A stretch of DNA of 35,792 nt from a virus. The DNA is taken from positions 1 through 35,792 of the IMG/VR virus record IMGVR_UViG_3300020186_000056. The stretch is one strand, 5' to 3'. Every line of letters begins with the position of its first letter. Within the stretch, counting starts at the first letter, position 1. Below the pieces are notes generated by a model. That model had not been told where the DNA came from. It searched no databases and saw nothing but the letters and a program-made list of their open reading frames with translations. The position numbers were made by a program, and so were the translations under genes. Shown piece by piece: positions 1 through 35,792 of this stretch.

Positions 1-264
1 GCCATCGAACATGGCAAACACAAACTCATGCGGATCGTGCTGGCGGGCTATGAAGGGGAACACGAGATGCCAGACGATTGGCACGTCATTGAGTGGGAGG
101 CGGTGGGCGGGTACGGGAGCCAGGGCAAAAGCGATGAGGAGGGGACGGGGCGCGCAAACAAAAAAAAGGAGCGCCTGTGGTTTAGCCCTTGGTGCGTTAA
201 CCCGCACGGTCACGCGAGCCCGCTGTTCGCGGGGGGAGGTTATGACTCTCGCGCCGCTCTTTAA
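1..264 (+). CDS. DNA adenine methyltransferase, C-terminal part (cut by window edge)
   Basis: The frame is open from the first base to a stop at 262-264, so only the last 87 residues are visible. They read LAGYEGEHEMP, then W-x-x-x-x-GGYGSQ, then an RANKKKERLWFSP stretch. From memory, this succession (GYEGEHxMP, GGYG, N-x-x-x-E-R-x-WFSP) is typical of the C-terminal tail of phage D12-class N6-adenine DNA methyltransferases. The catalytic DPPY and SAM-binding motifs would lie upstream, outside the window. Such enzymes methylate phage DNA, often to escape host restriction. The final residues after WFSPWCV look like unstructured tail. The family call rests on this short tail only. Confidence 0.6.
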   Translation, partial: AIEHGKHKLMRIVLAGYEGEHEMPDDWHVIEWEAVGGYGSQGKSDEEGTGRANKKKERLWFSPWCVNPHGHASPLFAGGGYDSRAAL

Positions 265-278
265 CGTCCAATAACACG

Positions 279-335
279 TTACTGTTTAACAGTAACGATT
301 ACTGTGAAACAGTAACGATTACTGTTTCACAGTAA
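279..335. promoter_or_regulatory. Operator array: six alternating 7-bp half-sites every 10 bp
   Basis: Half-sites TTACTGT (279-285, 299-305, 319-325) alternate with ACAGTAA (289-295, 309-315, 329-335), each separated by 3 bp. Every half-site is exact and the period is exactly 10 bp, so all lie on one face of the helix. They form three 17-bp inverted repeats with a 20-bp period. The array sits in the gap between the methyltransferase and the next gene. This geometry suits cooperative binding of a dimeric repressor or a partition-type protein. The half-site CTGT/ACAG resembles LexA boxes, but the central spacing is too short for the E. coli LexA box. Confidence 0.75.
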
Positions 336-382
336 ATGTATGCGTTTAACGAGGAAACAACATCCAAACATCCTTCGCCGTC

Positions 383-865
383 GTGTTTTTCATAGCGTCG
401 CGCCATCGCAAGATAGGTGTTTGGAAGTTGTTTCGGCTCACTTTACGATGGCCCGCCATTGCCAAGCGTACTGTTATTGGTTGGATAATCTCAACCGTAT
501 CGCGGAGCGACATCACCCACGTCTGTATTTCGGATGGAAGTGTCGTATTAAACCCCGCGATGGACGGCGCTTGCTATTACGAGGCGGTCCACTTCGCCAT
601 GAAATATCCCCGGCTCGCTTGGGCGGTGAACATCCCGCTCGCGTGCCCACTCTCGCTCAATCACTATCAGGGCAACGGCCCCATACCCATTTGGCCCACG
701 TTCATTCGTTGGATCACGGGGGGACGTTTGCCCGCCCGCGACTGCGTGTGCGTTGTGGTGGACGCACTGGCGGCCAGCGGCATCCACGCCCCCCAATCAA
801 TTGTCACGCCCGCCAATCTCTGGGATTGGCTCAGATCCGAAGGCCACGAGTTTATTGAGTTATGA
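383..865 (+). CDS. Putative permuted NlpC/P60-like (papain-fold) cysteine hydrolase
   Basis: This is a 160-aa protein. A hydrophobic stretch (residues 31-40) is followed by SDITHVCIS with His46, then YYEA (66-69), then ARDCVCVVV with Cys121 opening a helix, then a TPANLWDWL C-terminal helix. The order His-before-Cys, the 'S-x-x-THV' strand and 'DCV...TPxxLWxxL' resemble the circularly permuted NlpC/P60 families (YiiX-like), which cleave amide bonds in peptides, lipids or cell wall. The first in-frame start after a stop at 347 is the GTG at 383, and no SD is visible, so the start is uncertain; a 19-codon ORF at 336-395 overlaps it. The gene follows the operator array and overlaps the next gene by ATGA. 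It could be a lysis enzyme, since no other endolysin is seen. The fold call is tentative. Confidence 0.5.
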   Translation: MFFIASRHRKIGVWKLFRLTLRWPAIAKRTVIGWIISTVSRSDITHVCISDGSVVLNPAMDGACYYEAVHFAMKYPRLAWAVNIPLACPLSLNHYQGNGPIPIWPTFIRWITGGRLPARDCVCVVVDALAASGIHAPQSIVTPANLWDWLRSEGHEFIEL

Positions 866-1086
866 ACACACCCCACCCGCTTGAATCGTTCTCTGATGAG
901 GAACTGGCAAAAATCGCAATCGCGGCGGAGAAGATGTTCCCAGTCCAGAAGATCACGGTTGCCAGTGAAATCCCGTGCAACATCGAAGCGACCATCAAGA
1001 TCGCATTCGCTGCGGGCGAAGCATCGTTCGGCAAACGAATCAGAGAGTACATCAACATGCGCGCCAGTCGTGCAAGGAGCAAGTAG
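862..1086 (+). CDS. Small phage protein of unknown function
   Basis: This 74-aa protein starts at an ATG overlapping the previous stop (ATGA), which implies translational coupling. It looks helical and mixed-charge: an acidic stretch (ESFSDEELAKIAIAAEKMF) at residues 8-26 and a basic end (RASRARSK). No signal peptide or membrane segment is visible, and I do not recognise the family. Its place two genes before the portal suggests a head-assembly or late-gene accessory role, but this is position only. Confidence 0.7.
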   Translation: MNTPHPLESFSDEELAKIAIAAEKMFPVQKITVASEIPCNIEATIKIAFAAGEASFGKRIREYINMRASRARSK

Positions 1087-1087
1087 C

Positions 1088-1279
1088 ATGGGAGGAGGCG
1101 GCGGTTCATTTCGACAGATCAAGACGCCCGTATCCAACGCGGCGGACTTAACGACGTCGGCGCAACTGCTCGCCGAACTCCGCGCCCGTCAGGAACGCCA
1201 GCGACGCGGCGTGAACTCCCTCGTCATCCCGCCGACATCCACCGTTCCCCAAGACACGGGACTCCGAATCCCCGCCTAA
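1088..1279 (+). CDS. Small glycine-rich N-terminus protein upstream of portal
   Basis: The ATG at 1088 is preceded by AAGGAG at 1074-1079 with good spacing, so this start is preferred to an in-frame start further upstream that would overlap the previous gene. The 63-aa product begins MGGGGGSF, has a helical middle (LLAELRARQERQRRG) and ends SLVIPPTSTVPQDTGLRIPA. The stop is directly followed by the portal ATG (TAAATG). Small proteins with a G-rich start and an 'LVIP...GLRIP' end occur before portal genes in podoviruses. The function is not known to me; a virion-associated or connector-linked role is an inference from position. Confidence 0.75.
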   Translation: MGGGGGSFRQIKTPVSNAADLTTSAQLLAELRARQERQRRGVNSLVIPPTSTVPQDTGLRIPA

Positions 1280-2878
1280 ATGAAAACACTCAAAGCGCGT
1301 TGGATGGATGCCGATGGACAGCGGCAACAAATCCTCGACACCGCGAGAGAGTGTGCGAAACTCACGAAACCTTGGGCGCTCACGAAACAGGGTCAACAGG
1401 CCAGTGAACCGCTCCCCAAGACGTTTCAGAACATGGGGGCGGACGGCGTAACCAACATCGTTGGCCGTGTTCACGCGGCGGTATTCCCCTCTGAAACCCC
1501 GTGGCTTCGCTACGACCTTTCGCCCGAACTCCGCTATGGCGGATCATTCGCCGACGAGCAGTTGCAGGCTATCGAGCAAGCACTGTTCACTCACGAAATG
1601 CTCGTGATGGCGATGATTGAATCGTGTGGAATGGCCCGCGCCGACGAGTACGGCAACCGCCACATCAACAGTTTCCGCACTTCGCAGATCAACGCGATCA
1701 ACCAGGTTGTCATCACGGGCGAAACGCTCGAATACATGGATGATGATTTTGGGATCACGGTCTATCGCCGCGATCAGTATGTCACCAAGCGAGACTCAAC
1801 GTGCGCGGTCCAGTATCACGGTATCCGCGAGACAATCGATCCGCTTTCACTCACTGATGAACAGTTGGCAAAGGCCGAACTCCGGTACGACGAGTTGAAG
1901 GAAAAGGATGTCGGCGACCGCGAGAAGGACATCTTCACGTTCGTTGACTGGCAGCCGCGAAGCCGCTCATGGCTCATCACTCAGGAAGTCAACGACCGCA
2001 TCATCAACGAGACCGAAGAGAAGATCACTCCATATTTCTCGGTCCCTTACGAGTTGATTCCCGGCGAGAACTACGCCCGTGGATTCATCGAGCAGAAATC
2101 GCCCGACCTTCGTTCGCTCAATGAAGGCAAGATGCACCTTCTCAACTGGGCGGCACTCGCGGCCAAGGCCCACCCGGTTCTTGATTATTCATCGCTCGCC
2201 CAGGAAGAGGATTTGCTTAAAGAGTCGGGCAAGCCGTGGCGGGGCCGCGTTGAAAACGGAATGGTGATGGATGTCGGATTCTTCCACCTTGGCGGCAAAC
2301 TCAACGACGTTGGGTTTCTCGCTCAGTTTGTCGCTCAGATTGAATCACGGCTCGGCGCGTCGATGCTCATTGGCAGTGAGAGTGTCCGCAAGAGCGAGCG
2401 AACGACCGCCTTTGAAGTGGCACGAATCACCCTTGAGCAGTTGCAAGGTGCGCTCGGCGGGTTCTATACACCGATGGCCGACGCTTTGCAGATTCCGCTT
2501 GCTCATCGCTCAAAGCACATCCTCGAAAAGCGGAACCTCTTGCCGTCACTTCCCAAGGGAGCGATCCGGGTTCGCACGCTCACTGGCACCGCCGCACTCG
2601 AACGCGAATCACAGGCAAGTGCCATGCTGGATATGGCGCAGGTTGCCCAGATGCTTGGACCCGAAGCACTCCGCAAGATCGACACCGCGGTATTCGTCGA
2701 TGTCTACGCGCGTCTCCGCGGCGTGAACGAACCCGCACTTATCAAGACGAATGAGCAACTTGCCCGTGAAGCACAGGAAGCACAGGCACAGTTTGCAGAG
2801 CAGGAAGCAACAAAGGCGGCGATGAGCGTTGCGGGCAACGTCGCTCAGCAGGCAATCGCCCCTCAACAACTCGGATAG
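1280..2878 (+). CDS. Head-to-tail connector (portal) protein, T7 gp8-like
   Basis: This is a 532-aa protein of the Caudovirales head-tail connector family found in T7-type podoviruses. Family features are the N-terminal region up to about residue 75 (ALTKQGQ..., then NMGADGVTNIVGRVHAAVFPSETPWLRYDL), the central 'YxMDDDFGITVYRRDQYV' segment, 'VPYELIPGENYARGFIEQKSPDLRSLNEGK' and 'SVRKSERTTAFEVARI'. It would form the dodecameric ring at one capsid vertex through which DNA is packaged and ejected. The length matches T7 gp8 (536 aa). The start abuts the stop of the previous gene without an SD, consistent with coupling. The C-terminus is rich in Q, E and A and likely helical. Confidence 0.95.
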   Translation: MKTLKARWMDADGQRQQILDTARECAKLTKPWALTKQGQQASEPLPKTFQNMGADGVTNIVGRVHAAVFPSETPWLRYDLSPELRYGGSFADEQLQAIEQALFTHEMLVMAMIESCGMARADEYGNRHINSFRTSQINAINQVVITGETLEYMDDDFGITVYRRDQYVTKRDSTCAVQYHGIRETIDPLSLTDEQLAKAELRYDELKEKDVGDREKDIFTFVDWQPRSRSWLITQEVNDRIINETEEKITPYFSVPYELIPGENYARGFIEQKSPDLRSLNEGKMHLLNWAALAAKAHPVLDYSSLAQEEDLLKESGKPWRGRVENGMVMDVGFFHLGGKLNDVGFLAQFVAQIESRLGASMLIGSESVRKSERTTAFEVARITLEQLQGALGGFYTPMADALQIPLAHRSKHILEKRNLLPSLPKGAIRVRTLTGTAALERESQASAMLDMAQVAQMLGPEALRKIDTAVFVDVYARLRGVNEPALIKTNEQLAREAQEAQAQFAEQEATKAAMSVAGNVAQQAIAPQQLG

Positions 2879-2885
2879 GAGTACT

Positions 2886-3734
2886 ATGGCAGATGAAATA
2901 GGCGCGCCGCCCACGGGCGATACCGCGCCTTCAAAGGAAGTACCAAAGTTTGCGGGCAAGTTCACCGATGAGAAGGCACTTGCCAAGGGCATCAACGAAC
3001 TCCGCGGCACGCTCGGGTACACCCCGCTTGCCAATCCCATCGGTGAAGATGGGACGTACAAGACTCCAGAAGAGGCCGTGGCCGACTACAAGGCCCTCTC
3101 GAAACTCATTGGAGCCAAGGCTCCCGCCAAGCCGCCGGACGGAAAGCCCGCCGAACCGTTGAAGATCGGCGATGTCGATGTTGAGGCGGACGTTCCAACG
3201 ATTCTCACCAAGGCCGGCCTTCAACTGACCGACCTTGAACAACAGTTCATTAAAGACGGCGACCTGACCGACGAGCAGTACAAGGCCATTCAGAAGGCTC
3301 GCCCGTCACTCACGAAACCCGACATCAAACTCATCGCCGAAGGAATGGCAGCCAAGGCTATTCTCGCGGGCACCGCCGTCAATGCCGCGAAGAGTGAAGC
3401 CGCCCAGATCGCGGGCGGCGAAGAACAACTCGCCACCCTTCTCCAATCGGCATCGTCGTTTCTCACGCCCACCGAACGCGACGACTTCAACCGAAGGCTT
3501 CAAGACCCGAAACTCACAGTGAGCGCGGTGAAAGACCTTGCGGCCCGTCATGCCCAGGCCGTTGGCGCCGGGGGCGGAATCGTTCGCGGCGGAACCCCCG
3601 CGGGTCCGTCACTCCCCAAGAACTCAACCGAGTTTTCCAAACTGGTTCAACGGGCATCGGCTGGCGATCCGTCCGCAATTTCCATGATCAACGCCACTCC
3701 GCAAGAACACATCAATAATTGGAGCAAGGCATGA
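2886..3734 (+). CDS. Capsid scaffolding protein, T7 gp9-like
   Basis: The 282-aa protein starts at ATG 2886, preceded by GGAG at 2878-2881; an upstream in-frame start inside the portal gene is rejected. It lies between portal and capsid, as gp9 does in T7. The sequence shows a charged N-terminus, a 'LRGTLGYTPLANPIGEDGTYKTPEEAVADYKALSKLIGAKAP' segment typical of podovirus scaffold proteins, a proline/lysine-rich linker, helical middle parts and a C-terminal part with 'NSTEFSKLVQRASAGDPSAISMINATP'. Scaffold proteins guide procapsid assembly and leave before DNA packaging. The stop overlaps the next start (ATGA). Confidence 0.85.
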   Translation: MADEIGAPPTGDTAPSKEVPKFAGKFTDEKALAKGINELRGTLGYTPLANPIGEDGTYKTPEEAVADYKALSKLIGAKAPAKPPDGKPAEPLKIGDVDVEADVPTILTKAGLQLTDLEQQFIKDGDLTDEQYKAIQKARPSLTKPDIKLIAEGMAAKAILAGTAVNAAKSEAAQIAGGEEQLATLLQSASSFLTPTERDDFNRRLQDPKLTVSAVKDLAARHAQAVGAGGGIVRGGTPAGPSLPKNSTEFSKLVQRASAGDPSAISMINATPQEHINNWSKA

Positions 3735-4147
3735 TTACGCCCATTCCAGAAATCAAGCAAATTCTTCAGGACTTGAACGCGACGTTCAGGTTCATTCACG
3801 TCGGCCCCATCTACGAACCAAACCCCATCGACGACACCAAAACCAAGCAGGTCAAGCCCGGTTGCGTTCGGTGTGAGATCATCGACCTCACGCTCAAGGC
3901 GGGCTACCACACCGCCGAGGGCGGCGACGAGGCATCGGCACTTGAATCCGCAGCCCGTGGTGCCATCGACGCGGAGAAGCCGCAAACCCCGGCCCAACGC
4001 AACAGTGCGCACCTCCGAGAGTCCAACCAACTCGCCATCGAGAACGAACAACTCAGGAAGCGACTCGCGGAACTCGAAGCGAAGATCACAGAACCACCGG
4101 CAAAGCGGCCATACAACCGCAAGCCCAAAGAACCCGTCCCCCAGTAA
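3731..4147 (+). CDS. Small coiled-coil protein between scaffold and capsid
   Basis: The ATG at 3731 overlaps the scaffold stop (ATGA) and has GGAG at 3721-3724; the 4-codon longer TTG option is less likely. The 138-aa product has an N-terminal globular part with 'FIHVGPIYEPNPIDDTKTKQVKPGCVRCEIIDLTLKAGYH', then a helix with heptad-like leucines (LAIENEQLRKRLAELEAKI, about residues 104-122) and a basic/proline tail. The coiled coil suggests oligomerisation. The family is unknown to me. Position suggests an assembly or head accessory role. It is followed by a strong hairpin. Confidence 0.75.
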   Translation: MITPIPEIKQILQDLNATFRFIHVGPIYEPNPIDDTKTKQVKPGCVRCEIIDLTLKAGYHTAEGGDEASALESAARGAIDAEKPQTPAQRNSAHLRESNQLAIENEQLRKRLAELEAKITEPPAKRPYNRKPKEPVPQ

Positions 4148-4150
4148 ATC

Positions 4151-4182
4151 AACTTCGCCCGGATGAGAGTCCGGGCGAAGTT
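4151..4182 (+). terminator. Strong hairpin before the capsid gene (attenuator, weak terminator or RNA-processing site)
   Basis: A perfect 12-bp stem (AACTTCGCCCGG at 4151-4162 and CCGGGCGAAGTT at 4171-4182) closes an 8-nt loop, but only a short T-run follows, so full intrinsic termination is doubtful. It directly follows the stop of the coiled-coil gene and precedes 150 bp of leader before the capsid SD. It could tune capsid expression relative to portal and scaffold. Confidence 0.6.
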
Positions 4183-4284
4183 TTCAGGTCCGTTGGATAT
4201 TTCGTTCAACGCGCCCGGTCCCTTCCCAACGCAAGCCCATTGGACACCCGCGTGTGACAACACACGGCCCGCACATGGACACCT

Positions 4285-4303
4285 TGAACTAGGTTCAGGC
4301 CAA
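4285..4303 (+). promoter_or_regulatory. Candidate capsid promoter or binding site carrying a shared 15-bp motif
   Basis: CTAGGTTCAGGCCAA at 4289-4303 matches motifs at 23930-23944 (+) and 32262-32276 (- strand); the consensus is YTAGGTTCAGGYCAA. Here it overlaps a short palindrome, TGAAC-TAG-GTTCA (4285-4297). It lies 30 bp upstream of the capsid start, where T7 places its strongest late promoter. At the other two places the motif flanks the att-like core, so a recombinase arm site is the competing reading. Confidence 0.35.
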
Positions 4304-4333
4304 AGTCATCCCAACATCAGGGAGATTTTTCCA

Positions 4334-5434
4334 ATGGCATCCAACACGGTCAATTTCTTGGCAAACGCGGCGGGTACCGACCCCACTTCGCTTGCCCTCA
4401 AGGTTTACAGCGGAGTGTTCAGCGAAGCGTGGCGCACCATTCCCAAGTTGTTCAATCGTCCCACCCCCGGCATCCACCGCAATGTTGACGCGAGCCGTTC
4501 CAAGTCTTATCAGTGGTTGAAGTTCGCCGACACCCCCACGGCGGATGAGGACTACCGGCCCGGCGACGAACTTCTGGGTCAGGGCTTCGCGGTGGACGAA
4601 GGCACGAACGCGGTTGACACCGGGTACATCGTGACTCACCACAAGATCAGTCGCTACGACCAGAAAATCAGCCACTTCGATATCATGTCGAAACTCGCCA
4701 ACGCCGACGCGCGGCAGATCAGCATGGTTGGCGAGAAGCGGTTGCTTATCACTTCGGCGCTTGCGGCCCGTACCGCGTCGTCCAGCAAACTCGGACTCAC
4801 CATCGACAACGGCGGCAACCGCGTCATTCGCACCGGCGGCGCGACCGCAGGCACGAACGGCGTAACGGCGCTGGCATCGGCCTACCCGCTCTCGGCAACC
4901 GGAGCGGCCAACTACCGCGCCGACCTTCGGGCGCTCGCCTATGCGATGGACCTTGACAATATCCCGCGTGAAGGCCGCGAACTGTGGCATACACCGTACA
5001 TGGAGCAGGTGCTCATGTTCGACACCACGGCCCAGTTGTTCAGCAAGGATTACACCTACGACGGCGAAGGCAACAAGATCAACGAGCGGATGATTAAGAC
5101 CGTCGAGGGTTTCAAGATCATCGACAACATCAACCCGGCCAGCAACGGCGCGGGCGGCGCAATGCCCGACTCCAACATCACAACCGGACCCACCCGTTAC
5201 CAGGGTAACTTTCTTCCCCAGGCAGGCGCAACGAATGGAATGCCCGTCGCCCTCGTGTTCTCTCGCGCGCTCGACGGCGCTGGCGCTGTCTCCATCGGTA
5301 CGTGGGATCAGGTCGGTCACGTCGTCAAGTACCGTGAAGAGACGATGGATTGGTTTGTTTCGTCCGGCCTTCTCTCGGGCATGAGCATCATGGCTCCCCC
5401 CTGCGCCGGAAGCGTCGAAGTTGCCCTCACCTAA
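4334..5434 (+). CDS. Major capsid protein, T7 gp10-like position
   Basis: The ATG at 4334 has GGGAG at 4320-4324; a longer in-frame start at 4163 would run through the hairpin and is rejected. The 366-aa protein begins MASNTVNFLANAAGTDPTSL and includes 'LKVYSGVFSEAWRTIPKLF', 'KSYQWLKFADTPTADEDYRPGDELLG', 'ISRYDQKISHFDIMSKLANADARQIS' and 'GREGRELWHTPYMEQVLMFD'-like blocks. These are of the kind seen in HK97-fold capsid proteins of T7-like podoviruses, where 345-400 aa is usual. It would build the icosahedral shell. Context (scaffold before, second head-type protein and terminator after) supports the call. Confidence 0.9.
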   Translation: MASNTVNFLANAAGTDPTSLALKVYSGVFSEAWRTIPKLFNRPTPGIHRNVDASRSKSYQWLKFADTPTADEDYRPGDELLGQGFAVDEGTNAVDTGYIVTHHKISRYDQKISHFDIMSKLANADARQISMVGEKRLLITSALAARTASSSKLGLTIDNGGNRVIRTGGATAGTNGVTALASAYPLSATGAANYRADLRALAYAMDLDNIPREGRELWHTPYMEQVLMFDTTAQLFSKDYTYDGEGNKINERMIKTVEGFKIIDNINPASNGAGGAMPDSNITTGPTRYQGNFLPQAGATNGMPVALVFSRALDGAGAVSIGTWDQVGHVVKYREETMDWFVSSGLLSGMSIMAPPCAGSVEVALT

Positions 5435-5464
5435 TCCGCACACTCAACTTGAAAGGCCATCACT

Positions 5465-6091
5465 ATGGCAATTGTCAACAATATTTTCAGCACTCCGACC
5501 ATCGGCAAGTCTCGCCCCAGTGACGCAAACACGGTGGGAACGGTCAACCCCACTCCGGGGGGAATCTCGGTTGAAGAGTTCGGCAAGGAAGGGATGCTTC
5601 GCCGAACCGTCGTCACCTTGACGGCGGTTCCCGTCACGCTCATCGACGCTACTGTACAAGGCGGCGGCGTGCTTCTCTACACATTCCCAGAAGGTGTCAT
5701 CGAGATCGTCGGTGCCGTGTGTACAGGCCCGGTTTGCACGACCACTTCGGTTCTCGCCGACACTCTCAACACCGGCGTCACGCTTACGTGGGGTCTTGGC
5801 ACAGTCATTCAGAACGCCACCCCCTTGGCGACAACCGAAATCGACATCTGCCCCGGCTCGGGAATTACTCCGGGCGCGGCGGTTGCATCGACAACCATCA
5901 ACGTTGCGGGAACTGCTACCGGCGGATTCCGATCCGCAACCACCAAGGCAACGTTTAACGGCTCGACCACCCCGATCAAGGCGCACCTGAACATCGGTGT
6001 GCCCACCGGAGCTGACATTGACGCTAATGCCACGATCACCGTTACTTGCCAGGTTGAATTCACCTGGATGAATCACGGCGATGTGACCTAA
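5465..6091 (+). CDS. Probable head protein (capsid decoration or cement candidate)
   Basis: This 208-aa protein directly follows the capsid gene in the same transcription unit, with AAAGG at 5451-5455 before the ATG at 5465. It is rich in Thr, Val, Ala and Gly, has few charges, and reads as mostly beta (VVTLTAVPVTLIDATVQGGGVLLYTFPEGVIEIVGAV). There is no signal peptide or TM segment. Its position, size and beta-rich, low-charge composition suit a capsid decoration or head-completion protein, but I do not recognise a named family. A terminator-like hairpin follows 15 bp after the stop. Confidence 0.75.
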   Translation: MAIVNNIFSTPTIGKSRPSDANTVGTVNPTPGGISVEEFGKEGMLRRTVVTLTAVPVTLIDATVQGGGVLLYTFPEGVIEIVGAVCTGPVCTTTSVLADTLNTGVTLTWGLGTVIQNATPLATTEIDICPGSGITPGAAVASTTINVAGTATGGFRSATTKATFNGSTTPIKAHLNIGVPTGADIDANATITVTCQVEFTWMNHGDVT

Positions 6092-6106
6092 TCCATTCTC
6101 ATTCGT

Positions 6107-6138
6107 CTCGCTCGGCTTTGTTGTCGGGCGGGATTTTT
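6107..6138 (+). terminator. Intrinsic terminator after the capsid module (T7 Tphi analogue)
   Basis: The left arm CTCGCTCGGC (6107-6116) pairs with the right arm GTCGGGCGGG (6123-6132) over ten positions using some G-U pairs. The loop is 6 nt and the stem is followed by ATTTTT at 6133-6138. Its place just after the capsid genes matches that of the T7 Tphi terminator. Confidence 0.65.
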
Positions 6139-6156
6139 CTCTTTGGAGTTTGATTC

Positions 6157-6747
6157 ATGCAGATCAAGCGATTCATCGTCGGCTTTCTCGTCGGATTCAT
6201 CATCGCCTTCTTCGAGGTTGGGTGCGCGTCAACTTCGGTGCGGTATGGCCCCTTCGCCTATTCGTCCACAAAGGAAGTCCATCTCACGGGCGTTCATTAT
6301 CAACGCAACGCAGACGGCTCGGAACTGTTCAAGGCCGACGAAATCGGCGGCGATCCGAACAACGTCAACGACAACATGAGTGCGTTCCTTCTTGACGCCG
6401 CTCGGCTTGGATTGACCGGGGCGGGCCGACCCGTGACACCCCAGCCAACACCCATCCCTGTCGTTCCTGTGTCAACCGCGCCGCCCGCAGAGCCAGTGGT
6501 CAAGATGTCCAGCATCCCCGCCCCTCCCACATCGGGCGAGGCCGCGGTGACGATGACGATCACGGATAAGCCTCCCAAGCGCGGTCTCACGACCGCCGAA
6601 GTTCCGATGCCAGCGGGACTCACACCGGAGCAACGGGTGCTGTACATGCTCGGGGTGGAAGTCAGTCAACACGCCGACAACATGACCCCCGGACCGATCA
6701 AGCCGCTGGTTCCCGGCAAGATCAATCCACCAAAGAAAGGGCAGTAA
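6157..6747 (+). CDS. Membrane-anchored or lipoprotein-like protein (lysis candidate)
   Basis: The 196-aa protein has GGAG before the ATG at 6157. Residues 6-20 are hydrophobic (FIVGFLVGFIIAFFE), followed by VGC-AS at residues 21-25. This resembles a lipoprotein signal with Cys23, but the -3 residue is Glu, a poor lipobox. After it comes a small folded part to about residue 90, then a long Pro/Thr/Val-rich linker and a basic C-terminus. A proline-rich, possibly lipidated protein beside a one-TM protein recalls outer-membrane spanin pairs, but the size is large. It overlaps the next gene (TAATG). Confidence 0.6.
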   Translation: MQIKRFIVGFLVGFIIAFFEVGCASTSVRYGPFAYSSTKEVHLTGVHYQRNADGSELFKADEIGGDPNNVNDNMSAFLLDAARLGLTGAGRPVTPQPTPIPVVPVSTAPPAEPVVKMSSIPAPPTSGEAAVTMTITDKPPKRGLTTAEVPMPAGLTPEQRVLYMLGVEVSQHADNMTPGPIKPLVPGKINPPKKGQ

Positions 6748-7028
6748 TGCCAACGCTTGAAGCCCAGACCGACCTCATCAAGCCCGTCTCGGATGCCCTT
6801 GGTCCAAGCGGGAGTCTCCCCCTCATCTCTCTGATCGTGGTGGTGATCCTGCTCATCATCGCGGGAAAGATGGTGTTGCTCCCATCGTTGAGTCTGCTCG
6901 CCCAGATCGCCCAATCGTTTGACAGGACAACCGAACGCCTGAAAGACCTCGAAGCCGCGTTCAGCAAGCGCGAAAACCACGCCAACACGGAGAACCACGT
7001 ATGCCAATCGGCACCGCACGCGCAATGA
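6747..7028 (+). CDS. One-TM protein, holin or i-spanin candidate
   Basis: The 93-aa protein starts at an ATG inside the previous stop (TAATG). One clear membrane segment (LPLISLIVVVILLIIAGKMVLL, about residues 24-45) is followed by a helix with charged residues (IAQSFDRTTERLKDLEAAFSKRE). That is the plan of some small phage holins and of inner-membrane spanins. No catalytic feature is seen. Its C-terminal codons overlap the start of the next gene. The lysis role is inferred from topology and its lipoprotein-like neighbour. Confidence 0.6.
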   Translation: MPTLEAQTDLIKPVSDALGPSGSLPLISLIVVVILLIIAGKMVLLPSLSLLAQIAQSFDRTTERLKDLEAAFSKRENHANTENHVCQSAPHAQ

Positions 7029-7570
7029 ATCAGCAGTACGACGGCAACCCCGTCTACCCAGTGGGCTTTACCGGCCCTTGGGTGACCGTCATCGACGCCG
7101 GGGGCCTTGACGACGCCGCGGACCTTGGAACTCCATTCCGGCCCGACACGGGCATCGCAACCACAAGCAGGCACCCACTCACCAAGCAAATCCGCGAAGG
7201 CAACACGTTTATCACGCGGGCCTTCTACGACGCGCTCAACACGCTGGTTGCGGGCGGCAGATTCCGAGTGTTCGGGCGATTCAACCCCAACGCCCTTCTC
7301 AACACCGGCGTATTCGATACCACGATCACCGTCATCGACGCATGGATGAGCATCAAAAACAAGGCCGGCAATCTCACCCGTACGCCCCCATACGACCTCA
7401 CTAACGACGCGAGCGACGGCACGCTCAAATACACCACTCCCGACATTCTCGGCGGCGAAGATGTCTGGGACACGATGGCCTGCAACGAGTTTCGATTCGG
7501 AACCACCCTTGCATTCACCAGCACAACCGGCTCGGCGGCACTCGCGGGCTTGCAGGCGAAAGGAATCTAA
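7001..7570 (+). CDS. Probable virion/tail-associated protein of unknown family
   Basis: This 189-aa protein could start at ATG 7001 (GGAG at 6988-6991, good spacing) or ATG 7025 (ATGA overlap, no SD); I prefer 7001. It has no TM or signal. Composition (many Thr, Asn, Gly; 'GGRFRVFGRFNPNALLNTGVFDTTITVIDAWMSI') suggests a beta-rich structural protein. It stops within the start of the large tail protein (TAATG), so the two are coupled and may work together. I do not recognise a family. Confidence 0.6.
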   Translation: MPIGTARAMNQQYDGNPVYPVGFTGPWVTVIDAGGLDDAADLGTPFRPDTGIATTSRHPLTKQIREGNTFITRAFYDALNTLVAGGRFRVFGRFNPNALLNTGVFDTTITVIDAWMSIKNKAGNLTRTPPYDLTNDASDGTLKYTTPDILGGEDVWDTMACNEFRFGTTLAFTSTTGSAALAGLQAKGI

Positions 7571-9567
7571 TGGCTGGACTTGACCGCGACCTTGCCGCCT
7601 TTTGCCGAACCAGAACCGAGGGCAGTATCTTCGATGTGGACGCGCAGGCTTCGATCGTTGTTGGCTACGACAGCATCGCGGCGGACGTGGGCAGTTACAA
7701 CCAAGGTTCGTTGTTCCGGGCGATGGTCCAGCGAGCGCCGTTCCCGCCCCAGAGCGACGGTTCGCCCGCGATTGTGAGCCTTGCGGGTACGGCCCAACCA
7801 TCAATTGCATCGACGTCAAGGGTGTTTCACGCCAAGACTAACACGAACGGATGGGGCGGTATCGCCGCCATGACTCCCGGCTCGGCCAACACGCTCCTCA
7901 ACGCGGTTGCTCCGGTTGCGGGCGATTCCATCAACTCGAACATGCCCTGCATCGAGTTCAGTTGGGCGAACGGTGCGACACTGACGGCCTTTGAGTTGAC
8001 AGGAAGCAACAATCTGTCAACTAGCGGGGTTGTGATGATCGTCATGCCGCACATCGACAGCGATCAACTCGGACCCGCTGGCGCAGAAGTGGCGTGGGGC
8101 AATCCCTTCGACGGAAGGCGGACTACAGGCCGAATGATTTCGATGGCGAAGTCCAACGGCGCACAGCAACTTTCGCTTCGCGGAATGCGACAGGCTGACA
8201 TGGGTTCTCTGGCGATGGCTTCCCAGGACCCCGCCGTTGGCACGTTCTTTGGGTTTCAGGGATCGGTCACGCGCACCAACTGGATTTCCGCCAACACGCC
8301 ATACAACGGGGCCGTTGACCCTATTGATCTTCTCGGCGCAAATCTCGTTGTCTATCACGATGTCGACTGCGCCGACACGCCAGGCAATCCCTCCTACGCA
8401 CTCTGTAATCCGTCGGCGACGGGTTCGGCCAACGTGAATGGCAGCGGCGCCGCCCGCAACCACTGTTATCTCGGGTCTCGGTTCTTCCGCCGCAGCGAAT
8501 CTTTTAGCGTCGGCACCCCCTTTCCAACGGGCATTCACTTTACAGGCTTCGGCGCGGCAGCCATGAACATGGGCCACATGATGACCATGCTCGGAGTCGC
8601 CAAATCTGGCGGCGACGACGCTTGGAGTCCCGATCCGTGGTTCTCGTCTGCCAATGCGGGGCTGCTCTTTCAATACATGGGCGGGATGGACGAGGCAAGC
8701 GGCAACTTCCCGAGCCACTTCATTTTCTACGACGGCCACAACATCAGCGGGGCGGAAAGCACTGAACTCACAGCAGGAACGATCACGCTCGCCACTTCGT
8801 ATCGCGTCCGAGTTATCAACGCGATTAAAGCAATGGCGGTGTTAGCGGCCGCTCCGGTTCCCAAGTTTCTCTTTGTCATCGCCGCGGCACACCGGAGCGG
8901 TAAAACCACCCGCCAGACTGATGCACTTCACCGGGCCATTGACGCGGCGGCGGCGGCAACCGGAAGCAGCGTTCTTGACATCTTCATCCGCACCAACACC
9001 GCGGCCTACGACGTGGTGGGCGCTCCCACCGCAACCCCGTGGGCCGCTTACATCGGGTTCGCTTCCAAGGGCGCGTCAATCAACAGCGTGGCCGTTGCCG
9101 CTGTCACCCCCGCATCGGCAACAAAGGCCAATCCCTGTGTTGTCACCGTTACCGCCGGCCACGGCATTCCGGCTGGCGAAAAGGTACCCGTCTTCTTTCA
9201 GGGCGCGGGCGGCGGCTCTCAAAACTCGTTTCTCACTGGCCCATCACTCGCAGGGCCGCACATCGCAACGTACGTCAGTGCAACCACGTTTTCCATCAAC
9301 CTCGATACGTCGGGTTCGGCAACGGGCGCAGGGGCCGCTGGCTCGTGCTACATCGGCCCGATGTCGGGCGGACACATCGCATCGGGCGATGCAACCCGCT
9401 ACCTCCACTCCGGCAATTATGGCATCAGCATGATCGCCGACATGATTTATGACACCCTTCAAATCGCAGACGGCAAACTGCCCGTGACCCGCTTCACCGG
9501 AGCAATCGGGTACAGCATCCCCGGACTCGGCGGCGTGCCGCCCATCCGAAACCGCAACAACTTCTAA
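7570..9567 (+). CDS. Large tail protein, possible fibre/spike with SGNH-hydrolase-like C-terminus
   Basis: The 665-aa protein has AAAGGAA upstream and a TAATG start. The middle to C-terminal half has 'FIFYDGHNISG', 'KFLFVIAAAHRSGKTTRQTDALHRAID' and, near the end, 'GDATRYLHSGNYGISMIADMIYDTL'. These resemble the spread of SGNH/GDSL esterase blocks, including a terminal Asp...His pair, but the N-terminal GDS block is not evident. Inserted at about residues 500-590 is a beta module (VTAGHGIPAGEKVPVFFQG ... ISYVSATTFSINL-like) of the FCCH-like kind common in phage tail proteins. A similar module occurs in the nozzle gene. Receptor binding or glycan deacetylation is a reasonable guess. Confidence 0.55.
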   Translation: MAGLDRDLAAFCRTRTEGSIFDVDAQASIVVGYDSIAADVGSYNQGSLFRAMVQRAPFPPQSDGSPAIVSLAGTAQPSIASTSRVFHAKTNTNGWGGIAAMTPGSANTLLNAVAPVAGDSINSNMPCIEFSWANGATLTAFELTGSNNLSTSGVVMIVMPHIDSDQLGPAGAEVAWGNPFDGRRTTGRMISMAKSNGAQQLSLRGMRQADMGSLAMASQDPAVGTFFGFQGSVTRTNWISANTPYNGAVDPIDLLGANLVVYHDVDCADTPGNPSYALCNPSATGSANVNGSGAARNHCYLGSRFFRRSESFSVGTPFPTGIHFTGFGAAAMNMGHMMTMLGVAKSGGDDAWSPDPWFSSANAGLLFQYMGGMDEASGNFPSHFIFYDGHNISGAESTELTAGTITLATSYRVRVINAIKAMAVLAAAPVPKFLFVIAAAHRSGKTTRQTDALHRAIDAAAAATGSSVLDIFIRTNTAAYDVVGAPTATPWAAYIGFASKGASINSVAVAAVTPASATKANPCVVTVTAGHGIPAGEKVPVFFQGAGGGSQNSFLTGPSLAGPHIATYVSATTFSINLDTSGSATGAGAAGSCYIGPMSGGHIASGDATRYLHSGNYGISMIADMIYDTLQIADGKLPVTRFTGAIGYSIPGLGGVPPIRNRNNF

Positions 9568-9577
9568 CCCCCCACGA

Positions 9578-10159
9578 ATGACCAAACTCGAAGCCATCAA
9601 CAAGATCATGCGGCGAGCGGGGCTTCAACCGATCAGGGTTCTCGAAACCGACACGGCTTCCAACGGCGCTGAAGCGGAGCGATGCTTGGACGACGCCGAA
9701 CTGGAAATGCAGTCTCAGGGCTGGAACTACAACACCTACCGCGATGTCACGCTTTCGCCCGACGCGATGGACAACATCACGGTTCCGACCGGCACAATCA
9801 GCATCTACCCGGACAGCGAATACGGCGAATCGAAAAACTTCACCACTCAAGGCGAAAAGTTGTATGACACCGACGAAAACACGCTGCTTTTCACGGCGGA
9901 TGTTACTGTCAGGTACATTCAAAGGTGGCATTTTGACTGCATCCCGTTCCCGGTTCAGGACTACATCACGCTCGTTGCGGCCTCACGCTTCAATGAGAAA
10001 CGCGGCACTTCCAGACTTCAAAGCGGCATCGACACAACCGCGGCGGTTGCCCGCGTGAGGGCGATGCAATACAACAACAAGCAGGCAGGGACAAACGTTC
10101 TCAATACCGCTCATTCTCGACGATTCAGGGGTGAACGCGGCGAGGTTTCTTCGCCATGA
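9578..10159 (+). CDS. Tail tubular protein A, T7 gp11-like
   Basis: The 193-aa protein starts MTKLEAINKIMRRAGLQPI and has 'AERCLDDAELEMQSQGWNYNTYRDVTLSPDAMDNITVPTG', 'GEKLYDTDENTLLF' and 'PFPVQDYITLVAASRF'. These are the conserved blocks of the T7 gp11 family (about 196 aa in T7). It forms the adaptor ring between portal and nozzle. The start follows a short spacer after the previous stop, and its end overlaps the next gene (ATGA). Confidence 0.95.
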   Translation: MTKLEAINKIMRRAGLQPIRVLETDTASNGAEAERCLDDAELEMQSQGWNYNTYRDVTLSPDAMDNITVPTGTISIYPDSEYGESKNFTTQGEKLYDTDENTLLFTADVTVRYIQRWHFDCIPFPVQDYITLVAASRFNEKRGTSRLQSGIDTTAAVARVRAMQYNNKQAGTNVLNTAHSRRFRGERGEVSSP

Positions 10160-10470
10160 GTTGCGGGGCCGGCACAATCGCAAAGTTGGACGCGGGATGC
10201 TCGGGCCAAATCGTCCACCTCGATTGTTGCCCGCCGATCCCACAGCAAGAACAGGAACTTGTACGCCGGTGGAAGCAGGTTCGAGGCGGGCGATTCAGCA
10301 CCATTCCCATCCCGTTCGGCGTTGCAAACTTTTCAACCATCCCGCTCGTGGGTGTCATTGGTCCACCGGCGCCGGGCGGGGGCACCACGTTCACCGTCAA
10401 CCCGTTCATCATTCCACCAAACCCGCCGCCAAATCCCGACGGGCGGGCAGGTCAACTCACCGAGCACTAA
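10156..10470 (+). CDS. Small proline-rich protein in the tail operon
   Basis: This 104-aa protein is coupled to tail tubular A by ATGA. The N-terminal 25 residues hold four cysteines (C3, C15, C24, C25). Then come an amphipathic stretch (QQEQELVRRWKQVRGGRFSTIPIPFG) and a Gly/Pro-rich C-terminus (PPAPGGGTTF, PPNPPPNPDG). No TM is seen. It may be a short tail or nozzle accessory, but no family is recognised. The competing reading frame across the same DNA lacks sensible composition until the next real start at 10485. Confidence 0.65.
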   Translation: MSCGAGTIAKLDAGCSGQIVHLDCCPPIPQQEQELVRRWKQVRGGRFSTIPIPFGVANFSTIPLVGVIGPPAPGGGTTFTVNPFIIPPNPPPNPDGRAGQLTEH

Positions 10471-10484
10471 AGGAAAACCACATC

Positions 10485-10937
10485 ATGGCAGGTAGAAAAT
10501 TCACCGTCAAGTCGGGCGCTGTCGCTATCGGTGCATCGATAACGAAAACCATTCTCGCCGTCACCGCGCCATCAACCCACGGCATCATTCTCACGAGCAT
10601 GGAAGTGTCTTTTGAACTTGCCGCGGCCACAGACAGGGGGTACACCGTTGAATACGTGACGTGGACCACGGATGGAACCGGAACCGCGGTGACGGCCGAC
10701 AACGCAGATCGCCAGGACGACGGTTCGCCAACCCTCACTGCCAAGAAAAACTACACGGTAGAGCCAACGATCGGAGAGATCGTCATTCGCTCTGGCTATG
10801 TCGTCGGCGATAAGGGCAACGACAGTTTCCCCGGCGGGTTGCGAATCAAGGCGAGCGAAACCTTTGGTGTTCGCATCATCGCGCCGGGGACTCCCGCAGG
10901 CAACAACGTCCGCGTCACCTTTGGAGGCGATGAATAA
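10485..10937 (+). CDS. Beta-rich structural protein in the tail operon
   Basis: AAAGGAAAA at 10469-10477 precedes ATG 10485; a longer in-frame ORF from 10131 is a shadow of the preceding gene. The 150-aa product (MAGRKFTVKSGAVAIGASITKTILAVTAPSTHGIILTSMEVSF-like start) alternates short hydrophobic strands with Gly/Thr turns, as in small phage tail or head beta-sandwich proteins. It ends in GGDE and overlaps the next ATG (TAATG). The role is inferred only from composition and place. Confidence 0.7.
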   Translation: MAGRKFTVKSGAVAIGASITKTILAVTAPSTHGIILTSMEVSFELAAATDRGYTVEYVTWTTDGTGTAVTADNADRQDDGSPTLTAKKNYTVEPTIGEIVIRSGYVVGDKGNDSFPGGLRIKASETFGVRIIAPGTPAGNNVRVTFGGDE

Positions 10938-11539
10938 TGGCGACTCTCGGACTCACAAAACTCGGGGCGGTCAATCGGATGTTCTGGTGGGTGAACCAGT
11001 TCTCAGTGAGCGCCCTTGACACGGGCGGCACAAGCGATGCGGCAAAGATGGAAGAGTTCCTTGACCAGATCACGCTCAACACTCTCGCCCAGGGCCTCGC
11101 GTTCAACACCCAGCGGTGCAAGAGTTACACCCCGGCGGGTTCACCATACAAAATCACGCTCGCGTCAACCGTGCTTGCGGTTCGCGGGGCGGGCAACTGC
11201 GCCCACCGCCAGTTTGACGCTATCAGCGGTTTCGCCTTTGACATCGACCGATATTCCAACGAGTATCCCGATGCAACGGTCGTGATGCTGGACGTGATGA
11301 GCAACGTCGCCGCGTGGGATGACATTCCACCCGCAGCGAAAGAATACATCGCGTGGTGCGCGGCCCGCGGCTATCAACAGTGCAACAAGGGTTCGCCTCA
11401 GCACGACGAATGGCTCAGGCAACACTGCGAGAACGCATCACGGGCGGCGCGTCCGATCCGTGTTCTCCCCGGCGATGAACCGATGGGTGTTCAGCCTTAC
11501 GTTCCCGGCTCGCCGCCGCAGCAGCAGCAACAGCGATGA
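10937..11539 (+). CDS. Tail-operon protein with polyglutamine end
   Basis: The 200-aa protein starts in a TAATG overlap. It has a folded N-terminal 130 residues (FWWVNQFSVSALDTGGTSDAAKMEEFLDQITL..., 'AAKEYIAWCAARGYQQCNKG') and a Pro/Gln tail ending PPQQQQQR encoded by repeated CAG/CAA codons. It is comparable in size to tail tubular A, but no gp11 signature is seen. It is coupled to the nozzle gene by ATGA, so it may be a nozzle or adaptor accessory. The family is unknown to me. Confidence 0.65.
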   Translation: MATLGLTKLGAVNRMFWWVNQFSVSALDTGGTSDAAKMEEFLDQITLNTLAQGLAFNTQRCKSYTPAGSPYKITLASTVLAVRGAGNCAHRQFDAISGFAFDIDRYSNEYPDATVVMLDVMSNVAAWDDIPPAAKEYIAWCAARGYQQCNKGSPQHDEWLRQHCENASRAARPIRVLPGDEPMGVQPYVPGSPPQQQQQR

Positions 11540-13971
11540 ACACCGTAAACGACCGCGAGGTTCGGGTTTCCGTCCCGATGCTCTTTACCGGGATCAGCCA
11601 GCAGCCCGCCAACGTCCGACTCGCGTCACAGGTCCAGGACGCGAGCAACGTGGACTTCACCGTTGAGCACGGGGCAACCAAGCGGCCCTACACCAAGTTC
11701 TATCACAAGTTGAACCCGGCCCCGACCTCGGGCCGCGATGTTCGGCTCCACTCAATCGAACGCGATGAGAACGAGCGATATGTCATCGCCTATGGCGACG
11801 GCAACTTGCGGGTCTTTCAGGAAATGGGTGTTCAGCCCCCGGTTGTGATCGAGGCGGTTGTCACGACCAGCGCCAACGCTCAGACCTACCTCTCGGTGGT
11901 TGACGGCAAATCCATCGTGCTTGTGACGGTGAACGATTACACGTTCGTCATCAACACGACCGTTGCCACGGGCGTTACGACTTCCGCCGACTACCCGCTC
12001 ACCGCGACGTGGGACACCTTCGTGCGGATGACATCGCTCGCCCCGGTCGAAGATACCTATCACCGCACGCTCGGGGATTCGGAGGCGGCCAAGGCGGGCT
12101 ATTACAAGTATCACGCGGGTACACAGACTCCGGGCGTGCTTGTCACCCGCACCTCAGCCACCAAGCAGTATTCGACTCCCACGGGCCACTACGACGATCC
12201 AGCCCGCAACCCCGGCGGGTTTAGGATCGGTTTCCAGCGGCTTGCGATGGTCATTGCGGGGGGCACACTCGCCGTCTCGGGCACAAACTTCACGCTCACC
12301 AAGGTTGCGGCATTCACGGCCTACACCTTTGTTTTCGGCGACATGATTTATGTGCCAACCGGCACGGGTGTCACGGCGGGATGGGCGAAGATCATCTCGC
12401 GTGACTCAGCCGACCAACTCACCATCCAGGCAAGAGGGACAACGATTCTCGCGGCGTGCACCGATGCAACCACCGATGGGATCGGCGTTGAATACGACGT
12501 TGAAATCAATCTTGACCCCGCGGTGAACGCGACTCCCGCGGATATGTTCGGTGTCGCCGCGGCGTTTCAGGCCGCACTCCAAAAGGCCGGGTGTGCCGAT
12601 GGACTGATCGCGTGGACCACGGCCAAGCATCCAATCACCGGCACGGACGGCGGATACTTCCAGATCACCAGTCCCTACAAGGGGACCGATTCGGTTATCA
12701 AGAATATTTCAACGCCCGGAACGGCCATCTATGACTACACGGTTTTTGACGGTGCTCTGACCCCGTTCCTGTTCAGTGCGATCACGAGCAACACCGCAGG
12801 CACCGGCGGCAACCCGACCACACAGCAATCGGTGGGCCTTCGTTGGACCCGTGTTCCCGCCCCACTCCAATCGCAGGCCATCCCCGATGCGACCAAGATG
12901 CCGGTTCAGTTGGTCCGCAACTACGACGCGGTGTATCCGCCATTGACGATCAGCGGATGGACAGCGGCCAATCCCACCCAAGGCACGACCGCGGCCACCC
13001 ACGGATTCACCGATGGCCAAACAGTGGTCGTTGCGGGCGCGACGGGCGGCTCGCCAGGCACGATCAACGCAAGCCATATCGTCACCGTCACGGGCGCAAC
13101 CACCTTCACCGTTCCCGTGAACCTTTCGGGTGGAGCAGCGACGGGCGGCACGGTCTACGGGCGGGCCGGATTCACCTGTTCAACGATCACCTGGAACACG
13201 AGGCTCAGTGGAAACGAACTCACGAACAAGGCAGCTAAGCCCTTCACCGATGGTTTGACAATCACCGATGCGGTTGTGATTCAGGACCGCCTTGTGCTGG
13301 CCCTCGGCCAATACCTTGTGTTCTCGCAGAGCGGCGACCTCTTCGACTTCTACAACGAGGATGCGTTCAACATCGTCGATTCGGACCCGATCATCGCGCC
13401 ACTCGCGGCGAACCAGGTTGTGAACGTCAAGTTCATGGTGCCTTACCGCCAGTCGATTCTTGTGTTCACCTTCAACGGCGAACATTTCGATATTTCGTGG
13501 GATTCGGAACTCACCGCGACAAAGATTCGCGTCACGCCCGCGATCAAGTCTCAAACGTGGTCAACCCGGCCCGTGCGCGGTGATGATCGAATCTATTACA
13601 ACTCGGAGCGTGGAAGCTACGCCGAAGTCAACGAGTACCACTACGACGATTTAAGCACGCAGAACGTAGCGTTCCCGATCACGACCCACTGCCCGACGTT
13701 CGTTCCCCTGATGATCCGAACCATGTGCGTTGTCCGCACAGAGGGCGTGCTGCTTTTGCTCCCCGACGACAGCACGAAAATCTACTGCTACCGCTGGCAC
13801 TACTCGGGGAATCAGAAGGATCAATCGGCGTGGACCAAGTACGCTTTCGACACGAATTATCGAATCAGCGGCATGGCCCCCATCCGCAACTCGGTGTACC
13901 TGCTTGTGCAGGACGCTTCGCAGTGGACTATTGAGGCGATGGTCTATGAAGTGCCGGGAGACACCTTCTAA
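11536..13971 (+). CDS. Tail tubular protein B (nozzle), N-terminal main part, T7 gp12-like
   Basis: The 811-aa protein starts MNTVNDREVRVSVPMLFTGISQQPANVRLASQ, then 'NVDFTVEHGATKRPYTKF', the hallmark opening of the T7 gp12 family that makes the tail nozzle. Later blocks include 'GLRWTRVPAPLQ', 'LTITDAVVIQDRLVLALGQYLVFSQSGDLFDFYNED' and 'QSILVFTFNGEHFDISWDSELTATKIRVTPAI'. Near residues 470-545 is an inserted beta module ('THGFTDGQTVVVAGATGG ... ATTFTVPVNL') of FCCH-like type. It ends at VPGDTF, and the part that normally follows in gp12 is encoded by the next gene in another frame. Confidence 0.9.
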   Translation: MNTVNDREVRVSVPMLFTGISQQPANVRLASQVQDASNVDFTVEHGATKRPYTKFYHKLNPAPTSGRDVRLHSIERDENERYVIAYGDGNLRVFQEMGVQPPVVIEAVVTTSANAQTYLSVVDGKSIVLVTVNDYTFVINTTVATGVTTSADYPLTATWDTFVRMTSLAPVEDTYHRTLGDSEAAKAGYYKYHAGTQTPGVLVTRTSATKQYSTPTGHYDDPARNPGGFRIGFQRLAMVIAGGTLAVSGTNFTLTKVAAFTAYTFVFGDMIYVPTGTGVTAGWAKIISRDSADQLTIQARGTTILAACTDATTDGIGVEYDVEINLDPAVNATPADMFGVAAAFQAALQKAGCADGLIAWTTAKHPITGTDGGYFQITSPYKGTDSVIKNISTPGTAIYDYTVFDGALTPFLFSAITSNTAGTGGNPTTQQSVGLRWTRVPAPLQSQAIPDATKMPVQLVRNYDAVYPPLTISGWTAANPTQGTTAATHGFTDGQTVVVAGATGGSPGTINASHIVTVTGATTFTVPVNLSGGAATGGTVYGRAGFTCSTITWNTRLSGNELTNKAAKPFTDGLTITDAVVIQDRLVLALGQYLVFSQSGDLFDFYNEDAFNIVDSDPIIAPLAANQVVNVKFMVPYRQSILVFTFNGEHFDISWDSELTATKIRVTPAIKSQTWSTRPVRGDDRIYYNSERGSYAEVNEYHYDDLSTQNVAFPITTHCPTFVPLMIRTMCVVRTEGVLLLLPDDSTKIYCYRWHYSGNQKDQSAWTKYAFDTNYRISGMAPIRNSVYLLVQDASQWTIEAMVYEVPGDTF

Positions 13972-14540
13972 TGGCAACGTCTCAATACATGATTCACCTT
14001 GACCGCAGGGTGGAACTGACCGGAGTATTCGCGGCGGGCGTGACAACGTGGACGCTTCCATTCACCGACACGACCATCAACTGCATCGTGCCGGAGTTCA
14101 CGGCCAACGCCGCGGTTGACGGTGTGCCCGTCACCCCCACCACTTCGCCGGGCGCGACCATCACAAAGACAGGCAACTACTCGGGCGGGGTATGCACCTT
14201 GGGCCGGACCTATCAGGCCCAGATGGAACTCTCCCGCCCATACATCCGCGATCAGCAGGGCCAAACCGTGATCGGGCCGCGCCTATTGGTCCGCACGATT
14301 CAGGTGTTCTACCGCAGGGCGGGCGCGTTCTCGGTTCGCCTTGACCGCGTTTCACCCGTCGTCGATATTTCACGCACGTTCGTCCCGGCATCCGGGCTTG
14401 TGACGAACAACGACATTTTCCAGGTCTATTTGCCCGGCAACCCCGACAGAGAAAAGTGGTTCATTGAAGACACAGGACCAAAGCCCATGATCGTCACATC
14501 ACTGGTTTGGATTGGCGATGTCGGCGATGTTCAAAGATAA
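13971..14540 (+). CDS. Nozzle C-terminal part encoded as a separate, coupled gene
   Basis: The 189-aa product begins MATSQYMIHLDRRVEL and contains 'GVTTWTLPFTDT', 'LGRTYQAQMELSRPYIRDQQGQTVIGPRLLVRTIQVFYRRAGAFSVRLDRV'. This looks like the C-terminal beta domain that usually ends tail tubular protein B in podoviruses. The start lies inside the stop of the previous gene (TAATG; GGGAG at 13955-13959), so reinitiation could give matched amounts. Either a natural split or a sequencing frameshift could explain it; the perfect start and SD favour a natural split. Confidence 0.75.
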   Translation: MATSQYMIHLDRRVELTGVFAAGVTTWTLPFTDTTINCIVPEFTANAAVDGVPVTPTTSPGATITKTGNYSGGVCTLGRTYQAQMELSRPYIRDQQGQTVIGPRLLVRTIQVFYRRAGAFSVRLDRVSPVVDISRTFVPASGLVTNNDIFQVYLPGNPDREKWFIEDTGPKPMIVTSLVWIGDVGDVQR

Positions 14541-14542
14541 AC

Positions 14543-15094
14543 ATGGGTCAACTCGCACTCCCGCTCGCCATTGCAGCCTTCAGCGCCACCGCAACCTACG
14601 CACAGGCCAGCAGCCAGAACAAGGCCATCCGCAAGTCGGCGGCATCAGCGCGGCTCGCCGGATCGATCCAGACGCGACAGGTGAACGACTCGGCCTCATT
14701 GGAACGAACCAAGCGCCAGAATGAAGCAGAGCGAATTAGGGGGCGGTTGCGGGTTGCGGCGGCGGCGGCTGGACTCGGCATCGACGGGGGCAGTTACGGC
14801 GACTTGCTCAACCAGGCCAACTACGACGCGGCACTCAATCAGACCATCCTTGAACGCAACCGCCAGAACGAAGTGGCGAGAATCCAATCAGGCACCGCGT
14901 CGAACCTTGCTCAACTGGCGGGCCATTTGCAGAACCTTGTTCTTGCCAGCGTCACGGGGGGTATGCAAGGGTTCTCAACCGGGATGCAGATCGGAAGCGC
15001 GGTTCCACCAAGCGGAGGCGGCGGCGGCGGACCAAACATCGGCGGGGCGGGCGGCTATCCCTCATACGGCAATCAAACGTGGAGAAATACGTGA
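14543..15094 (+). CDS. Internal virion protein, T7 gp14-like
   Basis: The 183-aa protein starts at ATG 14543, two bases after the previous stop; a longer in-frame start overlapping that gene is not needed. The first 20 residues are hydrophobic (LALPLAIAAFSATATYAQA). A long helical part follows, with many Arg/Gln/Asn (RQNEAERIRGRLRVAAAAAGLGIDGGSYGDLLNQANYDAALNQT...), and a Gly-rich C-terminus. This matches the plan of T7 gp14 (196 aa), which is ejected with DNA and helps form the trans-envelope channel. The gene lies just before gp15- and gp16-like genes, as in T7. Confidence 0.8.
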   Translation: MGQLALPLAIAAFSATATYAQASSQNKAIRKSAASARLAGSIQTRQVNDSASLERTKRQNEAERIRGRLRVAAAAAGLGIDGGSYGDLLNQANYDAALNQTILERNRQNEVARIQSGTASNLAQLAGHLQNLVLASVTGGMQGFSTGMQIGSAVPPSGGGGGGPNIGGAGGYPSYGNQTWRNT

Positions 15095-17397
15095 GTCGAT
15101 ACCCCACCCCTCCACAAGTTGAACGCATCGGCATTACCGAAACGCTCCAAGCTCCGGGGATCATCCCCACCGAGTTTCGCGGGAACCCACTCGCGGGCCA
15201 GTTGCTTGCGGCCCTTGGTATCGCGGGCGACTTAGCGGGCCAGATCGGGCAGAATCGGCGACAGAATGAACGCGATGCTCGAATGGCCGAGAACGAACGG
15301 CGGCGTGAAGATGCCGACTTGCGGCGCGATCACAACACCGAACTCCGCGATCAACGCACATACGCCGCCAACGAGAAGGCCGCGGTAAGGGCCGAACAGC
15401 AAGTGCTTCGCGGGGCAGGCTCGGAAGCGGGCAAGAGGCAGGCCAAGATAGACGCGGCAGATGTCGAAACCGGCAAGATCCAAATCGGCGATCCCGTTAC
15501 AGATATATGGACAAGAGCAGAGAAACACTTCAGCGGCGGCGATCCTGATTACCAAAGGGCGGCGACGGAAGCATATTTTGACGGGATGCTTCCCCCCGCA
15601 CTTGCCCAGAGAACCAAGGCACTCGCGGACAACAAAGAAATCGTCATTGGTCACATTGTCCACAACCTAGTGAATGACCCCGACCCGGCTCGATTCGACA
15701 AAGCAGTGGAGGCGGCGTATGTCATGCGCCTCACTGACCCTGAGAAGAATGCGATGTTCGGCGAAGCGGCGATTTTAGCCGCGTCGCAACCCGGCGGCGG
15801 AGAAAAGGCAAACTCGCTTCTAGAAATGATGTCGGCCCCGAATGGTCAAACAACGAGCAAAGTGGGAGCCTTGCTTATCACCACGGCCAACGCGGAGAAG
15901 ACCAAAAAACTCAATACGGGAAATGATCGCCTCGCCACGATGGTTCTCGCGCGCGTGCCTCATAAAGACTTGGAAAAGGAGGCGATTGACCTCGTTGCCA
16001 AAGGGCTTGTTTCACCCGAACACGCTAGCTCGGCTATTACTAAATCGCTTACAAACGCGCAAGGCGAACTCTCGGGACTGCTGAACCAAGCCGTCAACAA
16101 CGGCACGATGAATGAATACGAAGTTGCGGACTACGCCGCCCGATACATCAGCCCAAGCGAAAACGATCCAACCTACGTTCCCGGCGAAACGATCCGGGCG
16201 CTTGAAAACTCGGCCCGCACCCGTCGCCTCAAAGATGTTGAAGAAAACTGGAAGCAGAACATCGACGCACAGATGGGTCCTGCCGACCTCGCCTCCTACG
16301 AGGCGGGCGCGGGCTCGGTTGCGATCCGGGATGTAACATTGATGGGCCCCAACGGGAAGGAATATACCTACACCCGCAAGTCCCGCATCGAGGCTGCAAT
16401 GGCCGCTTACGCGATTAAGGCAGAAAATGATGAGATCGAAAGGGCCAAAAATGCGAAAGGTGGTCCCCAATCGCCCAACTACGACAACGTTTTCCTCCAA
16501 GTTGCCGCCGCCGCGGCCAAGAACGGCGCGCCGCTCACTGCTGTTCAAGACACTATGAAGATGGGGGCCCGGTCGGGTTCAATCCCGCTACTGGTTAATG
16601 ATGACGGAGTGCCCAAAGTGACCACACAGGGGTATCACTTCTACCGCCTCCTGAAAAATACAATGTCCCCTTATTTGGACACAATCACCGACGAAGAAAC
16701 CAAGAAGTTCTATGAACTGGTGAGTACGATCCGGGAAATTCCGGATTTCAACACGGACGAAGACGCCATCCGAGCCGCGGCGACGAGGATAAATGAACCA
16801 CCCCCGTTCATCAGCATGAACCCTGGAACTCGAGAGGACATACGACAACAAATCGCCGCGAAGGTGAAGGGTGTCGAGGACATTGGCAGCATCGCGGCGG
16901 ACGTTGATCGTTACATGAAAGTGTACATGCTAGGAGGTATGTTGCAGGAAAAGGCAACCACAGAGGCCGTCAAACTCGCCACCCTGAACGTGAAGGTCGT
17001 AAACGGCGTTCCGATCAAGGTGAACGATCTGCATCTCTCTCCACTCGCATCCGAACAATTCGTCCCCGTGGCCCAATCAATCTTCGCTGAATACGTAAAG
17101 ACAGTCAAGGACTCGGACATGACCCCGGCCAACATGGCCATCCGCCGCCATGGAGACGTTTATATTCTCACCAACAAGGAAACAGGATACCCCGTTCCGA
17201 CTTTCAACGAAAAGCAAATTGGCCTCGTGTACATCAACGCGAAAACTCTCAACGAACGAGCCACGAAACTGGAGGACGACAAACAAGCCGAGGCCATTCA
17301 AGAAGTTCTTAATAAGGACGCGCTCGGACCGCGATTCATCAACGACTTCAAGAACAACCTCGAGGACATCCTCAAAAGATTCAGGGTCACTCAATAA
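15091..17397 (+). CDS. Internal virion protein, T7 gp15-like
   Basis: I place the start at GTG 15091: it has GGAG at 15081-15084 and overlaps the previous stop as GTGA; an in-frame GTG at 15079 overlaps the SD itself. The 768-aa protein is helical, with a strongly charged coiled stretch at about residues 53-105 (QNRRQNERDARMAENERRREDADLRRD...) and no catalytic motif seen. T7 gp15 (747 aa) is an ejection/core protein with the same neighbours. The assignment is mostly by size, composition and order, so a more distant family is possible. Confidence 0.75.
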   Translation: MSRYPTPPQVERIGITETLQAPGIIPTEFRGNPLAGQLLAALGIAGDLAGQIGQNRRQNERDARMAENERRREDADLRRDHNTELRDQRTYAANEKAAVRAEQQVLRGAGSEAGKRQAKIDAADVETGKIQIGDPVTDIWTRAEKHFSGGDPDYQRAATEAYFDGMLPPALAQRTKALADNKEIVIGHIVHNLVNDPDPARFDKAVEAAYVMRLTDPEKNAMFGEAAILAASQPGGGEKANSLLEMMSAPNGQTTSKVGALLITTANAEKTKKLNTGNDRLATMVLARVPHKDLEKEAIDLVAKGLVSPEHASSAITKSLTNAQGELSGLLNQAVNNGTMNEYEVADYAARYISPSENDPTYVPGETIRALENSARTRRLKDVEENWKQNIDAQMGPADLASYEAGAGSVAIRDVTLMGPNGKEYTYTRKSRIEAAMAAYAIKAENDEIERAKNAKGGPQSPNYDNVFLQVAAAAAKNGAPLTAVQDTMKMGARSGSIPLLVNDDGVPKVTTQGYHFYRLLKNTMSPYLDTITDEETKKFYELVSTIREIPDFNTDEDAIRAAATRINEPPPFISMNPGTREDIRQQIAAKVKGVEDIGSIAADVDRYMKVYMLGGMLQEKATTEAVKLATLNVKVVNGVPIKVNDLHLSPLASEQFVPVAQSIFAEYVKTVKDSDMTPANMAIRRHGDVYILTNKETGYPVPTFNEKQIGLVYINAKTLNERATKLEDDKQAEAIQEVLNKDALGPRFINDFKNNLEDILKRFRVTQ

Positions 17398-20300
17398 TGC
17401 CAAATTTAGATTTTCTAACGCTACTCCCAAAACAACGGCTGCCGGAGCAGCAGCAGCGGCAACAGCAGCAGCGGCAACAAGCGGCAACCGCCGCGCCCGA
17501 CTTTGATTCGACATTGCGGTCAGCGTTTACCGGAACCCCGTTCGACAACCTGGTTGGAGACCTATACCGTTTCTCGCAATTCCCCGCCGATCCAAACTTC
17601 ACGCTGGACGAAAATCTGCTGAAGGAGTACACCGCCCACATCGGGCCAGAGTACATGAAGCAGTTCATTGGCGTGAAAAGCCGCGAAGAGGCTGATTATG
17701 TCCTCATGGGCATCAACAAGACTATCGAGGCCAAGCAAACGCTCGCAATGGCGGGGTGGACAGGCACGGCGCTCGAAATCGGGGCGCAGATCATTGATCC
17801 TTTGTATCTCACGGCGGGCGTGCTTACGGGCCCGCTTTTACAAGCGGGCAGGTTGGCAACGGTTGCCGCACTTGCTCGCAACGGATTTGTCGCGGCGCTG
17901 CCATTCGCGGGCATCGCGCTTTACCAGCAATCGCACGATCCAGAAATCACCAACGCCGACGTGTTGAAAGAAGGCGCGAGCGGCTTTTTCTTTCAGGTCG
18001 GACTCTCAAGGTTCGCCAGCTCGCCCAGGTACGTCCGCGCCTTGGCTGGCGCAACCGGCATGGCGCTTCCAGGCGTTGCCATCAACATCTACAACGGACA
18101 GTCCGCGGCGGATACGTCCACAATTGGCGCGGCCCTATTCGGTGGACTCTTTGGGGTGATATCTCCACGAGATATGAGCAAATTGCTCCCCGTCGCCATC
18201 AACATGGGCAAGGATGCAGCCGTACGTAAACTTTTGCTCCCGCCCGGACCAAGCGAATCAATCATCATCGCCCCCGGCAAGATCGCCGAACCTTTTACCG
18301 GCACTCTCCCAGTATCTCTCACTTTGGAAGGCCATCTGTTCTTCAGTGGACAGTTGAGCGATGCAGAGCAGTTGGCCGCCAAACTCATGTCAGGCATCGG
18401 CGACGTTCCCCCTGCTTTACTCGCCGACCTCAAAGCCAAGAATGGACCCAACTTCTCAGCTCAACTTAGGTCCGTATACCGCGAGATGATCGCGGATGGC
18501 AAGACTCCCATGCAGTCGCTCCGAGATTTGAGCCACGGATTCGCCAACTATGAAATCCAACTGAAGCCGGGTGACGGGTCCATTGTCATCGGAAAAACCC
18601 GCTTAAGCGGGTCATACACGGCCCGCGTGGCCGCGATCATGGACGGCTCGTTCGATAAAGAGATCGGGGACATGTTCGCCCATCTCAACCAGTTTGACCA
18701 TCATCCCCACGTTCCCGAAACCGGACCCATTACTCCGATTGGAACCGAACCGGCAGGCGCGAAGCTGTCGCCAGAGGCAGCGGCGAGCGTGGCAGAGAAC
18801 GCACCGATTCACGTTGAACCCAATTACGCGGGTCCACCAGTTGACCCCGACCTACTGGCCCGCTTCACCAGACCCGAACCGCTCGGCGATGGGTTGAAAA
18901 TCCCCAGGCCGGGGATCGGCAAGCCATTCGAGGAAATGAGCTGGGAGGAACTCGCGACCATCGCGCGTGCACACGGCATCCGGGCCAACCAGACCCGCCA
19001 GAACATCTTGCGAGAACTCAGGAATAAGGGCATCAAGCCGGCGACGGAAACGCCCGTAGAGGCACCCAAGCCCGTCTCCCGTTCAGACCGTCTCCAGGCG
19101 TGGGCAGGCCAAGTAGAAAAAGACGCGAGAGCAAGGATTCGCGCCCGCCAAATCGAACGGCTCAAATCGGTACGTTCAGGCATTGACCCCCTCGAACTTG
19201 CCAAAGACATCGCCGATATGACGGCGTGGATTGTGGCGAAGGTTATCAGGCACGGACCCACCGGCGTTGCCAAACTGGACAAGATCGCTCGCCACCTCAT
19301 CAGCAATAGGCACCCTCACCTGATGCCAAATGCCGATAAAATTATCGCCGACGCGAGAACCTTCATTGCCGCAACCCAAAGCAGCAACGGCACCAAGCCC
19401 GCCGCGGGTGCAACCGTGCCGCCCTCGTCAACCGCACCGCCGTCAAGCCAGCGGGGTCCAACCGGCTTTCACCCCAACATGGACGACACCCCAAAGTCGT
19501 GGCTTGGTGCCAAGATGCACAACCCCTTAAGCGAACACACTCTTCCCTTCACCGCCACACTTGGCGGCTCGGAAAACCCGCATGTTCGCACTCTCGGTCG
19601 AAACGCGACCTTAGATCCGCACCCGCGGCGAAGGGCCGATGGCTCATTCATGCCCGTCCAAAACGGCGCGGTACAGTGGGCGCAGGACATGCACGCCGCC
19701 GCCATCGGCAAATACAACATCGCTATGGACCATGCGTACGCGGCCCACATCAAGGAAGCGGCGGCGAGCAGAACCGCCCCCCTCTCCCGCCACGAGTTTC
19801 ACCTTGCGGTCACGCGGGCCATGCGAAGGCCAAATGATCCATCCATCACGCCCTCTCTTCGGCAAGGGGCGTTAGCGGCAAGCGATACCTTCGGTGTCAC
19901 CCTCGAAGCAATGAAAAACCACGGGGTAAAGGGTGCGGATGGCGTTCAGCACGACGCGGGCTATGTCCCCAGAAAGTACGACGAAACACTCACGAATCAA
20001 CTGGTTCACAAGCACGGAAAACCGGCACTTGAACAGATGATTTATGATTCGATCATCCCCAACGGGCGGACGAGCGAGAAGGTCCGCCGCGAAATTGCAA
20101 ACGCAATCGCCGAACACGCGATGGGGTACGGCAAGTTTGATAACTCGTTCCTGCACATGGACCCAGAAACACTCTTTGCCCGGATCAAGGCCAAGAACCC
20201 CGGCATGAGCGTTGCCGACATCCAGGAACTCCGCGATGTTCTCTTGCCCGGCATTGATAAAGCCGTCGGAGCCAATTCCCTCAAAAACCGCGTGCTCATG

Positions 20301-21845
20301 GATGAAACCAAGGTTCACATCCTTCCCGATGGCACCAAGGCAACCATCGAAGATTTCTTGGAGAACAACATCGACACGCTGGTTCACGCCTACACCCGCG
20401 AGGGATACGGCTCATCCGCACAGCAGGCGATTGTCACTGACTTTGGAGCGAAGGTTGGCCGCGACTTCACTTCCCTTGACGACATTTTCACATTCATCAA
20501 GGCTGATGAGATCAATCACCCGCACCAGCCCCAGGAAGTCCGCGACAAGGATCGTCAATACCTCGAAACCGCGATGAAGATGGTCAGAGGCCAGCCGATC
20601 CATGCCACCGACACCAAGACAGCGGCGGTTGCCCGCATGATCGGTCAGATGAACTTCTTTCAGCGGATGAGCAACCTTGCCAGCGGCGTCACCAACATCA
20701 CGGAAATTTCACAGGTCATCAGCGAATTCGGCTTTGAGGCCAGCGGGGCAGTTGCGAACGAAGTGAAGCGGGTGGTTGCCGAACTTCACATGGGCAAATT
20801 AGACAGCCGATCCGCACAGGAACTTGCCGCGATGGGGTTTGGCAACACATTCTCATCCCGCACTCGGGGCCGCTACCACGTCGAAGACGGCGTAACCATC
20901 GGCAAACTGGAGTATTTAACCGCCCGATTAGCCCGATTCGCCTCAGATTTCAGCGGCCAATCAAGCGGTCAGGCAACCCTTGAAGTCTCAGCCGGCCTTG
21001 CAATGAACCAGCGGATGATTACAGAGATGATCGAAACGGGAACGCTGAACATCAGCGAGTTTCGCCGGGCCGCGGCGGGATGGTCCGAGGCGGACGTCGC
21101 CGCCATCACTGCCCAGATGAAAATCCATGTTGACACCGACGCTCACGGCATCCATCATGCCAACATCGACAAGTGGACAAACATCGAAGCGGCGAGCAAG
21201 TATCGCTCGGGCATCCAGATTGTCGCCAACCGGATCATCCAGCGCGGAGACCGCACCCAACTCCCACTTTGGATGAGCCACCCGGTGGGCAAGTTGCTCA
21301 TGCAACTCAGAACATTCAACGTCCAGTCAACATACAACAAACTGCTTTTCGACGTTCGCGCTCACGACGTTCAGGCATTGAAAAACATGGTGCTTGCATC
21401 GGCGTTCGCTGCTGTTGGATACGCCAGCGCCGTCTATATCCGGTCGGCGCTCATGCCCGACGCGAAGAAGTACCGCGACGAAAAACTCACTTGGAAAAAT
21501 GTGGCCAAAGCGGCCTTCTCGCGGTCCGCTTACTCGGGCGTGGTTCCCTCACTTGTTGACACCGCAGCCAGCAGTATCGGGTTCGGAGAAGTGTTCAGCG
21601 GGGCAAGGAACACCAACCTCCGAGGAAGCATTATCACCGGCAACCCCACGTACGCATGGGCACGGGCCGCCGCCGGAATCCCCTTGGCCGTCAGGCACGC
21701 CATCGACCCGAATCAACACCTCACCCGGAAAGACTACGACAACATCTTTGACGGCGCTTGGATTCCGAGAGCCATTGGAGTTACCGGGGCAATTGAACGA
21801 CTGCTCAAAGACGTACCAAAGAAAGAGAAAATCCGTGGATACTGA
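17397..21845 (+). CDS. Large internal virion protein, T7 gp16-like
   Basis: The 1482-aa protein starts in a TAATG overlap. Residues 16-30 are almost all Q and R (LPEQQQRQQQQRQQ). About residues 115-190 are hydrophobic and may insert in membrane. Near residue 515 is a SAP/HeH-like helix pair (WEELATIARAHGIRANQTRQNILRELRNKG). The C-terminal 300 residues include 'LPLWMSHPVGKLLMQLRTFNVQSTYNKL' and a hydrophobic stretch (NMVLASAFAAVGYASAVYI), as in the ends of gp16-type ejection proteins. T7 gp16 has an N-terminal transglycosylase domain; no lytic transglycosylase motif is seen here. It would form the core and the DNA ejection channel. Confidence 0.8.
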   Translation: MPNLDFLTLLPKQRLPEQQQRQQQQRQQAATAAPDFDSTLRSAFTGTPFDNLVGDLYRFSQFPADPNFTLDENLLKEYTAHIGPEYMKQFIGVKSREEADYVLMGINKTIEAKQTLAMAGWTGTALEIGAQIIDPLYLTAGVLTGPLLQAGRLATVAALARNGFVAALPFAGIALYQQSHDPEITNADVLKEGASGFFFQVGLSRFASSPRYVRALAGATGMALPGVAINIYNGQSAADTSTIGAALFGGLFGVISPRDMSKLLPVAINMGKDAAVRKLLLPPGPSESIIIAPGKIAEPFTGTLPVSLTLEGHLFFSGQLSDAEQLAAKLMSGIGDVPPALLADLKAKNGPNFSAQLRSVYREMIADGKTPMQSLRDLSHGFANYEIQLKPGDGSIVIGKTRLSGSYTARVAAIMDGSFDKEIGDMFAHLNQFDHHPHVPETGPITPIGTEPAGAKLSPEAAASVAENAPIHVEPNYAGPPVDPDLLARFTRPEPLGDGLKIPRPGIGKPFEEMSWEELATIARAHGIRANQTRQNILRELRNKGIKPATETPVEAPKPVSRSDRLQAWAGQVEKDARARIRARQIERLKSVRSGIDPLELAKDIADMTAWIVAKVIRHGPTGVAKLDKIARHLISNRHPHLMPNADKIIADARTFIAATQSSNGTKPAAGATVPPSSTAPPSSQRGPTGFHPNMDDTPKSWLGAKMHNPLSEHTLPFTATLGGSENPHVRTLGRNATLDPHPRRRADGSFMPVQNGAVQWAQDMHAAAIGKYNIAMDHAYAAHIKEAAASRTAPLSRHEFHLAVTRAMRRPNDPSITPSLRQGALAASDTFGVTLEAMKNHGVKGADGVQHDAGYVPRKYDETLTNQLVHKHGKPALEQMIYDSIIPNGRTSEKVRREIANAIAEHAMGYGKFDNSFLHMDPETLFARIKAKNPGMSVADIQELRDVLLPGIDKAVGANSLKNRVLMDETKVHILPDGTKATIEDFLENNIDTLVHAYTREGYGSSAQQAIVTDFGAKVGRDFTSLDDIFTFIKADEINHPHQPQEVRDKDRQYLETAMKMVRGQPIHATDTKTAAVARMIGQMNFFQRMSNLASGVTNITEISQVISEFGFEASGAVANEVKRVVAELHMGKLDSRSAQELAAMGFGNTFSSRTRGRYHVEDGVTIGKLEYLTARLARFASDFSGQSSGQATLEVSAGLAMNQRMITEMIETGTLNISEFRRAAAGWSEADVAAITAQMKIHVDTDAHGIHHANIDKWTNIEAASKYRSGIQIVANRIIQRGDRTQLPLWMSHPVGKLLMQLRTFNVQSTYNKLLFDVRAHDVQALKNMVLASAFAAVGYASAVYIRSALMPDAKKYRDEKLTWKNVAKAAFSRSAYSGVVPSLVDTAASSIGFGEVFSGARNTNLRGSIITGNPTYAWARAAAGIPLAVRHAIDPNQHLTRKDYDNIFDGAWIPRAIGVTGAIERLLKDVPKKEKIRGY

Positions 21846-22128
21846 AGACACACGCTCACAACTCTCGGAAGCGGTCGATTCCGTTCTCTTGAAAGCGTTG
21901 ACCGAAGGGCAGATCGTTGTCACCGACGACGGCACGCCCGTCACGATCACCCCCACCGCGGCAATGATCCGCACCGCCATCGCACGCCTTCAACAGTTGG
22001 GAATCTCTCAAGCGGGCGGCATTCGACCAGGAAGTAAGCAGGCGGCACTCATTGAGCGTATCCGGGCGGGCGGCTTGAAGTTGACCGGCGAACTCCCCCC
22101 GCTCAGTGAGGAAGAGGACGCGGCTTGA
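21835..22128 (+). CDS. terS: Small terminase subunit (DNA maturase A-like)
   Basis: The frame opens inside the previous gene; the best start is GTG 21835, giving 97 aa (VDTEDTRSQLSEAVDSVLLKAL...). T7 gp18 is 89 aa and in the same place. Features are an N-terminal helix, 'VVTDDGTPVTITPTAAMIRTAIARLQQLGIS' typical of podovirus small terminases, and an acidic C-terminus (LPPLSEEEDAA). It recognises concatemer DNA and feeds the large subunit. It overlaps the large subunit start (TTGA). Confidence 0.8.
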   Translation: MDTEDTRSQLSEAVDSVLLKALTEGQIVVTDDGTPVTITPTAAMIRTAIARLQQLGISQAGGIRPGSKQAALIERIRAGGLKLTGELPPLSEEEDAA

Positions 22129-23876
22129 CCGAACAGGAAATCGCACTCGCCGCACTCGAACAACCTGCGGACCCCAACCCGTTCCTCCAAAAGTGTCTCG
22201 AATCCTTCACCTTCTTTGTCCGCGCCCTCTGGTATCCCATCGGATCGTGGAAAGTCGCCCCCCTTGGAGCCGTCGAACTCGACATCTGCGATTATGTCGA
22301 GAACGGACCCCAGTTTCGCGGCATTCTCGCCTTCCGCGGCATCGGCAAAACCCACTTTGTCACCGGCGCCTACGCGGCGTGGAGACTTCTCCGCGATCCC
22401 GACACCAAAATCCTGATTGTCTCCAAATCGGTGGGAGAAGCCAAGAAAACCCTCAAAATGATTAGGGGTTGGTTCGCCGGAGTCTGGTTCCTTCACCATC
22501 TTTCGCCCAACGACACCCAGACCAACAACCTCACCGAACTGGATGTCGGCCCGTCCGCCGACTCCCGCAACCCCTCAATCACCGCGGTTGGCATCGAAGG
22601 CCAACTTCCCTCCAAGCGTGCCCACCTCATCATCGGAGACGACGTTGAAACACCCGGAAACACCAAGACAATCGAGGCACGCGACCAGCTTTCCGAAACC
22701 GTGAGCGAGTTTCGCGCCATCGCCAGCTACGGCAAGCAGGAAATTATCTACGTCGGCACCTTCCACAACGAAGATTCCCTGTACATCCGCCTCGAAAAGA
22801 AGGGCTACAAGTTCCGTTCCTGGCCCAAGGTCTACCCAGGCGCCGCCGAAGAACTCATCAACCTGGCACCCATGCTCGCCGGTCACCTGGCAGCCGGAAT
22901 CGCCAAGCCAGGCGATATCACTTGCCCACACAGGGTTTCCAAAGCCGACATCGCCCTCGACATGGGCGAAGGGTTCCGATATTGGGCCATGCAGTGCCAG
23001 TTGAACAAATCACTCGGGCGCACCAACCGTTACCCACTTCGCCTCAAAGACCTCATTGTTCACAATGTTGGTCGAGACAAGGCACCCGTCAGCGTCCAGT
23101 GGGGCACCCGCGATCACAACGGTTCAACACGCCTCCCGCTCGCTTCCCTTGGATTGGGCGACGATGCCTTGTACGGGCCTGTCATGCTTGACCCACATTG
23201 GAGTACCTACGAGGGTCCAACCAAGGCTGGACTTGATCCAGCGGGCAGGGGCACGGACAAAACCGGACTCGCCATCGGTGCCGTTCTCGCGGGCATGGTC
23301 TGGGTCAAGTCCGTCCTGGGACTCCCAGGCGGCGTTGACGACGCCTCCCTCAACCGCATCGCCATCGAACTCCGAAACCACAACGCACGCGAAGTCACCG
23401 TTGAAACCAACAACGATGTCTATGACGTTTACGTGAAGTTCCTCAACATCGCCCTTCAACGACACTTTCTCAAAAAGGGCGACGATCCGCTCTACCCCGA
23501 AGGATGGCAGTGCTCAGTGGTCACCACCCACGCCACAGGCATGAAGGAATCTAGGATCATCGCCACTTTGGAACCCATCATCTCCGGACATCGCATGGTC
23601 ATCGACCCCTCTTGCCTCTTGACCGAGGAAGAAAATCAGCAGGACGAGTTGCAGTTCCAACTCACTCGCCTCTGCAACGAACGACACTGCCTCAAAGAGG
23701 ACGGCAAACTCGATGCCCTCCAGATTCTCCTTGCTTCCCTCACCCACGCCGTCGGGAAAGACCACAAGAAAGCCGCCGCCGCAACCAAAGCACGAGACTA
23801 CAAAGACCAAATGAACGAAATGCGCAAGCTCAGGGGATTGCCCCCGGCCAGGGAACCGGGTTGGATCAATCGCTAA
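22125..23876 (+). CDS. terL: Large terminase subunit (T7 gp19-like packaging ATPase/nuclease)
   Basis: The start is TTG 22125, overlapping TGA, with GAGGA at 22114-22118. The 583 residues match the T7 gp19 length (586). Walker A is RGIGKT (71-76), Walker B is LIIGDDVE (168-175), and 'VGTFHNEDSLY' (210-220) follows as a coupling-type motif. The nuclease domain starts with GLDPAGRGTDKTG (369-381), whose Asp371 and Asp378 fit metal-binding positions. The protein drives ATP-dependent packaging and cuts concatemers. The end is basic. The left inverted repeat begins 14 bp after the stop. Confidence 0.95.
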   Translation: MTEQEIALAALEQPADPNPFLQKCLESFTFFVRALWYPIGSWKVAPLGAVELDICDYVENGPQFRGILAFRGIGKTHFVTGAYAAWRLLRDPDTKILIVSKSVGEAKKTLKMIRGWFAGVWFLHHLSPNDTQTNNLTELDVGPSADSRNPSITAVGIEGQLPSKRAHLIIGDDVETPGNTKTIEARDQLSETVSEFRAIASYGKQEIIYVGTFHNEDSLYIRLEKKGYKFRSWPKVYPGAAEELINLAPMLAGHLAAGIAKPGDITCPHRVSKADIALDMGEGFRYWAMQCQLNKSLGRTNRYPLRLKDLIVHNVGRDKAPVSVQWGTRDHNGSTRLPLASLGLGDDALYGPVMLDPHWSTYEGPTKAGLDPAGRGTDKTGLAIGAVLAGMVWVKSVLGLPGGVDDASLNRIAIELRNHNAREVTVETNNDVYDVYVKFLNIALQRHFLKKGDDPLYPEGWQCSVVTTHATGMKESRIIATLEPIISGHRMVIDPSCLLTEEENQQDELQFQLTRLCNERHCLKEDGKLDALQILLASLTHAVGKDHKKAAAATKARDYKDQMNEMRKLRGLPPAREPGWINR

Positions 23877-23889
23877 ACACCCACTCCTT

Positions 23890-23944
23890 TCAAAATGGTT
23901 ACCATTGGTAACCAAAACCGAAGGTATACGTTAGGTTCAGGTCA
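23890..23944 (-). repeat. Left 55-bp inverted repeat with att-like near-palindromic core
   Basis: This is the inverted copy of 32210-32264 (51 of 55 positions identical). It holds the 19-bp near-palindrome TGGTTACCATTGGTAACCA at 23896-23914. Read on the minus strand it starts with the stop codon of the 43-aa gene and ends in ATTTTGA. One arm-like motif (TGACCTGAACCTA, minus strand, 23932-23944) lies on its inner side. It may be a recombination site, an outward-facing weak terminator, or both. Confidence 0.8.
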
Positions 23945-24073
23945 ATCGTCCTCAGTGTACACGATCGCAACCAGTTTGCCCCTGATCGTCACAATCCACA
24001 CGTCCCGCTCGACATCAAATACCACCTCATGCGTGAACTCCCATTTGTACCCGTCCGCTGGAACTGGAATCAT
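23942..24073 (-). CDS. 43-aa protein, minus strand, unknown function
   Basis: The minus-strand ATG at 24073 has AAAGGAG at a good distance upstream (24081-24087 on the + strand). The product, MIPVPADGYKWEFTHEVVFD and on to IVYTEDD, is 43 aa with alternating hydrophobic residues suited to a small beta fold. Its stop codon is the first codon of the left inverted repeat, exactly as the recombinase stop opens the right one. It is the only short gene reading toward the terminase. No family is recognised. The strong SD and sensible composition make it believable despite its size. Confidence 0.6.
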   Translation of the reverse strand: MIPVPADGYKWEFTHEVVFDVERDVWIVTIRGKLVAIVYTEDD

Positions 24074-24220
24074 CGAAAATCTCCTTTGGAAAATTTTGTT
24101 GGCCGCATTTGTGGGGGTCAGTTAACAAGATTCGCGGCCCCACGCTTCCCCCCATGCCCCCTCATCTTGCGCGACGTGAGAGCGATACCGTGCGTACATA
24201 GCCTGCCACGCTACACGTTT

Positions 24221-24239
24221 AGGCCTATTTTGTAGGCTT
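24221..24239. terminator. Small hairpin, possible terminator
   Basis: AGGCCTA (24221-24227) and TAGGCTT (24233-24239) pair around a 5-nt loop, with T-rich sequence on the + side (TTATTTG). It lies in the 480-bp stretch without a clear gene (24074-24555) that also holds the microsatellite. The direction is unclear. Confidence 0.3.
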
Positions 24240-24385
24240 ATTTGCACGGCTTGGATCAAAGTTGGATCAATCACCCTGTTTCCAAGGGTGTAGAGGGGGT
24301 GTATTGGTTGGGGAAAGTGACTGGAAAGCGCCTAGAAAGCGAGTGTACGCACACGCGCGACGAACACGCACGCGCGACGGCCGAC

Positions 24386-24557
24386 GCTATGGCTATGGCT
24401 ATGTCGTCGTGGCTCTATGGTGGCTCTATGGCTATGGTGCTATGGCTATGGCTATGGCTATGGCTACGGCTCTATGGTGTCGTGGCTATGGCTCTATGGT
24501 GTCATGGTGTCACGGCACTATGTCGCTACGGCTCTATGCCGCTACGGCTATAGCTCT
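24386..24557. repeat. GGCTAT-type hexanucleotide microsatellite
   Basis: About 170 bp consist of GGCTAT units mixed with variants (GGCTCTAT, GGCTAC, GGTGTC). The longest uniform run is near 24441-24466. All three + frames give low-complexity peptides, so I read it as non-coding. It sits next to the minus-strand 24556-24804 gene. Arrays of this kind are prone to slippage, so the length may vary between copies. Confidence 0.85.
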
Positions 24558-24804
24558 AGTCTACGTTTTTGAGTCTGGCTGCTTGCCATGCTTTGCTGGC
24601 TCGGCCGGTAAACCGCGTGTTGTACATGTCCCTGGCAAGTTTGATAGCGTCGCCTGGGGGCATTCCGCGGCGGGCAACCATTTCATCCGCGACCCGTTTT
24701 ACCCAAGAATCAGCCTTTTTGTGGCTATTTACAGGCTTTCTGTAAGTTTCAAGGAAGGGAGATAGGCTTGGCTTGTCTTCGTCTTGGATGTGAGCTCCAG
24801 TCAA
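24556..24804 (-). CDS. Small basic protein, minus strand, unknown function
   Basis: The frame gives up to 82 aa from a TTG at 24804 with no clear SD, so the true start may be internal. The C-terminal half is the most protein-like: 'ADSWVKRVADEMVARRGMPPGDAIKLARDMYNTRFTGRASKAWQAARLKNVD', a helical, basic region. It is divergent from the small-gene row, with the LacI-type operator in the gap. It could be a regulator, but no helix-turn-helix can be shown. No family is recognised. Confidence 0.5.
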   Translation of the reverse strand: MTGAHIQDEDKPSLSPFLETYRKPVNSHKKADSWVKRVADEMVARRGMPPGDAIKLARDMYNTRFTGRASKAWQAARLKNVD

Positions 24805-24843
24805 ATAACTAGTATGCTACGCAGGCAAAAGTGCAAAAGTGAA

Positions 24844-24859
24844 ATGTAAGCGTTTACAT
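24844..24859. promoter_or_regulatory. LacI-type operator in the divergent gap
   Basis: ATGTAAGCGTTTACAT is a near-perfect palindrome with a central CG. Its inner 14 bases, TGTAAGCGTTTACA, fit the general LacI/CcpA-family operator pattern TGWAANCGNTNWCA. It lies about 40 bp upstream of the minus-strand gene start and about 150 bp before the + promoter. No LacI-family gene is in the window. Confidence 0.5.
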
Positions 24860-25003
24860 GGTCTGTCTATATATAGGTAGTATGGCGGGTAAATCGGATA
24901 AAAGAGTGGTACACCCTATTTGATGTTTATCATACGTACGGCAGACCTTTTTACGGAATTGCAGATTTATTAGCGTCCAAAGGGCGATTTTAGTGAGACA
25001 GCC

Positions 25004-25032
25004 TTGATTAGTCTCCGATACTATGGTATCAT
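25004..25032 (+). promoter_or_regulatory. Sigma70-like promoter for the small-gene row
   Basis: TTGATT (25004-25009), a 17-bp spacer and TATCAT (25027-25032) form a good housekeeping-type promoter in AT-rich DNA. The expected start of transcription is near 25039, so the RNA would begin almost exactly at the first structured leader (CAGATACGC...). No equally good promoter is seen before the later leaders, so the row may be one operon. Confidence 0.6.
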
Positions 25033-25033
25033 T

Positions 25034-25107
25034 ATCGCAGATACGCAAGCCTCGGCGATACGAGGCAGTCAAAAAGACTCGGCTAAGCCGAAAGGAACCA
25101 GGAACCC
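25034..25107 (+). promoter_or_regulatory. Type I structured leader, copy 1
   Basis: This copy has stem A GCCTCG/CGAGGC (25049-25054, 25061-25066) and stem B TCGGC/GCCGA (25079-25083, 25087-25091), then AAGGA and AGGA before the ATG. Both stems differ in sequence from the other copies yet remain paired. The pseudoknot partner TACGC (25042-25046) pairs only in part with the loop (GCGATA). Confidence 0.65.
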
Positions 25108-25518
25108 ATGACACAGACACAAACCGCCTCGGACTTCATCTGTTACAAGTACGATGCAACAAAGTACATCCGCCCGAACACCCTGTGCCGAAAACTGGGC
25201 CTCACAGTCTTAGCCGTTTACGCCTGCGATCGAAACAGGATGATCGACGGTTGCGGCATTAGCCCGGCAGCATACGACATGATCTTCCTTTATTACACCA
25301 CCGCCGGGCCGTACCCAGAAAATGACTCGGACAGGGAGGCGTTGGCGGAGGAACTCATGGGGTTCGGCCCCATCTACGAACCCGAAATTTACCTTTACCG
25401 CCTTCGCGAAGAAAACATCGTCAGGGCCTGGGGTATCGAAGAGTGCATCGACGAGGAAGCATGGGACGAACTCGTGGAACGGGTTACGGATTACTGGCGG
25501 TCAAATCCGCCTCTCTGA
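25108..25518 (+). CDS. Acidic small protein, unknown function
   Basis: This 136-aa protein is the first gene after the promoter. Residues 10-45 (FICYKYDATKYIRPNTLCRKLGLTVLAVYACDRNRM) look folded. The C-terminal half is acidic and rich in E, D, Y and W (EELMGFGPIYEPEIYLYRLREENIVRAWGIEECIDEEAWDELVERVTDYW). Small acidic proteins of this kind are common among phage host-takeover or anti-defence proteins, but I see no specific motif. The repeated 3' module follows the stop. Confidence 0.75.
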   Translation: MTQTQTASDFICYKYDATKYIRPNTLCRKLGLTVLAVYACDRNRMIDGCGISPAAYDMIFLYYTTAGPYPENDSDREALAEELMGFGPIYEPEIYLYRLREENIVRAWGIEECIDEEAWDELVERVTDYWRSNPPL

Positions 25519-25641
25519 CCCTCTCTCACCCTCCCATGAAAATAGGCGGGCGGGATTTTCGGAATCGCAGATACGCAAACCCCCAGCGTAAACAGGGGGA
25601 GTTTGAACAGACCCGGCAATGCCGGAAGGAACAAGGAACCC
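25519..25641 (+). promoter_or_regulatory. 3' module plus type I structured leader, copy 2
   Basis: The 3' module is a C-rich run and hairpin CCCTCCC/GGGCGGG (25529-25535, 25548-25554) with GAAA in the loop, then TTTT. The leader pseudoknot pairs TACGC (25572-25576) with GCGTA (25586-25590), interleaved with CCCCC (25580-25584) and GGGGG (25595-25599). Stem B is CCGGC/GCCGG (25613-25617, 25621-25625), followed by AAGGA and AAGGA before the ATG. Confidence 0.7.
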
Positions 25642-25959
25642 ATGAAAACCAACAACAACACAACCCCTTCCGCCCCCGCAGACGACTTCGGCTGGTTTGC
25701 AATTGAAGCAAACAACGCAGGCACCTACTACGGTTTTGGGCATGAAACCGAAGCACAGGCGTACGCCGCGAAACTCAACAAGACGCGGGAGTACGACCAC
25801 TACTCCCCTCATTTCCTCGGCGAAACAGACGAGGAAGCAACCGAAGCCGCCGGCTGCTGTGACATCACCGCCGAAGGGTTCTTGCTCGAAGACGCCGAAG
25901 CCAACGAAGACCCCGAAGACCCCGAAGACGCCGAAGACGCCGAAGACGCCGAAGACTAA
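25642..25959 (+). CDS. Small protein of a duplicated family, acidic repeat tail
   Basis: The start is ATG 25642, given by the leader SD; an upstream in-frame start runs through stem B. The 105-aa product begins MKTNNNT. It then has the domain 'FGWFAIEANNAGTYYGFGHETEAQAYAAKLNKTREYDHYSPHFLGETDEEATEAAG' (residues 16-71) and ends in EDPEDPEDAEDAEDAED encoded by a 9-bp tandem repeat. The domain recurs at about two-thirds identity in the gene at 26827. The family is not known to me. The Asn-rich start is shared with other genes of the row. Confidence 0.75.
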   Translation: MKTNNNTTPSAPADDFGWFAIEANNAGTYYGFGHETEAQAYAAKLNKTREYDHYSPHFLGETDEEATEAAGCCDITAEGFLLEDAEANEDPEDPEDAEDAEDAED

Positions 25960-26078
25960 CCCTCTCTCACCCTCCCCCCAGCGAAAGCAGGCGGGGCGGA
26001 TTGTCGGATACGTAAGCCCCGACGTAAACAGGGGGAGTTCAGATACGACCCGGCAATGCCGGAAGGAACAAGGAACCG
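25960..26078 (+). promoter_or_regulatory. 3' module plus type I structured leader, copy 3 (compensatory change)
   Basis: The pseudoknot strand here is TACGT (26009-26013) with partner ACGTA (26022-26026): the C-G pair of the other copies has become T-A, so pairing is kept. CCCC (26017-26020) pairs with GGGG (26031-26034). Stem B is CCGGC/GCCGG (26050-26054, 26058-26062). The preceding 3' module hairpin has a C-GAAA-G loop. Confidence 0.75.
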
Positions 26079-26231
26079 ATGCAAACTAGCATGGAAGCGG
26101 AGTTAATTTACTGGGTGCTCAAGAAAACCCCAACTGCGCAGTACGCCGCGGTTCTCTTGCGATTGCTGCGCGAGCATCGGATGAGCATCATGCTCGAAGT
26201 TGCCGCGCTCATTGAAGAAAGGGGTACATAA
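26079..26231 (+). CDS. 50-aa protein, unknown function
   Basis: The ATG at 26079 follows the copy 3 leader SD (AAGGAACAAGGAACC). The product, MQTSMEAELIYWVLKKTPTA and on to LIEERGT, is 50 aa and likely two amphipathic helices with hydrophobic faces (AAVLLRLLREHRMSIMLEVAALIEE). It overlaps the next start by TAATG, the only tight overlap inside the row, so the two products may act together. Too short for most gene callers, but the leader, start and codon composition support it. Confidence 0.65.
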   Translation: MQTSMEAELIYWVLKKTPTAQYAAVLLRLLREHRMSIMLEVAALIEERGT

Positions 26232-26728
26232 TGGGACTTTCAGATACTGGCACCACAAGCCAACGCCAAGAAGAAGCGCGAGCCAACACAGACAAAATTA
26301 CCGCCGGACAACTGGCACAAACCATGCGTAACGCCGGGCTGGACGTTACCGCCGAAGAACTTAAACCGCACGCCACCGAGTGGCATCACGCGGGATTCCT
26401 GCCCAATGGGCGCGGCATGGGCAAGTGTTATTGGTTCAAGGAGCAAACGTACAAGGAACAGTGGGTACTGTACACAAAAGTTCTCGAAGCTCGTGAAGCG
26501 GCCTCCGCTCCTCGCTACGGGTGGAAGGTCGATTTCACGACCAGCCGAGGAACCTACGGGAAAAAAAAGTACCAGCCAATCTCTTGCGTGCAAGAGTTTG
26601 CGCCGGGTGAAACCATGACGGAAAAATGGGAACAGCTCACCATCGAAGACTACCAAAAACTTCTCCCCCACAACGGTGCAAAACTTTTGCCCTACGAATC
26701 TTTGGAATCGTTCAAGAAACGCATCTAG
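26231..26728 (+). CDS. Unknown protein coupled to the 50-aa gene
   Basis: This 165-aa protein has AAAGGGG upstream and a TAATG start. The N-terminus is charged and polar. A folded middle (ITAGQLAQTMRNAGLDVTAEELKPHATEWHHAGFLPNGRGMGKCYWF, residues 23-69) looks like a small helical DNA- or protein-binding unit with conserved-looking His/Trp. The C-terminal half has 'WVLYTKVLEAREAA' and 'KKKYQPISCVQEFAPGETM'. No catalytic motif is recognised. It lies in the accessory row, so host interaction is possible but unproven. Confidence 0.7.
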   Translation: MGLSDTGTTSQRQEEARANTDKITAGQLAQTMRNAGLDVTAEELKPHATEWHHAGFLPNGRGMGKCYWFKEQTYKEQWVLYTKVLEAREAASAPRYGWKVDFTTSRGTYGKKKYQPISCVQEFAPGETMTEKWEQLTIEDYQKLLPHNGAKLLPYESLESFKKRI

Positions 26729-26739
26729 AACGATTGTTC

Positions 26740-26826
26740 GTCTTGCATCCTCTCTCACTCTTCCCCCCATGAAAATAGAGGGGAGGGCTTGTCGGATTGT
26801 TCGCAAAACTTTACAAGGGATAAACG
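26740..26826 (+). promoter_or_regulatory. 3' module plus type II leader, copy a
   Basis: The C-rich/GAAA hairpin is present, but the pseudoknot and stem B are not. Instead a 50-nt block (26785-26834) through the first codons is identical to 27260-27309. It contains CTTGT...ACAAG, which could pair around 20 nt and lies directly before the AAGGGAT SD. Confidence 0.65.
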
Positions 26827-27222
26827 ATGAACGCAAAGCCCACGCCCTCCACCTTTCCGACATACGTACAGCTTACCGCCCTGCTTGTCAAAGCCAAGGC
26901 CTGTAGTATCGTGGCGGAGAGCCTCACGCCCAAGGCAGCTGCGGTAACTGCCGAGATTGACGCCGCCCTCGCCGCCCTCACCGCCAAACCTTCCGGACCC
27001 GCATACCAATTTGGTTGGTGGGCAATTAAAGCCAACAACGCCGGAGCCCATTATGGGTTTGGCTATGAAGATGAAGCGATGGAGTACGCCGCCAAACTTA
27101 ACAAAAAGCGGGAGTACGACCGCTACTCGCCTACGTTCCTGGGCGAGACAGACGCGGAAGCAACCGAAGCCGCCGGAGTGCCTGACATCACGACCGAGGG
27201 TGTGGACTTCATCGACGCCTAA
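26827..27222 (+). CDS. Paralogue of the 25642 protein with a helical N-terminus
   Basis: This 131-aa protein has an N-terminal helical part (residues 12-55, VQLTALLVKAKACSIVAESL... AALAALTAK). Then comes 'FGWWAIKANNAGAHYGFGYEDEAMEYAAKLNKKREYDRYSPTFLGETDAEATEAAG' (from about residue 62), about two-thirds identical to the domain in the 25642 gene. The acidic repeat tail is absent. The pair shows domain duplication within the row. Its leader is type II rather than type I, so coding domain and leader have been exchanged independently. Function unknown. Confidence 0.75.
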   Translation: MNAKPTPSTFPTYVQLTALLVKAKACSIVAESLTPKAAAVTAEIDAALAALTAKPSGPAYQFGWWAIKANNAGAHYGFGYEDEAMEYAAKLNKKREYDRYSPTFLGETDAEATEAAGVPDITTEGVDFIDA

Positions 27223-27301
27223 CCCTCTCTCACTCTTCCCCCCATGAAAGTAGGGGGCAGGGCTTGTCGGATTGTTCGCAAAACTTTACAAGGGATAAAC
27301 G
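27223..27301 (+). promoter_or_regulatory. 3' module plus type II leader, copy b
   Basis: The block 27260-27309 is identical over 50 nt to 26785-26834, including the AAGGGAT SD and the first codons ATGAACGC. The upstream C-rich run and the ATGAAAGTA loop of the 3' module are also shared. Confidence 0.65.
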
Positions 27302-27685
27302 ATGAACGCCGCTCGAAAACTCGACCCAAAAACCAATCTTGAACGCGCAGTGGCGCGCTGGCTCAACAGCAAAGCCAAAGACTACAAAACAGGGTTACGC
27401 GGCGTGCTGAAAGATTTAGAGAACGGCTGCGAATCCGGGATCGTCTCCCACCTCATCTACACAAAAGATACCGTCGCGTTCTACAAACGCCACCGCCTCG
27501 AAATCTGCGAACTGGTAACGGAGTACGTGAACCGGAACTACGCAGACAGCCCATCCCAACTGTTCACGGCAGGCCGTTGGGACAAAGAGGATCCATTTGC
27601 GCTTGAGGATGGCAACCAAAACCTGCTGGCATGGTTCGCCTTTGAAGAGAAGGCATGGGTTCTCGGCACCCGTGCCGGGATGTGA
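27302..27685 (+). CDS. DUF7222-like small protein
   Basis: This 127-aa protein contains 'TNLERAVARWLNSKAKDYKTGLRGVLKDLENGCESGIVSHLIYTKDTVAFYKRHRLEICELVTE' (residues 11-75), which resembles, from memory, a domain of unknown function seen in phage and mobile-element proteins (DUF7222-type). The C-terminal part 'QNLLAWFAFEEKAWVLGTRAGM' may form an extra helix. No catalytic residues are assigned. Expression is set by the type II leader shared with the preceding gene. Confidence 0.75.
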   Translation: MNAARKLDPKTNLERAVARWLNSKAKDYKTGLRGVLKDLENGCESGIVSHLIYTKDTVAFYKRHRLEICELVTEYVNRNYADSPSQLFTAGRWDKEDPFALEDGNQNLLAWFAFEEKAWVLGTRAGM

Positions 27686-27822
27686 AATTTGACCCTCCCT
27701 CCGCCCTCCGTGAAAGCGGCGTGCGGGGTTTACCGCGACCCATATGTAGGTGGGCGCACAGTTTGGGCCGGCGCTCTGTAAAGCCCGGCCCTTGGCTCAC
27801 CCTAAAATTGGAAGGGCGAACG
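27686..27822 (+). promoter_or_regulatory. Unlike leader before the AAA+ gene (type III)
   Basis: It keeps a C-rich run with a GAAA loop near 27713-27716 but lacks the type I pseudoknot. It has two other stems: GCGACCCA / TGGGCGC (27736-27756) and GGGCCGG / CCGGCCC (27764-27790). GGAAGGG lies just before ATG 27823. It may be a diverged member or an independent leader. Confidence 0.45.
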
Positions 27823-28473
27823 ATGAATAGTAGCAAGAGACTGTTTGAGAAGTACCGACCGTCCGTTCTTTCCGATGTTGTCGGCCAAGACAAAGCCGTC
27901 GCTGTCGTTCGCCGCATCATCGACCAAGGTGCTGGCGGGCGCGCGGTGTGGCTGTCGGGAACGTCCGGTTCGGGCAAAACTACTCTGGCCCGGATCATCG
28001 CCCATTCCATCGCCGATCCATTTTTCGTGGAAGAATGCGTAGCCGATGAACTCGGCGTCGAACGTCTCGACGGTTGGATTCGTTCGATGCGTTTGTGCTC
28101 ATGGGGCAAGGGTGGGCGCGCATTCATCGTGAATGAGGCCCACGGGCTTCGAGCCGTGATTCAACGCCGTTTGGATGGACTTTTGGAAGAGGATTTGCCC
28201 GGTCATTGTGTTGTGATTTTCACAACTACCTGGGACGGCCAAGAGGCAATGTTCGACGGGATTGATGCGGGGCCGCTGCTGTCCCGCTGCACTCCAATTC
28301 GTCTTACCAACCAAGGTCTTGCGCAAGCGTTCGCCGAGCGTGCCTTGACCATCGCCCGAACCGAGAACCTCGACGGGCAGCCGATCGCCGCGTATGTCAA
28401 ACTCGCCAAGCGGTGCAATAACAACATGAGAGCCATGTTGCAAGAGATTGACGCGGGGTGCATGATTGAATGA
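27823..28473 (+). CDS. Clamp-loader-like AAA+ ATPase (RFC small subunit/DnaX type), short form
   Basis: The start is ATG 27823 by the SD. The 216-aa protein opens with FEKYRPSVLSDVVGQ (8-22), the hallmark of RFC small subunit and DnaX clamp loaders. Walker A is GTSGSGKT (46-53). Walker B is FIVNEAH (101-107), with Asn in place of the usual first acid. The SRC motif is at 154-156. It stops near the end of the AAA+ lid, so the C-terminal collar used for pentamer assembly is absent; typical RFC subunits have about 320 aa. It may load a clamp, or act alone on a host clamp loader. No clamp gene is seen here. Confidence 0.85.
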   Translation: MNSSKRLFEKYRPSVLSDVVGQDKAVAVVRRIIDQGAGGRAVWLSGTSGSGKTTLARIIAHSIADPFFVEECVADELGVERLDGWIRSMRLCSWGKGGRAFIVNEAHGLRAVIQRRLDGLLEEDLPGHCVVIFTTTWDGQEAMFDGIDAGPLLSRCTPIRLTNQGLAQAFAERALTIARTENLDGQPIAAYVKLAKRCNNNMRAMLQEIDAGCMIE

Positions 28474-28610
28474 TTTGGGCCTAACCCTCTCTAACCCTCC
28501 CCCCCATGAAAGTAGGCGGGTGGGCTTCTCGGAATCACAGATACGCAAGCCCCCGGCGTAAACAGGGGTAGTTTGAACAGACCCGGCAATGCCGGGAGAA
28601 GGATCACGCC
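28474..28610 (+). promoter_or_regulatory. 3' module plus type I structured leader, copy 4
   Basis: The C-rich/GAAA hairpin (about 28496-28524) is followed by the pseudoknot TACGC (28542-28546) with GCGTA (28556-28560), interleaved with CCCC (28551-28554) and GGGG (28565-28568). Stem B CCCGGC/GCCGGG (28582-28587, 28591-28596) runs directly into GGGAGAAGGATC, so part of the SD lies in the stem. Confidence 0.75.
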
Positions 28611-28889
28611 ATGAAAAAACTGTACCGCACCGAGCCTTATCAGTGGCGCGACTACGGGGGCGGAAAGCCCGCCGATGGTGATTGTCATTGGGGGGCGGTG
28701 TTTGAGGGCAGGGTCGCCGCGGACGAGGCCGCCAGCGAGTTTGACGGGGGCTACCTGTGCGATGTGTTTTTGGCGGACGATCTGGACGTTGAAATTGCCC
28801 TGCGCGGCGAGAAATACTACGGATCGCCCACACATCCGCGAGTTGTTGCGGCAAAACTCCGCATCGCCGCCGACCCGGACAACTTCTAA
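28611..28889 (+). CDS. Small acidic protein, unknown function
   Basis: The 92-aa product (MKKLYRTEPYQWRDYGGGKPADGD...) has 'GAVFEGRVAADEAASEFDGGYLCDVFLADDLDVEIALRGEKYYG' (28-71) and ends AADPDNF. It is acidic and probably a compact alpha/beta fold. The last codons (CCGGACAACTTCTAA) match the end of the 30222 gene (CCGGACAACCTCTAA), so the repeated 3' module reaches into the coding end. No family is recognised. Confidence 0.7.
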   Translation: MKKLYRTEPYQWRDYGGGKPADGDCHWGAVFEGRVAADEAASEFDGGYLCDVFLADDLDVEIALRGEKYYGSPTHPRVVAAKLRIAADPDNF

Positions 28890-29013
28890 CCCTCTCTCAC
28901 CCTTCCCCCCATGAAAGTAGGGGGTGGGGCTTGTCGGAATCACAGATACGCAAGCCCCGGCGTAAACAGGGGTAGTTTCACAAAGACCCGACAATCGGGA
29001 GAAGGATCATGCC
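28890..29013 (+). promoter_or_regulatory. 3' module plus type I structured leader, copy 5 (compensatory stem B)
   Basis: The pseudoknot is TACGC (28947-28951) with GCGTA (28960-28964), and CCCC (28955-28958) with GGGG (28969-28972). Stem B is CCCGA/TCGGG (28987-28991, 28995-28999) instead of CCCGGC/GCCGGG: both strands changed together. SD GGGAGAAGGATC follows. Confidence 0.75.
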
Positions 29014-30102
29014 ATGACACTCAACAACAACAATGCCGATGCCAAGGCCCGTTTGAAAGCGAGCGTCGCCGCCGCGATCACCGCGATCACCGAGGCCATC
29101 GCCACGGGCATCGCCGCGGACATCGCCGCCGCACCCCCACCCCCGGCGAAAGCAGCGGGGGCGCTCGTACTTCGCACGTGCGATAAAAACATGCAAGGCT
29201 ACGGGGGCTTTCAATGGCCCACAAACGGCGAAGTTTCCGCGCCAGACTGGAACTCAAAGGTGGTCTGCGGAAACGGGTTGCACGGGTTGCTATGGGGCAA
29301 CGGCAGTAGCGTTAATCTCTCTAGAGAGAGGGACGCAAAGTGGCTCGTTTGTGAAGTTGACCCTGCCACCTGCATTGACCTTGACGGCAAGGTGAAATTT
29401 CAGACGTGCAACGTGATCGCCGTCTACGACAACATGGCCGAGGCGATCACGAGAATCGTGTTTGATCCCAGATACCCGCAGCCAAACACCGAAGAGATCG
29501 CATCGGGCGACTACAGCTCAGCAACAAATACCGGAGCCTCCAGCAAAGCGACAAGTAGCGGCACATACAGCACAGCCGTAAGTAGCGGTACATACAGCAA
29601 AGCGATAAGTAACGGAGACTTCAGCAAAAGTTCAAGCAGCGGAGACTCTGGCAAAGCTTCAAGTGTCGGAGACTACACCATAACGGCGAGTATCGGCACA
29701 TTCAGCTCGGCGGCGAGTAGCGGCAAATTCAGCTCAGCATCGAGTAACGGCATCTCCAGCAAAGCTTCAAGTGTCGGAGACTCAAGCTCGGCATGGAGTA
29801 ACGGCATCTCCAGCAAAGCTTCAAGTGTCGGAGACTCAAGCTCGGCGTCGAGTAGCGGGACCTCCAGCTTAGCGGCGAGTAACGGAGACTACAGCAAAAG
29901 TTCAAGTAGCGGTGCCTCTGGTATTGCCGCCGCTTGTGGATGTGAAACGTGGGTCAAGGCCGGGCCGCTGGGATGTATTTTCGCTACCGAGTGGGTCGCG
30001 GCGGAAAAACGATACCGCGGCGCGGTCGGGCACGTCGGCGAAAACGGCGTGAAAGCAGACACTTGGTATCGGTGTGTTGCCGGACAGTTGGTAGAAAAAT
30101 GA
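29014..30102 (+). CDS. Repeat protein with sixteen 9-residue units (DUF7666-like), chimeric N-terminus
   Basis: The 362-aa protein has three parts. Residues 1-45 (MTLNNNNADAKARLKASVAAAITAI...) resemble the start of the 30222 protein. Residues 50-164 (LVLRTCDKNMQGYGGFQWPTNGEV..., 'CGNGLHGLLWGNG') and the C-terminal 54 residues are nearly identical to the gene at 33824. Between them, residues 165-308 are sixteen G-x-x-S-x-A-S-S-x units encoded by 27-bp repeats (29506-29937), which should form a regular beta-solenoid like ice-nucleation-type repeats. The role may be binding or surface display; this is inference. The paralogue outside the inverted repeats has nine units. Confidence 0.8.
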   Translation: MTLNNNNADAKARLKASVAAAITAITEAIATGIAADIAAAPPPPAKAAGALVLRTCDKNMQGYGGFQWPTNGEVSAPDWNSKVVCGNGLHGLLWGNGSSVNLSRERDAKWLVCEVDPATCIDLDGKVKFQTCNVIAVYDNMAEAITRIVFDPRYPQPNTEEIASGDYSSATNTGASSKATSSGTYSTAVSSGTYSKAISNGDFSKSSSSGDSGKASSVGDYTITASIGTFSSAASSGKFSSASSNGISSKASSVGDSSSAWSNGISSKASSVGDSSSASSSGTSSLAASNGDYSKSSSSGASGIAAACGCETWVKAGPLGCIFATEWVAAEKRYRGAVGHVGENGVKADTWYRCVAGQLVEK

Positions 30103-30221
30103 CTCACCCCGCTCCTCGCTTACCAGCGGGGGCGGGATTTTCGGAATCGCAGACAACGCAAGCCCCCGGCGTAAACAGGGGTAGTTTCACAGACCCGGCC
30201 AAGCCGGGAGAAGGATCAACA
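30103..30221 (+). promoter_or_regulatory. Type I structured leader, copy 6
   Basis: The pseudoknot strand is ACGC (30156-30159) with GCGT (30169-30172), and CCCC (30164-30167) with GGGG (30178-30181). Stem B is CCCGGC/GCCGGG (30194-30199, 30203-30208) with a CAA loop, then GGGAGAAGGATC. The upstream 3' module is diverged (ACCAGCGGGGGCGGG). Confidence 0.7.
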
Positions 30222-30536
30222 ATGACAGTCAACAACAACAATGCCACTGATTCCAAGGCCAGGTGGGAAGCGAGCATCGCGGGCATTACCGCCGCGATCA
30301 CCGCGGCCATCGCAGCGGACATCACCATGCACGTAGCGAAGTACAAGCCGGACAATCCCAGGTGGAAAGCGGACGTCGCCGCGAGCATTGCGAACATCGC
30401 GGCGATGCTCGCGGCGAACATTACCGAGGACATCACCGACGAGACAATTGAGACGAGCATCGCCGCGAACAAGGCGGCCCAGGCCAAGTGGAAAGCATCT
30501 TTCGCCGCGGTCGCCGGCGGCCCGGACAACCTCTAA
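30222..30536 (+). CDS. Alanine-rich helical repeat protein with Asn-rich start
   Basis: The start is ATG 30222 by the leader SD. The 104-aa product begins MTVNNNNATDSKARW and has about three related helical units (ARWEASIAGITAAITAAIAADI, PRWKADVAASIANIAAMLAANI, AKWKASFAAVAGG), each opening with a Trp and carrying spaced Ile/Val. Such units suit amphipathic helices that could lie on membrane or bundle. It ends GGPDNL, like the PDNF end of the 28611 product. The N-terminus is shared with the 29014 gene. No known family. Confidence 0.7.
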   Translation: MTVNNNNATDSKARWEASIAGITAAITAAIAADITMHVAKYKPDNPRWKADVAASIANIAAMLAANITEDITDETIETSIAANKAAQAKWKASFAAVAGGPDNL

Positions 30537-30612
30537 CCCTCTCGCAAAGCAAGCCCCCGGCGTACACAGGGGTAGTCAAAAAGACCCGACAGACTCGGGA
30601 GAAAGATCGAAA
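30537..30612 (+). promoter_or_regulatory. Type I structured leader, copy 7 (shortened)
   Basis: The 5' part and the 3' module are mostly missing, so the pseudoknot strand keeps only about three pairs. CCCC (30555-30558) and GGGG (30569-30572) remain. Stem B is CCCGA/TCGGG (30585-30589, 30595-30599) with a 5-nt loop, followed by GGGAGAAAGATC. Confidence 0.6.
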
Positions 30613-30882
30613 ATGACACACAACAACAACAACAACAACAACGCCGCCGCCGCCGCCGAGGCATTGGCTGCGGCCTTGGTTGCGGACGCGGCCTATGCCA
30701 AGACCAAGGCTGCCGACAAGGCCAAGACCGCCGCCCTTCATATCGCGCTTCTGACCGCGTGCAAGGAACTGGTTGCATTGTGGGAACTCGAAGGCGGGCT
30801 TTATCTTAAATCAGACAGCCCATCTATTCAGCGGGCACGCGCCGCAATCGCCGCCGCCACCGCCGAAAGCAAAGTGGTCTAG
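30613..30882 (+). CDS. Asn-rich-start, alanine-rich helical protein
   Basis: The 89-aa product begins MTHNNNNNNNAAAAAEALAAALVADAAYAKTKAADKAKTAALHIALLTACKELVALWELEGG. The run of seven Asn (AAC codons) and five Ala (GCC codons) is a longer version of the MTxNNNN start seen at 29014 and 30222. The rest is predicted to be one or two helices. No TM is certain. No function can be assigned. Confidence 0.65.
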   Translation: MTHNNNNNNNAAAAAEALAAALVADAAYAKTKAADKAKTAALHIALLTACKELVALWELEGGLYLKSDSPSIQRARAAIAAATAESKVV

Positions 30883-30965
30883 ACCAACACCCTCCCACGC
30901 CGCGCCCCCACCGGGGCCGGCGCGGATTCCCCCGGCGATTGGGCCGGGTCAACAAGGAGCAAAAG
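30883..30965 (+). promoter_or_regulatory. Intergenic hairpin before the recombinase operon
   Basis: CCGCGCC (30900-30906) and GGCGCGG (30919-30925) form a strong stem without a T-run. A following CCCCCGGCG / GGGCCGGG part vaguely recalls a degenerate type I leader. AAGGAG precedes ATG 30966. Confidence 0.4.
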
Positions 30966-31154
30966 ATGGAAGAAAAGAAGCCACAGAAAAAGTACGCTGA
31001 ATCGTTGTCCGGACGAATCGGGACTCGGGACAAAATTCGCGCCATCGCGGCGCTCATGGCGAAACAAATCGGAGTCCCTGTTGCCAACGCCTTCGCGCTT
31101 GACCGAGCGCTCGACGCGGCGCTCGAAAAGTGGACTCTGGAGAGCAAGCGATGA
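30966..31154 (+). CDS. Small basic protein coupled to the recombinase
   Basis: The 62-aa product starts at ATG 30966 with AAGGAG; a longer in-frame start has no SD. Sequence: a lysine-rich start, then SLSGRIGTRDKIRAIAALMA and helical residues to the end. The layout (short strand, two helices) could be a ribbon-helix-helix or an excisionase-like DNA-binding protein. It overlaps the recombinase start by ATGA, so it is likely made with it. A recombination-directionality or regulatory role is an inference from position. Confidence 0.65.
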   Translation: MEEKKPQKKYAESLSGRIGTRDKIRAIAALMAKQIGVPVANAFALDRALDAALEKWTLESKR

Positions 31155-32212
31155 TCGTGCACCTCACCGAAAACGGACTCTACTGGAAAGCCCAGTGGAC
31201 GGACTCACTCGGCAGGCGCGGTTCTCGCTCGCTGGGCCGGCGCGATGAAGTTTCCAAGCGTCAAGCCGATTTGCTTTGTGCCGACATCGCCAAGAAGGAA
31301 AGTGTCACGAGTGGCAAGGCTCCAACTCTCGCAGAGTGGCAAGAGCGATACTTCGCACTCCGCTCGGACTTGTCCGATGGAACCGAGTACCTGCACGAAC
31401 TCACCTTCAAGTACCTTGTCCAACACTTCAAGAGCGACGCGGTTCGACTGGACAAGATTCAGCGCGAACACGCCGCGGAGTTTCGATCATTCCTCGAAAA
31501 GCGAACATGCAAGCACCGAGGCAAAGTCAAGACGATGGAACCCGCTTCCGTCGCCATGAACATCCGAAATTGCAAAACCATTTTTGAGAAGGCTGTCAAA
31601 ATGGACATCATTTACTTCAACCCGTTCGACCGTGAGAGCGGCGCCGCGCCCGACGTGGACCGTGATTGGGCGGAAATCACCCACGATGACCTTGGATCGA
31701 TTTTGGATCAGTGCCCGAACGATGGATGGCGTGCCATGTTTGCCCTGTGCAGGTGGGCGGGGTTGCGATTGAATGAGGCTCTGGATGTCCGGATTCAAGA
31801 CATCAACTTTCAAACGGGCATGATCCAAGTTGCCAACTGGCGCGGTAACGGCAAGGTGACAACCAAGAAAAAGGCCCGCTTGGTGCCAATGAGGCCCGAA
31901 CTGGCAAAGTTGCTCACGGCCAATCTGAAAGGGGCAAAGGATGGCTCCCTCGGCCCCACAGACGATGTTCAGGAGGGCGACCTGCACAGGGACGCGACGG
32001 CGATCATCGCCAGGGCGGGCATTCAGGCTTACGCAAAGCCCTTCCACACGCTCAGGAAGTGCTGCGAAAGCGAATGGATGGAAATCTACCCCATGACCGA
32101 TGTGTGCCGATGGTTGGGCAACTCCCCTATGGTTGCGATGAAGCACTATGTTCGGGCCACACCCGAAACAATTGCGAAGTTGACCGGGATTGATCCAAAA
32201 CCGATCCAGTGA
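31151..32212 (+). CDS. int: Tyrosine recombinase (phage integrase family)
   Basis: The start is ATG 31151 (ATGA overlap); a 7-codon extension lacks support. The 353-aa protein has an N-terminal arm and SAM-like core-binding domain (about 58-165) and a catalytic domain. Arg206 lies in WAGLRLNEALDV, a basic beta-turn (TTKKKARLVPM) carries the likely Lys, His299 and Arg302 lie in PFHTLRK, and the nucleophile is Tyr333 in MKHYV. The usual His/Trp before it is Asn324 (WLGNSP), a known kind of variation. The stop codon is the first codon of the right inverted repeat with the att-like core, as expected if the gene and its attachment site travel together. Confidence 0.9.
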   Translation: MIVHLTENGLYWKAQWTDSLGRRGSRSLGRRDEVSKRQADLLCADIAKKESVTSGKAPTLAEWQERYFALRSDLSDGTEYLHELTFKYLVQHFKSDAVRLDKIQREHAAEFRSFLEKRTCKHRGKVKTMEPASVAMNIRNCKTIFEKAVKMDIIYFNPFDRESGAAPDVDRDWAEITHDDLGSILDQCPNDGWRAMFALCRWAGLRLNEALDVRIQDINFQTGMIQVANWRGNGKVTTKKKARLVPMRPELAKLLTANLKGAKDGSLGPTDDVQEGDLHRDATAIIARAGIQAYAKPFHTLRKCCESEWMEIYPMTDVCRWLGNSPMVAMKHYVRATPETIAKLTGIDPKPIQ

Positions 32213-32264
32213 CCTTCACCTAACGCATACCTTCGGTTTTGGTTACCATTGGTAACCATTTTGA
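32210..32264 (+). repeat. Right 55-bp inverted repeat; attP-like site
   Basis: This repeat begins at the recombinase stop. The core TGGTTACCATTGGTAACCA is at 32240-32258. Arm-like direct repeats flank it: TGACCTTCACCTA (32210-32222) and TGACCTGAACCTA (32262-32274). The core is identical on the + strand to the left copy, including the central base, while the flanking arms are inverted. It could also serve as a weak terminator for int (hairpin then ATTTTG). Confidence 0.75.
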
Positions 32265-32274
32265 CCTGAACCTA

Positions 32275-32316
32275 GCCCCCTCACGGAAAGTACCGCGAAG
32301 GGGCGTTTTTTATTTT
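32275..32316 (+). terminator. Intrinsic terminator after the recombinase operon
   Basis: GCCCCCTC (32275-32282) pairs with GAAGGGGC (32297-32304) with one internal mismatch. The stem is followed by GTTTTTTATTTTT, a strong T-tract. It would end transcription from the small-gene/recombinase row. Confidence 0.8.
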
Positions 32317-32329
32317 TGCCCTTGTGCAT

Positions 32330-32358
32330 TTGACAACACCCGCCCATGCCGATACGCT
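32330..32358 (+). promoter_or_regulatory. Possible sigma70 promoter
   Basis: A perfect TTGACA (32330-32335), a 17-bp spacer and TACGCT (32353-32358) lie just after the terminator. The -10 is poor. The RNA would start near 32365 and run through the 14-bp inverted repeat. Confidence 0.35.
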
Positions 32359-32361
32359 CTC

Positions 32362-32619
32362 ATGCCGCAAGATAACCGGCACGCAGATCCAAGCCTGATT
32401 GAAAAACTTCCAACCGATGAGCGCGTTACTGGATCCGCCTCGCCCGACTTATCCCCGGCGGTTGGAAGTTTTGACATCTTGAAACCGACCGCGGCGGAAC
32501 GACTGGTGCGCCAGACGCGGGGCAGTTGGGGGCGGCATTTTGTAGACCCCCAGGGTATGAAGACACGCGGACTTGCCCTATCGCGTGCTTGTCGATCGAC
32601 AACACTCTTGCCGGCCTAG
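32362..32619 (+). CDS. Doubtful 85-aa ORF over an inverted repeat
   Basis: The frame MPQDNRHADPSLIEKLPTDERVTG... has no visible SD. It contains a perfect 14-bp inverted repeat (32403-32416 and 32459-32472) in its coding part, and its last 20 residues look like random translation. The promoter-like -10 lies almost at its ATG. I list it as a weak candidate; the stretch 32317-32766 may instead be regulatory or encode a structured RNA. Confidence 0.25.
   Translation: MPQDNRHADPSLIEKLPTDERVTGSASPDLSPAVGSFDILKPTAAERLVRQTRGSWGRHFVDPQGMKTRGLALSRACRSTTLLPA
32403..32472. repeat. 14-bp perfect inverted repeat, 42-bp spacer
   Basis: AAAACTTCCAACCG (32403-32416) is the exact reverse complement of CGGTTGGAAGTTTT (32459-32472). 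It could be a stem of a structured RNA, or two binding sites near the attachment region. Confidence 0.6.
32589..32602. repeat. 14-bp perfect palindrome
   Basis: TTGTCGATCGACAA is fully self-complementary. It may be an operator. A palindrome this short can also arise by chance in 36 kb, so confidence is low. Confidence 0.3.
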
Positions 32620-32769
32620 AAGTGGATGGAATTCCCCCATCGAAATGGTTAAAAGACCGGCAGCGAACGCGACCGACTCACCAAGACGACGTTTTGCTCC
32701 TCACGTTGATACCAACGGCGGGGGCAACGGGTCCGCTCGCAATCTACCAATCCGATCCATACCTGATAG

Positions 32770-32800
32770 TTGAGCTTGTAAGGATTCCTTACAAGCTCAA
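32770..32800. repeat. Perfect 15-bp inverted repeat with 1-bp centre
   Basis: TTGAGCTTGTAAGGA (32770-32784) and TCCTTACAAGCTCAA (32786-32800) flank a single T. It lies just downstream of the tRNA terminator on the minus strand. It may be a second hairpin terminator or a dimeric-protein operator. Confidence 0.65.
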
Positions 32801-32803
32801 AAA

Positions 32804-32832
32804 TGAAAACGCCCCACCGTTGAAAGTGGGGC
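32804..32832 (-). terminator. Intrinsic terminator of the tRNA transcript
   Basis: On the minus strand GCCCCAC and GTGGGGC (32826-32832 and 32811-32817) form a 7-bp stem with an 8-nt loop, followed by GTTTTCATTTTT. It lies 15 bp past the tRNA 3' end in the right direction. Confidence 0.7.
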
Positions 32833-32846
32833 GCCCTCACCAAGAA

Positions 32847-32920
32847 TTGCGAATGCAAGATTTGAACTTGCGACCTCCACATTATGAGCGTGGCGAGATA
32901 CCGGGCTTCTCCAATCCGCG
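32847..32920 (-). tRNA. tRNA-Met (CAT anticodon), initiator-like features
   Basis: A 74-nt cloverleaf can be folded by hand on the minus strand: acceptor CGCGGAT/ATTCGCA; D stem GAGA/TCTC with GG in the loop; anticodon stem CCACG/TGTGG with loop CTCATAA; 5-nt variable region; T stem GCAAG/CTTGC with loop TTCAAAT; discriminator A, no encoded CCA. Bases 1 and 72 are C and A (unpaired) and pair 11-24 is A-U, both marks of bacterial initiator tRNA. The three G-C pairs expected at the bottom of the initiator anticodon stem are absent, so an elongator Met or an Ile tRNA with modified C34 is also possible. Confidence 0.85.
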
Positions 32921-33003
32921 ACAAATAATAGGCACGGCCCGCGCCAAAGGGACGGGCGTACCCGCAAATCCACTATCAAAAAAACATTTTCAAACATTTC
33001 TGC

Positions 33004-33031
33004 TTGACTGGAGATGAAAAGCCGATAAAGT
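33004..33031 (+). promoter_or_regulatory. Sigma70-like promoter for the 33039 gene (leaderless?)
   Basis: TTGACT (33004-33009), 16 bp, TAAAGT (33026-33031). Transcription would start about 7 bp on, at or next to the ATG at 33039, and no SD is present, so the mRNA may be leaderless. Confidence 0.45.
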
Positions 33032-33038
33032 AGTTCTC

Positions 33039-33248
33039 ATGCCAGTCACACGAAAAACCCCGACCAAGCGCAAACTCAGCGGCCTGAATCTACAGACTGC
33101 TGACTACGCGAGGATTCAGAAAATCGCCAACGGGCTCGGCATCCGCTATAAGAACATCGCCACGGTTCTACTTCGCGGCTGGGACAAACTTTCCCCGTCT
33201 CAACAGGCAGAGTGCGTCATCAACAAGTCACTGTCGGATTCAAATTAG
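33039..33248 (+). CDS. Small ribbon-helix-helix-like protein
   Basis: This 69-aa basic protein has a lysine-rich start (RKTPTKRK), a short strand (SGLNLQ), then two helices (DYARIQKIANGLGI and YKNIATVLLRGWDKL). That is the plan of Arc/MetJ-type ribbon-helix-helix DNA-binding proteins. It may regulate the early genes that follow. It lacks an SD and sits next to a promoter whose start would be at the ATG. No close family is named. Confidence 0.65.
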   Translation: MPVTRKTPTKRKLSGLNLQTADYARIQKIANGLGIRYKNIATVLLRGWDKLSPSQQAECVINKSLSDSN

Positions 33249-33312
33249 GTCTCCTCCGGCCTGCAACGAGCGGAAACATCGTTGCGGGCTTTGAATCGTG
33301 TTTCGCTCGTAC

Positions 33313-33333
33313 GGCCCGCCAGGATGGTGGGCC
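33313..33333 (+). promoter_or_regulatory. 9-bp hairpin in a 225-bp gap
   Basis: GGCCCGCCA (33313-33321) pairs with TGGTGGGCC (33325-33333) around a 3-nt loop, with one G-U pair. No T-run follows. It may be a structured leader or processing site before the 33474 gene. Nothing else is clear in 33249-33473 apart from an in-frame ATG at 33369 that could extend the next gene by 35 codons. Confidence 0.45.
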
Positions 33334-33473
33334 TTCGGGCAATAGCGACTTCAACGCTTTATCGAGAAATGGAGGTGCCCCATGTAAAACTGTCACCCGC
33401 ATCGAAACTGGAAAAACACAAACACATCATCCCGGTTCGTCCCACACTGCGAATCGGGAATTTTGGAGGCCCC

Positions 33474-33827
33474 ATGACAGAACCAGCGACCATCCCAGTC
33501 CAACGTGATCCACTACGCCAATATCACACCGCCCAAACGAAGCGAGTCCTCGACAGGATGTTGAACGACATCCGCGAGAAGGTCATCTTCGGCGTAGAGG
33601 AAGTGATGGCGTGCAAGGTGGAACCCGCCACCGAACCCGACGAGCACGACAGGCTCACCGATCTCTTTCTCGGCAACGAGATTTCCAACCGCGTGCCTGA
33701 CATCGCAATGTGGTTCAGGAAAGACAACGTGCGATGGGTGGCGAAGGGAAAGAGTGGCGTGTCGCCCGACCTTGACCAGGCGATCCGCGACGTGGCACTT
33801 GCGATGTTGGAAGTGGAGGACAAATGA
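33474..33827 (+). CDS. Unknown small protein before the repeat-protein gene
   Basis: The start is ATG 33474 with GGAGG at 33465-33469; the in-frame ATG at 33369 lacks an SD. The 117-aa product has a helical N-terminal half (RQYHTAQTKRVLDRMLNDIREKVIFGVEEVMA), a charged linker, and 'ISNRVPDIAMWFRKDNVRWVAKGKSGVSPDLDQAIRDVALAMLEVED'. It overlaps the 33824 gene by ATGA, so the two are co-translated. No family is recognised. Confidence 0.7.
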   Translation: MTEPATIPVQRDPLRQYHTAQTKRVLDRMLNDIREKVIFGVEEVMACKVEPATEPDEHDRLTDLFLGNEISNRVPDIAMWFRKDNVRWVAKGKSGVSPDLDQAIRDVALAMLEVEDK

Positions 33828-34609
33828 CCAATCAAGAGGCTGTTCCAGCGGTCGCACTCGTACTTCGCACGTGCGATAAAAACATGCAAGGCTACGGGGG
33901 CTTTCAATGGCCCACAAGCGGTGAAGTTTCTGCACCCGACTGGAAATCAAAGGTGGTCTGCGGAAACGGATTGCACGGGTTGCTGTGGGGCAACGGCAGT
34001 AGCGCTAATCTCTCTAGAGAGAGGGACGCAAAGTGGCTCGTTTGTGAAGTTGACCCGACCACATGCGTTGACCTTGACGGCAAGGTGAAATTTCCAAGAT
34101 GCAACGTAGTAGCCGTCTACGACAACATGGCCGAGGCGATCACGAGAATCGTGTTTGATCCCAGATACCCGCATCCAAACACCGAAGGGATCGCATCGGG
34201 CACATACGGCACAGCGGCAAGTAGAGGCACCTCCAGCTCAGCGTCGAGTAGCGGCGACTACAGCAAAGCGGCGAGTAGCGGCATCTCCAGCTCAGCGGCA
34301 ACTATCGGCGAATCCAGCACAGCGTCGAGTAGCGGCATCTCCAGCACAGCGTCGAGTAGCGGCAACTCCAGCACAGCGTCAAGTAGCGGCAACTCCAGCA
34401 CAGCGTCAAGTAGCGGTGCCTCTGGCATTGCAGCCGCCTGTGGATGTGAAACTTGGGCAAGGGCCGGGCCGCTGGGATGTATTTTCGCTACCGAGTGGGT
34501 CGCGGCGGAAAACCGATACCGCGGCGCGGTCGGATACATCGGGGAGAACGGCGTGAAAGCAGACACTTGGTATCGGTGTGTTGCCGGACAGTTGGTGGAG
34601 GCCAAATGA
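33824..34609 (+). CDS. Repeat protein with nine 9-residue units (DUF7666-like)
   Basis: The 261-aa protein is a paralogue of the 29014 gene. The 'RTCDKNMQGYGGFQWPT...CGNGLHGLLWGNG' domain (residues 14-125) and the C-terminal 'CGCETWARAGPLGCIFATEW...TWYRCVAGQLVE' domain are nearly identical to it. Between them lie nine units of G-x-S-S-x-A-S-S-S (residues 126-206, bases 34199-34441). The Asn-rich N-terminal helix is missing, so this looks like the basic form. The repeats should form a beta-solenoid. It is placed between a small unknown gene and the nuclease, both coupled by ATGA, so it is part of the early operon. Confidence 0.8.
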   Translation: MTNQEAVPAVALVLRTCDKNMQGYGGFQWPTSGEVSAPDWKSKVVCGNGLHGLLWGNGSSANLSRERDAKWLVCEVDPTTCVDLDGKVKFPRCNVVAVYDNMAEAITRIVFDPRYPHPNTEGIASGTYGTAASRGTSSSASSSGDYSKAASSGISSSAATIGESSTASSSGISSTASSSGNSSTASSSGNSSTASSSGASGIAAACGCETWARAGPLGCIFATEWVAAENRYRGAVGYIGENGVKADTWYRCVAGQLVEAK

Positions 34610-35742
34610 CTCTCTCCCTCCCACAACTCAGGGGGCACGACGTTCTCACATCATCCCGAATGGCAACGTACCGCGCCTGTCCCAAGAAGCACTACTTCAG
34701 TTACGTGCTTGGAATCAGGCCCGCCCGCATCGCCGACTACTTTCGGCTCGGCGGCAACTTCCACGTCGGCCTTGACCTTCGCGCACAGGGAAAGACCCAG
34801 GGTGAGGCGATCCTTGGAGCCGTCTCTCCCTATGAAGTTGTGCCGGGCTGGGCCGACACCGACGCGAAGGTTCACGAGTGGATGATCGAGCGTGAAACGG
34901 TTGCTCGCCTTCTTTCAGGATACTTCTGGTATTGGGAGCGAGACGGCATTCGCGCCGACATTCACCCCGTCGAAATCATCGAAACCGAAGTGGCGTTCGA
35001 CTTGCCCATTCGCAACCCAGACACGGGCCGCGAGACTCAATCGTTCAGAGTTGCGGGCAAGCGCGACAAGATCGTGAAACTCGCCGATGGCCGACTGGCC
35101 GTGATGGAGCATAAGACTTGCGGGGAGGACATCGACCCACAATCTATCTACTGGAAGAGGCTTGCGATTGACCAGCAGATCAGCCTCTACATGTTGGCCG
35201 CTCGTGAGCAAGGGCATGATGTTCAGACCGTCCTCTACGACGTAACGAGGAAACCGGGCATCGAACCGAAGCAAATCCCGATCCTTGATGAGGACAAGAA
35301 AAAAATCGTACTCGACGCTCAGGGTCAGCGGGTTGTCAAGTCCAACATTCTTAAGAACGGCACGCCCGGCGCCGGCCACGGTGAACCGTACCAGGGTGCG
35401 GACAAGGAAAAGCGTTGGGTACTTCAAACCCGCATCGAAACTCCCGAAGAGTTTGGAAATCGGCTTACTGATGACATCGCCAACCGACCCGAACACTACT
35501 ACCAGCGCCAAGAGATTCCGCGGCTGGACGCGGACCTGAAAGAGTTTGCTTACGAACTCTGGCAGATGCAACAGCAGATCAACGAAGCGATCAAAAAGGG
35601 CAGGCACTTTCGCAACACGAACTCATGCACACTCCGCGGCCAATGTGAGTATCTGGGCGTGTGCAGTTCGTTCCAAAGTCTTGCCAATGGGGTTCCCGAA
35701 GGGTTCCGCCAAGCCGAGTCTGTACATGAGGAGTTAGAATAA
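34606..35742 (+). CDS. PD-(D/E)XK nuclease (RecB/Cas4-like) with possible Fe-S cluster
   Basis: The start is ATG 34606 (ATGA); the longer open frame upstream is a shadow of the repeat gene. The 378-aa protein has 'SRMATYRACPKKHYF' (18-31), 'GKRDKIVKLADGRLAVMEHKT' (151-171), where Asp154, Glu168 and Lys170 fit the D-(D/E)-x-K active site, and a DQQISLYMLAA helix (189-199) typical of RecB-type nucleases. Cys25 and the C-terminal trio Cys341, Cys347, Cys353 lie like the four 4Fe-4S ligands of AddB/Cas4, though the spacing of the last three (CX5CX5C) is not the classic CX2CX5C. Likely role: DNA end resection for phage recombination. Confidence 0.85.
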   Translation: MTLSLPQLRGHDVLTSSRMATYRACPKKHYFSYVLGIRPARIADYFRLGGNFHVGLDLRAQGKTQGEAILGAVSPYEVVPGWADTDAKVHEWMIERETVARLLSGYFWYWERDGIRADIHPVEIIETEVAFDLPIRNPDTGRETQSFRVAGKRDKIVKLADGRLAVMEHKTCGEDIDPQSIYWKRLAIDQQISLYMLAAREQGHDVQTVLYDVTRKPGIEPKQIPILDEDKKKIVLDAQGQRVVKSNILKNGTPGAGHGEPYQGADKEKRWVLQTRIETPEEFGNRLTDDIANRPEHYYQRQEIPRLDADLKEFAYELWQMQQQINEAIKKGRHFRNTNSCTLRGQCEYLGVCSSFQSLANGVPEGFRQAESVHEELE

Positions 35743-35792
35743 ATGCCACCCCCCACAGCCCCACCCAAACCACCGTCCGCTCCACTCAAACC
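35743..35792 (+). CDS. Start of a proline-rich protein (cut by window edge)
   Basis: GAGGAG at 35728-35733 precedes ATG 35743. Sixteen codons are visible: MPPPTAPPKPPSAPLK. Proline-rich starts of this kind occur in several phage recombination and DNA-binding proteins, and the gene follows a nuclease, so an ATPase or annealing protein is possible. The sequence is too short to assign. Confidence 0.5.
   Translation, partial: MPPPTAPPKPPSAPLK

Follow-up and report, generated by a model that had tools for sequence, protein, structure and literature searches.

A reused leader with a predicted pseudoknot upstream of seven mostly unrelated phage genes, and its possible role in translation initiation

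Introduction

Small H-type pseudoknots with an A-rich loop 3 lie near the Shine–Dalgarno (SD) sequence in the preQ1-I and SAM-II riboswitches, and the put antiterminator RNA of HK022 consists of a pair of neighbouring RNA structures close to a promoter of the phage. In the gene 32 leader of T4, T2 and RB69, an H-type pseudoknot situated about 67 nt before the start codon is followed by an A+U-rich tract and serves autoregulation by gp32 at this one site (PMC3014915); a 2010 review regarded the T4-type pseudoknot as perhaps the sole viral one for autoregulation of translation (PMC3014915). Ribosomal protein S1 binds in vitro-selected pseudoknots as well as those of tmRNA, preQ1 and rpsO, and the 5' pseudoknot of tisB is required for binding of both the 30S subunit and S1 (PMC7708055). 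Translation is enhanced by the triplet ACA, which is also present in the loops of pseudoknots selected with S1 (PMC3879156). In tisB the ribosome-binding site (RBS) is sequestered, with a standby site some 100 nt distant, whilst rpsO is repressed by S15 (PMC7708055, PMC3858243). Initiation can also be activated by pseudoknots, as in the timP leader, which is paired with an sRNA antitoxin; such cases are described as rare examples (PMC11295053).

The DNA analysed here was IMGVR_UViG_3300020186_000056, positions 1–35,792 (this whole stretch of 35,792 nt is termed the window), from a phage sampled as environmental DNA. A leader with a predicted pseudoknot occurs repeatedly in it between positions 25034 and 30612.

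Results

The seven leaders precede the genes at 25108, 25642, 26079, 28611, 29014, 30222 and 30613 and follow a common plan, with four strands in the order a–b–a'–b' and then a hairpin, stem B. This shared architecture, first noticed in a reading made from the sequence alone (the sequence-only reading), was confirmed: the positions were verified, and a covariance model built from the seven leaders (c1–c7), an analysis that the same reading had proposed, matched these seven alone within the window (72.9–98.8 bits). The next matches were in another phage contig, IMGVR_UViG_3300015360_002570, which carries two further full copies and one partial copy (12077–12150) that has retained stem B and the SD and lost the whole pseudoknot. 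The seven leaders of the window and the two full copies of the second phage are referred to below as the nine full copies. Leaders and gene segments are mosaic between the two phages. The unit is about 70 nt long, consisting of a pseudoknot of about 24–28 nt, a spacer of 11–15 nt, stem B and an SD tract of 13–16 nt, after which the coding sequence begins rich in A and C. A third short hairpin (GUY...GAC) is possible in the spacer; it has just 3–4 bp and scarcely varies.

Strands TACGC and GCGTA with an AACA linker had been given as the shared plan, with TACGT/ACGTA in c3; the copies vary more than this. Helix a/a' has 5 bp in c2–c5 alone; it is reduced to four pairs (ACGC/GCGT) in c6 and three (CGC/GCG) in c1, and is essentially broken (AAAGC/GCGTA) in c7. 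The linker is AACA in c2–c6, CACA in c7 and in both full copies of the second phage, and AUA(C) in c1. Helix b/b' contains CCCC/GGGG in all copies but c1, where it is GCCTCG/CGAGGC. On the plus strand, leader c1 (25034–25107) has its pseudoknot at 25043–25066, c2 (25564–25641) at 25572–25599 (TACGC/GCGTA; CCCCC/GGGGG), c3 (26001–26078) at 26009–26034 (TACGT/ACGTA; CCCC/GGGG), c4 (28534–28610) at 28542–28569 (TACGC/GCGTA; GCCCC/GGGGT), c5 (28939–29013) at 28947–28973 and c6 (30144–30221) at 30156–30182 (b/b' GCCCC/GGGGT); the truncated c7 (30541–30612) retains b/b' and stem B.

Eight of the nine full copies have the strand order, two helices and short loops of an H-type pseudoknot on one strand (S1 3–5 bp, S2 4–6 bp, L1 2–3 nt, L2 0–2 nt, L3 3–5 nt), and for these eight a simple H-type energy score was equalled in no more than 3 of 200 dinucleotide shuffles, each copy thus outscoring 98.5 % of shuffles or more. 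The H-type assignment of the sequence-only reading therefore stands, as a predicted fold, for all but c7, in which a compact H-type pseudoknot cannot form. Single copies of the loosely defined architecture (4+4 bp) are not unusual, with three chance matches on the control strand; because a lone example can arise by chance, support comes from repetition, the constant ATG distance and the covariation of stem B.

The stem B variants were exactly those described before: TCGGC/GCCGA (c1, 25079–25091), CCGGC/GCCGG, CCCGGC/GCCGGG (c4, 28582–28596) and CCCGA/TCGGG (c5, 28987–28999), the remaining stems lying at 25613–25625 (c2), 26050–26062 (c3), 30194–30208 (c6) and 30585–30599 (c7). The claim that pairing is kept through change held for this stem, whose covariation was reached by only 1 of 500 shuffles. 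It held less well for the pseudoknot, in which a/a' and b/b' show compensatory change at a single pair each (in c3 and c1, respectively), c7 is broken and most pairs are invariant across copies. Pseudoknot covariation was weakly positive with c1 included (50–65 of 5000 shuffles, in an alignment made by hand) and not significant without it (200 of 500 shuffles). With a mean identity of 84 %, the pseudoknot was nonetheless the best conserved segment, compared with 73 % for the spacer, 66 % for the RBS tract and 63 % upstream, and it is conserved mainly at the sequence level. The conserved loop elements are AA in L1 and ACA in L3, the latter missing from loop 3 of c1.

In all nine full copies the start of the pseudoknot lies 65–69 nt, and the end of stem B 13–16 nt, before the ATG, and every copy is oriented on the coding strand. 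Given this constant spacing and orientation, the unit is linked to start codons and not to promoters. The core SD begins 0–3 nt past stem B and is mostly predicted to be unpaired; in the later copies the flanking GGG alone falls inside stem B, and the core SD itself lies outside both stem B and the pseudoknot. The earlier suggestion that folding controls translation through an SD contained in stem B was thus not borne out. Predicted RBS accessibility was no higher than in shuffled sequences, and most of the later copies fell below them, in a test that counted stem B bases as RBS and ignores pseudoknots. Similarity between copies fades within the first approximately six codons, which contain 57–100 % A+C compared with 55 % for the region. 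The leader plus first codons contained 107 ACA/AAC triplets, compared with 81 ± 6 in shuffles, the copies not being independent.

A further element that had been missed, the GC-rich hairpin A with a mostly GAAA-type loop, lies after the preceding gene and upstream of c2 (25529–25554, tip AUGAAAAU), c3 (25970–25999, tip GCGAAAGC, a compensated version), c4 (28495–28524), c5 (28900–28929) and c6 (30107–30136, a differing sequence with tip CGCT-UACC-AGCG), all on the plus strand; it is lost before c7. It also occurs on the same strand before the genes at 26827 (26758–26787) and 27302 (27233–27262), which share a different leader that has no pseudoknot. Covariation in hairpin A was not significant. 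A leader peptide was considered, as ATGAAAGTA in hairpin A resembles a start codon, and was rejected: it has no SD, c3 carries GCGAAAGC in its place, and c6 has lost it. A scan for sigma-70-type promoters found three sites in the region compared with 2.4 expected, a result near chance and weak by itself. One of these, a host-type candidate on the plus strand at 25004–25032 (TTGATT-17-TATCAT, with TG before the –10), would place the c1 transcription start at about 25039–25040, at the 5' boundary of the conserved unit, and would put the predicted c1 pseudoknot at the 5' end of the mRNA. Only c1 is near a predicted promoter, and the internal copies would need processing to occupy such a position.

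The products of the leader genes, which include a DUF7666 protein (gene 29014), are mostly unrelated to one another. Family matching revealed no shared pathway or metabolic theme amongst them and no RNA-binding or single-strand binding family, and most are acidic or near neutral (pI 4.1–7.9). The view of the sequence-only reading that one structured leader is reused upstream of mostly unrelated genes was supported. The element, which that reading had not recognised, is absent from Rfam, no Rfam 15 family matching at the gathering cut-off, and matches with E-values up to 5 in the region being unrelated chance matches alone.

An exact-pattern search of viral contigs found one other phage only, the second phage above, and a search of genome contigs gave three matches, none with the architecture. 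Searches via the DUF7666, terminase, 26827-type and DUF7222 proteins led to the same second phage, to nothing, or to 41 other loci without the leader. The leader model gave one chance-level match, with no pseudoknot, in 291 genomes from the phylum to which an Armatimonadetes MAG belongs together with 299 from another phylum, phyla that may not include the host. A weak match in a further contig was discarded, having a promoter-like TTGACA sequence in place of the pseudoknot. The leader was therefore seen in two phage contigs only and was absent from the about 590 bacterial genomes searched, with apparently no credible homologue elsewhere.

Discussion

The explanation that we favour, with a probability of roughly 40 %, is a portable translation-initiation leader that loads ribosomes on to its genes. 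The pseudoknot would fold in the mRNA, its ACA-bearing third loop would serve as a docking site for S1 and the 30S subunit, and ribosomes would thereby be loaded beside the SD, which stem B may set off and prevent from long-range pairing. In c1, a pseudoknot at the extreme 5' end of the mRNA, as predicted from the promoter, could give additional protection from decay, and internal copies might gain the same protection once the message is cut between their hairpin A and pseudoknot. A set of small accessory phage proteins would in this way be expressed strongly and uniformly. In favour of this explanation are the constant register with the ATG, the high conservation of the pseudoknot, the A/C-rich first codons with their ACA/AAC excess, the open SD core, the partial copy that retains stem B and the SD, the mostly unrelated products, and the precedents of S1-binding and initiation-activating pseudoknots. 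Against it are the weak covariation of the pseudoknot, the missing ACA in loop 3 of c1, the near-chance promoter pattern and the RBS accessibility result. The pseudoknot is not strictly needed, as c7, with a/a' lost, and the partial copy at 12077 in the second phage, with the pseudoknot lost, still precede open genes. We also regard as possible, although somewhat unlikely, a post-transcriptional regulon in which a single factor, either ribosomal S1 or a phage protein, reads in trans the leaders of the seven mostly unrelated accessory genes, shared with the second phage, and thereby switches or boosts all of these genes at once.

The main rival, which we consider unlikely, is an operator at which a phage or host RNA-binding protein represses or times the whole gene set, as gp32 does but in trans. 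In T4, gp32 binds a pseudoknot that sits 67 nt before the gene 32 start codon (PMC3014915), a distance close to the 65–69 nt found here, the strongly conserved loops would suit recognition by a protein, and one site at several unrelated genes resembles a regulon; however, the leader-gene products offer no candidate regulator, and the interval between pseudoknot and RBS holds the GC-rich stem B instead of an unstructured A+U-rich tract. The position of hairpin A after preceding genes and the coincidence of the predicted c1 start with the edge of the unit would fit a unit mainly for mRNA stability, in which hairpin A guards the upstream 3' end, the pseudoknot and stem B guard the new 5' end after processing, and translation is affected indirectly; RNase E cuts T4 gene 32 mRNA at –71, and no other T4 mRNA is as stable (PMC3014915). 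Such a unit seems decidedly unlikely, given that hairpin A lacks significant covariation and occurs without the pseudoknot at two genes, and that stability alone does not account for the constant ATG spacing.

The mosaicism of the two phages, the two degraded copies and the invariance of most pseudoknot pairs would fit a functionless repeat spread by gene and leader shuffling, its structure inherited and not selected. We hold this to be very improbable, as stem B pairing has been kept through compensatory change, a/a' and b/b' show one such change each, the pseudoknot is conserved beyond its surroundings, and the leader was kept while the genes downstream were not. The possible metabolite riboswitch of the sequence-only reading fared worst and is barely plausible: preQ1-I and SAM-II show that a small pseudoknot can be a riboswitch, and the element is compact and conserved, but it has no Rfam match, no conserved aptamer-like core outside the pseudoknot loops and no helix that sequesters the SD, its genes have no common metabolic theme, and it was seen in two phage contigs only and in none of the about 590 bacterial genomes searched. 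The other two readings named there, a protein-binding element and a translation enhancer, remain the best.

Three other candidates were set aside. The stems form inverted repeats, as in a DNA operator, but both arms change, b/b' crosses a/a', and strand and ATG distance are constant; put-like antitermination is disfavoured by the start-codon register; and the repeated gene-plus-spacer layout suggested integron attC-type sites, of which no core motif was seen by eye.

The seven-gene series would provide natural variants with which the roles of the pseudoknot, the ACA loop and the RBS hairpin might be separated, and the leader could perhaps be of use as a portable unit in expression work.

Amongst known systems, preQ1-I and SAM-II share with these leaders a small H-type pseudoknot near the SD and an A-rich loop 3, whereas here b' does not contain the SD and an aptamer consensus is lacking. 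HK022 put likewise has two adjacent structures, but all copies here are anchored to start codons. In tisB and rpsO a leader pseudoknot is proposed to load 30S and S1, as proposed here; tisB has a sequestered RBS and rpsO is repressed by S15, whereas the present leader has an RBS predicted to be open and recurs before many genes (PMC7708055, PMC3858243). The timP pseudoknot activates initiation, as suggested for the present leader, for which no sRNA antitoxin is evident (PMC11295053). Gene 32 differs in having one site in place of seven, an A+U-rich tract where every copy here has stem B beside the SD, and a downstream gene for a binding protein where the genes here are mostly unrelated; what it shares with them is an H-type pseudoknot in a phage leader at practically the same distance from the start codon (PMC3014915).

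Distribution of the leader family

Seven related leaders had been proposed from the sequence, and all seven were present, before the window genes at 25108, 25642, 26079, 28611, 29014, 30222 and 30613 (copies 1–7). A covariance model built from them matched only these seven in the window (73–99 bits). The same model also matched three places in a second phage contig, the 55-kb IMGVR_UViG_3300015360_002570 (L004): two are full copies, scoring 71.9 and 62.2 bits, and one is partial, at 30.2 bits, which brings the full copies to nine. The L004 phage and the window have DUF7666, DUF7222 and genes of the type found at 26827 in common; a weak DNA polymerase A match was detected in L004 and none among the window genes scanned. 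No more credible copies were found in viral contigs, phage records, plasmids, genome contigs searched by pattern, or ~590 bacterial genomes searched with the leader model, and Rfam contained no match. Within the collections covered, the distribution is narrow. The observation in the sequence-only reading was right; the structured leader family that it describes is absent from Rfam and of narrow known distribution.

Modular organization

From 5′ to 3′, the unit comprises hairpin A, a short conserved linker, strand a, AA, strand b, 0–2 nt, strand a′, loop 3 and strand b′, followed by a spacer of 11–15 nt, stem B (5–6 bp, loop 3–5 nt), 13–16 nt containing the SD, and ATG. Loop 3 is AACA, CACA (together eight of the nine copies) or AUA, and the pseudoknot starts 65–69 nt before the ATG in all nine. 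Hairpin A, which is GC-rich with a GAAA-type or UACC loop, lies after the previous gene. The leader modules are separable: hairpin A, pseudoknot and stem B occur together in copies 2–6 and both full L004 copies, pseudoknot and stem B without hairpin A in copies 1 and 7 (strand a being broken in the latter), stem B alone in the partial L004 copy, and hairpin A alone before the genes at 26827 and 27302 and their relatives, whose leader differs.

This second reused leader, GGATTGTTCGCAAAACTTTACAAGGGATAAACG before ATGAACGC, has hairpin A and no pseudoknot (26797–26826 and 27272–27301), shows 97 % identity across 86 nt when the two window genes are compared, and recurs before orthologous genes in L004 (~11036–11065 and 12410–12449). 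A C/T-rich, G-poor stretch (TAACCCTCTCTCACCC) stands right behind several stop codons of the accessory block, e.g. at 25957–25975, and may represent a Rho-type site or simply the 5′ arm of hairpin A.

Support for the predicted folds

An H-type search with stacking energies recovered the proposed a-b-a′-b′ pseudoknot in eight copies, in each of which its energy score was equalled by no more than 3 in 200 dinucleotide-shuffled sequences; no pseudoknot was returned for copy 7. On its own, the loose architecture is not uncommon, and it arose by chance three times on the control strand. Stem B showed compensatory changes at two pairs, its score being reached by 1 of 500 shuffles, a count that, like those for the pseudoknot, is not a probability because the copies are related; 92.5 % of its cells were paired (≤50 % in slid versions). 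For the pseudoknot in the eight copies without copy 1, 87.5 % of cells were paired (≤56 % when slid), and covariation was no greater than in shuffles (200/500), most pairs being invariant. With copy 1 aligned by hand, the covariation score was reached by 50 of 5000 shuffles and the number of cells with both sides changed by 65 of 5000. One compensatory change was present in each helix, both U-A for C-G: a/a′ in copy 3 and b/b′ in copy 1. The claim that pairing is kept through change therefore holds by covariation for stem B, whilst the evidence for the predicted pseudoknot consists of conservation, energy and these single changes.

Genomic context

The virus record carries T7-like portal, head, tail and terminase genes and a tyrosine integrase. 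Small accessory genes form a block at 25.1–30.9 kb, seven of them with the pseudoknot leader. Low-complexity GGCTAT and GGCTCTATGG units lie between the terminase region and this block (24380–24560). A tRNA-Met gene (32846–32921, minus strand), ~0.6 kb after the integrase gene, may represent an attachment site or else a tRNA carried by the phage. The DUF7666 paralogues at 29014–30102 and 33824–34609 contain an extended series of 9-residue repeats, corresponding to 27-nt repeats in the DNA. An additional Asn/Ala-rich N-terminus and the pseudoknot leader are both present in one paralogue and both absent from the other. The gene at 30613–30882 has a near-identical stretch at L004 8680–8830, in a different gene context and beside other exchanged segments; the accessory block is mosaic.

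Translation start region

Leader genes cease to resemble one another after some six codons, a stretch in which ACA and AAC are abundant. Apart from this, their proteins are for the most part unrelated, as had been claimed, save for an Ala-rich N-terminal stretch common to those of copies 5 and 6; the reused unit is thus a translation-initiation region. A predicted promoter, TTGATT-17-TATCAT, whose last base is 25032, lies just 5′ of the conserved unit (edge at 25034), so the copy 1 mRNA would start at the pseudoknot; the pattern is weak (three found, 2.4 expected). The SD core (AAGGA or similar) starts 0–3 nt 3′ of stem B and was mostly predicted to be unpaired in 70-nt and 150-nt contexts. 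Stem B does not mask it, only the GGG preceding AGAAGGA in later copies falling within the stem, and the proposed control by SD masking is not supported. Relative to shuffled upstream sequence, the leader gave no gain in opening of the ribosome-binding site, although this test took no account of the pseudoknot and included some stem B bases.

Proposed role and comparison with known systems

The reading that fits best is a leader that would promote translation initiation. The earlier suggestion of a riboswitch found no support. The chief rival is an operator bound by a trans-acting protein. In T4 gene 32, a pseudoknot precedes the start codon by 67 nt (PMC3014915), close to the spacing in the present leaders; that operator, however, includes an A+U-rich tract, and the regulator is the product of gene 32 itself, whereas neither such a tract nor a regulator-encoding leader gene was found here. 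A role in mRNA stability, alone or jointly with initiation, is possible and would account for hairpin A and the 5′-end position.

Promotion of initiation would have precedents in ribosomal protein S1, which binds in vitro selected, tmRNA, preQ1 and rpsO pseudoknots, and in tisB, where a 5′ pseudoknot is required for S1 and 30S binding and translation (PMC7708055); translation of timP is likewise activated by a pseudoknot (PMC11295053). ACA, which works as a translation enhancer, is found in the loops of pseudoknots selected with S1 (PMC3879156); loop 3 here reads AACA or CACA in eight of the nine full copies.
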